Assembly (NCBI RefSeq): GCF_014058705.1
Contig: NZ_CP059692.1
Span: 1,307,001 to 1,371,000 of the forward strand
DNA length: 64,000 nt
Direction: 5' to 3'
Source: Aureimonas mangrovi
Lineage (GTDB): Bacteria; Pseudomonadota; Alphaproteobacteria; Rhizobiales; Rhizobiaceae
The notes under the pieces were generated by a model. It worked only from the letters and a program-made list of their open reading frames with translations, did no database searches and was not told where the DNA came from. Below, one piece after another: positions 1 to 64,000 of this stretch. Every line of letters starts with the position of its first letter. The stretch's first letter is position 1. A program made the translations under genes and the position numbers.

Positions 1-195
1 GACCTCGCGACGCACAAGGTGGAGGAGGTGGGCTGCGAGCCTGCCGACGAGGCCGATGCGGCGCTGTTCGGCATCGCTCCCGGCGCGAGCGTGATGACGT
101 TGAAGCGGCTCGTCATGTCCTACCAGCGGCGGCCGCTGGAACTGCGCGTCGCGCGCTGCCATCTCGGTCCCGACCTCGCCTATCTTTCGCAGTAG
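1..195 (+). CDS. GntR/HutC-family transcriptional regulator, C-terminal fragment
   Basis: Only the last 64 codons are inside the window, in frame 1, ending with TAG. The fragment reads like the end of a UTRA effector-binding domain: a CEPAD-type segment, then a run resembling LFGIAPGASVMTLKRL, then a final strand with QRRPLELRVARCHLGPDL. In HutC-type GntR regulators this domain binds a small-molecule effector and follows an N-terminal winged-helix DNA-binding domain, which would lie upstream of the window. The ligand cannot be told from this piece, and assignment to the UTRA family rests on this short tail only. Confidence 0.6.
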   Translation, partial: DLATHKVEEVGCEPADEADAALFGIAPGASVMTLKRLVMSYQRRPLELRVARCHLGPDLAYLSQ

Positions 196-260
196 ATGGC
201 TATCGCGCGGCGTTCGCGGTTAACCACGCGTTAACGTGATCGCACTGGAGGCGGCACGCC

Positions 261-1646
261 GTGCTACGACCGCGCGTTCAACGCGGTCTTGGCCGCACAG
301 GGATCCCGCCGATGTCGCAATCGCATTCCTACACGCTTCGCGGTCAGATCGGCCGGCTCGACCTAATGACGCGTATGGTGCTGGCGATCCTGTCCACGGG
401 GTCGGGTGTCTTCACCTATATCGGCGTGCGCGACCTCATCGACGGATCGCCGACGACGGTCTTTCTCGGCGCGATCATCTATTCGGTGGCGGTTTCCGTC
501 GCGATCTACGGCTTCTGGACCTATCTCATGCGCATCATGCCGCATGTGCGCCAGCGCGCCGGGCGCGGGATGCTTTATCTCGCGATGGCGGTCGGCGCGG
601 TGATGATCATGGCGATGTCGGCCTGGCTGAACGCCGCCGCGCTCGCCGGCGGCGCGGCGCTGGAACAACACCTTTCCGTCACCACCGAGGAGTATCAGCA
701 GCGGCTGAACGAGGCTCACGAGAACGCGCTCGCCGCGCAGAGCCTGATCCCGGACATCGAACTCGCCTCCCAGCGCTTCTCGCGCCTTGCCGACGAGGAA
801 CGGTCTTCCGGCGCGCTGACCGGTACGTCGGGCCTCGGCACCGTCGTCCAGCTTCTCAGCCAGATGTCGACGCAACTCGACGGGCTCGCCGCCGAAATCC
901 GCTCCTCGCGCGAGCGGGTGCAGACGCTTTTCGACGAAGGCGGTACGCGGCTGGCCGAGATGCGCCGACTCGTGGCGGGCGAGGGGCCTGTCGCCGATCG
1001 CTCCACCCAGTTCGCCGAGCAGGCGACGGCGCTGTCCGGCATTGTCGCCTCGCTCCAGCAGACCTCGGTTGCGCCGGCCGTTCGCCGCGCCGCCGAGGAC
1101 CTCGGCCGCTCCTTCATCGCGCCGGTCGCCGGCGGGCTGGAGCCCGGCCTGCGAGACCGCCAGAGCGAGGTGCTGGCGCGGGTCGAGCAATCCGTCCGCC
1201 AGCAGAGCGCCGCGCTCGCGGCCGCGGCTGACGATATCCTCGCGCGTCCGCCCGTCGCGGCGATGCGCTTTACGCCGCTCTCCAAGCCGGATGCGGTGAT
1301 CCGTTATGCGGGAGACTTCCTGCCCTCCTGGGCGGGCGCCATCGCCATCGACCTGATGCCGGCCGTGCTGGTGCTCATCCTCGTCATCACGCAGGACCAG
1401 ATTCGCCGGGAGGAGGGCGAGGCCGGTTTCGTCGATATGAGTGCGGCCGACATGATGCGGGCCTTCGAGATACAGCGCCGCCTCGCGGCCGCCCAGGCAC
1501 CCGTTCCAGGCACGGCCGACGGGGTCGCCGCGCCAGCGTCACATTTGTCCGAGTCGCCACCGGGGCCCGCCCCGTCTCCAGACGAGATCGTTCAGCAGAA
1601 TCAGCCGACACCCTTCCACGGGCGCCGCGGCGCCGGCCCGGCCTGA
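261..1646 (+). CDS. membrane protein with central coiled-coil region
   Basis: Product of 461 residues of unknown function. Hydrophobic segments lie near residues 35-60, 65-90 and 100-130 (the last includes MAVGAVMIMAMSAW), followed by about 250 hydrophilic, Glu/Gln/Arg/Ala-rich residues likely to form coiled coils, and a final membrane segment near residues 365-385 (MPAVLVLILVIT). The tail is Pro/Ala-rich. This suggests a large extramembrane coiled-coil domain held by membrane segments at both ends. The GTG start at 261 has a GGAGG 9 bases upstream; an ATG at 312 (MSQSH) is the alternative but lacks a clear ribosome site. The next gene starts 21 bp downstream on the same strand and encodes a membrane-anchored ClpP-like protein, so the two probably form an operon. 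I do not recognise a named family. Confidence 0.75.
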   Translation: MLRPRVQRGLGRTGIPPMSQSHSYTLRGQIGRLDLMTRMVLAILSTGSGVFTYIGVRDLIDGSPTTVFLGAIIYSVAVSVAIYGFWTYLMRIMPHVRQRAGRGMLYLAMAVGAVMIMAMSAWLNAAALAGGAALEQHLSVTTEEYQQRLNEAHENALAAQSLIPDIELASQRFSRLADEERSSGALTGTSGLGTVVQLLSQMSTQLDGLAAEIRSSRERVQTLFDEGGTRLAEMRRLVAGEGPVADRSTQFAEQATALSGIVASLQQTSVAPAVRRAAEDLGRSFIAPVAGGLEPGLRDRQSEVLARVEQSVRQQSAALAAAADDILARPPVAAMRFTPLSKPDAVIRYAGDFLPSWAGAIAIDLMPAVLVLILVITQDQIRREEGEAGFVDMSAADMMRAFEIQRRLAAAQAPVPGTADGVAAPASHLSESPPGPAPSPDEIVQQNQPTPFHGRRGAGPA

Positions 1647-1667
1647 TCCTTCGAGCACGAGACCCCG

Positions 1668-2552
1668 ATGATCGGTGAGGAGCCTTCCCCCTCTCGCTTC
1701 GAGCGCTTCGTCCTGTCGATCCCGGACGGGGCGATCCTGCGAGGCCTGTTCGTCGGCGTGATCGGCTTGACGGGCTGGGTGCTCTCGCAGGATGTCGTGT
1801 CGATCTACCGTGCGGAGAGTGACCGGGCGCGCACGATGCGCACACAGCCGATGCCGCTTTCGCGGCCCATTCCGGGGGACCAGATCCGCCCCTATCTGCC
1901 GCGCACCATTCCCGTCGGGCCGGATCGCGGCGAGCCGGAGTTGCCGGGCTATGACGGGCCGGCGGGTGGCGAGGCGATGAGCCAGCCGATGCGCTTCGCC
2001 CGTGAGCCCGGCTCGGAAATCATCACGGCCGTCGGGCGGATCGATCCCGGCACCGCATCCCTTCTGGAGAGCTTTCTCGAGGGCGAGGGGCAGGGGGCCG
2101 CGACGCTCTATCTCCATTCGCCCGGCGGTTCGGTGCAGGATGCGATCGCCATGGCGCGCGCGGTGCGCGACGCCGAGATGGACACTGTGGTGCCGGACGA
2201 CGGCTATTGCGCTTCGGCCTGCCCGCTGCTCTTCGCCGGCGGGGTCGAACGCACGGCCGGCGAAAACGCCTGGGTCGGATTGCATCAGGTCTATGCCGTC
2301 GAGATCCCTGGCATGGACACGACGCGCGATCTCGATCGCTCCATTGCCGACATTCAGTCCACGACGGCCGATTGCCAGGAACTGCTGGTCGACATGGGAG
2401 TCGATCCGCGCGCCTGGATCCATGCCATGCGCACGCCCTCCGAGGAGCTCTACGTGCTGACCCCGGAGGAGCTTTCCGAACTCGCCTTCGTCACGACGGA
2501 TGTGGGCGACGCGGAAGAAGAGGACTCGGAAGCTTCGCCAGCGGCGGGGTGA
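1668..2552 (+). CDS. membrane-anchored ClpP/crotonase-fold protein, probable serine peptidase
   Basis: 294 residues. An N-terminal membrane segment (about residues 24-46) is followed by a Pro/Arg-rich linker and a domain from residue 115 with ClpP-fold signatures: a glycine-rich SPGGSVQDAIAMA oxyanion segment (151-163), a nucleophile region YCASACPLLFAGG with Ser183 as likely catalytic serine, and GLHQVY with His206 as the likely base. The acidic Glu/Asp-rich tail is unusual. The fold should sit in the periplasm. The upstream coiled-coil membrane protein ends 21 bp before this start, which suggests partnership. The 3' end overlaps the convergent hydrolase gene by 103 bp. Substrate unknown. 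Homologues of this type are often annotated only as hypothetical or periplasmic ClpP-like proteins. Confidence 0.7.
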   Translation: MIGEEPSPSRFERFVLSIPDGAILRGLFVGVIGLTGWVLSQDVVSIYRAESDRARTMRTQPMPLSRPIPGDQIRPYLPRTIPVGPDRGEPELPGYDGPAGGEAMSQPMRFAREPGSEIITAVGRIDPGTASLLESFLEGEGQGAATLYLHSPGGSVQDAIAMARAVRDAEMDTVVPDDGYCASACPLLFAGGVERTAGENAWVGLHQVYAVEIPGMDTTRDLDRSIADIQSTTADCQELLVDMGVDPRAWIHAMRTPSEELYVLTPEELSELAFVTTDVGDAEEEDSEASPAAG

Positions 2553-3490
2553 TGCGGCGGAGCGATGCCGTCCATCCATTCGCTGAACGAGCGGGTGGCC
2601 GCGGAGCGATAGGGCGCGATCTCGTGCAGCGTCTCGTGGCGTGCGCCTTCGACGACCGTCAGCGTCACCGGGAGCCCGACCGCGCGTGCGCAGTCGGCAA
2701 GCCGCCGGACCGCGGCGCCGCCGGCCGTCGCCGGATCCTGCGTGCCGCACAGAAGATGCAGCGGCAGGTCGCTTGGAAGAGCGCGCAGCCCGCGGCTTCG
2801 TCCGCCCTCGGCTATCAGCGTGACGAGGTCCGAAAACAGGGAAATCGTCGGGCTCCAGCCGCAGAGCGGATCGACGATATAGCGATCGACCGCCTCCTCG
2901 TCGTGGGTCAGCCAGTCGAACTCCGTGCGGCGGCCGGGGACGCTGCGCCCCCATGTCTCGAATGTCGCGTGCGTGAGCGTCGGGCTCGGAACGTCGGACC
3001 CCATAAGCGCGCGTTCGACGGCCAGGACGAGATGTGCGGTCAGCCGCGGGGCGAGGCGAGCGCCATCGAAATTGGCGTTCCACACGCAAAGGCCGGCCAG
3101 ATCGCGCCCGTATCTGCGGGCGAAAGCCATGGCGATAAGCCCGCCCATCGAGTGACCTAGAACCACCATCGGCAGGTTCGGATGGCGCGCCCTGGCGTGG
3201 TCGAAGACCGCCCGGCAATCCTCGACGACGAGGCGTGCGCCATCCTTCTCGGCAAAGCGCCGGGGTGAAGCATCGGGTGCGCTGGTTCGTCCATGCCCGC
3301 GATGGTCGTGTGCGTAGACATGAAGGCCGATAGCGGACATCTCGGCCGCGAAGCGCTCGTAACGGCCCGAATGCTCGGCCAGACCGTGAAAAACGAGGAG
3401 AACGGCGCGGCCTTCACCTGTTGCCGGCTGATGGCGGAGCCAGACCATGGCGCCCGTCGCCGTCCGCAACCCCTCACCTTGCGCGAACAT
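2450..3490 (-). CDS. alpha/beta hydrolase, monoacylglycerol lipase / lysophospholipase-like
   Basis: 346 residues from the ATG at 3490; an ATG at 3502 is also in frame, but GGGAGG lies just upstream of 3490 and favours the shorter form. Serine hydrolase signatures are in order: an HGLAEHSGRY oxyanion segment, HDHRGHG, the nucleophile elbow GHSMGG, an acid in CGTQDPA and the catalytic His in EGARHET. This fits the Hydrolase_4 (serine aminopeptidase S33/PldB-like) group acting on lipid esters, cytoplasmic with no signal peptide. The C-terminal tail is Ser/Ala/Glu-rich and its coding sequence overlaps the end of the ClpP-like gene tail to tail, so the true functional domain probably ends about 35 residues earlier. 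Divergent from the ABC importer genes starting at 3663. Confidence 0.85.
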   Translation of the reverse strand: MFAQGEGLRTATGAMVWLRHQPATGEGRAVLLVFHGLAEHSGRYERFAAEMSAIGLHVYAHDHRGHGRTSAPDASPRRFAEKDGARLVVEDCRAVFDHARARHPNLPMVVLGHSMGGLIAMAFARRYGRDLAGLCVWNANFDGARLAPRLTAHLVLAVERALMGSDVPSPTLTHATFETWGRSVPGRRTEFDWLTHDEEAVDRYIVDPLCGWSPTISLFSDLVTLIAEGGRSRGLRALPSDLPLHLLCGTQDPATAGGAAVRRLADCARAVGLPVTLTVVEGARHETLHEIAPYRSAATRSFSEWMDGIAPPHHPAAGEASESSSSASPTSVVTKASSESSSGVST

Positions 3491-3662
3491 CCCGCCTCCC
3501 ATTTCGCCCGAATCCTGTCCAGCTCACGGCCCTCAAAGGTGCAGATCGCACAAACATTGTACATCGCTTACGAGAGGCTTGGATAAGAGGCAGTTTCGGC
3601 TTGCGAGCCGACGAGGTTCCGTCGAACAATGGCGGATCGCTGCCCTCTCGACGGACTATTCG

Positions 3663-4691
3663 ATGCTTCGCTTTCCTTGCCGCGCCATGCTCGCGACATC
3701 CTTCCTGGTCGCCTTTGCACCTGCGATCGCGTCCGCGCAGGAGCTCACGCCCGTGCGCTTCACGCTGGACTGGCGCTTCGAAGGGCCGTCGGCAGGCTTC
3801 CTGCTTGCGCAGGAGCGCGGCTATTTCGAAGAAGCAGGCGTTTCGGTCTCTATCGATGTCGGCAACGGCTCCCTGGAGGCGATCCCCCGGATCACGACCG
3901 GCACCTACCAGATGGGATTCGGCGACATTAACGCGTTGATCAAGTTCCTCGACGAAAACCCGGACGAGCCGATCGAGGCGGTCCAGATGGTCTACGAGAA
4001 GCCGGCCTTCGCGATCGTCGGCCGCGCCGACAAAGGGATCACGCAGGAACCGTCGTCGCTGCAGGGCAAGACGCTGGGCGCACCGCCGCCGGACGGCGCC
4101 TTTGCGCAATGGGCGGCCTTTGCGGAGGTCAACGAGCTCGACACCTCCGCCATCACGATCGAAAGCGTCGGCTTCCCTGTGCGCGAGCCGATGCTGGCAC
4201 AGGGCAATGTCGACGCCGTCTTCGGCTTCGCGTTCTCGGTCGTCCTCAATCTCAAGGCACAGGGCGTTGCCGAGGACAACATCGTGCCGATGCTGATGGC
4301 CGATCACGGTCTCGACCTCTACGGTAACGCCGTCTTCGTCAACACGGACTGGGCCGAGGAAAACCCGGACGCGGTGCGTGGCGTGCTCGAGGCCGTGACG
4401 CGTGGCTTCAAGGATGCGGTGGCCGACCCGCAGGCTGGCGCAGAAGCGGTGCTGCGCGCCAACAACATCCTAACGCTGGAGACGGAGGTCGAGCGGCTGG
4501 AAATGGCGAACGCCATGAACATCGCCACCGATGCTGTGCGCGAGAACGGTTTCGGCGGCGTCGAGGAAGCCAAGCTCGCCCGCTCGATCGAGCTCCTGAA
4601 GCTGTCGGTCGGTCTGTCCAACCCTCCCACGCCCGATCGCGTCTTCGACGCGCAGTACCTGCCGCCGCAGGCAGAGCGCATGCTAGACTGA
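3663..4691 (+). CDS. ABC transporter substrate-binding protein, NMT1/THI5-like
   Basis: 342 residues from ATG 3663, beginning with a signal peptide that should be cut after ASA (IASAQE). The mature protein opens with FTLDWRFEGPSAGFLLAQERGYF, a pattern of the SsuA/THI5/NMT1 periplasmic binding fold that carries pyrimidines, taurine, sulfonates or nitrate-type ligands. The ATPase gene follows 11 bp downstream and the permease overlaps that, so the three form one importer operon. The exact substrate is open: I see no TPP riboswitch in the leader, which weakens a thiamine-precursor role, and there are no sulfur-assimilation genes nearby. ATG 3687 would also leave a usable signal peptide. Confidence 0.85.
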   Translation: MLRFPCRAMLATSFLVAFAPAIASAQELTPVRFTLDWRFEGPSAGFLLAQERGYFEEAGVSVSIDVGNGSLEAIPRITTGTYQMGFGDINALIKFLDENPDEPIEAVQMVYEKPAFAIVGRADKGITQEPSSLQGKTLGAPPPDGAFAQWAAFAEVNELDTSAITIESVGFPVREPMLAQGNVDAVFGFAFSVVLNLKAQGVAEDNIVPMLMADHGLDLYGNAVFVNTDWAEENPDAVRGVLEAVTRGFKDAVADPQAGAEAVLRANNILTLETEVERLEMANAMNIATDAVRENGFGGVEEAKLARSIELLKLSVGLSNPPTPDRVFDAQYLPPQAERMLD

Positions 4692-4702
4692 GGGGCACCG
4701 CG

Positions 4703-5488
4703 ATGTCTCTCGTCACGCTCGACAAGGTGGCGCTCAGCTATGGTGGCGAGGGCGGAACGCTGGCCGTCGACGATCTGTCGATCGACGTGAAGCGCGGGGA
4801 GTTCGTCGCCGTCGTCGGGCCGTCCGGCTGCGGCAAGTCCACGCTGATGAAGCTCGTCACCGGCCTCCAGAGCCCGAGCGCGGGGACGATCACCGTCGGG
4901 GGCGAACGGGTGACGAAGCCGGTGTCGATCGTTGGAATGGCCTTCCAGAACCCGACGCTCCTGCCCTGGCGCACGACGCTCGACAACATCCTCCTGCCGC
5001 TGGAGATCGTCGACCGTCACAAGAAGCGGCTGCGCCGCAACAAGGCCGAGTATGTCGCCAAAGCCGAGGCGCTGCTGGCGCTCGTGGGGCTTGCCGGCTT
5101 CGGTGACAAGTTCCCGTGGCAGCTCTCCGGCGGTATGCAGCAGCGCGCCAATCTGTGCCGCGCGCTGATCCACGAGCCGGACCTCATCATGCTGGACGAG
5201 CCCTTCGGCGCCCTCGACGCCTTCACGCGTGAGGAGTTGTGGGGCGTCATCCGTGACATCCACGCGCAGAAGGGCATCACTGTGGTGCTCGTGACGCACG
5301 ATCTGCGCGAGGCAGCCTATCTCGCCGACCGCGTCTTCGTGATGACGGCGCGGCCGGGCCGGGTGAAGCTGGAGCGCGAGGTGCCCTTCGCGCGTCCGCG
5401 TCCGCTCGATCTGATGTACGAGAAGCGCTTCGTCGACCTCGTCCACGAACTGCGGGCGGAGATCGCCGAGGCGAGGGTAGCGGCATGA
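4703..5488 (+). CDS. ABC transporter ATP-binding protein (SsuB/TauB/ThiZ type)
   Basis: 261 residues with all ABC ATPase motifs: Walker A GPSGCGKST, Q-loop AFQNPTLLPWRT, signature LSGGMQQR, Walker B LIMLDEPFGALD and switch His in VTHDLREA. The LPWRT and EPFGALDAFTR wording is typical of the nitrate/sulfonate/taurine importer ATPases. It should energise import of the ligand bound by the preceding periplasmic protein. The stop overlaps the permease start by 4 bp, indicating translational coupling. Confidence 0.92.
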   Translation: MSLVTLDKVALSYGGEGGTLAVDDLSIDVKRGEFVAVVGPSGCGKSTLMKLVTGLQSPSAGTITVGGERVTKPVSIVGMAFQNPTLLPWRTTLDNILLPLEIVDRHKKRLRRNKAEYVAKAEALLALVGLAGFGDKFPWQLSGGMQQRANLCRALIHEPDLIMLDEPFGALDAFTREELWGVIRDIHAQKGITVVLVTHDLREAAYLADRVFVMTARPGRVKLEREVPFARPRPLDLMYEKRFVDLVHELRAEIAEARVAA

Positions 5489-6312
5489 GCGAGCTTCCCG
5501 CCGACATCCGCGCCGTGGAGTCCGCCCCTGCCAAGCCGCGCGCCGGAGGCGGGATCGACTGGATCCGGCTCGCGCCCTGGCTCTACACGATCGGGCTTTT
5601 CGTCCTGTGGGAAGCGGCGGTGCGCATCTTCGCGATGCCCGTCTACATCCTGCCGGCGCCCTCGGTCGTCTTCGGCGCGGTCTACCAGTACTGGCCGGCG
5701 ATCTGGACCAATTCGCTGCAGACGCTCTTCACCACCACGGCAGGCTTCGCGATGGCCGTCGTCTTCGGCCTCGGCCTCGGGCTCCTCGTCGGCTGGTCGC
5801 GCACGATCTATGCCGGCCTCTACCCGCTGATGATCGGCTTCAACTCGATCCCGAAGGTCGCCGTCGTTCCGATCCTGGTGATCTGGTTCGGTACGGGCTC
5901 CGTACCGGCGATCATGACGGCGTTCCTCATCGCGTTCTTCCCCATCGTCGTGAACGTCGCGACTGGGCTCGCGACGATCGAGCCGGAGATGGAGGACGTT
6001 CTGCGCGCGCTCGGGGCCTCCAAATGGGAGGTGATGACGAAGGTCGGCATCCCGCGTTCGATGCCGTATTTCTTCGGCTCGCTGAAGGTCGCGATCACGC
6101 TCGCCTTCGTCGGCTCAGTCGTCTCGGAGACGGTGGCCGCCAATGCGGGGCTCGGCTTCATGATGCTCGGCGCGCAGTCTCAGTTCAACGTGCCTCTGGT
6201 CTTCGCCGGCCTCCTGATGCTCGCCATCGAGGGTATCGCGATGTATGCGCTGATGGCGCTCCTTGAGAAGCGGATGACGGGCTGGGCACATCGCTCGGGC
6301 GAAGCGCGCTGA
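5485..6312 (+). CDS. ABC transporter permease (SsuC/TauC/ThiX type)
   Basis: 275 residues with about six membrane segments and the binding-protein-dependent transport inner membrane motif around LRALGASKWEVMTKVGIP, the cytoplasmic EAA loop that docks with the ATPase. ATG start overlaps the ATPase stop. Third gene of the importer operon. The next gene, RNase T2, starts 39 bp later and may be separately transcribed. Confidence 0.92.
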   Translation: MSELPADIRAVESAPAKPRAGGGIDWIRLAPWLYTIGLFVLWEAAVRIFAMPVYILPAPSVVFGAVYQYWPAIWTNSLQTLFTTTAGFAMAVVFGLGLGLLVGWSRTIYAGLYPLMIGFNSIPKVAVVPILVIWFGTGSVPAIMTAFLIAFFPIVVNVATGLATIEPEMEDVLRALGASKWEVMTKVGIPRSMPYFFGSLKVAITLAFVGSVVSETVAANAGLGFMMLGAQSQFNVPLVFAGLLMLAIEGIAMYALMALLEKRMTGWAHRSGEAR

Positions 6313-6351
6313 TCGGCTGGCGCTCGGGCGTCCGTCATGTATGGTCCGGCT

Positions 6352-7347
6352 ATGAAGCGCCTCCTCGTTCTCCTCGTCCTTCCCCTTGGTCTCGCAACGT
6401 CGCCCTCCGCCGGTCAGGTGCCGATGGTCGGTGTCTTCACCGCGGAGGCGACCTGCTCCGCCACGCCCTCGATCCGCGAGCCGGACCGCAACCCCGGAGA
6501 CATCGCGACGGAAGCGGGACGGACCTACGAGCTGATCGGGCGCAACGCGGTGCCGGGCAGCCACTACATGATCGTCGTGCCGGGTGCCGAGCCGGAGCGC
6601 CGCTGGGTCGCCTATGGCTGCGGACGCGTGGAGGACGACGGCGTGAGCGGGCCTGTTCAGGCGAGCGCACCGCCATTGGGCGGGGCCTCGCCGGTGCCCG
6701 TCGCTCCCGCGGACGATTATGTCCTTGCCGTCAGCTGGCAGGCGGCCTTCTGTGAAACGCGGCCGCGCGTCACGGAATGCCGGTCGGGCGGGCGCGATGA
6801 CGTGGGCTTTGCGCTGCACGGCCTCTGGCCGGAGCCGCGCGGGCGCGAATATTGCGGCGTGCCGGCGCGGATCGTCGCGACCGACGAGGCTGGGGACTGG
6901 GAGCGCCTGCCCCCCGTCGCGCTGACCGCAGCGCTCGAGCGCGAACTGTCCGTGGCCATGCCCGGTGTCGCCTCGGGCCTCGACCGCCACGAGTGGTGGA
7001 AGCACGGCACCTGCTTTTCCGGCGACGAGGAAGCCTATTTCGCGCTTTCGCTGGACCTTCTCGAGGCGCTGAACGCGAGCGAGGTTCGCACGCTTTTCGA
7101 GGAGACGATCGGCGAAACGCTCGAGGCACGCGAAATCCGCGCCGCTTTCGACGAAGCTTTCGGACGCGGCGCGGGCGCACGGGTTCTGGTAGATTGTGTC
7201 GAGGTGGAGGATCGCCGCCTTATCCGCGAGCTGCGGCTTTCGCTCAGCGGGCGCCCGGACGACGGGCTTGCCGCGATGCTTCTCGCGGCCGATCGCTCCG
7301 CGCAAGGCTGCCGTTCCGGCGAGGTCGATCCCGCTGGCTTCTCCTGA
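6352..7347 (+). CDS. secreted ribonuclease T2 family protein
   Basis: 331 residues from ATG 6352, beginning with a clear signal peptide (MKRLLVLLVLPLGL, cleavage near SAGQ). Both active-site blocks of RNase T2 are present: CAS I as FALHGLWPEP and CAS II as HEWWKHGTC, giving the two catalytic histidines and the supporting glutamate. Several cysteines (near CSATPS, CETRP, TECRS, CFSG and CVEVED) agree with the disulfide-rich secreted fold. Expected role: degradation of RNA in the periplasm or outside the cell. The first 100 residues before the catalytic domain form an extra domain not usual in bacterial RNase I; its role is unknown. An in-frame ATG at 6337 would add five residues before the signal peptide. 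Confidence 0.87.
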   Translation: MKRLLVLLVLPLGLATSPSAGQVPMVGVFTAEATCSATPSIREPDRNPGDIATEAGRTYELIGRNAVPGSHYMIVVPGAEPERRWVAYGCGRVEDDGVSGPVQASAPPLGGASPVPVAPADDYVLAVSWQAAFCETRPRVTECRSGGRDDVGFALHGLWPEPRGREYCGVPARIVATDEAGDWERLPPVALTAALERELSVAMPGVASGLDRHEWWKHGTCFSGDEEAYFALSLDLLEALNASEVRTLFEETIGETLEAREIRAAFDEAFGRGAGARVLVDCVEVEDRRLIRELRLSLSGRPDDGLAAMLLAADRSAQGCRSGEVDPAGFS

Positions 7348-7638
7348 TCAGATCGTCGATTCGAAGTCGGCCGAGAGGCGCAACTCGCGCAACGGGCGCA
7401 CGGCAGCCGTCGTGCGCGCGTAGATCGGATCGGCCTTGTAGGCCGCAAGCGCCTCCCAGCTCGCGAACTCCGCATAGACCACGACGTCGACGTCGTTGCC
7501 CATCGGATCGACGCGTCCGTTTTCGCACACCTCGAACCGGTCGTGATGCGCGATTTCGCCGAGCGCCTTGAGCCCGTCGCGAACGCGCGCGAGGTCTGCC
7601 TTGTCCCGGGCGCTGAAGAAGACGATGTGGCGGATCAT
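7348..7638 (-). CDS. Dabb family (stress-responsive A/B barrel domain) protein
   Basis: 96 residues from ATG 7638, chosen because GGAGAG lies just upstream and the conserved MIRHIVFF opening begins here. The Dabb pattern is visible: MIRHIVFFSARDKADLARVRDGL followed by a mid-protein strand VDVVVYAEFASWEALAAYKADP. These small ferredoxin-like dimers occur as stress-related proteins and a few act as cyclases; no specific reaction can be given. The stop codon abuts that of the RNase T2 gene on the other strand with no gap, so the two transcripts converge. Confidence 0.8.
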   Translation of the reverse strand: MIRHIVFFSARDKADLARVRDGLKALGEIAHHDRFEVCENGRVDPMGNDVDVVVYAEFASWEALAAYKADPIYARTTAAVRPLRELRLSADFESTI

Positions 7639-7823
7639 GGCTCTCTCCGGCGAAGGGGTCTTCGCGCACGGATCGGCCGTCACGGCCTGAAGGTCAAGCG
7701 CCCGGACGCCGACCGCGTGCAATGCGATAAAATCCGCGCGCACTTTGTTGCCCATGAACACGTCATGGCTTACCTGTGCCGCAACCTTTTTCGATATCGA
7801 CGAGCCCGGAGACGCGCCCCGCG

Positions 7824-9473
7824 ATGGCACGCCAGTTCATCTACCATATGTCCGACCTGACCAAAGCCTACGGCAACAAGAAGGTCCTGGAGAACATCAA
7901 CCTGTCCTTCTACCCCGATGCCAAGATCGGCATCCTCGGGCCGAACGGTGCGGGTAAGTCGACCCTCCTGAAGATCATGGCGGGCGTCGACAAGGAGTTC
8001 ACCGGCGAGGCCTGGGCCGCAGAGGGCGCGACCGTCGGCTACCTGCCGCAGGAGCCCAAGCTCGACGAGACGAAGACCGTCTTCGAGAACGTGATGGAAG
8101 GCGTCGCCGACAAGAAGGCGATCCTCGACCGCTACAACGAACTGATGATGGACTACTCCGACGAGACCGCGGAGGAGGGCGCCAAGCTTCAGGACGTCAT
8201 CGACGCACAGAACCTGTGGGATCTGGAAAACCAGGTCGAGATGGCCATGGACGCGCTGCGCTGCCCGCCGGGCGATGCGCAGGTCGGCCCGCTTTCAGGC
8301 GGTGAGAAACGCCGCGTCGCGCTCTGCAAGCTGCTCCTGTCCAAGCCCGACATCCTGCTCCTCGATGAGCCGACCAACCATCTCGATGCCGAGACGATCT
8401 CCTGGCTCGAGAAGCACCTGCGCGACTACACCGGCTCCGTGCTGATGATCACGCACGATCGCTACTTCCTGGACAACGTGACGGGCTGGATCCTCGAGCT
8501 CGATCGCGGCCGCGGCCTTCCCTACGAGGGCAACTACTCGGCCTATCTGGAGAAGAAGGCCAAGCGCATGCAGCAGGAGGGCCGCGAGGAAGACAGCCGC
8601 GCCCGTGCGCTCTCGCGGGAGCGCGAATGGATGCTTCAGGGCGCAAAGGCGCGCCAGTCGAAGTCGAAGGCCCGCATCAAGGCCTATAACGAGCTGGTGG
8701 AGCTCGCCGAGAACCGTAAGCCGGCGGACGGCAAGATCGTCATCCCGACCTCCGAGCGCCTCGGCAACCGGGTTATCGAGGTCGAGAACCTGACCAAAAG
8801 CTATGGCGACCGGGTTCTGATCGACGGCCTGTCCTTCCGACTGCCGGCGGGGGGCATCGTCGGCATCATCGGACCGAACGGCGCCGGCAAGTCGACGCTG
8901 TTCAAAATGCTGACCGGCGCCGAGAAGCCGGATTCGGGCGAGATCAAGATCGGCGAGACCGTCGATCTCGGCTATGTCGACCAGAGCCGCGATCATCTCG
9001 ACGGCTCCAAGACCGTCTGGGAGGAGATTTCCGGCGGCGTCGATATCATGAAGCTCGGCAAGTACGAAATGAACTCGCGCGCCTATGTCGGCAACTTCAA
9101 CTTCAAGGGGCCGGACCAGCAGCAGAAGGTCGGTACGCTTTCCGGCGGCCAGCGCAACCGCGTTCACCTCGCCAAGATGCTGAAGTCGGGCGGCAACGTC
9201 ATCCTGCTCGACGAGCCGACCAACGATCTCGATACCGAAACGCTTGCCGCGCTCGAGGACGCACTGGAAGAGTACGCCGGTTGCGCCGTCGTGATCAGCC
9301 ACGATCGCATGTTCCTGGATCGGCTGGCGACGCACATTCTTGCCTTTGAAGGCGACAGCCACGTCGAGTGGTTCGAGGGTAATTTCGAGGACTATGAGCA
9401 GGACAAGATCCGTCGCCTCGGCCCCGACAGCGTGAACCCGAAGCGTCCGACCTACAAGCGTCTCACGCGCTGA
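7824..9473 (+). CDS. ettA: energy-dependent translational throttle protein EttA (ABC-F)
   Basis: 549 residues with two ABC ATPase domains and no membrane segments. Domain 1 has [17 protein letters not shown] and [12 protein letters not shown]; domain 2 has [17 protein letters not shown] and [11 protein letters not shown]. Between them is the arm and charged linker region ([23 protein letters not shown], split here by its Lys/Arg runs) that contacts tRNA and ribosome in EttA. EttA binds the ribosomal E site and gates entry into elongation according to the ATP/ADP ratio. Length matches the family (about 555). ATG 7824 gives the usual MARQFIYHM start; the longer frame from 7776 has no support. 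Confidence 0.95.
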
Positions 9474-9496
9474 CCTGCGATCAGGCGCAAGCGCCA

Positions 9497-9520
9497 GCCA
9501 CGCGGACTATTCCGCGTGGC
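9497..9520. terminator. hairpin after ettA
   Basis: A perfect 10-bp inverted repeat (GCCACGCGGA / TCCGCGTGGC) with a CTAT loop lies 23 bp after the ettA stop. No T-run follows, so it may be a factor-dependent terminator or a 3'-end stabilising hairpin rather than a classical intrinsic terminator. Confidence 0.55.
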
Positions 9521-9625
9521 ATGACGCTTGAGCTTGCCGGACCCTCCGCTACGTTAAGTCGCGAGCGGGATGGGATGCTCTTCTCGCCCACGTTGCAGTG
9601 AGTTCGCATCGAGCCGCCCTGGACC

Positions 9626-11101
9626 ATGGATCGTCTGTCCTTCCGCCAACTCTTCCGTGCTCTCCCCGGCCCGCACATGATGCTGGACCGGGATTTGCGT
9701 TTTGCTGCCGTCAATCAGGCCTACGAAATCACGGTCGGTCGAACGGAGGCCCAGCTTCTCGGATGGCGGGTCGAGGAGGCTTTTCCGAACACCGACGAAA
9801 GTGGGCGCCGACTGGTCGCCTCGCTCGATCGTGTCCTCGAGACGGGCGAGCCGGACGTTCTAGCCTACATCCCCTATCCCATCGCGATGGAGGAGAACGG
9901 CGAGACGCGCATGGTCGAGCGCTTCTGGACCGCCGTTCACACGCCTCTCTTTTCTGACAAGGGTGAACTCCTCTACATTCTGCAGAACACGGTGGACGTG
10001 ACGGAGCTGGTCAAGCTTCGCGAGAACACTTCGGTGCCGTTCCGCATCCTGCCGGGCGAGCTCGATCTCGTGCAGCGTGCCCGCGAGGCGGATGAGGTCG
10101 CCCGCCAGTCGCGCGACAACTCGACCGATTTCCGGCGCCTGTTCGAGAACGCACCGGGCATGATCGCCGTGCTGCACGGCCCGAACCACCTCTTCACCTA
10201 CGCCAACGAGGCTTTCGTGCGGTTCGTCGGCCACGACGTCGTGACACGAAGCGTTCGCGACGCATTGCAGGAGATGGCAGGGCAGGGCCTTCTGCGCATA
10301 CTCGAAGAGACGTTCAGAACTGGCCGCGCCTTCACCGAAGAGGCCAAGCGCATCGTTCTCAACCGGGCGAGCGGTATTTGCGAAGCTTATCTCGACATTT
10401 CCTTTCACCCGATCAGTGATCGGGCAGGGCGCATAACCGGTGTCTTCGTTCAGGCTTATGACCGCACGGATTCGGTCCTTCACGAACAGCGCCAACGGCT
10501 CCTTCTAGACGAACTGAATCACCGCGTGAAGAACACGCTGTCAACGGTCCAGTCGATCGCCCGGCAGAGCCTGCGAGGGGGGCACAGCCCCGCGGTTGCA
10601 CAGGCGACCTTCGATTCGCGCATCAGGGCTCTCTCCAAGGCTCACGACGTTTTGAGCGATCGGCATTGGGAGTCTGCGGAGCTGAACGCAATTCTCGCGC
10701 AGGAACTTGCCGTCTACGGAGCCCGTCGCGTGACGACGCATGGCACGTTGACGCGCCTGCGTCCGAAGGCTGCGATCGCTCTCGCGATGGTGTTGCACGA
10801 ACTGGCCTCGAATGCCGCCAAATACGGCGCCCTCTCGGTGATGGAAGGCGAGTTGAATGTCTCGTGGCGTCACGCCCACGTGCAGGGGCGCGCTGCTCTT
10901 CAACTGGAATGGCGTGAGCACGGGTTCGCGACGGACACGCTGGAACTCGCCGAAGGCTTCGGGATCAGGATGTTGCACAGGATCATCAACGGCGAACTTG
11001 ATGGCCGGCTCGATCTTGCCATCCAGCCCGGCGAACTCATCTGGCGGATCGAGGTGCCACTTTCGGAGGTTGAGGCCGTTGCAAGTGCCGATGCGCATTG
11101 A
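9626..11101 (+). CDS. PAS-domain HWE-family sensor histidine kinase
   Basis: 491 residues, no membrane segment, so cytoplasmic. A first PAS fold lies at about residues 12-130 and a second at about 160-285, followed by an HWE-type dimerisation and phosphoacceptor block (DELNHRVKNTLSTVQSIARQ, with the histidine in LNHRVKN) and an HATPase_c domain with MVLHELASNAAKYGAL as the N-box. The LEWREHG segment is the Trp-x-Glu signature that names the HWE family, widespread in Hyphomicrobiales. The response regulator gene overlaps the 3' end by 11 bp, so the two are a matched pair. The sensed signal is unknown. The first PAS lacks the GXNCRFLQ flavin motif, so it is not a LOV sensor. Confidence 0.9.
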   Translation: MDRLSFRQLFRALPGPHMMLDRDLRFAAVNQAYEITVGRTEAQLLGWRVEEAFPNTDESGRRLVASLDRVLETGEPDVLAYIPYPIAMEENGETRMVERFWTAVHTPLFSDKGELLYILQNTVDVTELVKLRENTSVPFRILPGELDLVQRAREADEVARQSRDNSTDFRRLFENAPGMIAVLHGPNHLFTYANEAFVRFVGHDVVTRSVRDALQEMAGQGLLRILEETFRTGRAFTEEAKRIVLNRASGICEAYLDISFHPISDRAGRITGVFVQAYDRTDSVLHEQRQRLLLDELNHRVKNTLSTVQSIARQSLRGGHSPAVAQATFDSRIRALSKAHDVLSDRHWESAELNAILAQELAVYGARRVTTHGTLTRLRPKAAIALAMVLHELASNAAKYGALSVMEGELNVSWRHAHVQGRAALQLEWREHGFATDTLELAEGFGIRMLHRIINGELDGRLDLAIQPGELIWRIEVPLSEVEAVASADAH

Positions 11102-11483
11102 CGAAAGCGTGCCGAGCGGCACGCGCGTTTTCATCGTAGAGGACGAAAGCCTCGTGGCCATGCAGCTCGAGGATATGCTGCTGGAGATTGGTTGCGACAT
11201 CGCGGGCATGGCGATGCGCGTGGCGCGGGCGAAGGAGATGCTGGCCGCTGGCCTGCCCCTCGATGTCGCGATCCTCGACGTCAATCTGGGCGGTGAGCAG
11301 GTCTATCCCGTCGCCGAGATGTTGCGCGAGCGCGGCGTCCGCATCGTCTTCGCCACGGGATACGGGCGCAGTGGCGTCAGCGAGGAATGGCAGACCTGTG
11401 AGGTTCTTCAGAAGCCCTATACGGAGAACCAGGTCGCGGCCACATTGAGCGCTGCATTGAAGGCGCCGGCGCCGCTCGACTAA
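11091..11483 (+). CDS. single-domain response regulator (receiver)
   Basis: 130 residues, a receiver domain only: acidic pair in FIVEDESL, phosphoacceptor Asp in AILDVNLGG, Thr in FATGYG and Lys in VLQKPY. ATG 11091 overlaps the kinase stop. With no DNA-binding or enzymatic output domain it probably acts by protein contact or as a phosphate sink for the HWE kinase encoded just upstream, a common arrangement in this order. Confidence 0.9.
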   Translation: MRIDESVPSGTRVFIVEDESLVAMQLEDMLLEIGCDIAGMAMRVARAKEMLAAGLPLDVAILDVNLGGEQVYPVAEMLRERGVRIVFATGYGRSGVSEEWQTCEVLQKPYTENQVAATLSAALKAPAPLD

Positions 11484-11530
11484 GCTTTCGACGACGCTCC
11501 CCGCTTTCGCTTCGCGGACAAGGATGGACG

Positions 11531-12151
11531 GTGGACGAATTCGTCAGATCGCTGATGGAGAATTTCGGTCCCTACGGGATCGCGCTCCTGATGTTCCTCG
11601 AGAACATCTTCCCGCCAATTCCCTCCGAGATCATCATGCCGCTGGCCGGCTATCAGGCCGCGAGCGGCGAGATGTCGATCATCACGGTGATCATCGCCGG
11701 CACGATCGGTTCACTCCTCGGCATCATCCCCTGGTACTGGCTCGGGCTCGCTTTCGGTGAGAAGCGCATCGAGAAGCTGGCGGCACGGCACGGCCGCTGG
11801 CTGACGATGACGCCTGACGACGTTCGTACGGCGCAAGTCTGGTTCCATCGTTACGGCGTATGGGCCGTCTTCCTCGGGCGTCTCGTACCGACTGTGCGCA
11901 CGCTGATCTCCGTTCCCGCCGGCCTCTCGCGCATGCCGTTCCCGGTCTTCATCGGCTTCTCCGCCATCGGCACCGCGATCTGGACGGCGGGGCTTGCCCT
12001 CGCGGGCTATATCCTCGGGCAGAATTTCTCCGAGGTCGACGCCTATGTCGGACCGGTGTCCAACGTCGTCATCGTGGGCATCGTCATCGTGTACGTCTAC
12101 CGGGTCGCAACCTTTCGGACGCCGGAGGGGGCGAGCGACCGTGATGGATGA
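11531..12151 (+). CDS. DedA family (SNARE-associated/VTT) membrane protein
   Basis: 206 residues, with the DedA signature ENIFPPIPSEIIMPLAG near the N-terminus and several membrane segments, including a second conserved block GRLVPTVRTLISVPAG. DedA proteins act in lipid handling and membrane homeostasis; some flip undecaprenyl phosphate or phosphatidylethanolamine. The start appears to be GTG 11531. The MOSC gene begins within its last codons, which indicates coupled translation of the two. Confidence 0.9.
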   Translation: MDEFVRSLMENFGPYGIALLMFLENIFPPIPSEIIMPLAGYQAASGEMSIITVIIAGTIGSLLGIIPWYWLGLAFGEKRIEKLAARHGRWLTMTPDDVRTAQVWFHRYGVWAVFLGRLVPTVRTLISVPAGLSRMPFPVFIGFSAIGTAIWTAGLALAGYILGQNFSEVDAYVGPVSNVVIVGIVIVYVYRVATFRTPEGASDRDG

Positions 12152-12737
12152 TGCGACGCCGACGCGCCATCGCGCCCGGAAGATCTTGGGCCGAGCGAGC
12201 GCTCTCTACCGCTCCCGCGGCAAGGACTTCGTCACCGAGGCGGTCGATGCGCTGGAACTCGGCTTCGACGGCATCGCGCAGGACCGACATGGCGGCCAGA
12301 CGCGCCTCAGCGGCGGCCGCGAGCCCTGGTATCGGCGCGGGACGGAAATTCGCAACGAACGCCAGCTTTCGCTCCTTTCACCCGCCGAACTCGATGAGAT
12401 CGCCGAGAGCCTGGGCATCGCGGAGCTTCGGGCAGAATGGATCGGCGGCAACATGCTCGTCGAAGGAATACAGCGGATGACATGGCTGCCGCCGCGCACC
12501 CTTCTCTTCTTCGAGGGCGGCGTCACCCTGAAGGTGGACGGCGATAACGCACCTTGTCGCCTTGCCGGGCGCTCGGTCGCCGCACACTGCCCTGGGGAGG
12601 AAGGCCTCGACCTGCGCTTCGTTTCCGCAGCGCGCCATCGCCGGGGCCTTGTCGCCTGGGTCGAGAAGCCGGGTGTTATCAAGCGCGGAGAGAGCTTCGA
12701 GGCTCGCTTGCCGGAGCAGTGGATCTACTCGGCCTAG
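12144..12737 (+). CDS. MOSC domain-containing protein
   Basis: 197 residues from ATG 12144 (GTG 12141 is also possible), overlapping the DedA stop. MOSC features: RHGG after a FDGIAQD lead, RQLSLLSPAELDEIAESLGI, an acidic/glycine segment ending NMLVEGI, LPPRTLLFF, and the cysteine of NAPCRLAGR, which in MOSC proteins carries sulfur or coordinates molybdenum. Family members transfer sulfur or activate molybdenum cofactor. No molybdenum genes are nearby, so the specific role is not given by context. Confidence 0.85.
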   Translation: MDDATPTRHRARKILGRASALYRSRGKDFVTEAVDALELGFDGIAQDRHGGQTRLSGGREPWYRRGTEIRNERQLSLLSPAELDEIAESLGIAELRAEWIGGNMLVEGIQRMTWLPPRTLLFFEGGVTLKVDGDNAPCRLAGRSVAAHCPGEEGLDLRFVSAARHRRGLVAWVEKPGVIKRGESFEARLPEQWIYSA

Positions 12738-12829
12738 CGCTTCCGACATGGCTGCCATGCGATGAGATGCCTAACGAACGGGCGCTGCACCGAATAACCT
12801 CCGTGAACGTAAAGTACGGAGTTTGAACC

Positions 12830-12964
12830 ATGATGACCCGCCTCAAGTCCGCCGGCAGCCGCGCCTTCGACCGTCTGATCCAGGCTCGTGAAGAGCAGGC
12901 ACGCCGCATCATCGCCCTGCACGCGCAGGACCCGCAGACCCGCGTCCGCCTGTTCCGCGACTAG
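12830..12964 (+). CDS. small basic protein of unknown function (44 aa)
   Basis: A 44-residue frame, Arg-rich and likely all-helical, beginning MMTRLKSAGSRAFDRL and ending TRVRLFRD. Its support is a well-placed ACGGAG ribosome site 8 bases before the ATG, high-GC third positions like its neighbours, and a GNRA-looped hairpin (GCCGGC-GAAA-GCCGGC, 12975-12990) directly after the stop. The upstream TCCGT/ACGGA arms around 12800-12821 may be part of its control region. No known family recognised. Confidence 0.55.
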   Translation: MMTRLKSAGSRAFDRLIQAREEQARRIIALHAQDPQTRVRLFRD

Positions 12965-13070
12965 TCGCACACCGGCCGGCGAAAGCCGGCGGCACGCTGG
13001 CCCGATGGGCTCGGCCAGCTGGTATGTCATCGCGCGCTACACGTCGTGCCCGCGATGTCATGCCGGCATT

Positions 13071-13397
13071 TCAGTCCGGCCAAGCCTCTTCCGGTCCCGG
13101 CTCTGACACGAGCCTGCGGCCGGCGCCCCAGCGGTCCAACACCGCGTTGACCTCCTCCACCACGAAAAAGCGCGCTTCCTCGCGTCCGTACCCCTCGTCG
13201 CGCAGCGCATCGTATTCGGTATGCGCATGACGAATATGGGCGAGCGTCGCCAGCCAGAGCGCGGCGTCGACGGAAAGCTCGCGCATATGCCGGCGGCCAG
13301 TCGCCGCGCGGATCGCTTCCGCATCAAGGTAGGGCACGCGCGGCAGGAGCGCTGTCAGCGCCCTGTCTATCGCCCGTCTTCGTCCCGTCGCCGCCAT
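13071..13397 (-). CDS. DUF2293 domain-containing protein
   Basis: 108 residues from ATG 13397; ATG 13421 is the longer option. It shows the DUF2293 pattern HIRHAHTEYDALRDEGYGREEAR followed by VVEEVNAVLDRWG. Function of the family is unknown. Its start is 49 bp from the palindromic operator at 13446, so that element could influence both this gene and the divergent ArsR-methyltransferase gene. Confidence 0.75.
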   Translation of the reverse strand: MAATGRRRAIDRALTALLPRVPYLDAEAIRAATGRRHMRELSVDAALWLATLAHIRHAHTEYDALRDEGYGREEARFFVVEEVNAVLDRWGAGRRLVSEPGPEEAWPD

Positions 13398-13445
13398 ACT
13401 GCCTTGCACCGCGCCCGGCACCGCCTTGTCAATGCGAAGAGGGGA

Positions 13446-13465
13446 ATATAAGGATATCCTTATAT
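13446..13465. promoter_or_regulatory. perfect 20-bp palindrome, probable operator of the ArsR-metF unit
   Basis: Positions 13446-13465 are a perfect palindrome with half-site ATATAAGGAT. It lies 14 bp before the start codon of the ArsR-methyltransferase gene and in the shared upstream region with the divergent DUF2293 gene. AT-rich ATAT...ATAT palindromes are typical ArsR/SmtB operators, so autoregulation by the adjacent regulator, and through it control of metF, is the likely role. It also argues that translation does not begin at the in-frame ATG 13426 upstream of the palindrome. Confidence 0.7.
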
Positions 13466-13479
13466 GTGAGGACGTGCCG

Positions 13480-14478
13480 GTGACGAAGTCAATTTCCTTT
13501 GACCTGACGGTCGAGCGCCTGAAGGCTCTCGGCGAGCCGACGCGTCTGCGTCTGGCCCTTCTGCTCTCACGTCAGGACCTGACCGTGAGCGACCTCGTCT
13601 TCGTGCTCGGACAGTCGCAGCCGCGGATCTCCCGCCATCTCAAGCTCCTGATGGAGACCGGCATTCTCTTGCGTTACCAGGAAGGCGCCTGGGCGTATTT
13701 CCGCGTTTCGGACGAGCCTGGAGTCGCTGACCTTCTGGCAGCCGCATGCGAACCGCTGTCGGCCGACGATGCTGTTCTGGCGCGCGATGTGGAGCGGCTC
13801 GAGGCGGTACGCCTGCGCCGGGCCGAGCATGCCGCACGCTACTTTGCCGAGAATGCGGAGAGCTGGGATCGCATCCGCTCGCTGCACGTCCCTGACGCCC
13901 AGGTCGAAGCCGCGCTCGTGGAGGCTCTCGGCCCGGACGATTTCGAGTCCATCCTTGATGTCGGCACCGGCACGGGGCGGATGCTGGAACTTCTTGCGGG
14001 CCGTGCACGCCGTGCGGTCGGCATCGACGCTTCCCGCGAGATGCTGGCGGTCGCGCGGGCCAAGCTCGACGCGGCCGAGCTTTCGCGTGTCTCGGTGCGC
14101 CAAGGCAACGCCTATCATCTTCCGGTGGAGCCGCGCGCCTACGACCTCGTCACGCTCCATCAGGTCCTGCACTATCTCGACGATCCGCAAGCCGCGGTGC
14201 GCGAGGCTGCTCGGGCGCTCGCGCCCGGCGGGCGGCTCGCCGTCGTCGACTTCGCTCTGCATGGCCACGAGTTCCTGCGCGAAGACCACGCCCATGTCCG
14301 GCTCGGTTTCTCGGCGGACGCGATCGAGGGCTTCCTGCGCGCGGTCGATCTCGAAGTCGAGACGATCCGCCTTCTCGAGCCGACAGCCGAGGGCGGCGAT
14401 CAGTTGACGGTTCTCGTGGCGATCGGCCGCGACTGCGGCGCGGCCAGCGAGCCGGCGGCCCTGAAGATAAGCGCCTGA
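13480..14478 (+). CDS. ArsR-family regulator fused to SAM-dependent methyltransferase domain
   Basis: 332 residues from GTG 13480, with GAGG 8 bases upstream. Residues 1-90 are an ArsR winged helix (LKALGEPTRLRLALLL, then SQPRISRHLKLL as recognition helix). From about residue 130 a class I methyltransferase domain follows with motif I ILDVGTGTGRML and VTLHQVLHYLDDP. No metal-binding CxC motif of metalloregulators is seen. Such fusions placed before metF are known from alphaproteobacteria, where ArsR regulators related to SahR respond to S-adenosylhomocysteine; binding of SAM or SAH by the fused domain as signal is inference here. metF follows 13 bp downstream, so the two are one operon. Confidence 0.85.
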   Translation: MTKSISFDLTVERLKALGEPTRLRLALLLSRQDLTVSDLVFVLGQSQPRISRHLKLLMETGILLRYQEGAWAYFRVSDEPGVADLLAAACEPLSADDAVLARDVERLEAVRLRRAEHAARYFAENAESWDRIRSLHVPDAQVEAALVEALGPDDFESILDVGTGTGRMLELLAGRARRAVGIDASREMLAVARAKLDAAELSRVSVRQGNAYHLPVEPRAYDLVTLHQVLHYLDDPQAAVREAARALAPGGRLAVVDFALHGHEFLREDHAHVRLGFSADAIEGFLRAVDLEVETIRLLEPTAEGGDQLTVLVAIGRDCGAASEPAALKISA

Positions 14479-14491
14479 GGAGAGACGCGAG

Positions 14492-15400
14492 ATGGTTCAG
14501 AAGCGAGCCGGCGGGATCGAGGTCTCGTTCGAGTTCTTTCCACCCAAGAGCGAGGCGATGGAAGCCTCCCTCTGGACGGCGATCCAGCGGCTGGCGCCGC
14601 TCGGCCCGCGCTTCGTCTCCGTCACCTACGGTGCGGGCGGTTCGACGCGCGAGCGCACGCATCACACCATCCAGCGCCTCCTCGGCGAGACGGATCTGGA
14701 CCCGGCGGCCCACCTCACCTGCGTCGATGCCTCGCGCGCCGAGGTCGACGAGGTCATCCACCAGTACCGCCAGACCGGGGTGAAGCATTTCGTGGCGCTG
14801 CGCGGCGACGGGCAGGGCGGTGCCGGTAGCGCCTTCGTGCCGCGCGATGACGGCTATCGCAACGGCGCGGACCTGACGGCCGGCCTCAAGGCGATCGATC
14901 CCGAATTCGAGATCTCGGTTTCGGCCTATCCCGAGAAACACCCCGAAAGCCCGGATTTCGCGACCGACATCGATCTGCTCAAGCGCAAGGTCGACAACGG
15001 CGCGACGCGCGCCATCACCCAGTTCTTCTTCGACAACGACGTCTACGAGCGGTACGTGGAGCGCGTTCGCCGCGCAGGCGTGTATGTACCCATCGTGCCC
15101 GGCATCGTGCCGATCCACGACTTCGTGAAGATCGCTCGCTTCAGCGAGGCGACGGGCGCAAACGTGCCGGCCTGGCTCGCCCGGCGCTTCGAGGGCCTCG
15201 AGAACGATCCTCAGACCCGCGCGCATGTCGCCGCGGCCGTCTGCGCCGAGCAGGTGCTTGATCTGACGCAGCGCGGGGTCGGCGAGTTCCACTTCTACAC
15301 GATGAACCGGGCGGACCTCGTCTACTCCATTTGCCACATTCTCGGCTTGCGGCCCGGGCCGATGGCCGTGGAAGGGAACGAGGGCGCTGCCGCAGCCTGA
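14492..15400 (+). CDS. metF: 5,10-methylenetetrahydrofolate reductase
   Basis: 302 residues. FAD-dependent TIM-barrel enzyme that reduces 5,10-methylene-THF to 5-methyl-THF, the methyl donor for methionine synthesis. Family motifs: VSFEFFPPKSE at the N-terminus, SVTYGAGGSTRERT, HLTCVDASR, FVALRGDGQG and the TQFFFDNDVY block. Length is normal. A GAGGAGAG sequence precedes the ATG. Second gene of the operon with the ArsR-methyltransferase regulator, which ties supply of methyl groups to the SAM cycle. Confidence 0.96.
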   Translation: MVQKRAGGIEVSFEFFPPKSEAMEASLWTAIQRLAPLGPRFVSVTYGAGGSTRERTHHTIQRLLGETDLDPAAHLTCVDASRAEVDEVIHQYRQTGVKHFVALRGDGQGGAGSAFVPRDDGYRNGADLTAGLKAIDPEFEISVSAYPEKHPESPDFATDIDLLKRKVDNGATRAITQFFFDNDVYERYVERVRRAGVYVPIVPGIVPIHDFVKIARFSEATGANVPAWLARRFEGLENDPQTRAHVAAAVCAEQVLDLTQRGVGEFHFYTMNRADLVYSICHILGLRPGPMAVEGNEGAAAA

Positions 15401-15451
15401 TGCCGGCGGCGGCGTCCGAAAACCGTGCCGAACTTGTACTCCGGAAAAGAA

Positions 15452-15480
15452 AAAGGCCGACCCGAGGGCCGGCCTTTCTT
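15452..15480. terminator. intrinsic terminator between metF and the small membrane gene
   Basis: Stem AAAGGCCG / CGGCCTTT with a 10-base loop holding a further CCC/GGG pairing, followed by CTT on the plus strand and flanked by an A-run (AAAAGAAAAA) on the other side, which reads as a T-run on the minus strand. It can therefore end both metF and the converging small gene at 15528-15614. Confidence 0.85.
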
Positions 15481-15527
15481 ATGCCGTGTGTTCCTTCATG
15501 TCCGTCCGGATCAGACGGGCATGATCG

Positions 15528-15614
15528 TCAGGAGATGACGCCAGCCACGAGGGCGCCGACGAACACAAAGGCCGCGCCGGCGAGCAGAAAATTCAGCGAA
15601 CGCGTGATTTCCAT
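15528..15614 (-). CDS. 28-residue single-pass membrane protein
   Basis: A very short frame on the minus strand, starting at ATG 15614 and ending TGA at 15528-15530. The product starts MEITRSLNF and then forms one hydrophobic helix (LLAGAAFVFVGALVAGVI). Evidence for translation: a full AGGAGG ribosome site 7 bases before the ATG, unusually strong for this window, and a bidirectional terminator just downstream. The composition is a plain single transmembrane helix, as in small subunits or regulators of membrane complexes. No family recognised. Divergent from the decarboxylase gene at 15916. Confidence 0.6.
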   Translation of the reverse strand: MEITRSLNFLLAGAAFVFVGALVAGVIS

Positions 15615-15915
15615 AATGCGACCTCCTCGTCACGAGATGTTACAGTGTTAATCAGTCTTTCAACTTCGTAAAGAGAGAAAAGTTGCAGACTGGTGGCGAA
15701 CTTGTGACCGATGCCCTCAACCCGTTGAGAATTAAGGTTCCTCTCGTCCAAAGCTTGTCACCAAATTTTCGCAAATGTTGACGAATTGGAGGCGTACGCG
15801 CCCCCGGGTCGCTGTGCAGCGTGATCAGGGAGGGGATACGCGAGGCTCATCATCGTCATGTCGCGCAGTCGACCTATCTCCCCGCATCAACGCGAAATCC
15901 CCGGAGCGCTATTCC
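15615..15915. other. 301-bp intergenic region between divergent small membrane gene and decarboxylase
   Basis: AT-richer than its surroundings, especially 15640-15780. It should hold the promoter of the small gene on the minus strand and a promoter plus a long leader for the decarboxylase on the plus strand. A frame from 15775 joins the decarboxylase in frame but lacks a family-like N-terminus. I could not assign a riboswitch class by eye. The speF RNA motif, known upstream of ornithine decarboxylase genes in Hyphomicrobiales, would be the first one to test. Confidence 0.4.
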
Positions 15916-17136
15916 TTGCAGACCTTCAATACCGCGACAGAGGCGGCACTGGCGCTTCGACCGGATGTGCCTGTCTACTGCTTTCGACCTCAGGTCCTTT
16001 CTGCCGATGCGCGGTCCTTCATGGAGAGCTTTCCCGGCCGCACCGCCTATGCCGTGAAGACCAACGGCGAGCCGATGGTGCTCGAAACGCTGTCGAAGGC
16101 CGGCGTGGAAGCCTTCGACGTCGCCTCGCCCGGCGAGTTCGCGGCGGTGCGCGCGGTCGCGCCCCACGCCGAGATGCTCTACATGCATCCGATCAAGGCG
16201 CAGTCCGACATTCGCCTCGCTCTGGAGACCTACGGCATCCGGGTGATGAGCCTCGACCATGAGGACGAGGTGGCCAAGATCCTGCGTGTGGTCCGGGCGC
16301 TCGATCTCGACCCCGCGACAATCACCATCTTCGTGCGCATCCAGACGAAGGGGCATGCCGCTTACGAACTCTCCAAGAAGTTCGGTGCGACGCCCGCCCA
16401 CGCGGTCGAGCTTCTGCAGCGCTGCCACCGCATCGGCTTCAAGGTCGGGCTCTGCTTCCATGTCGGCTCCCAGATCGAGGACCCCGAGACCTACGAGCGC
16501 GCGCTCGCCTCCGCGGACTGGGTGCGCAACCGGGCCGACGTGCCGCTCGCAGGCCTCGACGTCGGGGGCGGCTTTCCAGCCGAATATGGCCACGACCCGC
16601 GCCGCAAGAAGCCCGTCATGCCGGGTCTCGGGCAGATCATGTCGCGGCTACGCTCCGATCTCGATGAGTGGGGCTTCACCGACATTCCGCTCGTGGCCGA
16701 ACCGGGGCGCGTGGTCGTGGCGCGAGCGTTCTCGCTGATCGTGCGCGTCCTCCTGCGCAAGGGCCGGCGCCTCTACATCAACGACGGGATCTGGGCCTCC
16801 CTGTCCGACAGCTGGACGGGCAAGATCACTCTGCCGGCACGCTTCATTCCCGATCCGGCGCGCACACGTCGCACGGGCGACGCCAAGACGATCAGCGCGT
16901 TCCGCGTCTGCGGGGCCACCTGTGACTCGGTCGATATCCTGTCTCGGCCCTTCTGGCTGCCGGAAACCGTCGATACGGGGGACTGGATCGAGATCGGCCA
17001 TATCGGCGCCTACTCGCTTTCGCTGCGCACGCGCTTCAACGGCTTTTACCCCGACACCTTCGTAGAGGTGACGACGCCTTTCGACGAAGGCGGTGCGGCC
17101 GAAGGGTACGCCAGCCTCGAAACGATGGCCGACTGA
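15916..17136 (+). CDS. type III PLP-dependent decarboxylase (ornithine/lysine/diaminopimelate decarboxylase-like)
   Basis: 406 residues from TTG 15916, preceded by GGAG; no ATG fits, and the open frame runs back to 15775. Alanine-racemase-fold (fold III) enzyme: PLP lysine in TAYAVKTNGEP, the YMHPIKAQSDI segment, CFHVGSQ, a glycine-rich phosphate site DVGGGFP, the VAEPGRVVV block, the catalytic cysteine in VCGATCDSVD and a C-terminal GAYSLSLRTRFNGF motif. The CGxTCDSxD pattern is that of ornithine and lysine decarboxylases, so polyamine (putrescine or cadaverine) formation is likely. Lengths of bacterial relatives are nearer 380, so some N-terminal residues here may be unneeded. Confidence 0.85.
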   Translation: MQTFNTATEAALALRPDVPVYCFRPQVLSADARSFMESFPGRTAYAVKTNGEPMVLETLSKAGVEAFDVASPGEFAAVRAVAPHAEMLYMHPIKAQSDIRLALETYGIRVMSLDHEDEVAKILRVVRALDLDPATITIFVRIQTKGHAAYELSKKFGATPAHAVELLQRCHRIGFKVGLCFHVGSQIEDPETYERALASADWVRNRADVPLAGLDVGGGFPAEYGHDPRRKKPVMPGLGQIMSRLRSDLDEWGFTDIPLVAEPGRVVVARAFSLIVRVLLRKGRRLYINDGIWASLSDSWTGKITLPARFIPDPARTRRTGDAKTISAFRVCGATCDSVDILSRPFWLPETVDTGDWIEIGHIGAYSLSLRTRFNGFYPDTFVEVTTPFDEGGAAEGYASLETMAD

Positions 17137-17294
17137 GCCTCCAGAATCGGCCCGAAATCCGCGTCCGGCTTTCGGAACACCTGATGTGTAAATACAAATG
17201 TCATAGCGACCTTTGCGCATCCGATAGGACGCGCGGCGCCCTAGTCGGTGCGCATGGGAAACTGCTGGAGTAGTCACGAGCCGAGGTTCCGATC

Positions 17295-17753
17295 ATGCGC
17301 GCTGTGCGAAGGGAATTTCCCGATCTTCCGCCGATCTGGGCGCTGGGGACGGCCATCCTCGCATGGCTCGCCGGACTGATCCTGCCGATCTGGTCGTTCG
17401 GCGGGACGGCGGTTACCGCGATCGGTGCGCTCTTCGTGGCTGCCGGTGTCGGCCTGATCGCATGGTCCGCAATGTGGTTCCACCGCAAGTCGACATCGAT
17501 CGAGCCGCGCGACGTGCCGAAGACGTTGATCGTGGAAGGGCCGTTCCGGCTGAACCGCAATCCGATCTACACCGGCATGGCGCTTTCAGTGTTCGGCGTC
17601 GCCCTCCTGACAGGCGCGCTTTCCGCGCTGTTCATCGCTTTCGCTTTCCCGCCTATCGTGACCAGCCGCTTCATTGCAGGAGAGGAGGAGACACTCCGCC
17701 AAACCTTCGGGCCGGAGGCCGAGCGGTACATGGCCGGCACTCGACGCTGGTGA
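17295..17753 (+). CDS. isoprenylcysteine carboxyl methyltransferase-like membrane protein
   Basis: 152 residues with about four hydrophobic segments and the ICMT/PEMT signature GPFRLNRNPIYTG followed by EEETLRQTFGPEAERYM, where the RNP/GxxxR and EE pairs form the SAM site. Bacterial relatives are integral membrane methyltransferases of mostly unknown substrate. Stop codon is separated by a single base from that of the convergent cytochrome b561 gene. Confidence 0.85.
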   Translation: MRAVRREFPDLPPIWALGTAILAWLAGLILPIWSFGGTAVTAIGALFVAAGVGLIAWSAMWFHRKSTSIEPRDVPKTLIVEGPFRLNRNPIYTGMALSVFGVALLTGALSALFIAFAFPPIVTSRFIAGEEETLRQTFGPEAERYMAGTRRW

Positions 17754-17754
17754 C

Positions 17755-18282
17755 TTAGGCCATCCTCCGCAGCGTCCCGTCCCGCCGCAGAAGCGTGTGA
17801 TAGAGGACACCGGCCATGTGCAGCACGAAGAGTGCGAGGATCGTGTAGCCGAGCGCGACATGCACGCCCATCAGGATAGGGGCCAGCGCATGGTTCTCGC
17901 CGACTGGGCTCGGCAGCGGTATCGTCCAGAACCAGTCCAGGGGGAAGCCGAAGGCGTTAGTGGCAAGGAAGCCGAAGATCGGCTGCAGGATCAGGACGGC
18001 GTAGAGCGCCCAGTGAACGGTGTTGGCGAGTCGCTTCTGCCAGCGCGGCATCGGCAGGAGTTCAGGGGGCGGGCGCAGCAGACGGAAAGCGAGCCGTGCA
18101 AGCATCACCCAGAGGATCGCCATTCCAAGCGACTCATGCAGCATGTAGAGCGTCAGCTTGCGCGCCTCGTCGGTCGTGAAGCCGATCGCCATTCCCATCG
18201 GCCACACGACGAGGACAAGGAACGCCGCTAGCCAGTGCAGGAGCCGGGCCGCCGGCGAGTAACGCGCAACCCTGGCGATCAT
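17755..18282 (-). CDS. cytochrome b561 family protein
   Basis: 175 residues from ATG 18282 (GGAGAG upstream). Four membrane segments, starting MIARVARYSPAARLLHW. Haem-ligating histidines are visible at LLHWLAA, LHESLG, VHWALYA and LFVLHMAG. The family carries two b haems and passes electrons from ubiquinol, in some members quenching superoxide. Transcribed away from the DUF4112 region and converging on the ICMT-like gene. Confidence 0.88.
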   Translation of the reverse strand: MIARVARYSPAARLLHWLAAFLVLVVWPMGMAIGFTTDEARKLTLYMLHESLGMAILWVMLARLAFRLLRPPPELLPMPRWQKRLANTVHWALYAVLILQPIFGFLATNAFGFPLDWFWTIPLPSPVGENHALAPILMGVHVALGYTILALFVLHMAGVLYHTLLRRDGTLRRMA

Positions 18283-18346
18283 GGCGGCTCTCCGATCTGC
18301 GTTCGAGGGTAAGGCTAACGCATGGTTCGGCACGGCCGCAATCGTA

Positions 18347-18787
18347 TCAGAGGCGGGGTGTGACGTCCTTCATGTCCGTCTTCAGGTCGTGCTCGTCATA
18401 CTCGAAATGGTCGAGGATGATGTCGATGTTGCGCAGGTGGGCCTTGAAATAGACGTCGAAGAACGTGCCGGCGATGGGTACCGCGCCGAACACCGCGTCG
18501 ATGCCCAGATTGCCGATCATGCGCGCCATCTTGTGGTAGGGTAGCCCGAGCTTGCGCGCCTCATTGACGATCACGAGGCCCATCAAGGCGGCCGCCCCGT
18601 CGCCGAGGCCGGGCACGAGGCTTATCACCGCGTCGGCACCGAAGCGGATGTTGGTGCCGGGGATGCGCACGGCGGTGTCCATCATGCGCGCGAACCGTGC
18701 CATCCGTTCGAGGCGGCGGGTCCTGTCGGCGAGAGAAAGGGCCTCTTCCTCCTGCTCGTAGCGGGACATGAAGTCGGTCGCGGTCAT
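18347..18787 (-). CDS. DUF4112 domain-containing protein
   Basis: 146 residues from ATG 18787; the frame could begin at 18913, but the extra 42 residues look non-coding. The DUF4112 pattern is clear: a helix RTRRLERMARFARMMDTAVRIPG, GADAVISLVPGLGDGAAALMG, then IGNLGIDAVFGAVPIAGTFFDVYFKAH. Two short hydrophobic regions suggest membrane association. Function of the family is unknown. Confidence 0.8.
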   Translation of the reverse strand: MTATDFMSRYEQEEEALSLADRTRRLERMARFARMMDTAVRIPGTNIRFGADAVISLVPGLGDGAAALMGLVIVNEARKLGLPYHKMARMIGNLGIDAVFGAVPIAGTFFDVYFKAHLRNIDIILDHFEYDEHDLKTDMKDVTPRL

Positions 18788-18918
18788 CGTGCCGTCATCC
18801 TTCGCGCTGGCATCCCCGTCTGATGACGAGGTCTGCTCAGGATATGGTGGCGGCCGCTCGTCGGTGTAAGTGGCCGGCGCTCCGCGCCTCGGAAGGTGCG
18901 GAACGCGCGCCATCGAAG

Positions 18919-20097
18919 TCAGTTCAGCGCCGTGAGGAGTTCGCTCGTCGGCCAGGCGTCGGCCGGCATGCCGAGGCGAATCTGCTCGGCGCGCACGGCC
19001 GCGCGCGTGCCGGCGCCGAGAATGCCGTCGATCTTGCCGACGTCATGGCCGCGCGCCTGGAGGCGCTGCTGGAGGCGAACCATCTGGTCGGCATCGAGGC
19101 CGGGGCGCGGATTGCCTTCGCGCACACGGGGCGCGCCGTCGAGGCGGGTCGCGAAATAGGCGGCCGAGAGCGTGTAGACGAGCGAGTTGTTCCACTCGAT
19201 GTAGATGTCGAAATTGGCGAAGGTCAGGAACGCAGGGCCGCCGCGGCCCTGCGGCAGCACGATGGAGGCCTGCAGGCCGTCGGTCTCCAGCGGCGAACCG
19301 TCGGCCTTCGTGACGCCGAGCGCAGCGAACGCGCTGCGCGGCTCGCGCGCATAAACGCCGGCGCGGTCGAAGGGAAAGTCGTCGGGCACGCGCACTTCCT
19401 CGATCCAGGGCTCGCCCCGGCGCCAGCCAAGGTTCTGGATGAACTTGGCGGTGGTGAAGAGCGCGTCGGCCGAATCGCGGATGAGGTCGATGCGTCCGTT
19501 GCCGTCCGCATCGGTGCCGAAGCGGATGTAGTCTTCCGGCAGGAGCTGGGTCTGGCCGAGCTCGCCGGCCCAAGCGCCGCGCATCTGCTCGGGCTCCAGA
19601 TAGCCCATGTCGACGAGTTGGATGGCGGCGAGGAGATGCGGGCGGAAGAGCTCCGGCCGCCGGCAGTCATGGGCAAGCGTCGCCAGCGCCGGCAGCGTCT
19701 CGAAATCGCCGAGGAAGCCGCCGAAATCGGTCTCGAGGCCCCAGAAGGCGGTGAGCACTGCGCCGGGAACGCCGGTCTCGGCCTCGATGCGGCGGAAGAG
19801 CGCGGCGTTGCGCTGGAGTTCCTGACGGCCGCGATCGAGCCGGTTCTGGCTGATCATCCGGCCGGCGAAGGTGAGCCATGCCTGTTGGAAGACGCCCTGC
19901 GCGCGGTCGCGCTGGAGGACGCGCTGGTCGATGCGAAGACCGGACGTGGCACGGCGCACCGCGTCCTGCGACATGCCCTGTGCGATCGCCTCCTGGCGCA
20001 CGCCTTCGACGAACTGGCCGAAATCTCCGCCGCAGCTCTGGGCATGGGCGCCGGCGGTGCCGGCAAGGAGAAGGGCGGCGGCGAGGGCGGCTTTCAT
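18919..20097 (-). CDS. lytic murein transglycosylase, MltB family, with peptidoglycan-binding domain
   Basis: 392 residues from ATG 20097, which gives a signal peptide ending near AHAQS; the frame extends to 20223 without support. The MltB-type catalytic domain follows, with the acid Glu in FWGLETDFGGF, the AGELGQTQLLPEDY substrate-groove motif, and YIEWNNSLVYTLSA. A C-terminal PG_binding_1 domain (MVRLQQRLQARGHDVGKIDG) anchors it to the wall. It cleaves the glycan strand to 1,6-anhydro-muropeptides in the periplasm. The first of four cell wall hydrolase genes in this stretch, upstream of the dcw cluster. Confidence 0.9.
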   Translation of the reverse strand: MKAALAAALLLAGTAGAHAQSCGGDFGQFVEGVRQEAIAQGMSQDAVRRATSGLRIDQRVLQRDRAQGVFQQAWLTFAGRMISQNRLDRGRQELQRNAALFRRIEAETGVPGAVLTAFWGLETDFGGFLGDFETLPALATLAHDCRRPELFRPHLLAAIQLVDMGYLEPEQMRGAWAGELGQTQLLPEDYIRFGTDADGNGRIDLIRDSADALFTTAKFIQNLGWRRGEPWIEEVRVPDDFPFDRAGVYAREPRSAFAALGVTKADGSPLETDGLQASIVLPQGRGGPAFLTFANFDIYIEWNNSLVYTLSAAYFATRLDGAPRVREGNPRPGLDADQMVRLQQRLQARGHDVGKIDGILGAGTRAAVRAEQIRLGMPADAWPTSELLTALN

Positions 20098-20168
20098 CGG
20101 CGTTCGGGCTCCGGGTGCGCGTGAGGTGCGGGACATGCGTAATCGCGCCATGATGGCAGTTTGATGGA

Positions 20169-21011
20169 TCATCGTCTCGCGGTGCGCAGGTGCGGGCGAT
20201 GCGCCTCCAGCCACCGTTCCCAATCGCGGGCGGAACCGGAAAAGGCGTTGCGGTCCACCGGCCCGCGCACGCCATCCACCGTGCCGGATTCGGTGTACTG
20301 CCAGAAGCGGAACTCGCGATCCTCGTAGTTGACGTCCGGGTGGTCCCGCACGCCGCGCAGCCAGAACTGGTGCTCCGGGAACGTCCCGACCAGACGGTCG
20401 CGGTGGATGTCGATCGGCGCGTAGATGATCGGGCGCACGCCATAGTGCTGCTCAAGCGCATCCATGAAGGCGCTCATCTCGCGCACCATTTCCGCCCGCT
20501 CGGGGCGGCGCGTGCAGGTCGGCGAGAAGGGCGTCCACTCGACGTCGAGGACCGGGGGAAGGGCGTAAGCGTCACGCGGAACGTTCTCGATGAACCAGCG
20601 CGCCTGCTCGATGCCCGGCCGGCACCAGTAGAAGAAGTGGTAAGCGCCGCGCGGCACGCCGGCGGCTTTCGCTCCGTTCCAGTGTTCCTCGAAGCGGTCG
20701 TCGAGCATGTCGCCGCCCTCCGTCGCCTTCAGATAGGCGAAGGCCGTGCCGCTCTGGCGCACGGCCGCCCAGTCGATCGAGCCCTGGTATTTCGAGACGT
20801 CGATGCCGTGGACCGGGTAGTGATGAGGGCGGGTGCCCTCGATCCGGCTCATGCGAAAGGGCTGGGAGGGCGCTACGGAACCGGTCACGCCGAGATCGCG
20901 CATGTCGAGCGAGGCCGTGGTGCAGGCCGCCAGAAGCGGGAGCGCGACGATCACGGCGAGCGCGCACGCCTTGCGCAGTCCTTCGCGGACGTTCACTTGC
21001 AACACGTTCAT
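20169..21011 (-). CDS. glycoside hydrolase family 25 muramidase (lipoprotein)
   Basis: 280 residues from ATG 21011, with GGGGGA just upstream. The signal peptide ends in a lipobox (LPLLAAC), so it should be a lipoprotein. The GH25 fold is marked by GIDVSKYQGSIDW, AYLKATEGGD (acidic residue), YHFFYW, PPVLDVEWTP (catalytic Asp/Glu pair) and FWQYTESGTVDGV. GH25 enzymes cut MurNAc-GlcNAc bonds. Same strand as the MltB-type gene 71 bp downstream, so the two are likely co-transcribed. Confidence 0.9.
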   Translation of the reverse strand: MNVLQVNVREGLRKACALAVIVALPLLAACTTASLDMRDLGVTGSVAPSQPFRMSRIEGTRPHHYPVHGIDVSKYQGSIDWAAVRQSGTAFAYLKATEGGDMLDDRFEEHWNGAKAAGVPRGAYHFFYWCRPGIEQARWFIENVPRDAYALPPVLDVEWTPFSPTCTRRPERAEMVREMSAFMDALEQHYGVRPIIYAPIDIHRDRLVGTFPEHQFWLRGVRDHPDVNYEDREFRFWQYTESGTVDGVRGPVDRNAFSGSARDWERWLEAHRPHLRTARR

Positions 21012-21178
21012 CGTTCCCCCGATCCGTTCGTGGCGCGGACCTTTGAGATCACGCCTTTCCCCAGCCTTGAGATGCAACGCGAAAACGGCGCGATGTCGAC
21101 GATGTGACCGGTAATGAACGGATTGGCCGCTCGCGCGTTATGGGATCGGAAACGAAACAGTTTCAGGGAAAAGCATCG

Positions 21179-21379
21179 ATGAAGATCATCGCACTCGCCG
21201 CCGGTACCGCCGCCCTTCTGACGCTCGCCGCCTGTGGGGACGACGCCGCCGAGACCAACGCGCCGGCCGAAACGCCGCCCGCGGCCACGACGACGACGCC
21301 TCCTGCGGCCGATCCGGCGACGCCTCCGGCAACCGAGCCTGCTCCGGCGACGGGCGGCGGCACGACGACGCCGCAGTAA
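21179..21379 (+). CDS. small lipoprotein, Pro/Thr/Ala-rich
   Basis: 66 residues starting MKIIALAAG, with lipobox LTLAAC at the expected place. The mature part is low-complexity, alternating Ala, Thr and Pro (ATTTTPPAADPATPP), with no recognisable domain. A strong intrinsic terminator follows 25 bp after the stop, showing it is a single-gene transcript. Divergent from the GH25 gene. Confidence 0.7.
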   Translation: MKIIALAAGTAALLTLAACGDDAAETNAPAETPPAATTTTPPAADPATPPATEPAPATGGGTTTPQ

Positions 21380-21404
21380 AAGCGACCGCGTTCATCGGTC
21401 CGAA

Positions 21405-21440
21405 GAAAGACCCTGCGGATGGTAGTCCGCAGGGTCTTTC
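21405..21440 (+). terminator. strong intrinsic terminator after small lipoprotein gene
   Basis: Perfect 15-bp stem (GAAAGACCCTGCGGA with its complement) around a 6-base loop TGGTAG, ending in TCTTTCTCGTT on the plus strand. The matching A-run on the 5' side allows termination from the other direction as well. Confidence 0.9.
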
Positions 21441-21555
21441 TCGTTAGCCTCGGAGTACGTTGCGGCAGCGCGAGGTTCGAACGGCGGGTTTCGTTCCTCG
21501 CGCGCGCGGGCTATTAATATGCCCAGAGCCGGCCCGCCGGCCCACTGTGGATTCT

Positions 21556-22281
21556 ATGCAGCTCATGGCCGTTCTGGCACAACTAGGCGCCCTGATCCGC
21601 GATCTGGCGAGCCAGGGCATGGCGACGCTCGACGCGCTCTTCGAGCGGGTGCGCGCCTTATACGGCGGGGACAGGGAGACGCGCCGCCGCGTCGCCTTTT
21701 CCGTCGCCATGATTGCCCTTTCCGCCAAGATGGCCAAGGCAGACGGCATCGTCACACAGTCCGAGGTCGACGCTTTCCGGCGTATCTTCGCGATTCCGCC
21801 CGAAGAGATCAGCAACGTTTTCCGCCTCTATGACCTCGCCAAGCAGGACACGTCCGGTTTCGAGGCCTATGCGCGCAAGATTGCCGGGCTCTGCGAGGCG
21901 ACCGATTGCGAGCAGGGCATGCTGGTCGATGTCCTCGACGGCCTCTTCCAGATCGCGGGAGCGGATGGTGTTGTTCACGAGCGCGAGATGGAATTTCTCC
22001 GTCGGGTCGCGAAGATCTTCCGTCTCAGTGAAGCAGCATTTGCGCGTGTCGAGGCGCGGCACGTGCGCGGCGGTGCACTGCAGGCTTACGCCATTCTGGG
22101 CGTGAGCCCGGACGATCCGCCCGAGACGATCCGCAGGAGCTATCTGCAACTCGTACGCGACAATCATCCCGACCGTCTCCTCGCCCGCGGCGTGCCCGAC
22201 GAGTTCATGGCGATCGCAACGGAGCGGATGAAGGCGATCAACGCCGCCTGGGACAGCGTGTCGAGAGCGCCCGCCGCGTGA
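21556..22281 (+). CDS. TerB-N/DnaJ domain protein (DjlA-like)
   Basis: 241 residues from ATG 21556. A TerB-type helical domain occupies about residues 45-165 (ETRRRVAFSVAMIALSAKMAKADG, then a second acidic half GADGVVHEREMEF), and a C-terminal J domain follows with YAILGVSPDDPPETIRRSYLQLV and the essential HPD in DNHPDRL. This is the layout of DjlA, a DnaK co-chaperone, though the membrane anchor of enterobacterial DjlA is not obvious. The amidase gene starts inside its stop codon (GTGA overlap), so the two are coupled. Confidence 0.88.
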   Translation: MQLMAVLAQLGALIRDLASQGMATLDALFERVRALYGGDRETRRRVAFSVAMIALSAKMAKADGIVTQSEVDAFRRIFAIPPEEISNVFRLYDLAKQDTSGFEAYARKIAGLCEATDCEQGMLVDVLDGLFQIAGADGVVHEREMEFLRRVAKIFRLSEAAFARVEARHVRGGALQAYAILGVSPDDPPETIRRSYLQLVRDNHPDRLLARGVPDEFMAIATERMKAINAAWDSVSRAPAA

Positions 22282-23045
22282 CACCCGATAGTCTTCTCGT
22301 TCAGGAGGTGGCGCCGTCGCCCAATCACGACGCGCGCGCCGACGGCGCCGAGCCCTGCATCCTGCTCCTTCATTACACGGGCATGCGCGATGGAGCGGCC
22401 GCGCTCGCCCGCCTCCGCGACCCCCAATCAAAAGTGTCGTGCCACTACCTCGTCGAGGAGGATGGGCGCATTATCCAGCTCGTGCCGGAGGCGCGACGGG
22501 CGTGGCACGCGGGCGCCGGCTCGTGGCGCGGGCGGGAAGATGTCAATTCCCGCTCCATTGGCATCGAGATCGTCAATCCCGGCCACGAGCATGGCTACCG
22601 CGCCTTCACGCCGGCGCAGATCGCCGCGACGATCGAATTGTGTAGGGATTGTGTCGCTCGCTGGCCGATTACGCCCGATCAGGTGCTCGCGCACTCCGAT
22701 ACAGCGCCTTCGCGCAAGCGGGATCCCGGTGAACTCTTTCCGTGGGATCAACTCTTCAGCGCCGGGATCGGGGTGTGGGTCGAGCCGGCGCCGATCTCCG
22801 GTGGTCGCTTCCTGTCGACCGGAGATCGAGGGCAGCCTGTGGAGGCCTATCAGGCCCTTCTGGCGACCTTCGGGTACGGTGTGGTGATCGACGGGATCTT
22901 CGATGACAGAACGCGTGCAGCGACGATCGCCTTCCAGCGGCACTTCCGGCCGGCGCGTGTCGACGGGGTTGCCGACGGTTCCACGATCGACACGCTCTAC
23001 CGGCTGACGATCCTGCAGAGCGAAGGCCGTTCCTGGACCCGGTAG
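22278..23045 (+). CDS. N-acetylmuramoyl-L-alanine amidase (Amidase_2) with peptidoglycan-binding domain
   Basis: 255 residues from GTG 22278, overlapping the DjlA-like stop. Amidase_2 features: zinc His in LLLHYTGM, SCHYLVEEDGRI, IGIEIVNPG, LAHSDTAPSRKRDPG with the second His and the DPG motif. A C-terminal PG_binding domain (YQALLATFGYGVVIDGIFDDRTRAAT) follows. There is no signal peptide, so it matches the AmiD/AmpD-like enzymes that recycle anhydro-muropeptides inside the cell. This fits the transglycosylases encoded close by, which generate that substrate. Confidence 0.9.
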   Translation: MTPDSLLVQEVAPSPNHDARADGAEPCILLLHYTGMRDGAAALARLRDPQSKVSCHYLVEEDGRIIQLVPEARRAWHAGAGSWRGREDVNSRSIGIEIVNPGHEHGYRAFTPAQIAATIELCRDCVARWPITPDQVLAHSDTAPSRKRDPGELFPWDQLFSAGIGVWVEPAPISGGRFLSTGDRGQPVEAYQALLATFGYGVVIDGIFDDRTRAATIAFQRHFRPARVDGVADGSTIDTLYRLTILQSEGRSWTR

Positions 23046-23228
23046 ACGGTTCTCCTGCACCATCAATATTTCATGCTGTAATGCTGCGTGATCGCAACGA
23101 CACATTGCCGGTCGCTTCGGCCGCCATAAGCCGCGGTCGCCGCAGCCGGCCGTGTATGGGCCGGCGACAACGAACCGGGTGGCCATAGGGGACTGCGTAG
23201 GCCGCCGCCTGCCTTTGACGGAACTTCG

Positions 23229-23741
23229 ATGACACGACTGCCTGCCGTGGCTCTCGCCGCGACGATCTCGCTCGCCCTCATTCCGGCCGCATCGGCCGAA
23301 ACCGCTTCCTCCACCTCGACCGCACCTGTCGGAGCGCCGTCCGCCAAGGTCGCCGGGCCGTTCGACGACACGCCCTACGCCGACCTCATCGAAGCGGCGG
23401 CCACGGCTGAGGGGGTTCCGGTGGAACTGGCCCATGCGGTGGTCTTCATCGAAAGCACCTACCGGGCGGATGTGACGGGCGGAGCGGGCGAGATCGGGCT
23501 GATGCAGATCAAGCTCGGCACCGCGCGCGACATGGGCTTTCGCGGCACGCGCAAGGAACTCTACGATCCGGCGACCAATCTCAGATACGGCATGAAGTAT
23601 CTGGCGGGGGCCAAGGCGCGCGGCGGCGGCAGCGTCTGCGGCACGATCCTGAAGTACAATGCCGGTCACTACGCCAAGCGTTCGAACCCCGTCTCGCGCC
23701 GCTATTGCGAGCGTGTGAAGGTACAGCTCGCCAAATACTGA
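23229..23741 (+). CDS. lytic transglycosylase, SLT domain
   Basis: 170 residues with a signal peptide cut near ASAET. The SLT (GH23-like) domain has the catalytic Glu in VVFIESTY, followed by GEIGLMQIKLGTA, the NLRYGMKYL helix and LKYNAGHY. It is small for the family, a catalytic domain only. It should act in the periplasm on glycan strands. Followed by an inverted repeat and rnpB. Confidence 0.88.
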   Translation: MTRLPAVALAATISLALIPAASAETASSTSTAPVGAPSAKVAGPFDDTPYADLIEAAATAEGVPVELAHAVVFIESTYRADVTGGAGEIGLMQIKLGTARDMGFRGTRKELYDPATNLRYGMKYLAGAKARGGGSVCGTILKYNAGHYAKRSNPVSRRYCERVKVQLAKY

Positions 23742-23759
23742 CCGGCCGGTGTTCAACCG

Positions 23760-23793
23760 GGCTCGGCGCGCCTTGACAGTGGCGCGCCGAGCC
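23760..23793. promoter_or_regulatory. 13-bp inverted repeat with rnpB -35 element in its loop
   Basis: Perfect 13-bp arms (GGCTCGGCGCGCC / GGCGCGCCGAGCC) flank an 8-base loop TTGACAGT. The loop contains a consensus -35 hexamer TTGACA at 23773-23778, 31 bp before the mapped 5' end of RNase P RNA, the right distance for its promoter. The expected -10 position (about 23796-23801) has a poor match. The repeat also lies 19 bp after the transglycosylase stop and can act as its 3' hairpin. Confidence 0.6.
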
Positions 23794-23809
23794 GCGAAGG
23801 GTCCGCCCC

Positions 23810-24213
23810 GTCAGCCGGCTGGGCGACCGCTCTCGCAAGCGCCGAAAGGCCGCGGGGGAGGAAAGTCCGGGCTCCACGGAGAAACGGTGCCGGGTAACGC
23901 CCGGCGGGGGCGACCCCAGGGAAAGTGCCACAGAAAACAGACCGCCCGCCGCGATGCGCCTCGCGCGCTTCGGTGACGGCGGGTCAGGGTGAAACGGTGG
24001 GGTAAGAGCCCACCGCGCGACTGGCAACAGGAGCGGCACGGCAAACCCCACCGGGAGCAAAACCGAATAGGAACGACGCGGCGGGTGACCGCCAGCCTCT
24101 CCGGGCCGGTCGTTCGGGTGGGTTGCTCGAGGCGCGGTGCGAGCCGCGTCCCAGAGGAATGGTCGCCGCGCATCCCCGGATGCGCACAGAACCCGGCTTA
24201 CAGGCCGGCTGAC
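23810..24213 (+). ncRNA. rnpB: RNase P RNA, class A
   Basis: About 404 nt. The conserved core GAGGAAAGTCCGGGCTCC is at 23858-23875, an ACAGAAAAC segment is near 23930, and the 3' conserved ACAGA...GGCTTACAGGC ends the gene. Ends were set by the P1 helix, GTCAGCCGGC at 23810-23819 pairing with GCCGGCTGAC at 24204-24213. The RNA is the catalytic part of RNase P, which removes 5' leaders from pre-tRNA. It lies between the transglycosylase gene and the mraZ leader. Confidence 0.96.
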
Positions 24214-24511
24214 GCTCTTCTCGAATTTTGCCGTCTTCCGGCCGCTGCTCGTTGGTCCGCGAGCCGGAGAGGGGTTTCCGAAGCGCTCGATGGCGTGTGG
24301 CCGAGCCACTGTGGCGTGGGACGGCGGCCCACCGCGTGGAGCAAGGGGCCACCCCTGCTTGGCAATCCACGCGCAAGCCTAGACGTGGCAGGCCCGACGC
24401 GCGAAGCGGGCGGCGGAAAATCACCCATTCGCGTCTCTAACTAAGCTATTGATTTCTCTTATTTATGACGAGGGCGGATAACCCTGCGTGCCGCCAATAG
24501 TGCGCAGCCTG
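24214..24511 (+). other. region between rnpB and the MraZ boxes
   Basis: No coding frame here has a ribosome site or a recognisable product. The main structure is a nested inverted repeat: outer arms GCGTGGA (24334-24340) and TCCACGC (24366-24372), inner arms AGGGG/CCCCT with a CCA loop. It could terminate rnpB transcription or be a structured 3' product; no T-run follows. An AT-rich patch at 24440-24470 could hold a further promoter. Confidence 0.4.
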
Positions 24512-24546
24512 TGGGAGTAAATCCCATTGACCCCCATGAGTGCCCA
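24512..24546 (+). promoter_or_regulatory. MraZ boxes upstream of the dcw cluster
   Basis: Three CCCA repeats at 24523-24526, 24533-24536 and 24543-24546 have an exact 10-bp period, which on the minus strand reads TGGGN-N5-TGGGN-N5-TGGGN, the known MraZ operator. An inverted TGGGA is at 24512-24516. They lie about 190 bp before mraZ, so MraZ probably represses its own operon as shown for other bacteria. Confidence 0.85.
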
Positions 24547-24555
24547 TGTTAGCCC
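24527..24555 (+). promoter_or_regulatory. putative mraZ promoter overlapping the MraZ boxes
   Basis: TTGACC at 24527-24532 and TAGCCC at 24550-24555 are 17 bp apart. The -35 is near consensus, the -10 weak. The MraZ boxes at 24533-24546 lie inside the spacer, so bound MraZ would block RNA polymerase. The transcript would have a leader of about 170 nt with two tandem hairpins (CCGCC-TTCG-GGCGG at 24617-24630 and CCTCCC/GGGAGG at 24640-24653). Confidence 0.5.
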
Positions 24556-24735
24556 TTTATTCATAGACGGCGCGCCCATCCGGGCGTGGAATCAGCAGGC
24601 ATCGCAGCGATGAAGTCCGCCTTCGGGCGGTCGTTCGAGCCTCCCTCGGGAGGTCGGGCGCGGTCGTGCGCGCCCATCTGGCGGGGACGGGGTCGATGAC
24701 ATGCGGCGGGGCGAGGGGAGCGAGAGAGACGGTTG

Positions 24736-25197
24736 ATGGACCGCTTCCTTTCCAGCGCCGTCAATGCAATCGACGCCAAGGGCCGCGTCTCCGTGCCGGC
24801 GTCCTTCCGTCAGATCCTCGCCCAACGCGGCTTCCGCGAACTCTACGCGCTTCAGTCGATAGGCCATCCGGCGATCGACGTCGGCGGCATGGATCTTCTG
24901 GAGCGATACGAGACGCGCATGGCGCAGGAGGACCCGTTCGGGGAGGCGTTCGCCGACATGAGTCTGTTCGCCTACGGCGACGGGGCGTTCCTGAAATTCG
25001 ACGGGGAGGGGCGCATCACCGTCACCGATTTCATCCGTTCGCACACGGGCATCACGGACAAGGTGGTGTTCGTCGGGCGCAACGACTTCTTTCAGCTCTG
25101 GGAGCCCTCGCAATTCGAGGCGCATCGGGCGGAGGCGCGCCAGCGTCTCCTCGCGATGCGTGCGGGCGGCTCGTCGCAGCGGAGCGCACCGGAATGA
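24736..25197 (+). CDS. mraZ: transcriptional regulator MraZ
   Basis: 153 residues. Two tandem SpoVT/AbrB-like repeats are visible: [17 protein letters not shown] near the start and [18 protein letters not shown] near residue 80, each with the DxKGR/DGxGRI core. MraZ forms ring-shaped oligomers and represses the dcw operon by binding repeated TGGG boxes, which are present upstream. ATG 24736 is used; a TTG directly before it is in frame. Its stop overlaps rsmH by 4 bp. Confidence 0.93.
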
Positions 25198-26237
25198 TGG
25201 CGAACAACGGCGAGGGCGAAGGCCCGGCCGATGGCGGACCTGTCCGCCACGTTCCGGTGCTCCTGCGGCAGGTTCTGGAAGCGCTCGCGCCGAGCGTCGG
25301 CGAGACGGTGGTCGACGGCACCTTCGGTGCGGGCGGCTATTCGCGCGCCATCGTGGAGGCGGGCGCCAACGTCATCGGCATCGACCGCGATCCGACGGCG
25401 ATCGCGGCGGCCGGGCCGGTCATCGCAGCCTCGCACGGTCGTCTCAGCCTTATCGAGGGGCGCTTCGGCGACATGGCCGAGATCGTCGACGAGGCGGTCG
25501 GTGGGCTGGTCGACGGCGTCGTCCTCGATATCGGCGTCTCTTCCATGCAGATCGATACGGCGAGCCGCGGCTTCTCCTTCCAGAAGGACGGCCCGCTCGA
25601 CATGCGCATGAGCGGCGCGGGCCCGAGCGCGGCCGACGTCGTCAACATGCTCAAGGTCGGCGATCTGGCGCGTGTCCTGTCCTTCCTTGGCGAAGAGCGA
25701 CAGGCGGGGCGTATCGCGCGCGCCATTGAGGCGCGCCGCACCGAGCGACCCTTCGAGACGACGCTGGATCTCGCCGCGGTGGTCGGACGTGTCGTCGGGC
25801 GCAAGCCTCAGGACAGGATCGACCCCGCCACGCGCACCTTCCAGGCGCTGCGGGCCTACGTGAACGACGAGCTGGGCGAACTGGCGCGCGCGCTGGTGGC
25901 GGCCGAGCGCATTCTGAAGCCGGGCGGCCGGCTCGTCGTCGTCACCTTCCATTCGCTCGAGGACCGGATCGTCAAGCGCTTCATCCGCGAGCGTTCGTCG
26001 GCTCCCTCCGGCTCACGACATTTACCGGATGTTCAGCACGTTCCGGCAACCTTTTCAGCACGCAACAAGGCGGAAGCGGGCGACGAGGCGGAGATCGCGG
26101 CCAACCCCCGTGCCCGCTCGGCCAAGCTGCGTGCCGCCACCCGCACCGATGCGCCTGCGCGCACAGGCCCGGACGCGGAGGATTTCATCGAACTACCCGC
26201 CCTTGCCGATCTGCCGCGCTCCGGAGTGACCCGCTGA
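25194..26237 (+). CDS. rsmH: 16S rRNA (cytosine(1402)-N(4))-methyltransferase
   Basis: 347 residues from ATG 25194, overlapping mraZ. SAM-dependent enzyme that methylates N4 of C1402 in the 16S decoding centre. Family motifs: [27 protein letters not shown] as SAM motif [15 protein letters not shown], a [14 protein letters not shown] segment, [13 protein letters not shown] and [14 protein letters not shown]. Second gene of the dcw cluster, as in most bacteria. Confidence 0.96.
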
Positions 26238-26596
26238 TGCTGAAGACGCTCGACATCGTTCTCGTCGCCCTCGTGCTCTTCGCGACCACCTGGACCTTCG
26301 GCGTGAAGCACGAGGCGGAAATCCTCGAGGAGCGCCTGCGGGTCGTCGAGCGAGGCATCGCGCACGAGAACGAGACGATCTCTCTTCTCGAAGCCGACTG
26401 GAGCCTTCTGAACAGGCCCGAGCGCCTCCAGCGCCTCGCGACCACCTTCGAGGGCGACCTCGGTCTTCGCCCGCTCGAGCCGCGCCAGATGGTGACGGCG
26501 CAGGAGCTGCCGGCCGAGCCCGCGCGATTCGAGGTGACGCCGGACGCCGCTCTCGAGAGCTTCGCAGCCAACACCGCGCAACGGGCGGTGAGATGA
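26237..26596 (+). CDS. ftsL: cell division protein FtsL
   Basis: 119 residues: short cytoplasmic start, one membrane helix (LDIVLVALVLFATTWTFGV), a coiled-coil segment (ILEERLRVVERGIAHENETISLLEADW) and the alpha-type motif LLNRPERLQRLA. FtsL forms the FtsQLB part of the divisome and helps activate FtsWI. ATGA overlaps at both ends with rsmH and ftsI. The gene is normal in form although its operon partner FtsI lacks an active site. Confidence 0.9.
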   Translation: MLKTLDIVLVALVLFATTWTFGVKHEAEILEERLRVVERGIAHENETISLLEADWSLLNRPERLQRLATTFEGDLGLRPLEPRQMVTAQELPAEPARFEVTPDAALESFAANTAQRAVR

Positions 26597-28017
26597 AGGC
26601 GGGATCTGCCCCAAAAGCCACTTTCGCCGCCAAGGCGCGCGCCTCGCTCCTGCGCCTTGCTGCCCGGCGCGCTGCGAGTGAGACGCCGAGCGTGCCGGTC
26701 ACCGGCTTCGGACGCCGTCGACGTGCCGAGCGCCCGCGCCACCGGCCGCGTCACATCATGGCGATCGGCCTGTTCTGCACTGTCTACGCCGTGATCGGCG
26801 GCCGGCTGCTCCTGTGGGGCGCGGAGACCGAAATGGCGCCCGAGACCTTCGTCGTCACGCAGGCGCAGATCCCGCGGCCGGATCTTCTGGATCGCAACGG
26901 CGAAATCCTGGCGACCGACATCCGATCCGCCTCGCTCTTTGCCGAGCCGCGCCGCATTGCCGACGCGGACGAGGCCGCCGAGCGCCTTCTCACGGTGCTG
27001 CCGGACCTCGATCGCTCGACACTCCTGGCGCGGCTTTCCAGCGAAGCGGGCTTTGCTTGGCTACGCCGCGAGATCAGCCCCCGCCAGCAGCGGGCGATCC
27101 ATGCGCTTGGCATCACCGGGATCGGCTTTCGCACCGAAAAGCACCGCTTCTATCCGGGCGGAAACGCCACCGCCCAGGTCCTGGGCCGTGTCGATGCGGA
27201 CAATCAAGGCATCGCCGGCATCGAGAAGTATCTCGACGAGGCGGGTGCGGTCGCGGTTCGCACGGCCGTCTTCTCGGCTCTCGCCGAGCCGGCCCCCGTG
27301 AAGCTTTCACTCGATCTGCGCGTCCAGCATATTCTGAGTGATGAACTCGCGGCGGCGATGGAGCGCTACAAGGCGTCGGCGTCCGGCGGCATCATCCTCG
27401 ACGCACGCACCGGCGAAGTCATTGCGATGGCGTCCCTGCCGCATGAGGAGGCGAACGATACGGTTCGCGCGGCCGAAGCCGGAACCGGCTCCCGGGTGCC
27501 CGACCGGGCCGCTTTGCCGCGTGACTGGAACGACATCGACGCCATCGCTTCGGCACGCGGCCCTTCGGCGCTGCGTGCGGTTGCGGCGGCGGCCGCGCTG
27601 GTGAACGGCGGCGATTATCTGACGCCGACCTTCCTGCCGCGCACGCTCAACGAGGCCGATGCGCTCAAGGTGCCGGTGATCGACGCGAGCGCGTCCGACG
27701 AGATGCGCCGGATCATGAGCCTCGGCGGAGCGTGGGATGCCGCCGTTCCGGGATACGATGTCGGCGGAAGGGCGCAGGTGGCCGATCGCGACGGCAACAG
27801 CGTCAGCTCTTATCTTGGTGCCTTCCCGATGAGCCAGCCGCGATACGTCGTCCTCGTCACGCTGGACGAGCCGAGGAGTGCCGCCGGTCGGGCAGCGCGG
27901 GCGGCGGGCCGGCACGCGGCCTCGACGACCGGTGCGATCATCCAGCGTGCGGCGGCCTTTCTCGGCGTGCGCCCAAGCTTCGGCGACGAGGGTCGCTCTC
28001 TTCTCGTCTCCTACTGA
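26593..28017 (+). CDS. ftsI: FtsI/PBP3-like division protein lacking the transpeptidase active site
   Basis: 474 residues, about 100 fewer than usual FtsI. Basic cytoplasmic N-terminus, one membrane helix at about 55-76, PBP dimer/pedestal domain from residue 89 (RPDLLDRNGEILATDI, then HRFYPGGNATAQVLG) and the transpeptidase start (VKLSLDLRVQHIL, GGIILDARTGEVIAMASLP at 265-283). Residues 290-310 then jump straight to the block equivalent to KRWGEINTMTISFGHG, here PRDWNDIDAIASARGP. The roughly 110-120 residues that carry SxxK and SxN are missing, and no SxxK exists anywhere in the domain. The KTG position reads VGGRAQVAD (391-398). The C-terminal part (YLGAFPMSQPRYVVLVTLDEP) is kept. There is no frameshift or stop. 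It should be unable to bind beta-lactams or crosslink peptidoglycan, so a scaffolding role is inferred. Confidence 0.85.
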   Translation: MKAGSAPKATFAAKARASLLRLAARRAASETPSVPVTGFGRRRRAERPRHRPRHIMAIGLFCTVYAVIGGRLLLWGAETEMAPETFVVTQAQIPRPDLLDRNGEILATDIRSASLFAEPRRIADADEAAERLLTVLPDLDRSTLLARLSSEAGFAWLRREISPRQQRAIHALGITGIGFRTEKHRFYPGGNATAQVLGRVDADNQGIAGIEKYLDEAGAVAVRTAVFSALAEPAPVKLSLDLRVQHILSDELAAAMERYKASASGGIILDARTGEVIAMASLPHEEANDTVRAAEAGTGSRVPDRAALPRDWNDIDAIASARGPSALRAVAAAAALVNGGDYLTPTFLPRTLNEADALKVPVIDASASDEMRRIMSLGGAWDAAVPGYDVGGRAQVADRDGNSVSSYLGAFPMSQPRYVVLVTLDEPRSAAGRAARAAGRHAASTTGAIIQRAAAFLGVRPSFGDEGRSLLVSY

Positions 28018-28194
28018 GGGGCGTGCGGCTGTGGCACGCTTGCGTCCCTTGCGGACAACCTCCGGAGCGGGCGGCGGGGGCAGCTTCAACCGGGCGCCTT
28101 CATGATCTAGAAGGCTGAAAACGCCCGACCTTCGAGCGACCGCAGCACTTGCGGCTGCCCGCCGTGCGACGAACGTGAAGCCAGGGATGCTGCG

Positions 28195-29643
28195 ATGAAA
28201 CTGGGGGCCTTGGCGGACGGGACGGGAGCGAGCGGCGCGGCGGCCGACGTCGAGATCGCGGGTCTCACCGCCGATTCGCGCGCCGTGCGCCCCGGTTTCC
28301 TCTTCGCCGCCCTGAAGGGCTCGCGCGCCGACGGGACGCTTTTCGTGCCGCAGGCCAGGGAGATGGGCGCCGCCGCAGTGCTCGCGGCCGACAACGCGGT
28401 TCTTGAAACGAGCCTGCCGGTTCTTCGCGCCGCCGATCCGCGCCGCGCGCTCGCCCTGATGGCAGCGCGGCTGGCGGGGCCGCAGCCTGCCGACATCGTC
28501 GCCGTCACGGGCACCAGCGGCAAGACTTCGATCGCCGCCTTCACCCGGCAAATCTGGGCGCGCGCAGGTCATGCCGCCGCCTCGATCGGCACGACAGGTC
28601 TCGTCTCGCCGAACCGCACCGAATACGGCTCCCTGACGACGCCCGATCCCGTCGCCTTGGCTGCGCTCATGGCCGAACTCGCCCGCGAGGGCGTGACGCA
28701 CGTTTCGATGGAAGCGTCGAGCCACGGGATCGAGCAGCGCCGCCTCGACGGCGTGGACTTGAAGGCGGCCGCCTTCAGCAATCTCGGCCGCGACCATCTC
28801 GACTACCATCCCGACATGGAAGATTATTTCGCGGCAAAGATGCGCCTGTTGGACACGCTGCTCCCGAAGGGACGACCGGCGGTGATCTTCGCCGACGACC
28901 GCTGGTCGGAGCGGGCGATCGCGGCGGCCGGCGCGGCGGGCGCGAAAGTGATGACGGTCGGGCGCGCCGGCGCCGACCTCAGGCTCATGCGCCTCGAGCA
29001 CGAGCGCCGCCGGCAGATCGCCGAGATCGAGGCGGAGGGGCGCATCCACCGCATCGTCCTGCCGCTCGCCGGCGAGTTCCAGATGTCGAACGCGATGGTG
29101 GCGGCGGGCCTCGCGATCGCGACGGGTGTCGCTGTCGACGACGCGCTGGCGGCGCTGGAGCATCTGGAAGGTGCGCCCGGACGCCTCGACCTCGCCGCGA
29201 CCACCGCCGAAGGCGCGCCGATCTTCGTGGACTACGCCCACAAGCCGGAGGCTCTGGAGAACGTGCTCGCCTCCGTACGTCCCTTTACGACGGGCCGCGT
29301 CATCGTCGTCTTCGGCTGCGGCGGCGATCGTGATCGCGGCAAGCGGCCGATCATGGGCGAGATCGCCTCGCGGCTCGCCGACATGGTGATCGTGACCGAC
29401 GACAACCCGCGTTCCGAGGTTCCCGCCGAGATTCGCGCCGAGATCATGGCGGCCGCGAGCGGCGCCGAGGAGATCGCGAACCGGCGCGAAGCCATCCGTC
29501 TGGCCGTCATGCGCGCGCAGGCCGGCGACACGGTCGTGGTGGCGGGCAAGGGGCACGAGAACGGCCAGACGGTCGGCACTCAGACACTGCCGTTCAGCGA
29601 TCACGAAGTCGTTCGCAGCGCTGTTCTGGAGGCTGCGCGATGA
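28195..29643 (+). CDS. murE: UDP-MurNAc-L-Ala-D-Glu:meso-diaminopimelate ligase
   Basis: 482 residues. ATP-dependent cytoplasmic ligase adding the third residue of the stem peptide. P-loop VTGTSGKTS, the [12 protein letters not shown] segment, DHLDYH and the DDNPRSE motif, whose DNPR marks selectivity for meso-diaminopimelate. A 177-bp gap separates it from the defective ftsI, longer than any other gap in the first part of the cluster. Overlaps murF by 4 bp. Confidence 0.96.
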
Positions 29644-31103
29644 GCAATGTGCTCTGGACCGGCGCCGATTTCGCAGGCGCCACGCGCGGCCGGCCGATCG
29701 GCGAGTTGCCGGCGACCGTCACCGGTCTTTCGATCGATACGCGCACTCTGCAGCCGGGCGAGGCCTTCTTCGCCATCAAGGGCGATGCGCTGGATGGGCA
29801 CGACTATCTGACCGCTGCGGTCGCCGCCGGGGCCGGGCTCCTCGTCGTCAGCGAGCACAAGCTCGCCGCGCTCGGCAAACTTGCGGCGCCGCTGCTCGTC
29901 GTCGATGACGTGCTGAAGAGCATGGAGCGCCTCGCGGTTGCCGCGCGCGCGCGCACGAAGGCGCGCATCGTCGCCGTGACGGGCTCCGTCGGCAAGACGA
30001 CGACCAAGGACGCGCTGCGCGAGGCGTTGGGCGCCTGCGGCAGCGTCCATGCTTCGGCTGCCTCCTTCAACAATCACTGGGGCGTGCCGCTGTCGCTCGC
30101 GCGCCTTCCCGCCGATGCCGACTATGCCGTGTTCGAGATCGGCATGAACCATCCCGGCGAGATCCGTCCGCTCGTGAAGATGGTGCGGCCGCATGCGGCG
30201 ATCGTGACGCTGATCGCGCCCGCCCATCTCGGCTTCTTCTCCGGCCTCGACGAGATCGCGAAGGCGAAGGGCGAGATTTTCGAAGGCGTCGAGCCCGGCG
30301 GCGCGGCCATCCTCAACGCGGATGACCCCTTTGGCACGGTGCTCGGGACGATCGCACGTTCTGGCGGCATCTCGGACGTGCGCACCTTCGGCGAGGTCGC
30401 GGGCGCCGACTACCGGCTGATGGCATTCGAGCCTCTGGACGACGGTTCGAAGCTTTCGGCGCGCATCGGCGAGGTGGATGTCGACGTGCGGCTTGCCGCG
30501 AGCGGCAGGCACGTCGCGCAGAATGTCCTCGCGGTTCTGGGCGCGGCGGACATCCTCGGCGCGGACGTGCCGCATGCCGCCGAGGCGCTGTCGCACTGGA
30601 CGGCGGTGAAGGGGCGCGGCGCACGCCATGCGATCGACCTCGGTGATGGCGCCCCGGTCACGCTGATCGACGAGAGCTACAACGCCAATCCGGCGTCAAT
30701 GGGCGCCGCCCTCGCGGTTCTGGCTGCCGCGCAGCCCGCCGAGGACGGACGACGCATCGCGGTTCTCGGCGATATGCTGGAACTCGGCGGCCATTCGCGC
30801 CGCCTTCATGCGGAGCTTGCCGGCCCGATCGCCGAGGCCGGCGTCGACGCCGTTTTCCTGGCCGGCGACGAAATCCGAACTCTCACCGGCGCGCTGCCGC
30901 CTGCGATCCACTGCGAGTGGCATCGCGGCGTCGGGGAGCTTGAAGCAAGCCTTGTCCCGTACCTGCGGGCAGGGGATGTCGTCATGGTGAAGGCATCCAA
31001 GGGCATCGGCTTTGCCGGACTGGTCGACAAGCTGGTCGCCCGCTCCGCGAAGAGCCCGGACGAAACCGCGCCAACGGGCGGCGGGAAGGGCATCTCATGC
31101 TGA
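29640..31103 (+). CDS. murF: UDP-MurNAc-tripeptide:D-Ala-D-Ala ligase
   Basis: 487 residues. Adds D-Ala-D-Ala to the UDP-MurNAc-tripeptide in the cytoplasm. Mur ligase signatures: [19 protein letters not shown]-loop [25 protein letters not shown] and [11 protein letters not shown]. Overlaps murE and mraY (7 bp), so translation is coupled along the series. Confidence 0.96.
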
Positions 31104-32179
31104 GCTATCTCGCGGCCTTCGCGGCCGAAGCGCAGGTCTTCAACGTTTTCCGCTACATCACCTTCCGCACCGGCGCGGCGATGATCACCTCCTTCATCGT
31201 CGTCTTCCTGTTCGGCCCGGCCGTGATCGCCAATCTGCGGCTGCGCCAGGGACGCGGCCAGCCGATCCGCGCGGACGGGCCGCAGACCCATTTCAAGAAA
31301 GCCGGCACGCCGACGATGGGCGGGCTGATGATCCTGTGCGGCTTCCTCGTCGCCACGCTCCTGTGGGCCGATATCCTGAACGTCTATGTCTGGGCGGTGC
31401 TGCTCGTGGCGCTCGGCTTCGGCGCTATCGGCTTCTATGACGACTATCTCAAGGTCACGAAGCAGAGCCACAAGGGCTTTTCCGGCAAGGCGCGCTTGGC
31501 GATCGAGTTCGCCATTGCCGGCGTCGCCGCCTTCCTGATCGCCTATGCGGGCGGGGGAGACCTCGCCACCACGCTGACGTTCCCCTTCTTCAAGCAGATC
31601 GTCATCGACATGGGTCTGTTCTACGTCGTCTTCGCCGCCTTCGTGATGGTCGGCTCGGCGAACGCCGTCAACCTGACCGACGGCCTCGACGGCCTCGCCA
31701 TCGTGCCGATCATGATCGCGGCCGCGGCCTTCGGCCTCATCGCCTATCTCGCTGGCAACGTGAACTTTGCGAACTACCTGCAGATCCACTATGTCGAGGG
31801 CACCGGAGAGTTGTCCGTCCTGTGCGGCGCGGTGATCGGGGCGGGCCTCGGCTTCCTCTGGTTCAACGCGCCGCCGGCGGCGATCTTCATGGGCGACACG
31901 GGATCGCTCGCGCTCGGCGGCCTGACGGGCGCCGTCGCCGTGGCCACCAAGCACGAGCTTGTGCTCGCAGTGATCGGCGGCCTCTTCGTGATCGAGGCGC
32001 TGTCGGTCATCATCCAGGTGGCGAGCTTCAAGCTCACGGGCAAGCGTGTCTTCCTGATGGCGCCGATCCACCACCATTTCGAAAAGCTCGGCTGGACGGA
32101 GAGCCAGGTCGTGATACGCTTCTGGATCATCGCCCTGATGCTGGCTTTCGTCGGCCTGTCCACGCTGAAGCTGAGATGA
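31097..32179 (+). CDS. mraY: phospho-N-acetylmuramoyl-pentapeptide transferase
   Basis: 360 residues, ten predicted membrane segments. Transfers phospho-MurNAc-pentapeptide to undecaprenyl phosphate to make lipid I. Conserved: [13 protein letters not shown], the FYDDYLKV aspartates, [25 protein letters not shown] and the histidine-rich [13 protein letters not shown] loop. Normal length. Confidence 0.97.
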
Positions 32180-33567
32180 TCCCAGCGCGCACCTTCGCGG
32201 GCGCCTCCGTCGCGCTCTTCGGCCTCGGCGGCTCCGGCCGAGCAACCGCCCTGTCGCTGGCCGAGGGCGGCGCTCTTCTGACAGCCTTCGACGACAATCC
32301 GCGCTCGGTCGAGGCAGCCGCAACCGAAGGCATCGCGACCGGCGACCTCCACGACCTCGACTGGAGCGCCCTCTCGGTGCTCGTGCTGTCGCCGGGGGTG
32401 CCGCTGACGCATCCCAAGCCGCATTGGGCGGCCGAACTCGCCAACGCGAACGGCGTCCCCATCATCGGCGATGTCGAGATATTCTCGCGCGAGCGAGCGG
32501 CGAGCGCGCCCGATGCACCCTTCATCGCCATCACGGGCACGAACGGCAAATCGACGACGACGGCGCTGATCGCCCACTGCCTGCGCGCCAACGGCCGCGA
32601 TACGCAGCTCGGCGGCAATATCGGCGTTCCCGTGCTCACGCTCGATCCGCCGGCCGCCGATCGCTTCCACGTCGTCGAGTGCTCGTCCTACCAGATCGAC
32701 CTCGCACCCTCGATCGCGCCGAGCGTCGGCATCCTGCTCAATCTTTCGCCTGATCACCTCGACCGGCACGGGACGATGGAGAACTACGCCGCCATCAAGG
32801 CGCGACTTCTGGAAAAGGCCGAGCTCGCGGTGATCGGCGTCGACGACGAATATTGCGAGGGTATCGCCGCCTGGCACGAGAGCGAAGGCAAACGCGTTGT
32901 GCGGATCTCGCGCGAGAAGACGCTGGTTTCCGGCGTCTTCTTCGACGGCGCCAGCGTGATTCGGCGCGACGAGAACGGGGAAGCGGCCTTTCCGCTTACC
33001 GGTATCGGTTCGCTGCGCGGGCGCCACAACGGACAGAACGCGGCTGCGGCCGTCGCCGCGCTGACGGCAAGCGGCTTGTCCGACGACGAGATCGCCGCTG
33101 GCCTGAAGAGCTTCCCGGGCCTCGTCCATCGCATGGAGGAGGTGGGACGGCGCGGGCGCGTTCTCTTCGTCAACGATTCCAAGGCGACGAACGCGGATGC
33201 TGCGGCGCCGGCTCTGGCGAGCTTCCCGCGCATTCACTGGATCGCCGGCGGACTTGCCAAGGAAGGCGGCATCGCGCCGCTCGCACCGCTCTTCGACAGG
33301 ATCGCCAAGGCCTATCTCATCGGCGAGGCGGCTCCGTCCTTCGCGGCCACTCTTGGTGAACAGATTCCTTACGAAATCTCCGGTAGTCTCGACGTCGCGG
33401 TGGAGAACGCCGCGCGCGAAGCGGGCGAGGGCGGTGGCGAAGAGGTGGTGCTCCTCTCCCCAGCCTGCGCCAGCTTCGATCAGTTCCGCAACTTCGAGGT
33501 GCGGGGCGAGGCATTCCGCAAGGCGGTGGCCGCGCTTCCCGGCATCGAGATCTTCGCCAAGGGGTGA
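32176..33567 (+). CDS. murD: UDP-MurNAc-L-alanine:D-glutamate ligase
   Basis: 463 residues from ATG 32176, overlapping the mraY stop; the same frame is open further upstream inside mraY but that part is not coding. Adds D-Glu to UDP-MurNAc-L-Ala. Motifs: [13 protein letters not shown] at the nucleotide-binding N-terminal domain, [47 protein letters not shown], and [15 protein letters not shown] near the C-terminal domain. Confidence 0.96.
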
Positions 33568-33572
33568 CGCGA

Positions 33573-34742
33573 ATGGCCAGCCGCGCCAAGAAGGGTTTGA
33601 TCGCCGAGTGGTGGTGGAGCGTCGATCGCTGGTTTCTCGCCGCGTTCCTGATCCTCATGGTCGGCGGCATGGTGCTCTCCTTCGCGGCAAGTCCGCCGGT
33701 GGCCGAAAGGCTCGGCATCGACGCGTTCCACTTCGTCAAGCGCCACGCGGTCTTCCTCGTCCCGTCGATCGCGGTGATGCTGGCCGTTTCGCTGCTTTCG
33801 CCGCACGGCATCCGCCGTCTCGCCATCTTCATGCTCGGCGGTTCGCTCGTCGTCATGGTGCTGGCCCTCTTCTTCGGAATGGAGGTGAAGGGCGCGCGGC
33901 GGTGGATGGAGTTCGGCCCGATCACCGTCCAGCCGTCGGAGTTCATGAAGCCTGCCTTCGTGATCGTCTGCGCCTGGCTCTTCGCCGAGCGTGCGCGCCG
34001 GCCGGAGATTCCGGGTAATCTTCTCTCCCTCATCCTTCTTTTCACTGTCGCGGCGCTCCTCGTCGCCCAGCCCGATTTCGGGCAGACGGTGCTGACCGCA
34101 GGCGTATGGGGCGGCCTCTTCTTCATGGCGGGCATGCCGTGGCTGTGGATCATGGTGCTCGGCGCGCTCGGCGTCTTCGGCATCGGCGGCGCCTACGTGG
34201 CACTGCCGCACGTCGCCTCGCGCATCGACCGCTTCGTTACCGGCGAGGGGGATACCTTCCAGACCGACACGGCGCGCGAGGCCATCATGAGCGGCGGGTG
34301 GTTCGGCCAGGGCGCGGGCGAGGGTACCGTCAAGCGCCTCCTGCCTGACAGCCACACTGACTTCGCCTATGCCGTCATCGCCGAGGAGTTCGGCATCATC
34401 TCCTGCATGGCGCTCACGGCGATCTTCTGCTTCATCGTCATCCGCGGCCTCTCGGTCGCCTTCGAGCAGCGTGATGTCTTCGCGCGCCTTGCGATCTCCG
34501 GCCTCGTGATGCTGTTCGGCATGCAGTCGATCATCAACATGGCGGTGAATCTGCAACTCATGCCTGCCAAGGGCATGACGCTGCCCTTCATCTCCTATGG
34601 CGGCTCGTCGATGATGGCGGTGGCGATTTCCGCCGGCTGCGTCCTGGCGCTGACGCGCAAGCGCGCCGACAACTCGTCCCAGACCGACAGGCTGATGGAG
34701 CGGGGCGTGGCGTTCGGGGGCACGGCCTACGGTGTTCGTTGA
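33573..34742 (+). CDS. ftsW: peptidoglycan glycosyltransferase FtsW (SEDS)
   Basis: 389 residues from ATG 33573, with AAGGGG 8 bases upstream; GTG 33564 overlapping murD is an alternative. SEDS polymerase of the divisome, multispanning. Conserved segments: GARRWMEFGPITVQPSEFMK, PDFGQTVL, LLPDSHTDFAYAVIAEEFG and FISYGGSSMMAV. The active-site region of the fourth periplasmic loop is intact. FtsW normally works as a pair with FtsI; here the FtsI of the same operon lacks its catalytic site, so another transpeptidase must supply crosslinking. Confidence 0.94.
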   Translation: MASRAKKGLIAEWWWSVDRWFLAAFLILMVGGMVLSFAASPPVAERLGIDAFHFVKRHAVFLVPSIAVMLAVSLLSPHGIRRLAIFMLGGSLVVMVLALFFGMEVKGARRWMEFGPITVQPSEFMKPAFVIVCAWLFAERARRPEIPGNLLSLILLFTVAALLVAQPDFGQTVLTAGVWGGLFFMAGMPWLWIMVLGALGVFGIGGAYVALPHVASRIDRFVTGEGDTFQTDTAREAIMSGGWFGQGAGEGTVKRLLPDSHTDFAYAVIAEEFGIISCMALTAIFCFIVIRGLSVAFEQRDVFARLAISGLVMLFGMQSIINMAVNLQLMPAKGMTLPFISYGGSSMMAVAISAGCVLALTRKRADNSSQTDRLMERGVAFGGTAYGVR

Positions 34743-34745
34743 GGA

Positions 34746-35000
34746 ATGGACGAGATCGAAGAGCGCTCGCCCAAGACGGAGGCCGAGCGTGAACAGACAA
34801 AGCTTCGTGCCACGTATCTGAATGGAATCGCCATCGGCATCTTCCTCGTCGGTGGACTTTCCGTTCCCTCGTCGATCCTTCTCAGTCCCGCTGCGGGCGG
34901 GTCGATCGCGATCCCTTTAGCCATTGCGCTGTTTTGCTTTATCGTCAGTCCGGCCCTACATTGGACAGCGAGAATATCGCTCAAGGAACTCGACCGATGA
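34746..35000 (+). CDS. small two-helix membrane protein between ftsW and murG
   Basis: 84 residues. Charged N-terminus rich in Glu, Lys and Arg, then two hydrophobic helices (IAIGIFLVGGLSVPSS and IAIPLAIALFCFIVSPAL). Starts 3 bp after the ftsW stop and overlaps the next small gene by 4 bp, so it belongs to the dcw operon. No known family recognised. Confidence 0.7.
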   Translation: MDEIEERSPKTEAEREQTKLRATYLNGIAIGIFLVGGLSVPSSILLSPAAGGSIAIPLAIALFCFIVSPALHWTARISLKELDR

Positions 35001-35143
35001 ACGCTCTGGAAATCGTGATCGCCGTTCTGATAACCCCCGTCAGCGCCCTCACCATCGCTTGGTGGGTGCTGCGCGACAACCGGATCAGCGGTGAGCGCGC
35101 CCGCGCTCGCGCACGCGCCCATCAGGCGCGCAGCGGCAACTGA
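34997..35143 (+). CDS. small single-helix membrane protein upstream of murG
   Basis: 48 residues: one N-terminal hydrophobic helix (MNALEIVIAVLITPVSALTI) followed by a strongly basic tail (RISGERARARARAH). ATG overlaps the stop of the preceding small gene (ATGA), 35 bp before murG. The pair looks like a coupled two-component membrane module; unrelated to named Fts proteins as far as I can see. Confidence 0.65.
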   Translation: MNALEIVIAVLITPVSALTIAWWVLRDNRISGERARARARAHQARSGN

Positions 35144-35178
35144 CCCACGACCCAATTCCGCAGGCTTTCCCGGACTGA

Positions 35179-36297
35179 ATGACCCTCTTCCTTCTTTGCG
35201 CCGGCGGCACCGGCGGGCACCTCTTTCCCGCCGAAGCGCTTGCGCATGAACTCGGTGCGCGCGGCCATACGGTCCACCTCGTCACCGATGAGCGCGCAGC
35301 GCGATATGCGGGCGAGTTCCCGGCTGAAGAGACGCATGTCGTTCCCTCCGCGACCTTCGGGTCCAAGCATCCGCTCAAGCTCATGCGATCGGGCCTGACG
35401 CTCTTCTCCGGCTACCGCAAGGCGATGGGGCTGATGCGCTCCCTGCGCCCCGGTGCGGTCATCGGCTTCGGCGGCTACCCGACGTTGCCGCCGATGGTGG
35501 CGGCCGTGCGCAGCGGTTTGCCGTGCATCGTGCACGAGCAGAACGCGGTGATGGGGCGCGCCAACAAGGCGGTCGCCGGCCGCGTCACGGCCATCGCCGG
35601 CGGTTTTCTGCGGCGTTCCGGCCCTTTCGCTTCCAAGATCGTCGAGGTCGGCAACCCGTTGCGCCCGGCCGTTCAGGCGCTGGCCGCCGCGCCTTACGAA
35701 GCACCGGCGGATGATGGCTCGATCCGGCTTCTCGTCTTCGGCGGAAGCCAGGGCGCGCGCTTCTTCTCGGACATGATGCCGGAGGCTGTCGCCGCGCTTC
35801 CGGCAAACCTGCGCGCGCGGCTTCTCGTCACCCAGCAGGTGCGCGCGGAAGATCAGGCCCGCGTCGAGGAGCGCTATCGCGAGATGGGGGTGACCGCGAA
35901 TGTTGCACCGTTCTTCTCCGATCTTCCCGCGCGCATGGCCGGGGCGCATCTTGTCGTATCGCGCTCGGGCGCATCGACCGTGCTCGAGCTTTCCGTCATC
36001 GGGCGCCCGGCGATTCTCGTGCCGCTGCCGCATGCGCTCGACGACGATCAGGGGCACAACGCCCAGCTTCTCGTCGATGCGCGGGCTGCGCTCATGCGGC
36101 GTCAGCCCGGCATCACGCCCGAAAGCCTCGCCGCCGACATTGCCTCCCTCTTCGAGGACCGCGAGACCCTGCCGGCAATGGCGGCCGGTGCGATCGGCGT
36201 CGCGCGGCTGAACGCCACCACAGCTCTCGCCGACCTCGCGGAAGCCGTCGCGGCAGGGCGTGCAGCCGAAATCATCAACGAAGGAACTCATTCATGA
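35179..36297 (+). CDS. murG: undecaprenyldiphospho-MurNAc-pentapeptide GlcNAc transferase
   Basis: 372 residues. Converts lipid I to lipid II on the inner face of the membrane. GT28 features: [18 protein letters not shown] (donor/lipid loop), [35 protein letters not shown] and [23 protein letters not shown], the UDP-GlcNAc site. Overlaps murC by 4 bp. Confidence 0.96.
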
Positions 36298-37706
36298 AGA
36301 TGCCGCCCAATATCGGACCGGTCCATTTCATCGGGATCGGCGGCATCGGCATGAGCGGTATCGCCGAAGTGCTCGTCAATCTGGGCTACACTGTCCAGGG
36401 CTCGGACGCGGCCGAGAACGCCAATGTCCTGCGCCTGCGCGAAAAAGGCGTGAGCGTGCACATCGGGCATGCGGCCGAGAATCTCGGGCAGGCCGAAGTG
36501 GTCGTCGTCTCCACGGCGATCAAGCGCGCCAACCCGGAGCTTGCCGCCGCGCGCGAGCGGCTCCTGCCCATCGTGCGCCGCGCCGAAATGCTGGCTGAAC
36601 TGATGCGCTTTCGTCAGGCCATCGCCATCGGCGGCACGCACGGCAAGACGACCACGACCTCCATGGTCGCGACGCTTCTGGACGCCGGCGGAATGGACCC
36701 GACCGTCGTCAACGGCGGCATCATCAACGCCTATGGCACCAACGCACGCATGGGCGAGGGCAACTGGATGGTGGTGGAGGCCGACGAGAGCGACGGCACC
36801 TTCCTGAAGCTGCCGGCCGACGTCGCGGTCGTCACCAATATCGATCCGGAACATCTCGATCACTACGGCTCGTTCGACAAGGTGCGCGCCGCCTTCCGCA
36901 GCTTCGTGGAGAACGTACCCTTCTACGGCTTCGCGGTGATGTGCCTCGATCATCCCGAAGTGCAGGCCCTGGTTTCCGAGATCGAAGACCGGCGCATCAT
37001 CACCTATGGCGAGAACCTGCAGGCCGACATGCGCTTCTCGAACGTGCGCATCGATGGAGCGCGCTCGCGCTTCGACGTCAGCTACCGCGACCGCGTGAGC
37101 GGCGAGACGCTGCACCTCACCGATCTTGTGCTGCCGATGCCGGGACGCCACAACGTCTCCAACGCGACCGCCGCGATCGCAGTCGCTCACCGCATCGGCA
37201 TTTCGGGAGAGGCAATCCGGTCCGGCCTCGATTCCTTCGGTGGCGTGAAGCGGCGTTTCACGCACACCGGCAATTCGGGCGGCATCGACGTCTACGACGA
37301 TTACGGCCATCATCCGGTCGAGATACGCGCCGTCCTGTCGGCAGCGCGCTCGGCGGCCAAGGGACGTGTTATCGCCGTCGTGCAGCCGCACCGCTACACA
37401 CGCCTCCAGAGCCTGTTCGCTGAATTCGCGGCCTGCTTCAACGACGCAGACACCGTGATCCTCGCGCCGGTCTATGCGGCGGGCGAGGAGCCGATCGAGT
37501 TCGTCAATTCCGAGATGCTGGTCGAGCGCCTGAAGCTCGGCGGTCATCGCGACGCGCGGCTGATCGAGGGGCAGGAGGAACTTGCCCCGCTCGTCCATCG
37601 CATCGCCGAGGCGGACGATATGGTCGTGTGCCTCGGGGCGGGTTCGATCACGCAATGGGCCTACGCCCTGCCGAAGGAACTGGACGCGCTGGCGTCCCGC
37701 ACCTGA
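36294..37706 (+). CDS. murC: UDP-N-acetylmuramate:L-alanine ligase
   Basis: 470 residues. First Mur ligase, adding L-Ala to UDP-MurNAc. [14 protein letters not shown] at the N-terminus, P-loop [35 protein letters not shown] and [11 protein letters not shown]. Normal length. Coupled with murG and murB through ATGA-type overlaps. Confidence 0.97.
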
Positions 37707-38659
37707 TGGACAAGCGCTTCGCACAGGATTTCGCGGGGGAGCATGGCGTTGCGCTTCGCGGCAAGCTGACGCCCAACGCGGACATGGCGAAGGTGACCTG
37801 GTTTCGCACCGGTGGGCCCGCCGACCTGATGTTCCAGCCGGCCGACGAGGACGATCTCGCCGCCTTCCTGCGCATCCTGCCCGCCGAGATACCGCTGACG
37901 GTCGTCGGCATCGGTTCCAATCTCCTCGTCCGCGATGGCGGCATTGAAGGCGTCGTGGTGCGTCTGCCGCCGAAGGGCTTCGGCCGTGTCGAGCCCGACG
38001 GCGAGGGGCGTCTGCGCATCGGCGCGGCCGCCTCGGACAAGCGCGTGGCGGCCGTGGCCCTGGAGGAGGGCCTTGGCGGCTTTCACTTCCTGCACGGCAT
38101 TCCGGGCTCGATCGGCGGCGCGCTGCGCATGAATGCCGGCGCCAACGGTGTCGAGACGGTCGAGCGTTTCGTCGAAGCGGTCGGGCTCGACCGCGCCGGC
38201 AACCGCCACGTGCTTTCGTCGGGCGACATGGGGTTCTCCTACCGACATACAGCGCTGCCGGACGACTTCATCCTCGTTTCCTGTGTCCTCCAAGGGTCGC
38301 CTGCCGAGCAGGCCGCGATCCGTACAGCCATGGACGACGTGCAGCATCATCGCGAGACGGCCCAGCCTGTGCGCGAAAAGACCGGCGGCTCGACCTTCCG
38401 CAACCCGCCGGGCACGTCCGCCTGGAAGGAGGTCGATCGCGCCGGCTGCCGGGGCTTTCGTATCGGCGATGCGCAGATGAGTGAGATGCACTGCAACTTC
38501 ATGATCAATGCCGGCGCTGCGAGCGGGCACGATCTGGAGCTTCTCGGCGAGACGGTGCGCGAGCGCGTTTACGCGGCCTCCGGCATTCTCCTCGAATGGG
38601 AAATAGCCCGTATCGGCCGCTTCGAGGCCGGCCGCGAGGTCGTGCCGTTCAAGCTGTAG
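37706..38659 (+). CDS. murB: UDP-N-acetylenolpyruvoylglucosamine reductase
   Basis: 317 residues from ATG 37706, sharing its A with the murC TGA. FAD enzyme that reduces enolpyruvyl-UDP-GlcNAc to UDP-MurNAc. Family motifs: [54 protein letters not shown], and [11 protein letters not shown] with the catalytic Ser. Type I MurB by length. Last gene of the cluster here; instead of ddl-ftsQ-ftsA-ftsZ, the next genes run on the other strand, overlapping its end by 11 bp. Confidence 0.95.
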
Positions 38660-38870
38660 GCTTGCGCGCGAGCGCGACGTTCAGCACGAAGACGCGGATG
38701 GCGGAGGAAAGGTTCTGCCCCGGCACGCGCGCCGCATCGATCTGTGCCACGAGCGCGGCGAGCGGCACGTCGCGCTGCTCGGCTTCGCGTTTGAGTTCGG
38801 CCCAGAACTCATCCTCGACGCTGATCGAGGTCTGATGTCCGCGGATAGACAGCGAGCGCTTGACGCTCAC
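38649..38870 (-). CDS. ribbon-helix-helix domain protein
   Basis: 73 residues. The sequence [23 protein letters not shown] followed by [20 protein letters not shown] is the RHH_4 pattern of small DNA-binding proteins (often with an aryl-sulfate sulfotransferase label). Ends [15 protein letters not shown]. Its stop overlaps murB convergently. The ATG overlaps the stop of the DUF4169 gene upstream on the same strand, so they form an operon with sspB. Confidence 0.8.
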
Positions 38871-39076
38871 CGTTCCGGCTCGTCCTTCGCGGCTGTGGCC
38901 GCGCGATCGAGCTTCGCGCCGTCGAGCGCCGCGAGCAGCTTTTCTCGCTCGCTGCCGGCCTTTGCCTTCTGCGGTTTGGTCAGCCCGTAGCGCTGGCGGT
39001 TCTCGGCGGCCTGCGCCTCCCGCGCGGCACGCTCGCGCGTCTTGCGGGCCTGGCGCAGGTTGACGATTTCGGCCAT
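38867..39076 (-). CDS. DUF4169 family protein
   Basis: 69 residues, charged and probably a single helix: MAEIVNLRQARKTRERAAREAQA, then AENRQRYGLTKPQK. This is the compact DUF4169 pattern common beside sspB in Hyphomicrobiales. The start follows the sspB stop by 7 bp. No function is known for the family. Confidence 0.82.
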   Translation of the reverse strand: MAEIVNLRQARKTRERAAREAQAAENRQRYGLTKPQKAKAGSEREKLLAALDGAKLDRAATAAKDEPER

Positions 39077-39083
39077 CGTCGTC

Positions 39084-39653
39084 TCAGGGCTTCTTGCGGA
39101 AAGCGTCGAGCGAGACGACCTCGGCGGACTTTTCGGCCGCGGGTTCCTCGGTGGTCTCGCCGCTCTCATCCTTGGCCTTCTCGGCGGCGGGCGCGGCCTT
39201 CGGCCCCTTCGCCGGCGCCGGGCGCGTGCTCGGCACGGCGGCGATGGGCGTCGGCGCGGGCGCCGGCTCCTCGGTGCCTTCGTTCGCCGCCTCGACATCG
39301 CGCACGTCGAACTCCAGTTCGAAGTTTACGGCCGGATCGTAGAAACCACGGATTGCCGCGAACGGGATCAGCAGGCGCTCCGGGATGTCGGAGAAGGAGA
39401 GACCGATCTCGAACGAGGTGTCGTTGACGGAAAGGTCCCAGTACTGATGCTGGACGACGATCGTCATCAGCTCGGGATATTTTTCGCGCAGGCGCGAGGA
39501 GAGGCGCACACCCGGCGCTGAGGTCAGGAAGGTGATGAAGAAGTGGTGCTCGCCCGGAAGGCCGGTCTTCACCACCTCCGTCAGCACCTTGCGGATTACG
39601 CCGCGTAGCGCGTCCTGCGCCAGAATATCGTAACGGATGAGATCCTGACCCAT
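39084..39653 (-). CDS. sspB: ClpXP adaptor protein SspB
   Basis: 189 residues from ATG 39653 (a TTG two codons earlier is in frame). The alpha-type SspB fold: QDLIRYDILAQDALRGVIRKVLTEV, HHFFITFLTSAPGV with the tag-binding strand, and QHQYWDLSVNDTSFEIGLSF. A long Ala/Pro/Glu linker follows, then a C-terminal ClpX-binding tail EVVSLDAFRKKP, as expected. SspB delivers ssrA-tagged proteins to ClpXP. The tmRNA gene that encodes this tag is immediately upstream on the same strand. Confidence 0.93.
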   Translation of the reverse strand: MGQDLIRYDILAQDALRGVIRKVLTEVVKTGLPGEHHFFITFLTSAPGVRLSSRLREKYPELMTIVVQHQYWDLSVNDTSFEIGLSFSDIPERLLIPFAAIRGFYDPAVNFELEFDVRDVEAANEGTEEPAPAPTPIAAVPSTRPAPAKGPKAAPAAEKAKDESGETTEEPAAEKSAEVVSLDAFRKKP

Positions 39654-39771
39654 GATCAACCTGCGCTCTTCCGGGGGGCGGTGGGCTGAGCCCTGGCGCT
39701 CCGGAACATCCTCGTATGCGCCCTGCGGATCGCGACGAGCGAAACAGGACGCATCGTCATAACCGCACGAT

Positions 39772-39794
39772 GGCCCGCGGGGGAAGAGCGGGCC
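39772..39794 (-). terminator. hairpin after ssrA
   Basis: Perfect 7-bp inverted repeat GGCCCGC / GCGGGCC with a 9-base loop, just past the estimated 3' end of the tmRNA coding piece. No T-run follows on the minus strand, so it may serve as a processing or factor-dependent end signal. Confidence 0.45.
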
Positions 39795-39799
39795 GGGAA

Positions 39800-40120
39800 A
39801 AGGTGGAGGCTTCTGTTGCCAGGCGCCTCCGGGCCCCGCCTAGAAGTGCGAACCACTAGGGCTTGAATTGAAGCTATCGCACCGCATTAAGCGGCGAGAC
39901 GTGCTTCCGCATAGTTGTCGTTGGCAACTATTTTTACAGCCCGATAACGGTGGTACCATGCCGAGCGAAAGAACGATCTTTACACCCTCGTCGATCCTAT
40001 TTCGCCCCCGCCTCAATCCACCGCGCGGTGAACTCAGGTGGAGGCGCCGGGTACCGCCCCCGGGTCCGAAAGGCTTATTACATCGGCCGTTTATCGCCAT
40101 AGCCGGGCGGGTGCCCGGCA
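39800..40120 (-). ncRNA. ssrA: transfer-messenger RNA, permuted two-piece type
   Basis: The tag frame reads ANDNYAEARLAA plus TAA at 39925 down to 39887, the tag typical of alphaproteobacteria. The coding piece begins at 40009 with GGGGGCGAAATAGGATCGACG; the acceptor piece lies upstream on the minus strand and ends CGCCTCCACC at 40037. GGGGGCG (40009-40003) pairs fully with CGCCTCC (40046-40040), counting one G-U, to form the acceptor stem. This proves the circularly permuted order: acceptor piece, 27-nt intervening segment (40010-40036), coding piece. The encoded 3' end is CC; the final A must be added. The 5' end (about 40120) is from promoter position and the 3' end (about 39800) is approximate. 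It rescues stalled ribosomes with SmpB. Confidence 0.93.
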
Positions 40121-40126
40121 AGAGCG

Positions 40127-40155
40127 AATATAGCGAGGGTGAAGCGGTTCGGAAA
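40127..40155 (-). promoter_or_regulatory. putative ssrA promoter
   Basis: On the minus strand: TTTCCG (-35, 40155-40150), 17-bp spacer, TATATT (-10, 40132-40127). The -10 is close to consensus and sits seven bases before the predicted 5' end of the acceptor piece at about 40120. Confidence 0.6.
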
Positions 40156-40185
40156 GGGTTACATTCTTTCACGGCATTCCCCAGT

Positions 40186-40227
40186 TTATCCACAGCCCCG
40201 TCACAGGCGACCGCGCGCTTATCCACC
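40186..40227 (+). promoter_or_regulatory. two DnaA boxes upstream of thyA
   Basis: TTATCCACA at 40186-40194 is an exact match to the DnaA-box consensus, and TTATCCACC at 40219-40227 matches eight of nine. Both are in the same orientation, 33 bp apart (about three helical turns), in the region between the divergent ssrA and thyA genes. They could let DnaA-ATP regulate either gene. Confidence 0.55.
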
Positions 40228-40304
40228 GAAGAGTGGCTCGCGCCTCTATTCAACGGCGCGCGCTCAGGCGACACGAGCAGTCCGGCGTCCGTTCGGAGAA
40301 TGCC

Positions 40305-41135
40305 ATGCTTGATCGACCGCAGAATATGAGCAACCGCACGGACGAGCAGTATCTTGCGCTCCTTCGCCTTGCGATGGACGAAGGCGTGGATCGTGGCGAC
40401 CGTACGGGAACTGGTACGCGCTCGATCTTCGGGCACCAGATGCGATTCGACCTTTCCTCCGGCTTCCCGCTTCTGACGACGAAGAAGCTGCACATCCGCT
40501 CCATCGTCCACGAACTCCTGTGGTTCCTGAAGGGCGACACCAATATCGCCTACCTCAAGGCCAACGGCGTGCGGATCTGGGACGAGTGGGCCGACGAGAA
40601 CGGCGATCTCGGCCCGGTCTACGGCTCGCAATGGCGCTCCTGGCCCGACTATGACGGCGGCCATGTCGACCAGATCTCGGACGTCGTCGAGGCGATCCGC
40701 AAGAACCCGAACTCGCGGCGGCTGATCGTCTCGGCCTGGAACCCGGCGCTGGTGGACGAAATGGCGCTGCCGCCGTGCCACTGCCTGTTCCAGTTCTACG
40801 TGGCGGACGGCAAGCTGTCCTGCCAGCTCTACCAGCGCTCGGCCGACATCTTCCTCGGCGTGCCGTTCAACATCGCATCCTACGCTTTGCTCACGCATAT
40901 GGTGGCGCAGGCCTGCGGGCTGAAGGCCGGCGACTTCGTGCACACGCTGGGCGACGCCCATCTCTACCATAACCATTTCGACCAGGCCCGGCTGCAGCTC
41001 TCGCGCACGCCCGGTCCGCTGCCGCACCTCGCGCTGAACCCGGAAATCCGCGACCTCTTCGCCTTCCGCTACGAGGACATTGCCGTCGAAGGCTACGAGG
41101 CGCAGGAGTCGATCCGCGCACCGATCGCCGTCTGA
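40305..41135 (+). CDS. thyA: thymidylate synthase
   Basis: 276 residues from ATG 40305, which has GGAGA 7 bases upstream; ATG 40326 (MSNRTDEQY) would give 269 residues but lacks a ribosome site. Folate-dependent methylation of dUMP to dTMP. Motifs: [41 protein letters not shown], the catalytic cysteine in [32 protein letters not shown] and GDAHLYHNH. Overlaps folA by one base, so the two are coupled; folA recycles the dihydrofolate this enzyme makes. Confidence 0.97.
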
Positions 41136-41680
41136 TGTACGTCTTGAATGAAGAGACATTCACCGTCGTCGCGGTGGTGGCGGCGGCGCGAAACGGGGTG
41201 ATCGGGCGCGAGGGCGAGATGCCGTGGAAGCTTCCGAGCGACCTCAAGCGCTATCGCGCGCTCACGATGGGCCGCCCGATGATCATGGGCCGCAAGACCC
41301 TCGAATCGATCGGGCGCGTGCTCGATGGGCGTGACACGATCGTCGTCACGCGCAGCGGTACCCCGCCGATCGACGGCGCGCTGGCCGCCGGGAGCATGGA
41401 CGAGGCTATGAGCATCGCAGCTTCCTGTGCGCGCGCACGCGGGACGAACGAAATCGTGATCGCGGGCGGAGGCGAGATCTATCGGGCCTTCATGGCCTTC
41501 ATCGATCGCGTCGAGATGACCCGAGTCGAGATCGATCCGCAGGGCGACACGAGCTTTCCCGAGCTCGACTCGAACCAGTGGAAAACGACGTCGGACGTAG
41601 CCATGAGCCGAGGCGACAAGGACAGCGCGGACGCCCGCTTCCTGTCCTTCGTTCGAACGGCAACGGAAAAAGCACCGTAA
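41135..41680 (+). CDS. folA: dihydrofolate reductase
   Basis: 181 residues. Reduces dihydrofolate produced by thymidylate synthase, using NADPH. Motifs: VVAAARNGVIGREGEMPWKLPSDLKRY (substrate site with Asp in PSDL), GRPMIMGRKTLESIG (NADPH site), and VIAGGGEIYRAFM. Slightly longer than most bacterial forms because of an N-terminal MYVLNEETF extension and the C-terminal tail. Starts on the thyA stop codon. Confidence 0.95.
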   Translation: MYVLNEETFTVVAVVAAARNGVIGREGEMPWKLPSDLKRYRALTMGRPMIMGRKTLESIGRVLDGRDTIVVTRSGTPPIDGALAAGSMDEAMSIAASCARARGTNEIVIAGGGEIYRAFMAFIDRVEMTRVEIDPQGDTSFPELDSNQWKTTSDVAMSRGDKDSADARFLSFVRTATEKAP

Positions 41681-41786
41681 AAAGCGGGGCAGATCCAGAA
41701 GAGCGGGCCTGTGTCGGAAGCGGCAACGCCAAGCCGCAAACATCGCTAACCATCGCCGATCGCGCGGCTTCGAAAAGCCGTGATTT

Positions 41787-41815
41787 CGTTGAAAGAATTG
41801 CGTCCTGTTCCTATA
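41787..41815 (+). promoter_or_regulatory. putative promoter of the hflK-hflC unit
   Basis: TTGAAA (41787-41792) and TATAAG (41810-41815) are 17 bp apart, in a 203-bp gap after folA. The extended -10 reads CCTATAAG, which also resembles the alphaproteobacterial RpoH -10 (CYTAT). Heat-shock control would suit hflKC and degP, but a vegetative promoter is equally possible. Confidence 0.55.
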
Positions 41816-41883
41816 AGTGCCGGACAGCTTGGAACGAGGCCGCGCGCGAGACGTTCGCGCGACCTTTGGATGGAAGGACGTAC

Positions 41884-43155
41884 ATGCCCTGGAGCAATCA
41901 GACGGGGAACGGCGGCTGGAAGGGTAGCGGCGGCGGCAATGGTGGCGGCCCTTGGGGGCAGGGGCCGCAGGCGCCGCGCCCGGGCGGCGGCGGTAACTCG
42001 CCCGATCTCGAAGACATCCTGCGCCGCGGACAGGATCGGCTGCGCCGGGCCATGCCCGGGGGCGGCGGTGGTGGCGGCGCGCCCGGCGCCGGCGGCATCG
42101 CGGCCTTCGGCGGCCTGATCGTCGTCGGCCTCGCGGTCGTCTGGCTGTTCAACGCCGTGCGCTTCATCGAGCCCGACCAGCTCGGTGTGAAGCTGACCTT
42201 CGGCCAGCCGAGCGAAGTGACGCTCACCGAGGGCCTTCATCTGATCTACTGGCCGTTCCAGACGCTCGAGACGGTGCCGGCCTTCGAGAACCAGATCTCG
42301 ATCGGCGCCAACGCCAATTCCAGCCAGCAGCAGAGCGGCAACGTCTCCGGCGGCACGCAGATGCTTTCCGGCGACCAGAACCTCGTCGACGTCCAGTTTT
42401 CCGTCCTCTACCAGGTGACCGACCCGCAGGCCTTCCTGTTCAACGTCGACGATCCGCAGGGTATGCTGCGGCAGGTCGCCGAAAGCGCCATGCGCGAGGT
42501 CGTCGGGCGCTCGCGCGTCGAAGCGCTGTTCCGCGCCGACCGTGTCGGCATCGCCCAGGAGGTCGAGGCGATCACGCAGAACACGATCGACAGCTACGGC
42601 CTCGGCATCAACGTCAACGCCATCACCATCGAGGACACCGCTCCGCCGGCCGAAGTCGCCGGCGCGTTCGAGGAGGTGCAGCGCGCGCGTCAGGACCAGA
42701 CGCGTTTCGTTTCCGAAGCCCAGCAGTACCAGAACCAGCGGCTCGGCGAGGCACGCTCCGAAGCGGTCCAGATCCGCGAGGAAGCCGCGGCCTACAAGAA
42801 CCGCGTCGTGCAGGAGGCCGAGGGTGAATCGCAGCGCTTCACCTCGATCCTGACCGAGTACGAGCAGGCCCCCGCCGTCACGCGTCGTCGTCTCTATCTC
42901 GAGACCATGCAGGCGGTTCTCGGGGATTCCAACATGGTTCTCGTTGATGAGCGCGCCGCCGGCGGCCAGGGCGTCGTGCCCTATCTGCCGCTGACGGAAG
43001 TCGAGCGGCAGGGCCAGACCCGCCGTCAGAACCAGGACCAGAACCAGCCGGGCGGCGGCCTTGGCGGTGCCGGTGCTGCGCCCAGCAGTGGCACGACCTC
43101 TTCGATCTCGCCCGGGTCGGTTACCCGTCAGTCGCTCGCGCAGGGAGGCAACTGA
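41884..43155 (+). CDS. hflK: FtsH protease modulator HflK
   Basis: 423 residues from ATG 41884. Gly/Asn-rich cytoplasmic start, one membrane helix (FGGLIVVGLAVVWLFNAVRF) and a prohibitin/SPFH domain (VDVQFSVLYQVTDPQAFLFNV, AESAMREVVGRSRVE), then a coiled-coil region and a Gln/Gly-rich tail. HflK and HflC form a large ring on the periplasmic face around FtsH hexamers and limit its proteolysis. hflC overlaps the stop codon. Confidence 0.95.
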   Translation: MPWSNQTGNGGWKGSGGGNGGGPWGQGPQAPRPGGGGNSPDLEDILRRGQDRLRRAMPGGGGGGGAPGAGGIAAFGGLIVVGLAVVWLFNAVRFIEPDQLGVKLTFGQPSEVTLTEGLHLIYWPFQTLETVPAFENQISIGANANSSQQQSGNVSGGTQMLSGDQNLVDVQFSVLYQVTDPQAFLFNVDDPQGMLRQVAESAMREVVGRSRVEALFRADRVGIAQEVEAITQNTIDSYGLGINVNAITIEDTAPPAEVAGAFEEVQRARQDQTRFVSEAQQYQNQRLGEARSEAVQIREEAAAYKNRVVQEAEGESQRFTSILTEYEQAPAVTRRRLYLETMQAVLGDSNMVLVDERAAGGQGVVPYLPLTEVERQGQTRRQNQDQNQPGGGLGGAGAAPSSGTTSSISPGSVTRQSLAQGGN

Positions 43156-44324
43156 TGAGCAACCGCGCCTACGCATTCCTCGCCATCGTGGCGGCGGGGC
43201 TTTTCGTCCTCTACAACTCGATGTTCATCGTGAACGAGCGGGAGAAGGCGATCGTCCTGCGCTTCAGTGAAATCCAGCGCGTCATCGACGAGCCGGGTCT
43301 CTACTTCAAGCTGCCCTTCTCCTTCGCGCGCGCCGATAACGTGCAGAAGCTGTCGGACATGCGCCAGCGGCTCGATCTTGGCCCGCTGCGCGTGCAGACG
43401 GCCGAAGGCCTCTTCTACGACGTGGACGCCTTCCTCGTTTACCGCATCCAGAACGCCGGCCAGTTCCGTCAGAACGTCGATGGCGGCCGTCTCGAGGTGG
43501 CCGAGCAGCGCCTGCGCAGCCGCTTCGATTCGGCCATCCGCGCCGTCTACGGCCGTCGTTCCTTCGAATCGGCCCTGTCCGACGAGCGCGTTGCGATGAT
43601 GGTCGAGGTGCGGGACCAGGTTCGGCCCGAAGCCGAGAATCTTGGCCTCTCGCTGGATGATGTGCGCATCCGCCGGACCGATCTGGGCGGCGATGTCGCG
43701 GGCCAGACGTTCGAGCGCATGCGCACCGAGCGTACCGCCGAGGCCGAAGGCCTTCGCGCCAACGGGCGCGTGGCGGCCGCCGAGATCCGCGCTGCCGCCG
43801 ACCGTGAGGTCGTCGAGACGATCGCCGGTGCGCGGCGCGATGCCGAGATCCTCCAGGGTGAGGGCGAGGCCGAGCGCAATTCGATCTTCGCCGGTGCCTT
43901 CGGCGCCAACCCGGAGTTCTTCGAATTCTACCGCTCAATGCAGGCCTACCGCGGCGCGATGGAGAACGCGGGCACCACGATGGTGCTGTCGCCTGACAGC
44001 GACTTCTTCCGCTACTTCAACGCCAATGTGGATCTGCCGGAGGGCACGACCTTCGGCGGTGGCGCCGCTGCGCCGACCACGCCGCCGGCTGCCGGAGCGG
44101 GAGAGGACGAAGAGATCGAAGGCGATCAGGGGGCGGCCAACGAGGCCTCACCGGCCGAGTTGACCCCCGGCGCGCAGGCCGCACGCGAGGCGGCGGAGGC
44201 AGCAGCGCGGGCCATCGCCGCCGGCGAGGAGCCGCCGAGCGTTCTCGGTTCGGACGCACCGGAGGGTGAGGCAGAAGAGGTCCCCGCGGACACAGCACCT
44301 GCTCAGCCAGCTCCGGCCAACTGA
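43155..44324 (+). CDS. hflC: FtsH protease modulator HflC, with long acidic C-terminal extension
   Basis: 389 residues. N-terminal membrane helix (AFLAIVAAGLFVLYNSMF), VNEREKAIVLRF and the SPFH domain, then EILQGEGEAERNSIFAGAFGANPEFFEFYRSM, a standard HflC segment. After about residue 300 a low-complexity tail of Ala, Glu, Pro and Gly extends for some 90 residues beyond the usual end of the family. Partner of HflK. A perfect terminator hairpin follows 19 bp after the stop. Confidence 0.94.
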   Translation: MSNRAYAFLAIVAAGLFVLYNSMFIVNEREKAIVLRFSEIQRVIDEPGLYFKLPFSFARADNVQKLSDMRQRLDLGPLRVQTAEGLFYDVDAFLVYRIQNAGQFRQNVDGGRLEVAEQRLRSRFDSAIRAVYGRRSFESALSDERVAMMVEVRDQVRPEAENLGLSLDDVRIRRTDLGGDVAGQTFERMRTERTAEAEGLRANGRVAAAEIRAAADREVVETIAGARRDAEILQGEGEAERNSIFAGAFGANPEFFEFYRSMQAYRGAMENAGTTMVLSPDSDFFRYFNANVDLPEGTTFGGGAAAPTTPPAAGAGEDEEIEGDQGAANEASPAELTPGAQAAREAAEAAARAIAAGEEPPSVLGSDAPEGEAEEVPADTAPAQPAPAN

Positions 44325-44342
44325 CCGCCGGCATGAGACGAG

Positions 44343-44368
44343 ACGCCCGCCCCACCGGCGGGCGTTTC
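44343..44368 (+). terminator. intrinsic terminator after hflC
   Basis: Perfect 9-bp stem ACGCCCGCC / GGCGGGCGT with a 5-base loop and a short TTT after it, ending the hflKC transcript before degP. The degP gene therefore probably has its own promoter. Confidence 0.75.
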
Positions 44369-44460
44369 CATGTCCGGCCCTTGATTCCACCGCTTTTGTC
44401 CGCTTGCCTCCAAGGCGAGGCCACGCCGAGATATGGCACGGGCGGAGATATGGACCCGCG

Positions 44461-46038
44461 ATGACGACCCTGCGCACGCTTCTCGCCGCCTGCCTCGCCG
44501 GAGGTGTCCTCGCCTCGCCGGTCCTTGCTCAAGGCGTCATCGAGCCGCCGGCCGAAGGCGAGGCGATCGCTCCGCAGCCGCCGACCGCGACCACGATGGA
44601 GCCCGAGGCGCAGGGCGTGCCGGCCGCATCGGCGCAGCCGCGCATGCAGGGGCCGGCCTCGGTCGCCGATCTCGCCGAAGGCCTGCTCGACGCTGTGGTC
44701 AACATCTCGACATCGCAGAACGTGCCCGCCGCCGGGCGCGGGCTGCCGCCGCTCGACGCGCCGGACGGCTCGCCGCTGCAGGACTTCTTCGACGAGCTTC
44801 TGCGCGAAGACGGAAATGCCTCACGCAGCGTCCAGTCGCTCGGCTCGGGCTTCGTTATCGACGAGAGCGGCATCGTCGTCACCAACAATCACGTCATCGC
44901 CGATGCGGACGAAATCACCATCAATTTCGCCGATGGGCGAAGCCTGGAAGCGAGCATCGTCGGCGTCGATCCGGCGACCGATATCGCGGTCCTGCGGGTC
45001 GAGCCCGACCGTCCGCTCACGGCCGTTTCCTTCGGGCGCTCGGACGAGGTGCGCATCGGCGACTGGGTGATGGCGATCGGCAACCCGTTCGGCCTCGGCG
45101 GATCGGTGACGGTCGGCATCGTCTCGGCACGCGGCCGGCGCATCACCGACGGGCCCTACGACGATTTCATCCAGACGGACGCGGCCATCAATCGCGGCAA
45201 TTCCGGCGGCCCGCTCTTCGACATGTACGGGCGTGTCGTCGGCATCAACACCGCGATCATCTCGCCGACGGGCGGCTCAATCGGCATCGGCTTCTCGATC
45301 CCGGCCCAACTCGCCGAAAACGTCATCGGCCAGCTTCGTGAATTCGGCGAGACGCGCCGCGGCTGGCTCGGCATCCGCCTGCAGGCGGTGACGGAGGAGA
45401 TCGCGGAAGGCCTGGGCCTGCCGGAGGCACGGGGCGCGCTCGTCATGGGCGTGGTGCCGAACGGCCCTTCGGACGGCGGCTCGATCGAGGTCGGCGACGT
45501 CATCGTCGGCTTCGACGGGCGGGAGGTCGAGACTTCGCGCGATCTGCCACGCATCGTCGCGGAAACGCCGGTCGGCAGCACGGTGACGATCGATCTCCTG
45601 CGCAAGGAGAATGCGGATGCGCCGGTCGAGCAACTCTCGGCCGAGATCACGCTCGGGCGATTGGAAGGCAACGAGGAGGCGTCCGCGAACGAGGTGGAAG
45701 GCGGCGAGCCCGCGGAGGACGCCGAGCAGGCGCCCGCGCGCTCGCCCACGCTCGGCATGCGGCTGACCGATCTGACCGCCGAACTGCGCGAGCGCTTCTC
45801 CATCGCGGAAGCCGTGAACGGGGTCGTGGTCGAGGAGGTCGATCCGGACTCGAGCGCGGCCGAAGAAGGCATCGAGGCTGGCTTGGTCATCGTCGAGATC
45901 GCACAGGAAAGCGTCGGCAGTGCCGATGCCGTTCGCACACGGCTGGGCGAACTGCGCGAGAGCGGCCAGCGCAACGCGCTGATCCTGATCTCCGAGGGCA
46001 ACGGCGACCTGCGCTTCGTCGTCGTTCCGCTGGACTGA
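44461..46038 (+). CDS. degP: periplasmic Do/DegP-type serine endopeptidase
   Basis: 525 residues from ATG 44461, with a signal peptide ending near VLAQG. Trypsin-fold protease domain with catalytic His (VTNNHVIADADE), Asp (PATDIAVLRVE) and Ser (INRGNSGGPLFD). Two PDZ domains follow (one near RGWLGIRLQAVTEEIAEGLG, the second at LGMRLTDLTAELRERF). It degrades or holds misfolded envelope proteins. Adjacent to hflKC, as common in this order. Confidence 0.95.
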   Translation: MTTLRTLLAACLAGGVLASPVLAQGVIEPPAEGEAIAPQPPTATTMEPEAQGVPAASAQPRMQGPASVADLAEGLLDAVVNISTSQNVPAAGRGLPPLDAPDGSPLQDFFDELLREDGNASRSVQSLGSGFVIDESGIVVTNNHVIADADEITINFADGRSLEASIVGVDPATDIAVLRVEPDRPLTAVSFGRSDEVRIGDWVMAIGNPFGLGGSVTVGIVSARGRRITDGPYDDFIQTDAAINRGNSGGPLFDMYGRVVGINTAIISPTGGSIGIGFSIPAQLAENVIGQLREFGETRRGWLGIRLQAVTEEIAEGLGLPEARGALVMGVVPNGPSDGGSIEVGDVIVGFDGREVETSRDLPRIVAETPVGSTVTIDLLRKENADAPVEQLSAEITLGRLEGNEEASANEVEGGEPAEDAEQAPARSPTLGMRLTDLTAELRERFSIAEAVNGVVVEEVDPDSSAAEEGIEAGLVIVEIAQESVGSADAVRTRLGELRESGQRNALILISEGNGDLRFVVVPLD

Positions 46039-46053
46039 TCAGGCTATTTCGCT

Positions 46054-46938
46054 TCAGCGCGTGTGGAAGTCCCGTGCGCGGTAGCCCTGCATGAACAGGA
46101 GGGCGGTCAGGTCGCCGTGATCAATGCGAAACGGCGCCTTGGCCGCGACGGTCGGCTTGGCGTGGATCGCGACGCCCGAGCCGGCGGCAAGGATCATCGG
46201 CAGATCGTTCGCGCCGTCGCCCACAGCCATCGTGTCCGCGAGCCGCAGCCCATGCTCCTCCGCGATGGCATTGAGGGCGTCCAGCTTGGCCTGTGCACCG
46301 AGGATCGGCTCGCCGACCGTTCCGTCGAGCTTGCCGTCCGTGGCGTTCAGCGTGTTGGCGCGGTTTTCGTCGAAGCCGAGCCGCTCCGCGATCACCGAGG
46401 TGAAGGCGGTGAAGCCACCGGAGACGAGCGCGGTGCGCGCGCCGTTCAAGCGCATCGTGGCCACGAGTTCGCGCCCGCCCTCGGCCAGCGTGATGCGCTT
46501 TTCGATCACCTCGTCGATGACGGAGACGGGCAGGTCGCGCAGGAGCGCCACGCGCTCGCGAAGGGCCGGCTCGAAGGCGATCTCGCCGTTCATGGCGCGC
46601 GCAGTGATTCCGGCGACCTTGTCCTTGATGCCCAGCGCGTCCGCCAGTTCGTCGATGCACTCCTGCTCGATCATCGTGGAATCCATGTCGGCGAGGAGAA
46701 GGCGCTTGCGCCGGCCGGCCAGCTGCTGCACCACGCAGTCGACCGCCTCCTCGCGCGCGAGCCGGTGCAGGCTGTCGACGATGTCGGACGTCATCGGCTG
46801 CTCGATGACGATGTCGCATGCGACGCCGTCTTCCAGCCAGTGGACGTCGCCGACGCCGGCGCGATCAACGGCTTCGGATGCGAGCGTGCGGTTCACGCGC
46901 GGATCGTTTCGGGCGGAGATCAGCGTGGCGACGAACAT
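46054..46938 (-). CDS. serB: phosphoserine phosphatase
   Basis: 294 residues from ATG 46938. HAD-family enzyme for the last step of serine synthesis. The N-terminal ACT-like region is followed by motif I LLADMDSTMIEQE (Asp nucleophile), motif II VSGGFTAFT and motif IV VGDGANDLPMI. The frame continues upstream to 47760 but that part overlaps miaA and is not coding. Divergent from miaA with only 12 bp between the start codons. Confidence 0.95.
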   Translation of the reverse strand: MFVATLISARNDPRVNRTLASEAVDRAGVGDVHWLEDGVACDIVIEQPMTSDIVDSLHRLAREEAVDCVVQQLAGRRKRLLLADMDSTMIEQECIDELADALGIKDKVAGITARAMNGEIAFEPALRERVALLRDLPVSVIDEVIEKRITLAEGGRELVATMRLNGARTALVSGGFTAFTSVIAERLGFDENRANTLNATDGKLDGTVGEPILGAQAKLDALNAIAEEHGLRLADTMAVGDGANDLPMILAAGSGVAIHAKPTVAAKAPFRIDHGDLTALLFMQGYRARDFHTR

Positions 46939-46950
46939 TTGCGGGGTGCC

Positions 46951-47853
46951 TTGAAGAACGCGGTAGGGCCGAGCGCCATCCTGATAGCCGGGCCGACAGC
47001 CAGCGGCAAATCCGCACTCGCCGTCGAACTCGCGCGCGCGTTCGGAGGAGAGGTCGTCAACGCAGATTCCATGCAGGTCTATGACGGTCTGCGCATTCTC
47101 TCCGCGCGGCCCGAGCCGTCCGACATGGGCGGCGTGCTCCATCATCTCTACGGGCACCGCGATCCGGCGGCGCCCTACTCGGCGGGCGACTGGTCTCGCG
47201 AGGTGGCCGCGCTCCTGCCCGAAATCACTTCGAGGGGAGCAATCCCCGTCTTCTGCGGCGGCACGGGGCTTTACTTCACGGCGCTCGAGGGTGGTCTCGG
47301 CGACAAGCCTGTCGTCCCCGAGGCGGCTCGCACGTTCTGGCGGGCCCGGATGGCGCAGGAGGGGCCGGCCAGGCTCCACGCCGTTCTCGCCGAGCGCGAT
47401 CCGGAAGCGGCATCCAGAATTCGCGCGAGCGACCCTCAACGGATCACACGCGCTCTCGAACTGAGCGAGGCCGTCACGCCGCCGGGCAGTTTGACAACCA
47501 AAGCGCTGATCCCGGCCGGTCGCGTGCGCCGGATCGTTATCGCACCGCCACGCGATCTTCTGCGCGAGCGCATCGCGGCGAGGTTCGACGCGATGCTGGC
47601 GGCGGGCGCGATGGAGGAGGCGCTCGCCTTCGCCGCACGTCCCGGCGCAATGGACGGGCTCGCCGCCAAGGCCATCGGGCTGACCGAACTCGTGGCGGCG
47701 CAGGCGGGTAAAGTGACGCCGGAGGCGGCACGCGCGGCTGCGATCACCCGAACGCGGCAATACGCCAAGCGTCAGGAAACGTGGTTTCGCAACCAGTTTG
47801 GCCCCGAATGGCAGCGGATCGAAAGCGCCGAGGCGGCTCTTCTGGAACTCTGA
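46951..47853 (+). CDS. miaA: tRNA dimethylallyltransferase
   Basis: 300 residues from TTG 46951, the only start that fits the family (ILIAGPTASGKSALAVELA P-loop at residue 9). Adds the dimethylallyl group to N6 of A37 in tRNAs reading UNN codons. Further motifs: VVNADSMQVYDGL, FCGGTGLYFTALEGG, RDLLRERIAARFDAML and QYAKRQETWFRNQ. The region between serB and miaA is too short for separate promoters, so control elements of each must lie within the other gene. Confidence 0.93.
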   Translation: MKNAVGPSAILIAGPTASGKSALAVELARAFGGEVVNADSMQVYDGLRILSARPEPSDMGGVLHHLYGHRDPAAPYSAGDWSREVAALLPEITSRGAIPVFCGGTGLYFTALEGGLGDKPVVPEAARTFWRARMAQEGPARLHAVLAERDPEAASRIRASDPQRITRALELSEAVTPPGSLTTKALIPAGRVRRIVIAPPRDLLRERIAARFDAMLAAGAMEEALAFAARPGAMDGLAAKAIGLTELVAAQAGKVTPEAARAAAITRTRQYAKRQETWFRNQFGPEWQRIESAEAALLEL

Positions 47854-47906
47854 TGGCCGCGCCCTGTTTCTGTGTCGACGAAGCGACAGAGAACGGACTG
47901 AGCAAC

Positions 47907-48746
47907 ATGATCGACGCCGTTCCGAACGACCATCGCGAGGCGTTAGAGAAGGCGGCGCGCCTCGGCTATCTGGCTCGCGCGCTCGTCTTCTTTACCATCG
48001 GCTACTTCGCTTTCCGTTCGGCCTTCGCCGCCGGTGAGATCATGAACGAGCGCGAGGCGATCCGAGAGATCGTGAGCACCCCGGTCGGCGGTGTCATGCT
48101 GGTGCTTCTGGTCCTCGCGCTGCCGTCCTTTGCGATCTGGCGTTTCCTCCAGGCCTTCCTCGATGCCGACGGATACGGGACGGACGCCAGGGGGCTCGCG
48201 ACGCGCGCCGGCCGTTTCCTTTCCGGCTGCATCTATCTCTTTCTCACCATCTATGCCGGTTCGTTGCTCTTCGGCCTGTCGTCGGCCAGCGGGGAGGGCG
48301 GCTCCGCCGGCGTCGTCGAGGCCTGGGCGCCGGTCTTCGGCCCATGGTTCACGATCCCGATCGGCATCGTTCTTCTCGGCGTTGCCGCTGCGCATCTCAA
48401 GAAGGCTTGGAGCGGGGATTTCCTGCGCTTCCTGTCGCTGCCGCCGAAGCATGCCGGGTGGATGATCCGTGTCTGTCAGGCCGGACTCTCCGCTCGCGCG
48501 ATCGTCTTCGCGGCGCTGGCGATCCTGTTCTTCACCAGCGTCGCCCGTTGGTCGCCGGAGGACACACCGGGCATCCAGGATGCGCTTTACCAGATTTCGA
48601 CATGGCCGTTCGGTGGTCCGCTGCTGGCTGCCACCGGCGTAGGTCTGATCGCCTTCGCTGCCTACTGCCTGCTCCTCGCGCGCTTCGGGCACATTCGCGT
48701 GCCGGACCTCGATCCGGGGCAGGCGATGGCGAAACTGCGTGCCTGA
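47907..48746 (+). CDS. DUF1206 membrane protein
   Basis: 279 residues with six hydrophobic segments arranged as three similar repeats, each beginning with a motif like the first, ARLGYLARALVFFTIGYFAFRSA, and repeated at TRAGRFLSGCIYLFLTIYAG and CQAGLSARAIVFAALAILFFTS. This triplicated pair-of-helices pattern defines DUF1206. Function unknown. Starts 54 bp after miaA. Confidence 0.88.
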   Translation: MIDAVPNDHREALEKAARLGYLARALVFFTIGYFAFRSAFAAGEIMNEREAIREIVSTPVGGVMLVLLVLALPSFAIWRFLQAFLDADGYGTDARGLATRAGRFLSGCIYLFLTIYAGSLLFGLSSASGEGGSAGVVEAWAPVFGPWFTIPIGIVLLGVAAAHLKKAWSGDFLRFLSLPPKHAGWMIRVCQAGLSARAIVFAALAILFFTSVARWSPEDTPGIQDALYQISTWPFGGPLLAATGVGLIAFAAYCLLLARFGHIRVPDLDPGQAMAKLRA

Positions 48747-48756
48747 TCTTTTTCGT

Positions 48757-48785
48757 TTGACGCATTGGTGAAGCATCGCTAGCAT
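48757..48785 (+). promoter_or_regulatory. putative ilv promoter
   Basis: TTGACG (48757-48762), 17-bp spacer, TAGCAT (48780-48785). The start of transcription is expected about 48791-48793, only one to three bases from the AUG of the leader peptide at 48794. The leader would then be translated almost without a 5' leader. Confidence 0.6.
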
Positions 48786-48793
48786 CCGGCTTC

Positions 48794-48844
48794 ATGAAAA
48801 AGATGCTCATTCTCGTAAGCTGGCGCACACGCGAGGCGGTCTGA
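48794..48844 (+). CDS. ilvL: ilv leader peptide (attenuator), 16 residues
   Basis: A 16-codon frame, MKKMLILVSWRTREAV, with consecutive Leu, Ile, Leu, Val codons and a stop at 48842-48844. Branched-chain residues at this density directly upstream of acetolactate synthase genes are the hallmark of a transcription attenuation leader: ribosomes stalling at these codons when charged tRNA is short would change the fold of the following RNA. No ribosome binding site is seen, and the predicted transcription start is adjacent, so translation is probably leaderless, as described for trpL in Sinorhizobium. Confidence 0.8.
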   Translation: MKKMLILVSWRTREAV

Positions 48845-48903
48845 CGGACCGCCCGGCTGATGCCACGTGTGCGCTGACCAAGGCCCCCTAGAGGGCCTTT
48901 TTT
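48823..48903 (+). promoter_or_regulatory. ilv attenuator: nested leader hairpins and terminator
   Basis: Outer stem GCGCACACG (48823-48831) with CGTGTGCGC (48866-48874), inner stem GGCGGTC (48835-48841) with GACCGCC (48847-48853). The first arms lie in the leader peptide codons, so a ribosome would prevent both. The terminator AAGGCCC/GGGCCTT (48880-48899) is followed by six T. A stalled ribosome at the Leu-Ile-Leu-Val codons should free other pairings that decide whether the terminator forms. Confidence 0.75.
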
Positions 48904-48974
48904 GTTGCCCGGATTTCAGAAGATCACCGCTGCCGGAACGGCGCGGAAAAGACCACAGGGACGGAACAGCGGTC

Positions 48975-50768
48975 ATGGACGACAGGACGATCGATACCGG
49001 CATTCGCCAGATGACGGGCGCACAGATGGTGGTCCAGGCGATGAAGGACCACGGCGTCGCGCATCTCTTCGGCTATCCCGGCGGGGCCGTCCTGCCGATC
49101 TACGACGCGATCTTCCAGCAGAGTGACGTCGAGCACATCCTCGTGCGCCACGAGCAAGGCGCGGGCCACGCTGCCGAGGGTTATGCGCGCTCCACCGGCA
49201 AGCCGGGCGTCGTTCTCGTCACGTCCGGGCCGGGTGCGACGAACATGGTCACGCCGCTGCAGGATGCGCTGATGGATTCCATTCCGCTCGTGTGCATCAC
49301 CGGGCAGGTGCCGACGCCGCTGATCGGCTCGGATGCCTTTCAGGAATGCGACACGGTCGGCATCACGCGACCCTGCACCAAGCACAACTGGCTGGTGAAG
49401 GACGTCGAGGATCTCGCCGAGATCCTGCACGAGGCATTCCATGTCGCCACTACGGGACGGCCTGGGCCGGTCGTCGTCGACATCCCGAAGAACGTCCAGT
49501 TCGCGACGGGCACCTACACGCCGCCGCCGTCCGCGACAGCGCGCCAGCGCTACCAGCCGAAGCTCGACGCCGACGCGGGCCGGATCCGTGCCGCCGTCGA
49601 ACTGATGGCCTCGGCGAGGAAGCCGATCTTTTATACGGGCGGCGGCGTCATCAATGCCGGGCCAGAGGCCTCGCGCCTCCTGAGGGAACTGGTGGCGGCG
49701 ACGGGCTTCCCGATCACCTCGACCCTGATGGGGCTCGGCGCCTATCCGGCGAGCGGCGACAAATGGCTCGGCATGCTCGGCATGCACGGCACCTACGAGG
49801 CCAACCTCGCCATGCACGATTGCGACGTGATGGTCTGCATCGGCGCGCGTTTCGACGACCGCATCACCGGCCGGCTCGATGCCTTCTCGCCGAACTCGAA
49901 GAAGATCCATATCGACATCGATCCCTCGCAGATCAACAAGACGGTGCGCGTGGACCTGCCGATCATCGGCGATGTCGCGCATGTCCTGAGGGATCTCCTC
50001 GCGGCCTGGACGGAAACCGGCGCGAAAGCGGATGCGCAGGCGCTGGCCGCGTGGCACGGTCGCATCGACGACTGGCGCGCGCGCAACTGCCTCGCCTTCC
50101 ATCAGGAGGGCGATGTGATCATGCCGCAGCAGGCGATCAAGCGGCTGTACGAGCTGACGAAGGACCGCGACACCTACATCACCACGGAAGTCGGCCAGCA
50201 TCAGATGTGGGCCGCACAGTTCTACGGCTTCGAGGAACCCAACCGCTGGATGACCTCGGGCGGGCTCGGCACCATGGGCTACGGGCTGCCCGCCGCGCTC
50301 GGCGTGCAGATCGCTCACCCGGACGCACTGGTGATCGACATCGCGGGCGATGCCTCGGTGCAGATGACGATGCAGGAGATGTCGACGGCCGTGCAGTTCG
50401 GCGCACCGATCAAGATTTTCATCCTTAACAACCAGTACATGGGCATGGTGCGGCAGTGGCAGCAGCTCCTGCACGGCAATCGCCTTTCGCACTCCTATTC
50501 CGAGGCGCTGCCGGACTTCGTGAAGCTCGCCGAAGCCTATGGCGGCGTCGGGCTGCGCGTGGAGAAGGCCGGCGATCTTGACGGCGCGATCCAGGAAATG
50601 ATCGACGTGAAGCGGCCGGTGATCTTCGACTGCTGCGTGCAGAACCTCACCAATTGCTTCCCGATGATTCCGAGCGGCAAGGCGCACAACGAAATCCTTC
50701 TGCCCGACGAGGCGAGTGACGAGCGCGTCGCCAACGCCATCGACGCCAAGGGCAAGGCGCTGGTCTGA
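48975..50768 (+). CDS. ilvB: acetolactate synthase large subunit
   Basis: 597 residues from ATG 48975. ThDP- and FAD-dependent enzyme for the first shared step of valine, leucine and isoleucine synthesis. Motifs: FGYPGGAVLPIYD, RHEQGAGHAAEGYAR with the catalytic Glu, VTSGPGATNMVTPL, and the ThDP site GDASVQMTMQE to NNQYMGMVRQWQQL. The gene could equally be named ilvI. Controlled by the leader and attenuator just upstream; the small subunit gene follows 45 bp downstream. Confidence 0.96.
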   Translation: MDDRTIDTGIRQMTGAQMVVQAMKDHGVAHLFGYPGGAVLPIYDAIFQQSDVEHILVRHEQGAGHAAEGYARSTGKPGVVLVTSGPGATNMVTPLQDALMDSIPLVCITGQVPTPLIGSDAFQECDTVGITRPCTKHNWLVKDVEDLAEILHEAFHVATTGRPGPVVVDIPKNVQFATGTYTPPPSATARQRYQPKLDADAGRIRAAVELMASARKPIFYTGGGVINAGPEASRLLRELVAATGFPITSTLMGLGAYPASGDKWLGMLGMHGTYEANLAMHDCDVMVCIGARFDDRITGRLDAFSPNSKKIHIDIDPSQINKTVRVDLPIIGDVAHVLRDLLAAWTETGAKADAQALAAWHGRIDDWRARNCLAFHQEGDVIMPQQAIKRLYELTKDRDTYITTEVGQHQMWAAQFYGFEEPNRWMTSGGLGTMGYGLPAALGVQIAHPDALVIDIAGDASVQMTMQEMSTAVQFGAPIKIFILNNQYMGMVRQWQQLLHGNRLSHSYSEALPDFVKLAEAYGGVGLRVEKAGDLDGAIQEMIDVKRPVIFDCCVQNLTNCFPMIPSGKAHNEILLPDEASDERVANAIDAKGKALV

Positions 50769-50813
50769 ACGATCGCTCCGAGACCACTCCTCATTCCCGC
50801 TATTGGACATTCG

Positions 50814-51395
50814 ATGAGCAACGCCCTGCAGCCGCCTGCCTCCGCCTATTTCATCACCGACGAGAAGCCGGCCGACGAGGCGCGCACGCTCGCGATCATC
50901 GTCGACAACGAACCGGGCGTGCTGGCCCGCGTCATCGGCCTCTTCTCGGGGCGCGGCTACAATATCGAGAGCCTGACGGTCTCCGAGACCGAGCACGCCA
51001 AGCATCTGTCTCGCATCACCATCGTCACGCGCGGCGCGCCGCCAGTGATCGAGCAGCTGAAAAGCCAGCTCGACCGGATCGTGCCCGTCCACCGCGTCGT
51101 CGACCTGACGCTCGATGCGCGCCGTTCCGCCGAAGATGGGCCGATCGAGCGCGAACTCGCCCTCGTCAAGGTGGCGGGCACCGGCGACAATCGCGTCGAG
51201 GCGCTGCGTCTCGCCGACGCCTTCCGAGCCAAGGTCATCGATTCGACGATCGAGCATTTCGTCTTCGAGATCACCGGCAAGTCCTCGAAGATCGAGAAGT
51301 TCATCGCGATCATGTCGCCGATCGGTCTCATCGAGGTATGTCGCACTGGGGTCGCCGCGATGAGCCGCGGCAAGGATGGCATGCTCGACGCCTGA
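50814..51395 (+). CDS. ilvH: acetolactate synthase small subunit
   Basis: 193 residues. An ACT domain at the N-terminus (LAIIVDNEPGVLARVIGLFSGRGYNIESLTV) binds valine for feedback inhibition; the C-terminal ALS_ss_C domain follows (RELALVKVAG, VIDSTIEHFVFEITGKSSKIEKF). Together with the large subunit it forms the regulated holoenzyme. The first 20 residues before the ACT domain form a short extension usual in alphaproteobacteria. Confidence 0.96.
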   Translation: MSNALQPPASAYFITDEKPADEARTLAIIVDNEPGVLARVIGLFSGRGYNIESLTVSETEHAKHLSRITIVTRGAPPVIEQLKSQLDRIVPVHRVVDLTLDARRSAEDGPIERELALVKVAGTGDNRVEALRLADAFRAKVIDSTIEHFVFEITGKSSKIEKFIAIMSPIGLIEVCRTGVAAMSRGKDGMLDA

Positions 51396-51441
51396 CGCCG
51401 AGCTATCGCGGCAGCGCCGCAATCCGATCCGGAAATCTTCG

Positions 51442-52041
51442 ATGGCTTACGAGCTCTTTCTCGCGCTAGCGACCTTCGCCTTCGTCGGTTCGGTCACGCC
51501 GGGGCCGAACAACTTCATGCTGATGACGTCGGGCGTGAACTTCGGATTCCGCCGGACGGTGCCGCACATGTTCGGTATCGCCTTCGGCTTTTGCGTGCTC
51601 CTGCTTGCCGTCGGCTTCGGCCTCGGCGCGCTTCTCCATGCGTACCCGGCGCTGGAGATGGCGATGAAGATCGCGAGCGCGGCCTATCTCGCCTGGCTGG
51701 CCTGGAAGATCGCGTTCTCCAGCGCGCTCGGGAAGGTGGAGAAGGCCCAGGCTCGGCCCATGACCTTCATGGAAGCCGCCGTCTTCCAGTGGATCAACCC
51801 GAAGGCCTGGGCGATGGCGCTCGTCGCGATGGGCGCCTATGCCAGTGCCGAATCGCCCATCGTTTCCGTGCTGCTGGTCGCGGCGACGGTGACGATCGTC
51901 GGCTTCCCCAGCGTGTCGATCTGGACCGGCTTCGGCATGGCGCTACGGCGCTTTCTGGAGGATCAGCGGCGGCTGCGGATCTTCAACATCGTCATGGGCG
52001 TGCTGCTGCTTCTGACCATCTGGCCACTCGTCGCCAACTGA
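51442..52041 (+). CDS. LysE/RhtB family translocator (amino acid exporter)
   Basis: 199 residues, about six membrane segments, with the LysE signature SVTPGPNNFMLMTSGVNFGFR near the N-terminus and EAAVFQWINPKAWAMAL in the middle. Exports amino acids or related metabolites; the substrate is not clear. Its place 46 bp after ilvH suggests, but does not show, export of branched-chain amino acids. Confidence 0.88.
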   Translation: MAYELFLALATFAFVGSVTPGPNNFMLMTSGVNFGFRRTVPHMFGIAFGFCVLLLAVGFGLGALLHAYPALEMAMKIASAAYLAWLAWKIAFSSALGKVEKAQARPMTFMEAAVFQWINPKAWAMALVAMGAYASAESPIVSVLLVAATVTIVGFPSVSIWTGFGMALRRFLEDQRRLRIFNIVMGVLLLLTIWPLVAN

Positions 52042-52078
52042 CGCTTGCCCGGCGCCGCCAATTCTGCGACGCGGGTGC

Positions 52079-53203
52079 ATGATATTCTCCCCGCAGCAGG
52101 ACGAGGCGCTGACGCGCGTCGCCGAATGGCTCAAGCATCCCGATCAGCCGGTCTTTCGCCTGTTTGGCTATGCCGGCACGGGCAAGACGACGCTTGCCCG
52201 CCATTTCGCCGAAGGGCTGGATGGGCAGGTGCAGTTCGCCGCCTTCACCGGCAAGGCGGCACAGGTCCTTCGTTCGAAGGGTGCCAAGAGCGCCAAGACG
52301 ATCCACTCGCTGATCTATCGTCCGCGAGGCGAGGAGACGGTGTCCGACGAGACGACGGGCACGGCACGTGTCTCCCCAGCCTTCTCGCTCAACCGGCAGA
52401 GCCCTGCCGCCAAGGCCAAGCTGATCGTCGTCGACGAATGCTCGATGGTCGACGAGGCGCTGGGCCGCGACCTGATGAGCTTCGGGACGCCGATCCTCGT
52501 CCTGGGCGACCCCGCTCAGCTTCCGCCCGTATCGGGCGGAGGCTTTTTCACGGAGGCCGAGCCCGATTTCCTCCTCACAGAAATCCACCGGCAGGCGCGC
52601 GACAACCCGATCCTCGAGATGGCGTCGGCCGTGCGCGAGGGACGCGACATCGACTTCGGCGACTACGGGACGGCGCGGGTCATCACGAAGCGGCAGGTCG
52701 AGCGTGACGCGGTTCTCGCGGCCGATCAGGTGCTCGTCGGGACCAATCGCACGCGGCGGCTCTACAACGGCCGGCTGCGCGAACTGAAAGGGTTTCAGGG
52801 CGCTCTGCCGCAGGCTGGCGACAAGCTCGTCTGCCTGCGCAACGATCCCGCCAAGGGCCTGCTGAACGGCTCTCTGTGGCAGGTGCTGACGGCCTCGCCC
52901 GAGAAGGTGAAGCCCGGCACGAACCTCATCGTGAAGCCGGACGACGACATCGATCGGGGCGCGGCCAAGATCAAGCTCCTGAAAGCGGCTTTCGAGGACC
53001 CCACGGCCGAGGTTCCCTGGGCGACGAAGAAGCGCTTCGACGATTTCGACTATGGCTATGCCCTGACGGTCCACAAGGCGCAGGGCTCGCAGTGGAACGA
53101 CGTCATGCTGTTCGACGAGAGCTGGGCGTTCCGTGATACGCGCGAACGCTGGCTCTACACGGCGATCACGCGCGCGGCGGAGAAGCTGACGATCGTGCGC
53201 TAG
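52079..53203 (+). CDS. RecD-like ATP-dependent DNA helicase (AAA_30/UvrD_C_2)
   Basis: 374 residues. Superfamily 1B helicase core: Q-motif FSPQQDEALTRV, Walker A GYAGTGKTTLARH, motif Ia FTGKAAQVLRSKG and TIHSLIYRP, motif II VVDECSMVDE, motif III LVLGDPAQLPPV, and the C-terminal motifs TVHKAQGSQWNDVMLF and YTAITRAAEKLTIV. Short for a RecD2, with no N-terminal domain, so a compact exonuclease-V-alpha-like helicase of unknown role. A very strong hairpin lies after the stop. Confidence 0.88.
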   Translation: MIFSPQQDEALTRVAEWLKHPDQPVFRLFGYAGTGKTTLARHFAEGLDGQVQFAAFTGKAAQVLRSKGAKSAKTIHSLIYRPRGEETVSDETTGTARVSPAFSLNRQSPAAKAKLIVVDECSMVDEALGRDLMSFGTPILVLGDPAQLPPVSGGGFFTEAEPDFLLTEIHRQARDNPILEMASAVREGRDIDFGDYGTARVITKRQVERDAVLAADQVLVGTNRTRRLYNGRLRELKGFQGALPQAGDKLVCLRNDPAKGLLNGSLWQVLTASPEKVKPGTNLIVKPDDDIDRGAAKIKLLKAAFEDPTAEVPWATKKRFDDFDYGYALTVHKAQGSQWNDVMLFDESWAFRDTRERWLYTAITRAAEKLTIVR

Positions 53204-53230
53204 CCGCCGACGTTCAATAGGCTTGCGAGC

Positions 53231-53269
53231 AGATGACGGGGCCGGCTCTCGGAGCCGGCCCCGTCATCT
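53231..53269. terminator. 18-bp perfect hairpin between convergent genes
   Basis: Stem of 18 bp, AGATGACGGGGCCGGCTC with its complement, around a 3-base loop TCG. It separates the helicase gene and the convergent membrane-anchored protein gene and should stop both transcripts. No T-run is present on either side. Confidence 0.7.
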
Positions 53270-53272
53270 CGA

Positions 53273-54187
53273 CTACTGCGCTGGCTGGCCTCCACCCTGG
53301 GGCTGGCCGGCGTTCGGCGCGTTCTCCTGCGCTTGTCCGGGCTGCTGGTCCGGCACAGCCTGCGCGCCCTCGGCGGGCGTCTGAGTACCGGACTGCTGAT
53401 CCTGCGCCGCGCCGGCCGCGGGAGCTTGATTGTCCTGCGTCGGCGATGCCGGTGCGCCAGAGCCCGGCTGCTGCGCCTGACCTTCCGGTGCGGCCTCCTG
53501 AGTTGCGGCCGTTTCCGTGCACTCCTCCGGTGCCAGATAGGCCGCACCTGATGCGATGCCGGCGAGACGGACGGTGCAGGTCTCGGAAAGCTGCACCGTG
53601 TCACCCTCGGCGACGTTCGTGGCCTCGCCGCCCTCCGGCGTCATCGTCGCGGTACCGCCTTCGGCGTCGAGTTCGGTCAGGTCGATGCGGTTGCCGCCGA
53701 AGATCGCGCCCTGACCGGGCAGGAGAACGGCGCCGGTCGCGCCGATCTCACTGGCCAGCCTGCCGGCCTCGTCCTCGGCGGGCTGGGCTGCGGCCTCACT
53801 CTGCGCCTGCGCGCTGGCGGCCATGTCCTCACGGAGCCCCGTCACCTCCTGCGAAATCGCGTCGAGGCGGCCTCGAACGTCCTCGAGCCCATCCGTAATC
53901 GGCTGCGAGCGACCCTCGTCGTTGACAAGGGTCGTTATCCGCTCCTCGGACGCGGCGAGCTGTGCCTGGATCGCGGCTTCGATGGCCTGCGCGTCCGGCA
54001 TTGCGCCCATGCGCGCCTGAATGTCTGCAACGCTCGTCTGGAGCCCTTGAATCAGTGGCGTCTGCTCGTTGAAGCGTGCGGCGAAATCGTCACGCACGGC
54101 AGAGATGTCGGGGGCGAGAAGCCAGCCTATGCCGATGCCCACGACGCCGGCGACCACCACCGGAACGATCCTGCTTCTCACGCTCAT
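53273..54187 (-). CDS. membrane-anchored coiled-coil protein with Gln/Pro/Ala/Gly-rich tail
   Basis: 304 residues from ATG 54187, preceded by GGGAGAG. One N-terminal membrane helix ([19 protein letters not shown]), then a helical, likely coiled-coil region to about residue 135 ([34 protein letters not shown]), a small beta-rich domain around residues 150-225 with two cysteines (ETCTVRLAG and PEECTE), and about 80 residues of low complexity. It should face the periplasm. No named family recognised. Confidence 0.7.
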
Positions 54188-54345
54188 GCTGCTCTCCCGC
54201 CCTTTCTGCGCCAAGTCTGGAAATCGTCTGCCCGCTGGGAGAGAGGGGAGGGGTGGGAAGAGTCAACCTTTGGCGCTTCCGCGTGATGGAAACAGGCGAG
54301 GTGCTGGGGTATGCCTCGCCGTCACCCCAGCGGAGCCGAGCGCGC

Positions 54346-55089
54346 ATGTCCACCGTCCTGTCCGTGAACCTCAACGCCGTCGCCATGCTGCGCAACCGCC
54401 GCGATCTGCCCTGGCCGAGCGTGACCGGCATGGGGCGGATCGCGCTGGCGGCCGGCGCTGCCGGGCTCACGGTGCATCCGCGACCGGACGAGCGTCATAT
54501 CCGCTTCAGCGATCTTCCTGACCTTCGCGCGCTGATCGATGCCGAGTTCCCGAAAGCCGAGTTCAATATCGAGGGCTATCCGACGCCCGAGTTTCTGGAC
54601 CTCGCCCTTTCGGTGAGGCCCGAACAGGTGACATTGGTGCCCGACCATCCATCCCAGCCGACATCGGATCACGGCTGGAACTTCGCCGAACACGAGGCGA
54701 TGCTGGCACCGGTCGTCGAACGCTTGAAGAAGGCAGGCGCCCGCGTCGTGCTCTTCGCGGACCCCGACCCGAAGGGGTTCGGGATCGCGGCCGCGATGGG
54801 CGTCGACCGGCTGGAGCTCTACACCGGCCCTTATGGCGGCACCTTCGCCGATCCGACCGTCGCCGCGCGGGAGCTGGAACGCCTGGGCAGAGCGGGTGAT
54901 GAGGCTCGCGCCCTCGGCCTCGGCCTGAACGCCGGCCACGATCTGACTGTCGCCAATCTGCCGGCGCTGATCGAGCGGCTGCCCTTCATCGAGGAAGTCT
55001 CGATCGGGCACGGACTGACGGCAGACGCGCTGGAATACGGCATGCACGCAACGGTCGGCCGGTTCATCGTGGCGCTGTCGCCGCGTTAA
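54346..55089 (+). CDS. pdxJ: pyridoxine 5'-phosphate synthase
   Basis: 247 residues from ATG 54346. TIM-barrel enzyme condensing 1-deoxyxylulose 5-phosphate with 3-amino-2-oxopropyl phosphate to make pyridoxine 5'-phosphate. Family features: [77 protein letters not shown] and [12 protein letters not shown]. The frame continues upstream to 54076 without support. The SVNLNA form is the alphaproteobacterial variant of the N-terminal GVNIDH. Confidence 0.94.
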
Positions 55090-55143
55090 GGCTCCCATCG
55101 GAGCTGTAGCTTGCCTGCCTCAAGAACCTCTGCTATCTCGGCC

Positions 55144-55162
55144 GTACCGTAACGTACGGTAC
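55144..55162. promoter_or_regulatory. inverted repeat, probable TetR operator
   Basis: GTACCGTA and TACGGTAC are perfect 8-bp arms separated by ACG, 21 bp before the TTG start of the TetR-type regulator. Position and form fit an autoregulatory operator. A weak hairpin (GGCTCC/GGAGC) after pdxJ lies upstream. Confidence 0.65.
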
Positions 55163-55183
55163 TTCAATTCGAGAGGTGGCGCG

Positions 55184-56868
<1,685 letters not shown>

Positions 56869-56876
56869 CAGCAGGA

Positions 56877-56908
56877 AGAGGCCGGCGGCACGAGGCGCCG
56901 GCCTCTCG
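56877..56908. terminator. intrinsic terminator after ilvC
   Basis: Perfect 11-bp stem AGAGGCCGGCG / CGCCGGCCTCT with an 8-base loop, followed by CGTTCCCTTG. Located eight bases after the ilvC stop codon. Confidence 0.8.
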
Positions 56909-56991
56909 TTCCCTTGTGTCGTGTTGAGGAAATCGAAACCGTCTGCGCCGATAGTGCGCCCGTCGAGCATCGACTTTGGACGAGGGCGCCT

Positions 56992-57411
56992 ATGGAAGGC
57001 ACGATCGCAGCCGAGGAGCATGACGAGCGCCGCGTATCGCCGCGCCTGCGCACGCTGAAGCGCGCGCGCGTTCTGTTCAACAACCGCTTCTCCACGATCG
57101 ATTGCGTCGTGCGCAACGTCTCCAAGACCGGTGCGCTCCTGACGGTGGACACCGCTGTCCATCTGCCGAAGACCTTCGAGGTGATGATCACGGGCGACAA
57201 CAATCTTCGCCCGGCCAAGCTCGTCTACCGTCGCGAGACGTTCGCCGGCATCCATTTTCTCGACGCCGCCCCCGAAGAGGACATGGAAGCGCTGCCCGCC
57301 GCCCCAGCCGCCGCGGTCGGGGACGGCTCCGAGGGCGAGGTCGTGCGGATCGTCCCTCAGCTTCTTCCTTCTGCACTCGCCGCCGTGCTCCCTTGGCGCT
57401 ATCTCGGCTGA
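56992..57411 (+). CDS. PilZ domain protein
   Basis: 139 residues from ATG 56992. PilZ signatures for cyclic di-GMP: RRVSPRLR (RxxxR) and, 25 residues on, VRNVSKTGALL (the N/DxSxxG motif). It is short, with no output domain, plus a C-terminal hydrophobic stretch. It probably relays c-di-GMP to a partner. The polysaccharide deacetylase and GNAT genes follow on the same strand 120 bp downstream. Confidence 0.82.
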   Translation: MEGTIAAEEHDERRVSPRLRTLKRARVLFNNRFSTIDCVVRNVSKTGALLTVDTAVHLPKTFEVMITGDNNLRPAKLVYRRETFAGIHFLDAAPEEDMEALPAAPAAAVGDGSEGEVVRIVPQLLPSALAAVLPWRYLG

Positions 57412-57492
57412 GCGGAAGAAGCGGCGCGACGCGCCCTCTGGCGTCGCCAGACAAACCAGGTTCGCTCTTCGGAGCGATGGGTTAGGACGAGC

Positions 57493-57506
57493 GCGTATAA
57501 ATACGC
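57493..57506. promoter_or_regulatory. GCGTAT-AA-ATACGC palindrome before the deacetylase gene
   Basis: A 6-2-6 palindrome containing TATAAA lies 24 bp before the GTG start. It may be an operator over a -10 element. No matching copy was seen elsewhere in the window. Confidence 0.4.
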
Positions 57507-57530
57507 ATACACATTGCTGGGGACAGGCGG

Positions 57531-58313
57531 GTGACGGCTATCGAAGATCCGCGCGATGAGTGGGCCGCGCTGACCTTTGCGCTTCGCCAGCGAAGCGAAG
57601 CGGGGCACCCCTTGAGGGTCTGGTGGCGCGACGACGACGCGGTGCGTCCGACACCGGCGCTGGCAAAGCTCCTCGACCTGTCTCGCCGCCACGAGCTGCC
57701 GATTGTCCTGGCCGTCGTGCCGGCTCATCTCGACCCAGACTTGCCATCGGCCCTTTCAGCGGCAAGCGCCGACGTCACGGTCGCGCAGCACGGCTTCGCG
57801 CATCGCAACGAGGCCGTACCCCCGGGGCGCGCCGTGGAATGTGGCGGCCGGCGCGAGACGTCGGCGATCCTCAACGATCTGGACGACGGTCGGCAACGCC
57901 TCGCCAAAGCCTTCGGCGAGCGCTTCCGGCCGATCATGGTTCCGCCGTGGAACCGCATCGAAGAGAGGATCACGGAGCGCCTTCCCTCGCTCGGCTATGT
58001 CGGCCTCAGCGTGTTTGGCGAGGAGGGCGAGCGACGGGAACGTGGCTTCACGGTGGCGAACGCCCATCTCGATGTCCTGCGTTGGAAGGGCGGGGCACGT
58101 TTTGCGGGCGAGGCGAAGCTCCTGCGCGAAACCCTCGGCTGGCTGGAGCGAAACCCCGCCGATACGGCAGCGGTCTTCGGCCTCCTCACCCATCACCTCG
58201 ACCACGACGAGGCGACGTGGGGCTTTCTCGAGAGCTTTCTGCCGCTCTTGCGGCATTTCGCCCGGCCGGTTCCCGCCTTTTCCGCGCCGGCCGGCGAGGC
58301 GCCCTATGTCTGA
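57531..58313 (+). CDS. polysaccharide deacetylase family protein
   Basis: 260 residues from GTG 57531. A NodB-like (carbohydrate esterase 4) pattern: VWWRDDDAVRPTP with the Asp pair, LAVVPAHL, VTVAQHGFAHRN with the metal-binding His pair, and VPPWNRI. No signal peptide is seen, which suggests a cytoplasmic enzyme or a transporter-coupled one. It overlaps the GNAT gene by 8 bp, so deacetylation and acyl transfer are coupled in expression. Confidence 0.8.
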   Translation: MTAIEDPRDEWAALTFALRQRSEAGHPLRVWWRDDDAVRPTPALAKLLDLSRRHELPIVLAVVPAHLDPDLPSALSAASADVTVAQHGFAHRNEAVPPGRAVECGGRRETSAILNDLDDGRQRLAKAFGERFRPIMVPPWNRIEERITERLPSLGYVGLSVFGEEGERRERGFTVANAHLDVLRWKGGARFAGEAKLLRETLGWLERNPADTAAVFGLLTHHLDHDEATWGFLESFLPLLRHFARPVPAFSAPAGEAPYV

Positions 58314-59157
58314 GCCCTTCGTCCGGCCGGCCGGACGGCGGGACATCGAGCCGGTCGCCGAGCTTCTGCATCGGCTGATGAACACGAAGATCCCGGTCGA
58401 GCGCTGGCGCCGCGTCCTCGACGACCCTTGGCGCCCAGCCGGCCTGGAGCATGGCTGGCTGGTGGAGGATCGAGACAGGCCGGTCGGCTTCATGGCGACC
58501 ATCTACAGCGACCGGCCGACGCGCCTCGGGCCGCGGCGCTTCTGCGACCTCGGCGCTTGGTATCTGGAGCGAGCCTACCGGGGAACGGGAATCGGCGACG
58601 AACTGCTGCGCGCGGGAATGGAACGGCCCGACACGACCTACGTCACGCTGACGGCGCGCCGTGCCACCGGGCGACGCATCCGCGCGCTGGGTTTTCATGT
58701 GCTGGACGAACGGCGCGAGGTCTTCGTCCCGCGCGCGGCGCGTTCGACCGGCCCGCTCCGGCTGTCGACGGAAAAGGGCCTTCTCGATGCCGATGCGCGC
58801 AGGATTGCCGGCGATCACGAGGGGTTGGGGGTTCGCTCGGTCATCGTCACAGGCGCCGGACGCCCGGCGCTCGTCCTCATCCACCTGGTACGCAAGGGCG
58901 ATGATGTCCTGCACCACGACCTTCTCCACTGCGGCGATCCGCAACTCCTCCTAGACCACGCGCAGGACCTTGCCGACCTTCTCGTCGACGAGGGAGTGCT
59001 CGCCATCGACAGCCGCTTCCTGCCGCCGGCCGGCGGTGGGGGACGGCAGGAGGCGATCCCTCTACCTCGCTGGTTTCGGCCGGCGGACGGCATTGAGGCA
59101 CGCGATGTCGACCTCCTGTATCACGAAGCTCTGCTCCTCGGCCTGAAGCTTCCCTGA
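58306..59157 (+). CDS. GNAT family protein
   Basis: 283 residues from ATG 58306. The N-terminal half is GNAT-like: FVRPAGRRDIEPVAELLHRL, GFMATIYSD, the beta-strand LGAWYLERAYRGTGIGDELLRAG (acyl-CoA pyrophosphate loop RGTGIG) and the following GRRIRALGFHVLDE. The C-terminal 120 residues are of unknown type (SVIVTGAGRPALVLIHLV, ending YHEALLLGLKLP). Function is likely acylation of an amino group. Paired with the deacetylase gene. Confidence 0.75.
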   Translation: MSEPFVRPAGRRDIEPVAELLHRLMNTKIPVERWRRVLDDPWRPAGLEHGWLVEDRDRPVGFMATIYSDRPTRLGPRRFCDLGAWYLERAYRGTGIGDELLRAGMERPDTTYVTLTARRATGRRIRALGFHVLDERREVFVPRAARSTGPLRLSTEKGLLDADARRIAGDHEGLGVRSVIVTGAGRPALVLIHLVRKGDDVLHHDLLHCGDPQLLLDHAQDLADLLVDEGVLAIDSRFLPPAGGGGRQEAIPLPRWFRPADGIEARDVDLLYHEALLLGLKLP

Positions 59158-59226
59158 CGTCTGTCGATCTGCCATGCTGTTTCGACGAGCCCGAGGGTGC
59201 CGGGCGCGCCGCTTCGCGAAGGTCGC

Positions 59227-61125
59227 ATGTCCCCGCTTCTTTCCGTTGAGAACCTGTCGATCGAGTTCCGCACGCTGGAGGGGCGCGTGCGGGCCGTGGA
59301 CGACCTGTCCTTCGCGGTGCAGCCCGGGCGCACGCTCGCGCTGATCGGGGAGTCGGGATCGGGCAAGTCCGTCACGGCGCACTCGATCCTCGGTCTGCTG
59401 CCGGCCGCCGCTCACCGCATCGGCGGGCGCATCCTGTTCCGCGACCCACGCAAGGCCGAGACTCTCGATCTGACGGCCCTGCCGCTCGAGAGCGCCGCGT
59501 TTCAGGCCGTTCGCGGCGACCGGATCTCGATGGTGTTCCAGGAGCCGACGGCCGCCCTCTCGCCCATGCACACGATCGGGGAGCAGATCGGCGACGTCCT
59601 GCGCCGCCATCGCAAACTCGGCCGACGCGAGATCCGCGCGGCCACCCTCGACGTTCTACGCGAAGTCGGCTTCCCCGATGCCGAGCGCGCCGCCGATGCC
59701 TACAGCTTCCAACTTTCCGGCGGTCTGTGCCAGCGCGCGATGATCGCGATCGCGACGGTCTGCCGGCCGGCGCTCATCATCGCCGACGAGCCGACCACCG
59801 CGCTCGACGTCACCGTGCAGGCCGAAATCCTGCGTCTCCTGCGCTCGCTGCAGGCCGAGCACGGCACCGCGCTTCTCCTGATCTCGCACGATCTCGGCGT
59901 CGTCGCCTCGATGGCCGACGAGATGGTGGTCATGCATCACGGTGCGGCGATGGAGAGCGGTTCGGTCCATGACCTCTTCGCGCAGCCGCGCCATCCGTAT
60001 CTGCGCGCCCTGATGCGCTCGGTCCCGCGGCTCGGCCAGCCGTCCGGAGAACGCCTGCGCCCTCTGCGAGAGATCAGGATCGACGACGCGCTGGCGAGCT
60101 TCCGGCGCCGCGCCGGCGCCAGCGACGGCTCGGTCCTTCTCGAAGCGCGGGGGCTGCAACGGACCTTCCCGGCGCGCGCGCTCAGCGGCGGCGAGCCGCA
60201 CCACGTTCTGCGGGGTATAGACCTCGTCATCCGGCGCCATGAATGCCTTGGCCTCGTTGGTGAGAGCGGCTCGGGCAAGACCACGCTTTCGCGCATTCTG
60301 GCGCGCGACCAGAAACCGGATGCCGGCACGGTCTCGATGGCCGGCACGAACGGGATGGAGGACGTCCTGTCCCTGCGCGGCCCCGCGCTGAAGAACTGGC
60401 GGCGGCGCGTCCAGTACGTCTTCCAGAATCCCTATCTCGCCCTCGATCCGCGCATGAGCGTCGAGGGCTCGCTGGTGGAGCCGCTGGAGATCCACGGCAT
60501 CGGCACAGCGCGGTCACGACGCGAGCGTGCCCGTGAGCTTCTGGCTCTGGTGGGGCTGCCGCAGACGCATCTCTCGCGTTTCCCCCACGGCTTTTCCGGC
60601 GGCCAGCGCCAGCGCATCGGCATCGCACGCGCGCTTGCGCTGGAACCGGAGCTGATCCTCTTCGACGAGCCGGTCTCCGCGCTCGACGTCTCCGTGCAGG
60701 CGCAGGTCCTGAACCTCCTGCGGGATCTGAAGCGCGAACTCGGCCTCACCTATCTCTTCGTCTCCCACAATCTCGCGGTGGTCGACTATCTGTCGGATCG
60801 GATCGCCGTCATGTGCGAGGGGCGGCTCGTCGAGATCGCGCCGCGCGAGACGCTGTTCCGCGGCGCGGTGCATCCCTATACGCGCCGGCTGATCGCCGCC
60901 GTCCCCGAGCCCGATCCGGCCCGCCCGATCGACTTCGAGGCGATCGGCGTTGGGCAGGAGCGTGGGCGCTCGGAATGGGGCTGGCCTTTCGTCGGCCGCG
61001 ACGGGCGCGCCGAGCCCGACCTTGTTTCGCTCGGCGGCGGTCACTGGGTCCAGGCGTTCGAGGAAGGCTTGCACACCGTGCGGACGCCGACGCTTGCGAC
61101 CGCCATCGGGGCGTGCGAACCTTGA
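59227..61125 (+). CDS. peptide ABC transporter ATP-binding protein, two fused ATPase domains (YejF-like)
   Basis: 632 residues: two ABC ATPase domains in one chain, as in YejF and unlike the DppD/DppF pair. Domain 1: GESGSGKSVTAHS, QEPTAALSPMH, LSGGLCQRAMIA and ADEPTTALDVTV. Domain 2: GESGSGKTTLSRIL, QNPYLALDPRM, FSGGQRQRIGIARA and FDEPVSALDVSV. Each is followed by an oligopeptide transporter C-terminal segment (RHPYLRALM and HPYTRRLIAAVPEPDP). ATG 59227 is preferred (GAAGG upstream) over GTG 59197. It is the first gene of the transporter here, ahead of the binding protein and permease. Confidence 0.9.
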   Translation: MSPLLSVENLSIEFRTLEGRVRAVDDLSFAVQPGRTLALIGESGSGKSVTAHSILGLLPAAAHRIGGRILFRDPRKAETLDLTALPLESAAFQAVRGDRISMVFQEPTAALSPMHTIGEQIGDVLRRHRKLGRREIRAATLDVLREVGFPDAERAADAYSFQLSGGLCQRAMIAIATVCRPALIIADEPTTALDVTVQAEILRLLRSLQAEHGTALLLISHDLGVVASMADEMVVMHHGAAMESGSVHDLFAQPRHPYLRALMRSVPRLGQPSGERLRPLREIRIDDALASFRRRAGASDGSVLLEARGLQRTFPARALSGGEPHHVLRGIDLVIRRHECLGLVGESGSGKTTLSRILARDQKPDAGTVSMAGTNGMEDVLSLRGPALKNWRRRVQYVFQNPYLALDPRMSVEGSLVEPLEIHGIGTARSRRERARELLALVGLPQTHLSRFPHGFSGGQRQRIGIARALALEPELILFDEPVSALDVSVQAQVLNLLRDLKRELGLTYLFVSHNLAVVDYLSDRIAVMCEGRLVEIAPRETLFRGAVHPYTRRLIAAVPEPDPARPIDFEAIGVGQERGRSEWGWPFVGRDGRAEPDLVSLGGGHWVQAFEEGLHTVRTPTLATAIGACEP

Positions 61126-61169
61126 GTTGCGCGCGGGTCCCGCCGCGCTCCATCGGTTGCAGGATCGCC

Positions 61170-63113
61170 GTGCGGACAATCCTCGCTTCAACGTCGCGCC
61201 TTCTTTCGGCGCTAATTGTTTTCGGGGCCATGCTCGCCCCGGCCACATTGCGTGCCGAACTCGTCGAGCCGCCGCTTCTCGCCGGAGCGGTGGAGCGCGG
61301 CGAACTTCCGCCGATGCGCGAGCGCCTGCCGGACGATCCCTACCGCACCGATTTCGAGGCGATGGGCCGCGAGGTTGGGCGTTACGGCGGTACGCTGCGC
61401 ACGCTCGAGACGCAGGCCCGCGACACGCGACGCATGGTCGTCTTCGGCTATGCGCGCCTCGTCGGCTACGATCCGGACGGCGTCATCCTGCCGGATATCG
61501 CTTCGAACGTCGACGTGGAGGAGGGGCGGTCCTTCACCTTCCACCTGCGGCGCGGGCATCGCTGGTCCGACGGCGAACCCTTCACCGCCGAGGACTTCCG
61601 CTATTATTGGGAGGACGTCGTCAACGACCCAAACCTCGGCCGGAACGGCTTGCCGCGCCAGCTTATGGTGGACGGGAAGGGGCCAGTGGTGACGTTCGTT
61701 GACGATTGGACCGTCCGCTACGAATGGGACGCGCCCAACCCGGCGTTCCTGCCGGCGCTCGCCGCTTCGCTGCCGCTCGAGATCTTCCGGCCCGCCCATT
61801 ATCTGCGAAACTTCCACGCCCGCTATGCCGAGCCGGAGGAACTGGCGCAGCGCGTCGCTGCAGAGGGGCAGCGCAACTGGGAAGCGCTCCATTTCAAGCA
61901 CGACCAGTCTTACAAGAACACCGAGCCGGACCTGCCCTCGCTCCAGCCCTGGGTGCTGGCGACGCGCCCGCCCGCGGACCGCTTCCTGTTCCGCCGCAAT
62001 CCCTTCTTCCACCGGGTGGACAGCGACGGTCAGCAGCTTCCCTACATCGACACGGTTTCAATGAGCATCGCCAGCGCGGGGCTGATCCCGGCCATGATCT
62101 CCTCGGGGCAGAGCGACCTTCAGACGACGGCGTTGACGCTCGGCAACTACGCGTTCGTGAAGCAGGGCGAGGATCGCCAGGACTACGACGTCCTGCGCTG
62201 GCCGAGTGGCAAAGGCTCGAGGATGGTCCTGTTCCCCGATCTCAACGCGAGCGACCCGGACTGGAGCGAGCTCCTGCGCCAAAGCGATTTCCGCCGCGCC
62301 CTGTCGCTCGGCATCAACCGCGAGGACATTGCGCAGGCGATCTACTACGGTCTTGCGCGGCCCGCGGGCGATACGGTGCTGCCGGGCTCGTCGCTCTTCT
62401 CGCCCGATCTCGCGACGCGCTGGACCCGCTTCGACCCAGACGAGGCGAACCGGCTCCTCGACAGCCTCGGGTTGACCGGGCGGGACGTCTCGGGAACGCG
62501 CCTCATGGCGAACGGGCGGCCGCTCGATCTCGTGGTCGAGTTCGCCGGCGAGGACGGAGAACAGACCGACGTCCTCCAGCTCGTCGCCGAGGACTGGCGG
62601 CGCATCGGCGTGCGGATGCTCTTCAAGGCCGTCGAGCGCGATACGCTGGCCGCGCGCCTCGCCGCAGGCTCACCGATCGTGTCGGTCGGCACTGGCCTCG
62701 AGAACGGGACGCCGCGCCCCGAAGACAGCCCCGCCGCGCTCGCCCCGACGGACTCTTCGCAGGCCTCCTGGCCCGCGTGGGGGCTGCATTTCGAGAGCGC
62801 CGGAAGGCTTGGTGCCGAACCGGACCTGCCTTTTGCGCAGGAGCAGTTGCGCCTGAACGAAGCCTGGCGCCGCACGCTCGACATGGGGGAGAAGGAACGC
62901 CTCTGGCGCCGTATGCTGGAGATCGACGCCGACGAACTGCCCCGCATCGGCCTCGTGGCGGATGTCGACCAGATCGTCGTCGCGTCGCGCCGTCTGCGCA
63001 ACATCCCCCGCACCGGCCGTTGGAACTTCGAGCCGGGTGCCTTTTTTGGCTCCCACCACCCGGACACCTTCTTCTTCGCCCCTCCGACGGCGACGGCTCA
63101 GGCGCAGCCCTAA
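61170..63113 (+). CDS. ABC transporter substrate-binding protein, family 5
   Basis: 647 residues from GTG 61170 (AGGA upstream). Signal peptide with a hydrophobic core LLSALIVFGAMLAPATLRAE. SBP_bac_5 fold features: DIASNVDVEEGRSFTFHLRRGHRWSDGEPFTAEDFRYYW, and LGINREDIAQAIYYGLARPAG. It carries peptides or similar ligands to the permease. Between the fused ATPase gene (44 bp gap) and the permease (3 bp gap). Confidence 0.9.
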   Translation: MRTILASTSRLLSALIVFGAMLAPATLRAELVEPPLLAGAVERGELPPMRERLPDDPYRTDFEAMGREVGRYGGTLRTLETQARDTRRMVVFGYARLVGYDPDGVILPDIASNVDVEEGRSFTFHLRRGHRWSDGEPFTAEDFRYYWEDVVNDPNLGRNGLPRQLMVDGKGPVVTFVDDWTVRYEWDAPNPAFLPALAASLPLEIFRPAHYLRNFHARYAEPEELAQRVAAEGQRNWEALHFKHDQSYKNTEPDLPSLQPWVLATRPPADRFLFRRNPFFHRVDSDGQQLPYIDTVSMSIASAGLIPAMISSGQSDLQTTALTLGNYAFVKQGEDRQDYDVLRWPSGKGSRMVLFPDLNASDPDWSELLRQSDFRRALSLGINREDIAQAIYYGLARPAGDTVLPGSSLFSPDLATRWTRFDPDEANRLLDSLGLTGRDVSGTRLMANGRPLDLVVEFAGEDGEQTDVLQLVAEDWRRIGVRMLFKAVERDTLAARLAAGSPIVSVGTGLENGTPRPEDSPAALAPTDSSQASWPAWGLHFESAGRLGAEPDLPFAQEQLRLNEAWRRTLDMGEKERLWRRMLEIDADELPRIGLVADVDQIVVASRRLRNIPRTGRWNFEPGAFFGSHHPDTFFFAPPTATAQAQP

Positions 63114-63116
63114 CGC

Positions 63117-64000
63117 ATGCTGCGCTATCTCGCCTTCCGCGTCGGCACGATGATCTCGACGCTGCTCGTCACCAGCGTCCTCATCTTCACGATCATCCAG
63201 CTTCCGCCGGGCGATTATCTGACAAACTATATCGGCGAGCTGCGGGCCGAGGGCGATTCGCAGGCCGAAGAGAAGGTCGCTTTCCTGCGCGAGCAGTACG
63301 GCCTCGACCAACCGCTTCCCATCCAGTACCTGCGGTGGATTTCGGGCTTCGTGCGCGGCGATTTCGGCTACTCCTTCGAATATGCCGCGCCGGTCTCGGA
63401 AGTGATGGGGGACCGTGTCTTCCTCACCCTCGTCCTGAATTTCGCGACGGTGCTTTTCGTCTATCTGGTCTCGTTTCCCCTTGGGCTTTACGTCGCGCGG
63501 CGAAAGGGCAGCCTGGCCGACCGATCCCTGACTCTGACCGGCTATCTCGGTCTTGCAACGCCCAATTTTCTTCTCGCGCTGATCCTTCTGTATCTGGCGA
63601 ACGCCTTGTTCGGCATCTCGATCGGCGGCCTGATGGACCCTGCCTACGCCGACGAGGGCTGGTCGGCCGCAAAGATCGGCTCGATGCTCGCCCATCTCGT
63701 CGTGCCCGTCGTCGTGATCGGCACGTCGGGCACCGCCGCCATGATCCAGCGCCTGCGCGCCAACCTTCTGGACGAGTTGCGGCGCCCCTATGTCGTCGCC
63801 GCGACGGCGCGCGGCCTGCCCGGCGGCTTCGTCCTGCGAAAGTACGCGCTGCGCTCGGCGCTCAACCCGTTCGTCTCCGATATCGGAGACATCCTGCCCC
63901 AGATCGTTTCGGGCTCGGTCATCATCTCCGTCATCATGTCGCTGCCCACGACCGGGCCGATGCTCCTGTCCTCGCTGCGCAGCCAGGACATGTATCTCGC
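63117..64000 (+). CDS. peptide ABC transporter permease, 5' part (cut by window end)
   Basis: The frame opens at ATG 63117 and is still open at the window end (295 codons visible). Starts MLRYLAFRVGTMISTLLVT with QLPPGDYL and EQYGLDQPLPIQYLRW, a DppB-type permease pattern, then about five membrane segments and the inner membrane loop RRPYVVAATARGLPGGFVLRKYALRSALNPF. A second permease gene is expected beyond the end. Confidence 0.9.
   Translation, partial: MLRYLAFRVGTMISTLLVTSVLIFTIIQLPPGDYLTNYIGELRAEGDSQAEEKVAFLREQYGLDQPLPIQYLRWISGFVRGDFGYSFEYAAPVSEVMGDRVFLTLVLNFATVLFVYLVSFPLGLYVARRKGSLADRSLTLTGYLGLATPNFLLALILLYLANALFGISIGGLMDPAYADEGWSAAKIGSMLAHLVVPVVVIGTSGTAAMIQRLRANLLDELRRPYVVAATARGLPGGFVLRKYALRSALNPFVSDIGDILPQIVSGSVIISVIMSLPTTGPMLLSSLRSQDMYL

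Follow-up and report, generated by a model that had tools for sequence, protein, structure and literature searches.

In the FtsWIQBL structure of Pseudomonas aeruginosa, FtsI meets FtsW via its transmembrane (TM) helix and linker, while FtsL contacts the pedestal of FtsI and makes a further contact on the transpeptidase (TP) domain, according to the accessible part of the report (PMC7614612). In Bacillus subtilis, the catalysis of the division class B penicillin-binding protein (PBP) PBP2B is dispensable, PBP3 supplying it, whereas cells still require the PBP2B protein, presumably for the activation of FtsW (as cited in the available portion of PMC12713402). The same partial text describes SpoVD S311A of Clostridioides difficile, a point mutant made by engineering and concerning the asymmetric septation of sporulating cells: SpoVD partly supports septation without catalysis, for which it depends on its SEDS partner and on another class B PBP, PBP3 (PMC12713402). 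Closer in descent is Agrobacterium tumefaciens, another member of the Rhizobiales, which has one FtsI in the dcw cluster (PBP3a) and a second elsewhere (PBP3b), and FtsW with no RodA/PBP2. Both of its FtsI proteins take part in septal synthesis, and they are synthetic lethal with each other, in the sections of the source at hand (PMC8546619). Finally, the catalytically inactive LytM factors are cell-wall proteins that regulate others without catalysis, as far as the excerpted source goes (PMC8416486).

The dcw ftsI gene of Aureimonas mangrovi (genome G000) invites comparison with each of these systems. As with inactivated PBP2B of B. subtilis, a division class B PBP would be needed for something other than catalysis, and a paralog would cross-link; unlike that laboratory mutant, as presented in the part of PMC12713402 available, the state described here is natural, involves an active site that has been removed or rewritten, and arose twice. 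The C. difficile case differs likewise in being engineered, and also in concerning sporulation septa, and the LytM factors belong to a hydrolase family, not to the penicillin-binding proteins. Unlike in A. mangrovi, both FtsI proteins of A. tumefaciens are treated as transpeptidases, the dcw-encoded PBP3a being the major one, in the accessible sections of PMC8546619. A literature search, with subscription journals mostly outside its scope, listed no natural dead class B PBP that could be recognised from titles and the beginnings of abstracts.

The gene lies at 26593..28017 on the forward strand of the 64,000-nucleotide stretch that was analysed (the window) and is an open frame of 474 residues without an internal stop. 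It sits between ftsL (26237..26596, +), whose end overlaps its start by ATGA, and murE (28195..29643, +), the next gene downstream; an intact frame in the native place was what the original prediction had claimed, and both points hold. By tree, the gene is orthologous to the dcw FtsI of its relatives, as it groups inside the clade of 21 dcw rows of the genus (100/99), apart from the clade of second copies. The membrane anchor and linker (residues 53-94; 26749..26874, +) are conserved in the alignment, from which the anchor was assessed, and they are followed by the pedestal (residues 95-237; 26875..27303, +), with a Pfam PBP_dimer match at residues 94-205. The TM helix, linker and pedestal are thus retained, i.e., the first three of the four FtsI contact parts named in the available portion of PMC7614612.

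The TP domain is in a very different state. Only the second half of the Pfam Transpeptidase profile is matched (profile 144-291; residues 308-437), with a score of 45.8 bits, where the intact dcw copy in the sister genome G003 reaches 196.4. In this remnant (residues 238-474; 27304..28014, +), the path from SLPHEE (281) to PRDW (309) takes 28 residues vs 127 in G003. The 99 residues missing between SLP(H/D) and PR(D/E)W (at residues 281-309; 27433..27519, +) are those in which intact orthologs carry SxxK and SxN, and both motifs are lost with them. The third motif, with VGGRAQVAD at residues 390-398 (27760..27786, +), reads VGGRAQVADR where G003 has VGGKTGTADK, all four letters of KTGT being changed to RAQV. 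The TP domain contains no SxxK, the sole S-x-x-K string of the protein being SAPK at residue 5, on the N-terminal side of the membrane anchor, and no S-x-N occurs anywhere in the protein. The shrunken central block, the altered KTG position and the missing SxxK had all been read from the sequence beforehand, and the comparison with intact FtsI rows bears these readings out. It is thus confirmed that the dcw FtsI of this bacterium lacks the whole active site, and with all three motifs missing the protein is an FtsI by descent and not a transpeptidase.

An assembly or sequencing error that took out the middle of an ordinary ftsI, which the original prediction had named as a possible refutation, would produce such a gap, and nothing beyond the deletion itself speaks for it. 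The genome is a single contig of 3,485,124 bases with a completeness of 99.52%, and the gene carries three more in-frame block losses relative to G003 further on, of 4, 4 and 7 residues. Four or more in-frame losses that are separate from one another, substitutions besides, the rewriting of KTG among them, a long branch and, in another genome of the genus (G014), the loss of the same motifs from a full-length gene make such a slip very unlikely.

A second catalytic FtsI elsewhere in the genome had been postulated, and one is indeed encoded at C1:1680373-1682145 (-). This protein of 590 residues carries intact STFK, SSN and KTGT motifs and is one of five transpeptidase-family matches in A. mangrovi, the others being the window gene and three longer proteins that are read as class A PBPs from their sequences; no further class B PBP is found among the five. 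It is called FtsI-type because it is 49% identical to the dcw FtsI of G003 over 540 residues. Among NCBIfam models, SpoVD, PenA-type PBP2 and FtsI rank above MrdA, none of them over its cut-off, and FtsI and MrdA are nearly level (163.3 vs 161.8 bits), the dcw FtsI of G003 behaving much alike. Lying outside the dcw cluster with intact motifs, it may be regarded as PBP3b-like by its relation to the second copies of Rhizobiaceae. The only SEDS glycosyltransferase match in the genome is the FtsW of the dcw cluster (33573..34742, +), and each of the five genomes examined likewise has one; MreB-profile matches are present (best in A. mangrovi 3.9e-16) and are taken for putative DnaK/FtsA-type proteins. 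The wall-synthesis set thereby resembles that of Agrobacterium, as outlined in the accessible text of PMC8546619.

Matches to the second FtsI also occur on 168 plasmid records (e.g., NZ_CP069305.1 and NZ_CP098808.1), 77 of them typed conjugative. The 30 of these 168 that are listed, from Ensifer, Sinorhizobium and Shinella, are 54.9-58.7% identical to it, and the others may include other class B PBPs. Plasmids may act as vehicles for a spare division transpeptidase.

The genus was surveyed with 21 genomes, A. mangrovi included, one per species. All three motifs are kept in 19 of the 21 dcw FtsI copies, and in 45 of the 47 FtsI rows aligned in total (the 21 genus dcw copies, 14 second or third copies and 12 others); the two exceptions are the same in both counts, namely the window gene and the dcw FtsI of G014. 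The latter (L044 / L054:7348-9213, contig C9 of G014) is of full length and dead by point changes, with STFK replaced by TTAT, SSN by SSA and KTG by QTG, the third motif reading QTGT with the three following residues lost where KTGTAEK is expected. Two further FtsI copies in that genome are both intact. On the question of whether relatives share the deletion, the answer is divided: the 99-residue loss is absent from the other 20 genomes of the genus, and an independent loss of the active site is found in G014. A second FtsI outside the dcw cluster is present in 10 of the 21 genomes, four of which have a third, and both dead dcw copies fall among these ten. A link between a dead copy and a second FtsI is sensible and is not statistically shown, because the probability of this by chance is 0.21 (calculated by hand).

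The two losses are placed on separate branches by the flanking genes. In a tree of rsmH, murE, murF, mraY and ftsW (2062 columns, 6 genomes), A. mangrovi pairs with G003 (100/99) and G014 with G005 (100/100), and a single shared loss is rejected (AU p 8.2e-11). With FtsI alone, in a test on 27 of the 47 rows from which the extra (second and third) copies and six distant rows were excluded, a clade of the two dead genes is not rejected (p 0.07), both being on long branches; the FtsI tree places G014 with G005, G011 and G013 (99/96) and leaves the placement of A. mangrovi, G003 and G017 unresolved. The dead state counts as two changes on this 27-row set. A count of one change in the larger FtsI tree was set aside, as 31 rows there belong to no group. 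The active site has thus been lost on two separate branches of the genus.

The history of the second copy is less straightforward. A single clade (100/100) holds all second and third copies, and within it the copy of A. mangrovi pairs with that of G017 (100/97). The flanking genes, by contrast, place G017 with G014 and G005 and reject a clade of A. mangrovi, G003 and G017 (p 0.008). The sister G003 (C1, 3.82 Mb) has the dcw FtsI and no second one. In one possible history, a redundancy was settled differently by the two sisters: G003 would have dropped the second copy, and A. mangrovi the catalysis of the dcw copy. Given the conflict between the two trees, a transfer of the second copy between lineages may also have occurred, and G003 may have lacked it from the start.

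Beyond the genus, no further dead dcw FtsI is apparent by score among the matches listed for 247 family genomes, a survey from which dead copies that are point-mutated and otherwise similar could escape. Among these matches, G283 is the only other multi-match genome with a best match weaker than that of A. mangrovi, and it was dismissed as a further case, its two matches being contig-end fragments. Thirteen genomes (twelve weak scorers and G163) yielded 18 loci in which the motif letters are kept wherever covered, three loci covering none; motifs were read directly in these 18 loci and in the 47 FtsI rows only. A scan of the contig collection gave 8 loci, the nearest 42% identical. The family genome G163 itself carries four FtsI-type genes (C1, C2, C12 and C18; L079, L092, L095 and L096), all with intact motifs and 55-60% identical to the FtsI of G003.

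A gene that has lost its active site may simply be decaying. In that case, the second FtsI would have taken over all functions and the dcw copy would have been drifting since a recent loss, its frame held open by the scarcity of stops in G+C-rich DNA. The window gene does evolve 4-5 times faster than its sister, with an end branch of 1.02 vs 0.23 in G003. Moreover, 2.8-3.6 stops are expected over the neutral phase that decay needs, and none would arise by chance in 3-6% of cases, so that the absence of stop codons (P 0.03-0.06) is too weak as a sole argument in a G+C-rich gene. Selection was assessed with a codon model of our own on 18 of the 21 genus rows and the 422 codons present in A. mangrovi. 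With free branch lengths, omega is 0.168 in A. mangrovi and 0.151 in G014 vs 0.059 elsewhere, and omega = 1 is rejected for both (2dlnL 48.9 and 37.0, respectively). The corresponding domain fits give 0.236 and 0.177 for the anchor and pedestal (2dlnL 14.6 and 8.0) and 0.068 and 0.118 for the TP remnant (2dlnL 46.5 and 31.3), omega = 1 being rejected throughout, most weakly in the pedestal of G014; several of these fits ended on reaching the maximum number of iterations, and they do not separate branch length from omega (lengths of 2.6 vs 11.8 for A. mangrovi in the two domains). For this reason, branch lengths were then fixed from 1990 codons of five flanking genes in 5 taxa, with one inner branch at its bound. 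Under fixed lengths, neutrality (omega = 1) is once more rejected in each domain of each branch; omega in A. mangrovi is 0.193 for the anchor and pedestal and 0.278 for the TP remnant vs 0.055 and 0.054 in G003, so that the rate is also raised in the pedestal, while the values for G014 (0.187 and 0.152) are not clearly apart from those of its intact sister G005 (0.19 and 0.08). Overall, the window gene shows neither stops nor frameshifts, and its omega is raised about 3-5 fold and stays far below 1.

Since the free-length fits give the opposite domain order, the contrast between domains rests on the fixed-length fit and on the columns that are near-invariant in the 45 intact FtsI rows. These columns were examined because a branch-wide omega could mix long constraint before the loss with recent drift. 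Of the 46 in the anchor and pedestal, the window gene keeps 45 and changes one, while among the 87 of the TP domain 32 are deleted, 18 changed and 37 kept (37 of the 55 undeleted). The difference between domains in changed vs kept columns has a Fisher p of 5.9e-5, ranging from 5.9e-5 to 0.044 over nine settings of threshold and distance from indels. A pedestal drifting at the rate of the remnant would be expected to show about 10-15 changes among its 46 columns, and at most one has a probability of 3e-7 to 1e-4; intact rows left out singly have at most 8 near-invariant columns changed. The pattern in G014 is not domain-specific, unlike that of the window gene: 8 of 46 anchor/pedestal and 14 of 86 TP columns are changed (p about 1), with the catalytic letters among the losses. 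This even loss in G014 and the raised omega speak for decay. Against it stand the rejection of neutrality, the single pedestal change, a frame that stays open through all length changes with the ATGA overlap preserved, and open frames in two lineages. The pattern is thus one of constraint and not of neutrality, as had been suggested, and decay is in our view an unlikely account, though one to be taken seriously.

A gene without an active site that is under purifying selection, tightest over the anchor and pedestal, in a genome with a full second FtsI and in a genus where the loss recurs, probably encodes a retained pseudo-transpeptidase that pairs with FtsW and FtsL, the second FtsI performing the cross-linking. 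This pairing is proposed because the TM helix, linker and pedestal are kept, the enzyme is lost and an intact paralog is present. The dead FtsI would enter the divisome through its TM helix and pedestal, contact FtsL and the sole FtsW, and give FtsW the partner that it requires both for position and for allostery. Septal cross-linking would be left to the PBP3b-like FtsI, so that the two jobs of one FtsI would be divided between two proteins. Membership of the FtsW/FtsL complex and activation of FtsW are inferred. The role proposed beforehand, that of a structural component of the divisome or an activator of FtsW, agrees with the anatomy and with published work on engineered dead class B PBPs. 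Against this reading count the fast evolution of the gene, its pedestal included, the even pattern in G014, the contact of FtsL on the TP domain, described in the accessible part of PMC7614612, and the pedestal domain of the second FtsI, which might pair with FtsW alone. The same conserved anchor and pedestal, lost active site, intact paralog and single SEDS protein would also suit a regulatory or decoy subunit, which would compete with the intact FtsI for FtsW/FtsL, damping or timing septal synthesis, or would provide a beta-lactam-proof slot in the divisome, FtsW activity being independent of it. These data fit an activator equally, and simple competition does not obviously require the native dcw place; a decoy appears improbable. 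Returning to the pseudo-transpeptidase partner, a wider version can be put forward tentatively, with slightly less than even confidence: two or more distinct lineages within a single genus would have a natural two-protein FtsI, in which the dcw copy is a dedicated non-catalytic FtsW/FtsL partner, division transpeptidation falls solely to paralogs encoded elsewhere, and evolution has separated scaffolding and activation from cross-linking.

Two features of the A. mangrovi chromosome may be recorded alongside. The dcw cluster looks split, as the ORFs listed after murB (window 38659 onward) do not include ddl, ftsA or ftsZ; ddl, ftsZ and lpxC were recognised by eye about 150 kb away (C1:1480000-1494000, L097), with an ftsA-like MreB-profile match beside them, the corresponding match lying 13-14 kb from ftsI in G003, G005, G014 and G017. 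Besides, no 16S rRNA match was obtained in the single-contig chromosome, with a control that was positive in only 9 of 14 genomes. Some lineages carry the rRNA operon on a small plasmid, which would fit this result.

Engineered point mutants have served to ask whether the division transpeptidase has to cross-link or acts mainly by turning FtsW on. The two natural losses, in bacteria that have one SEDS protein each, seem to amount to such a separation, which suggests that the non-enzymatic division job of FtsI can be kept alone. With these genes, the parts of FtsI that the activation of FtsW needs can be tested on natural material, and they warn that beta-lactams may have another target in a cell than the product of the dcw gene annotated as ftsI.
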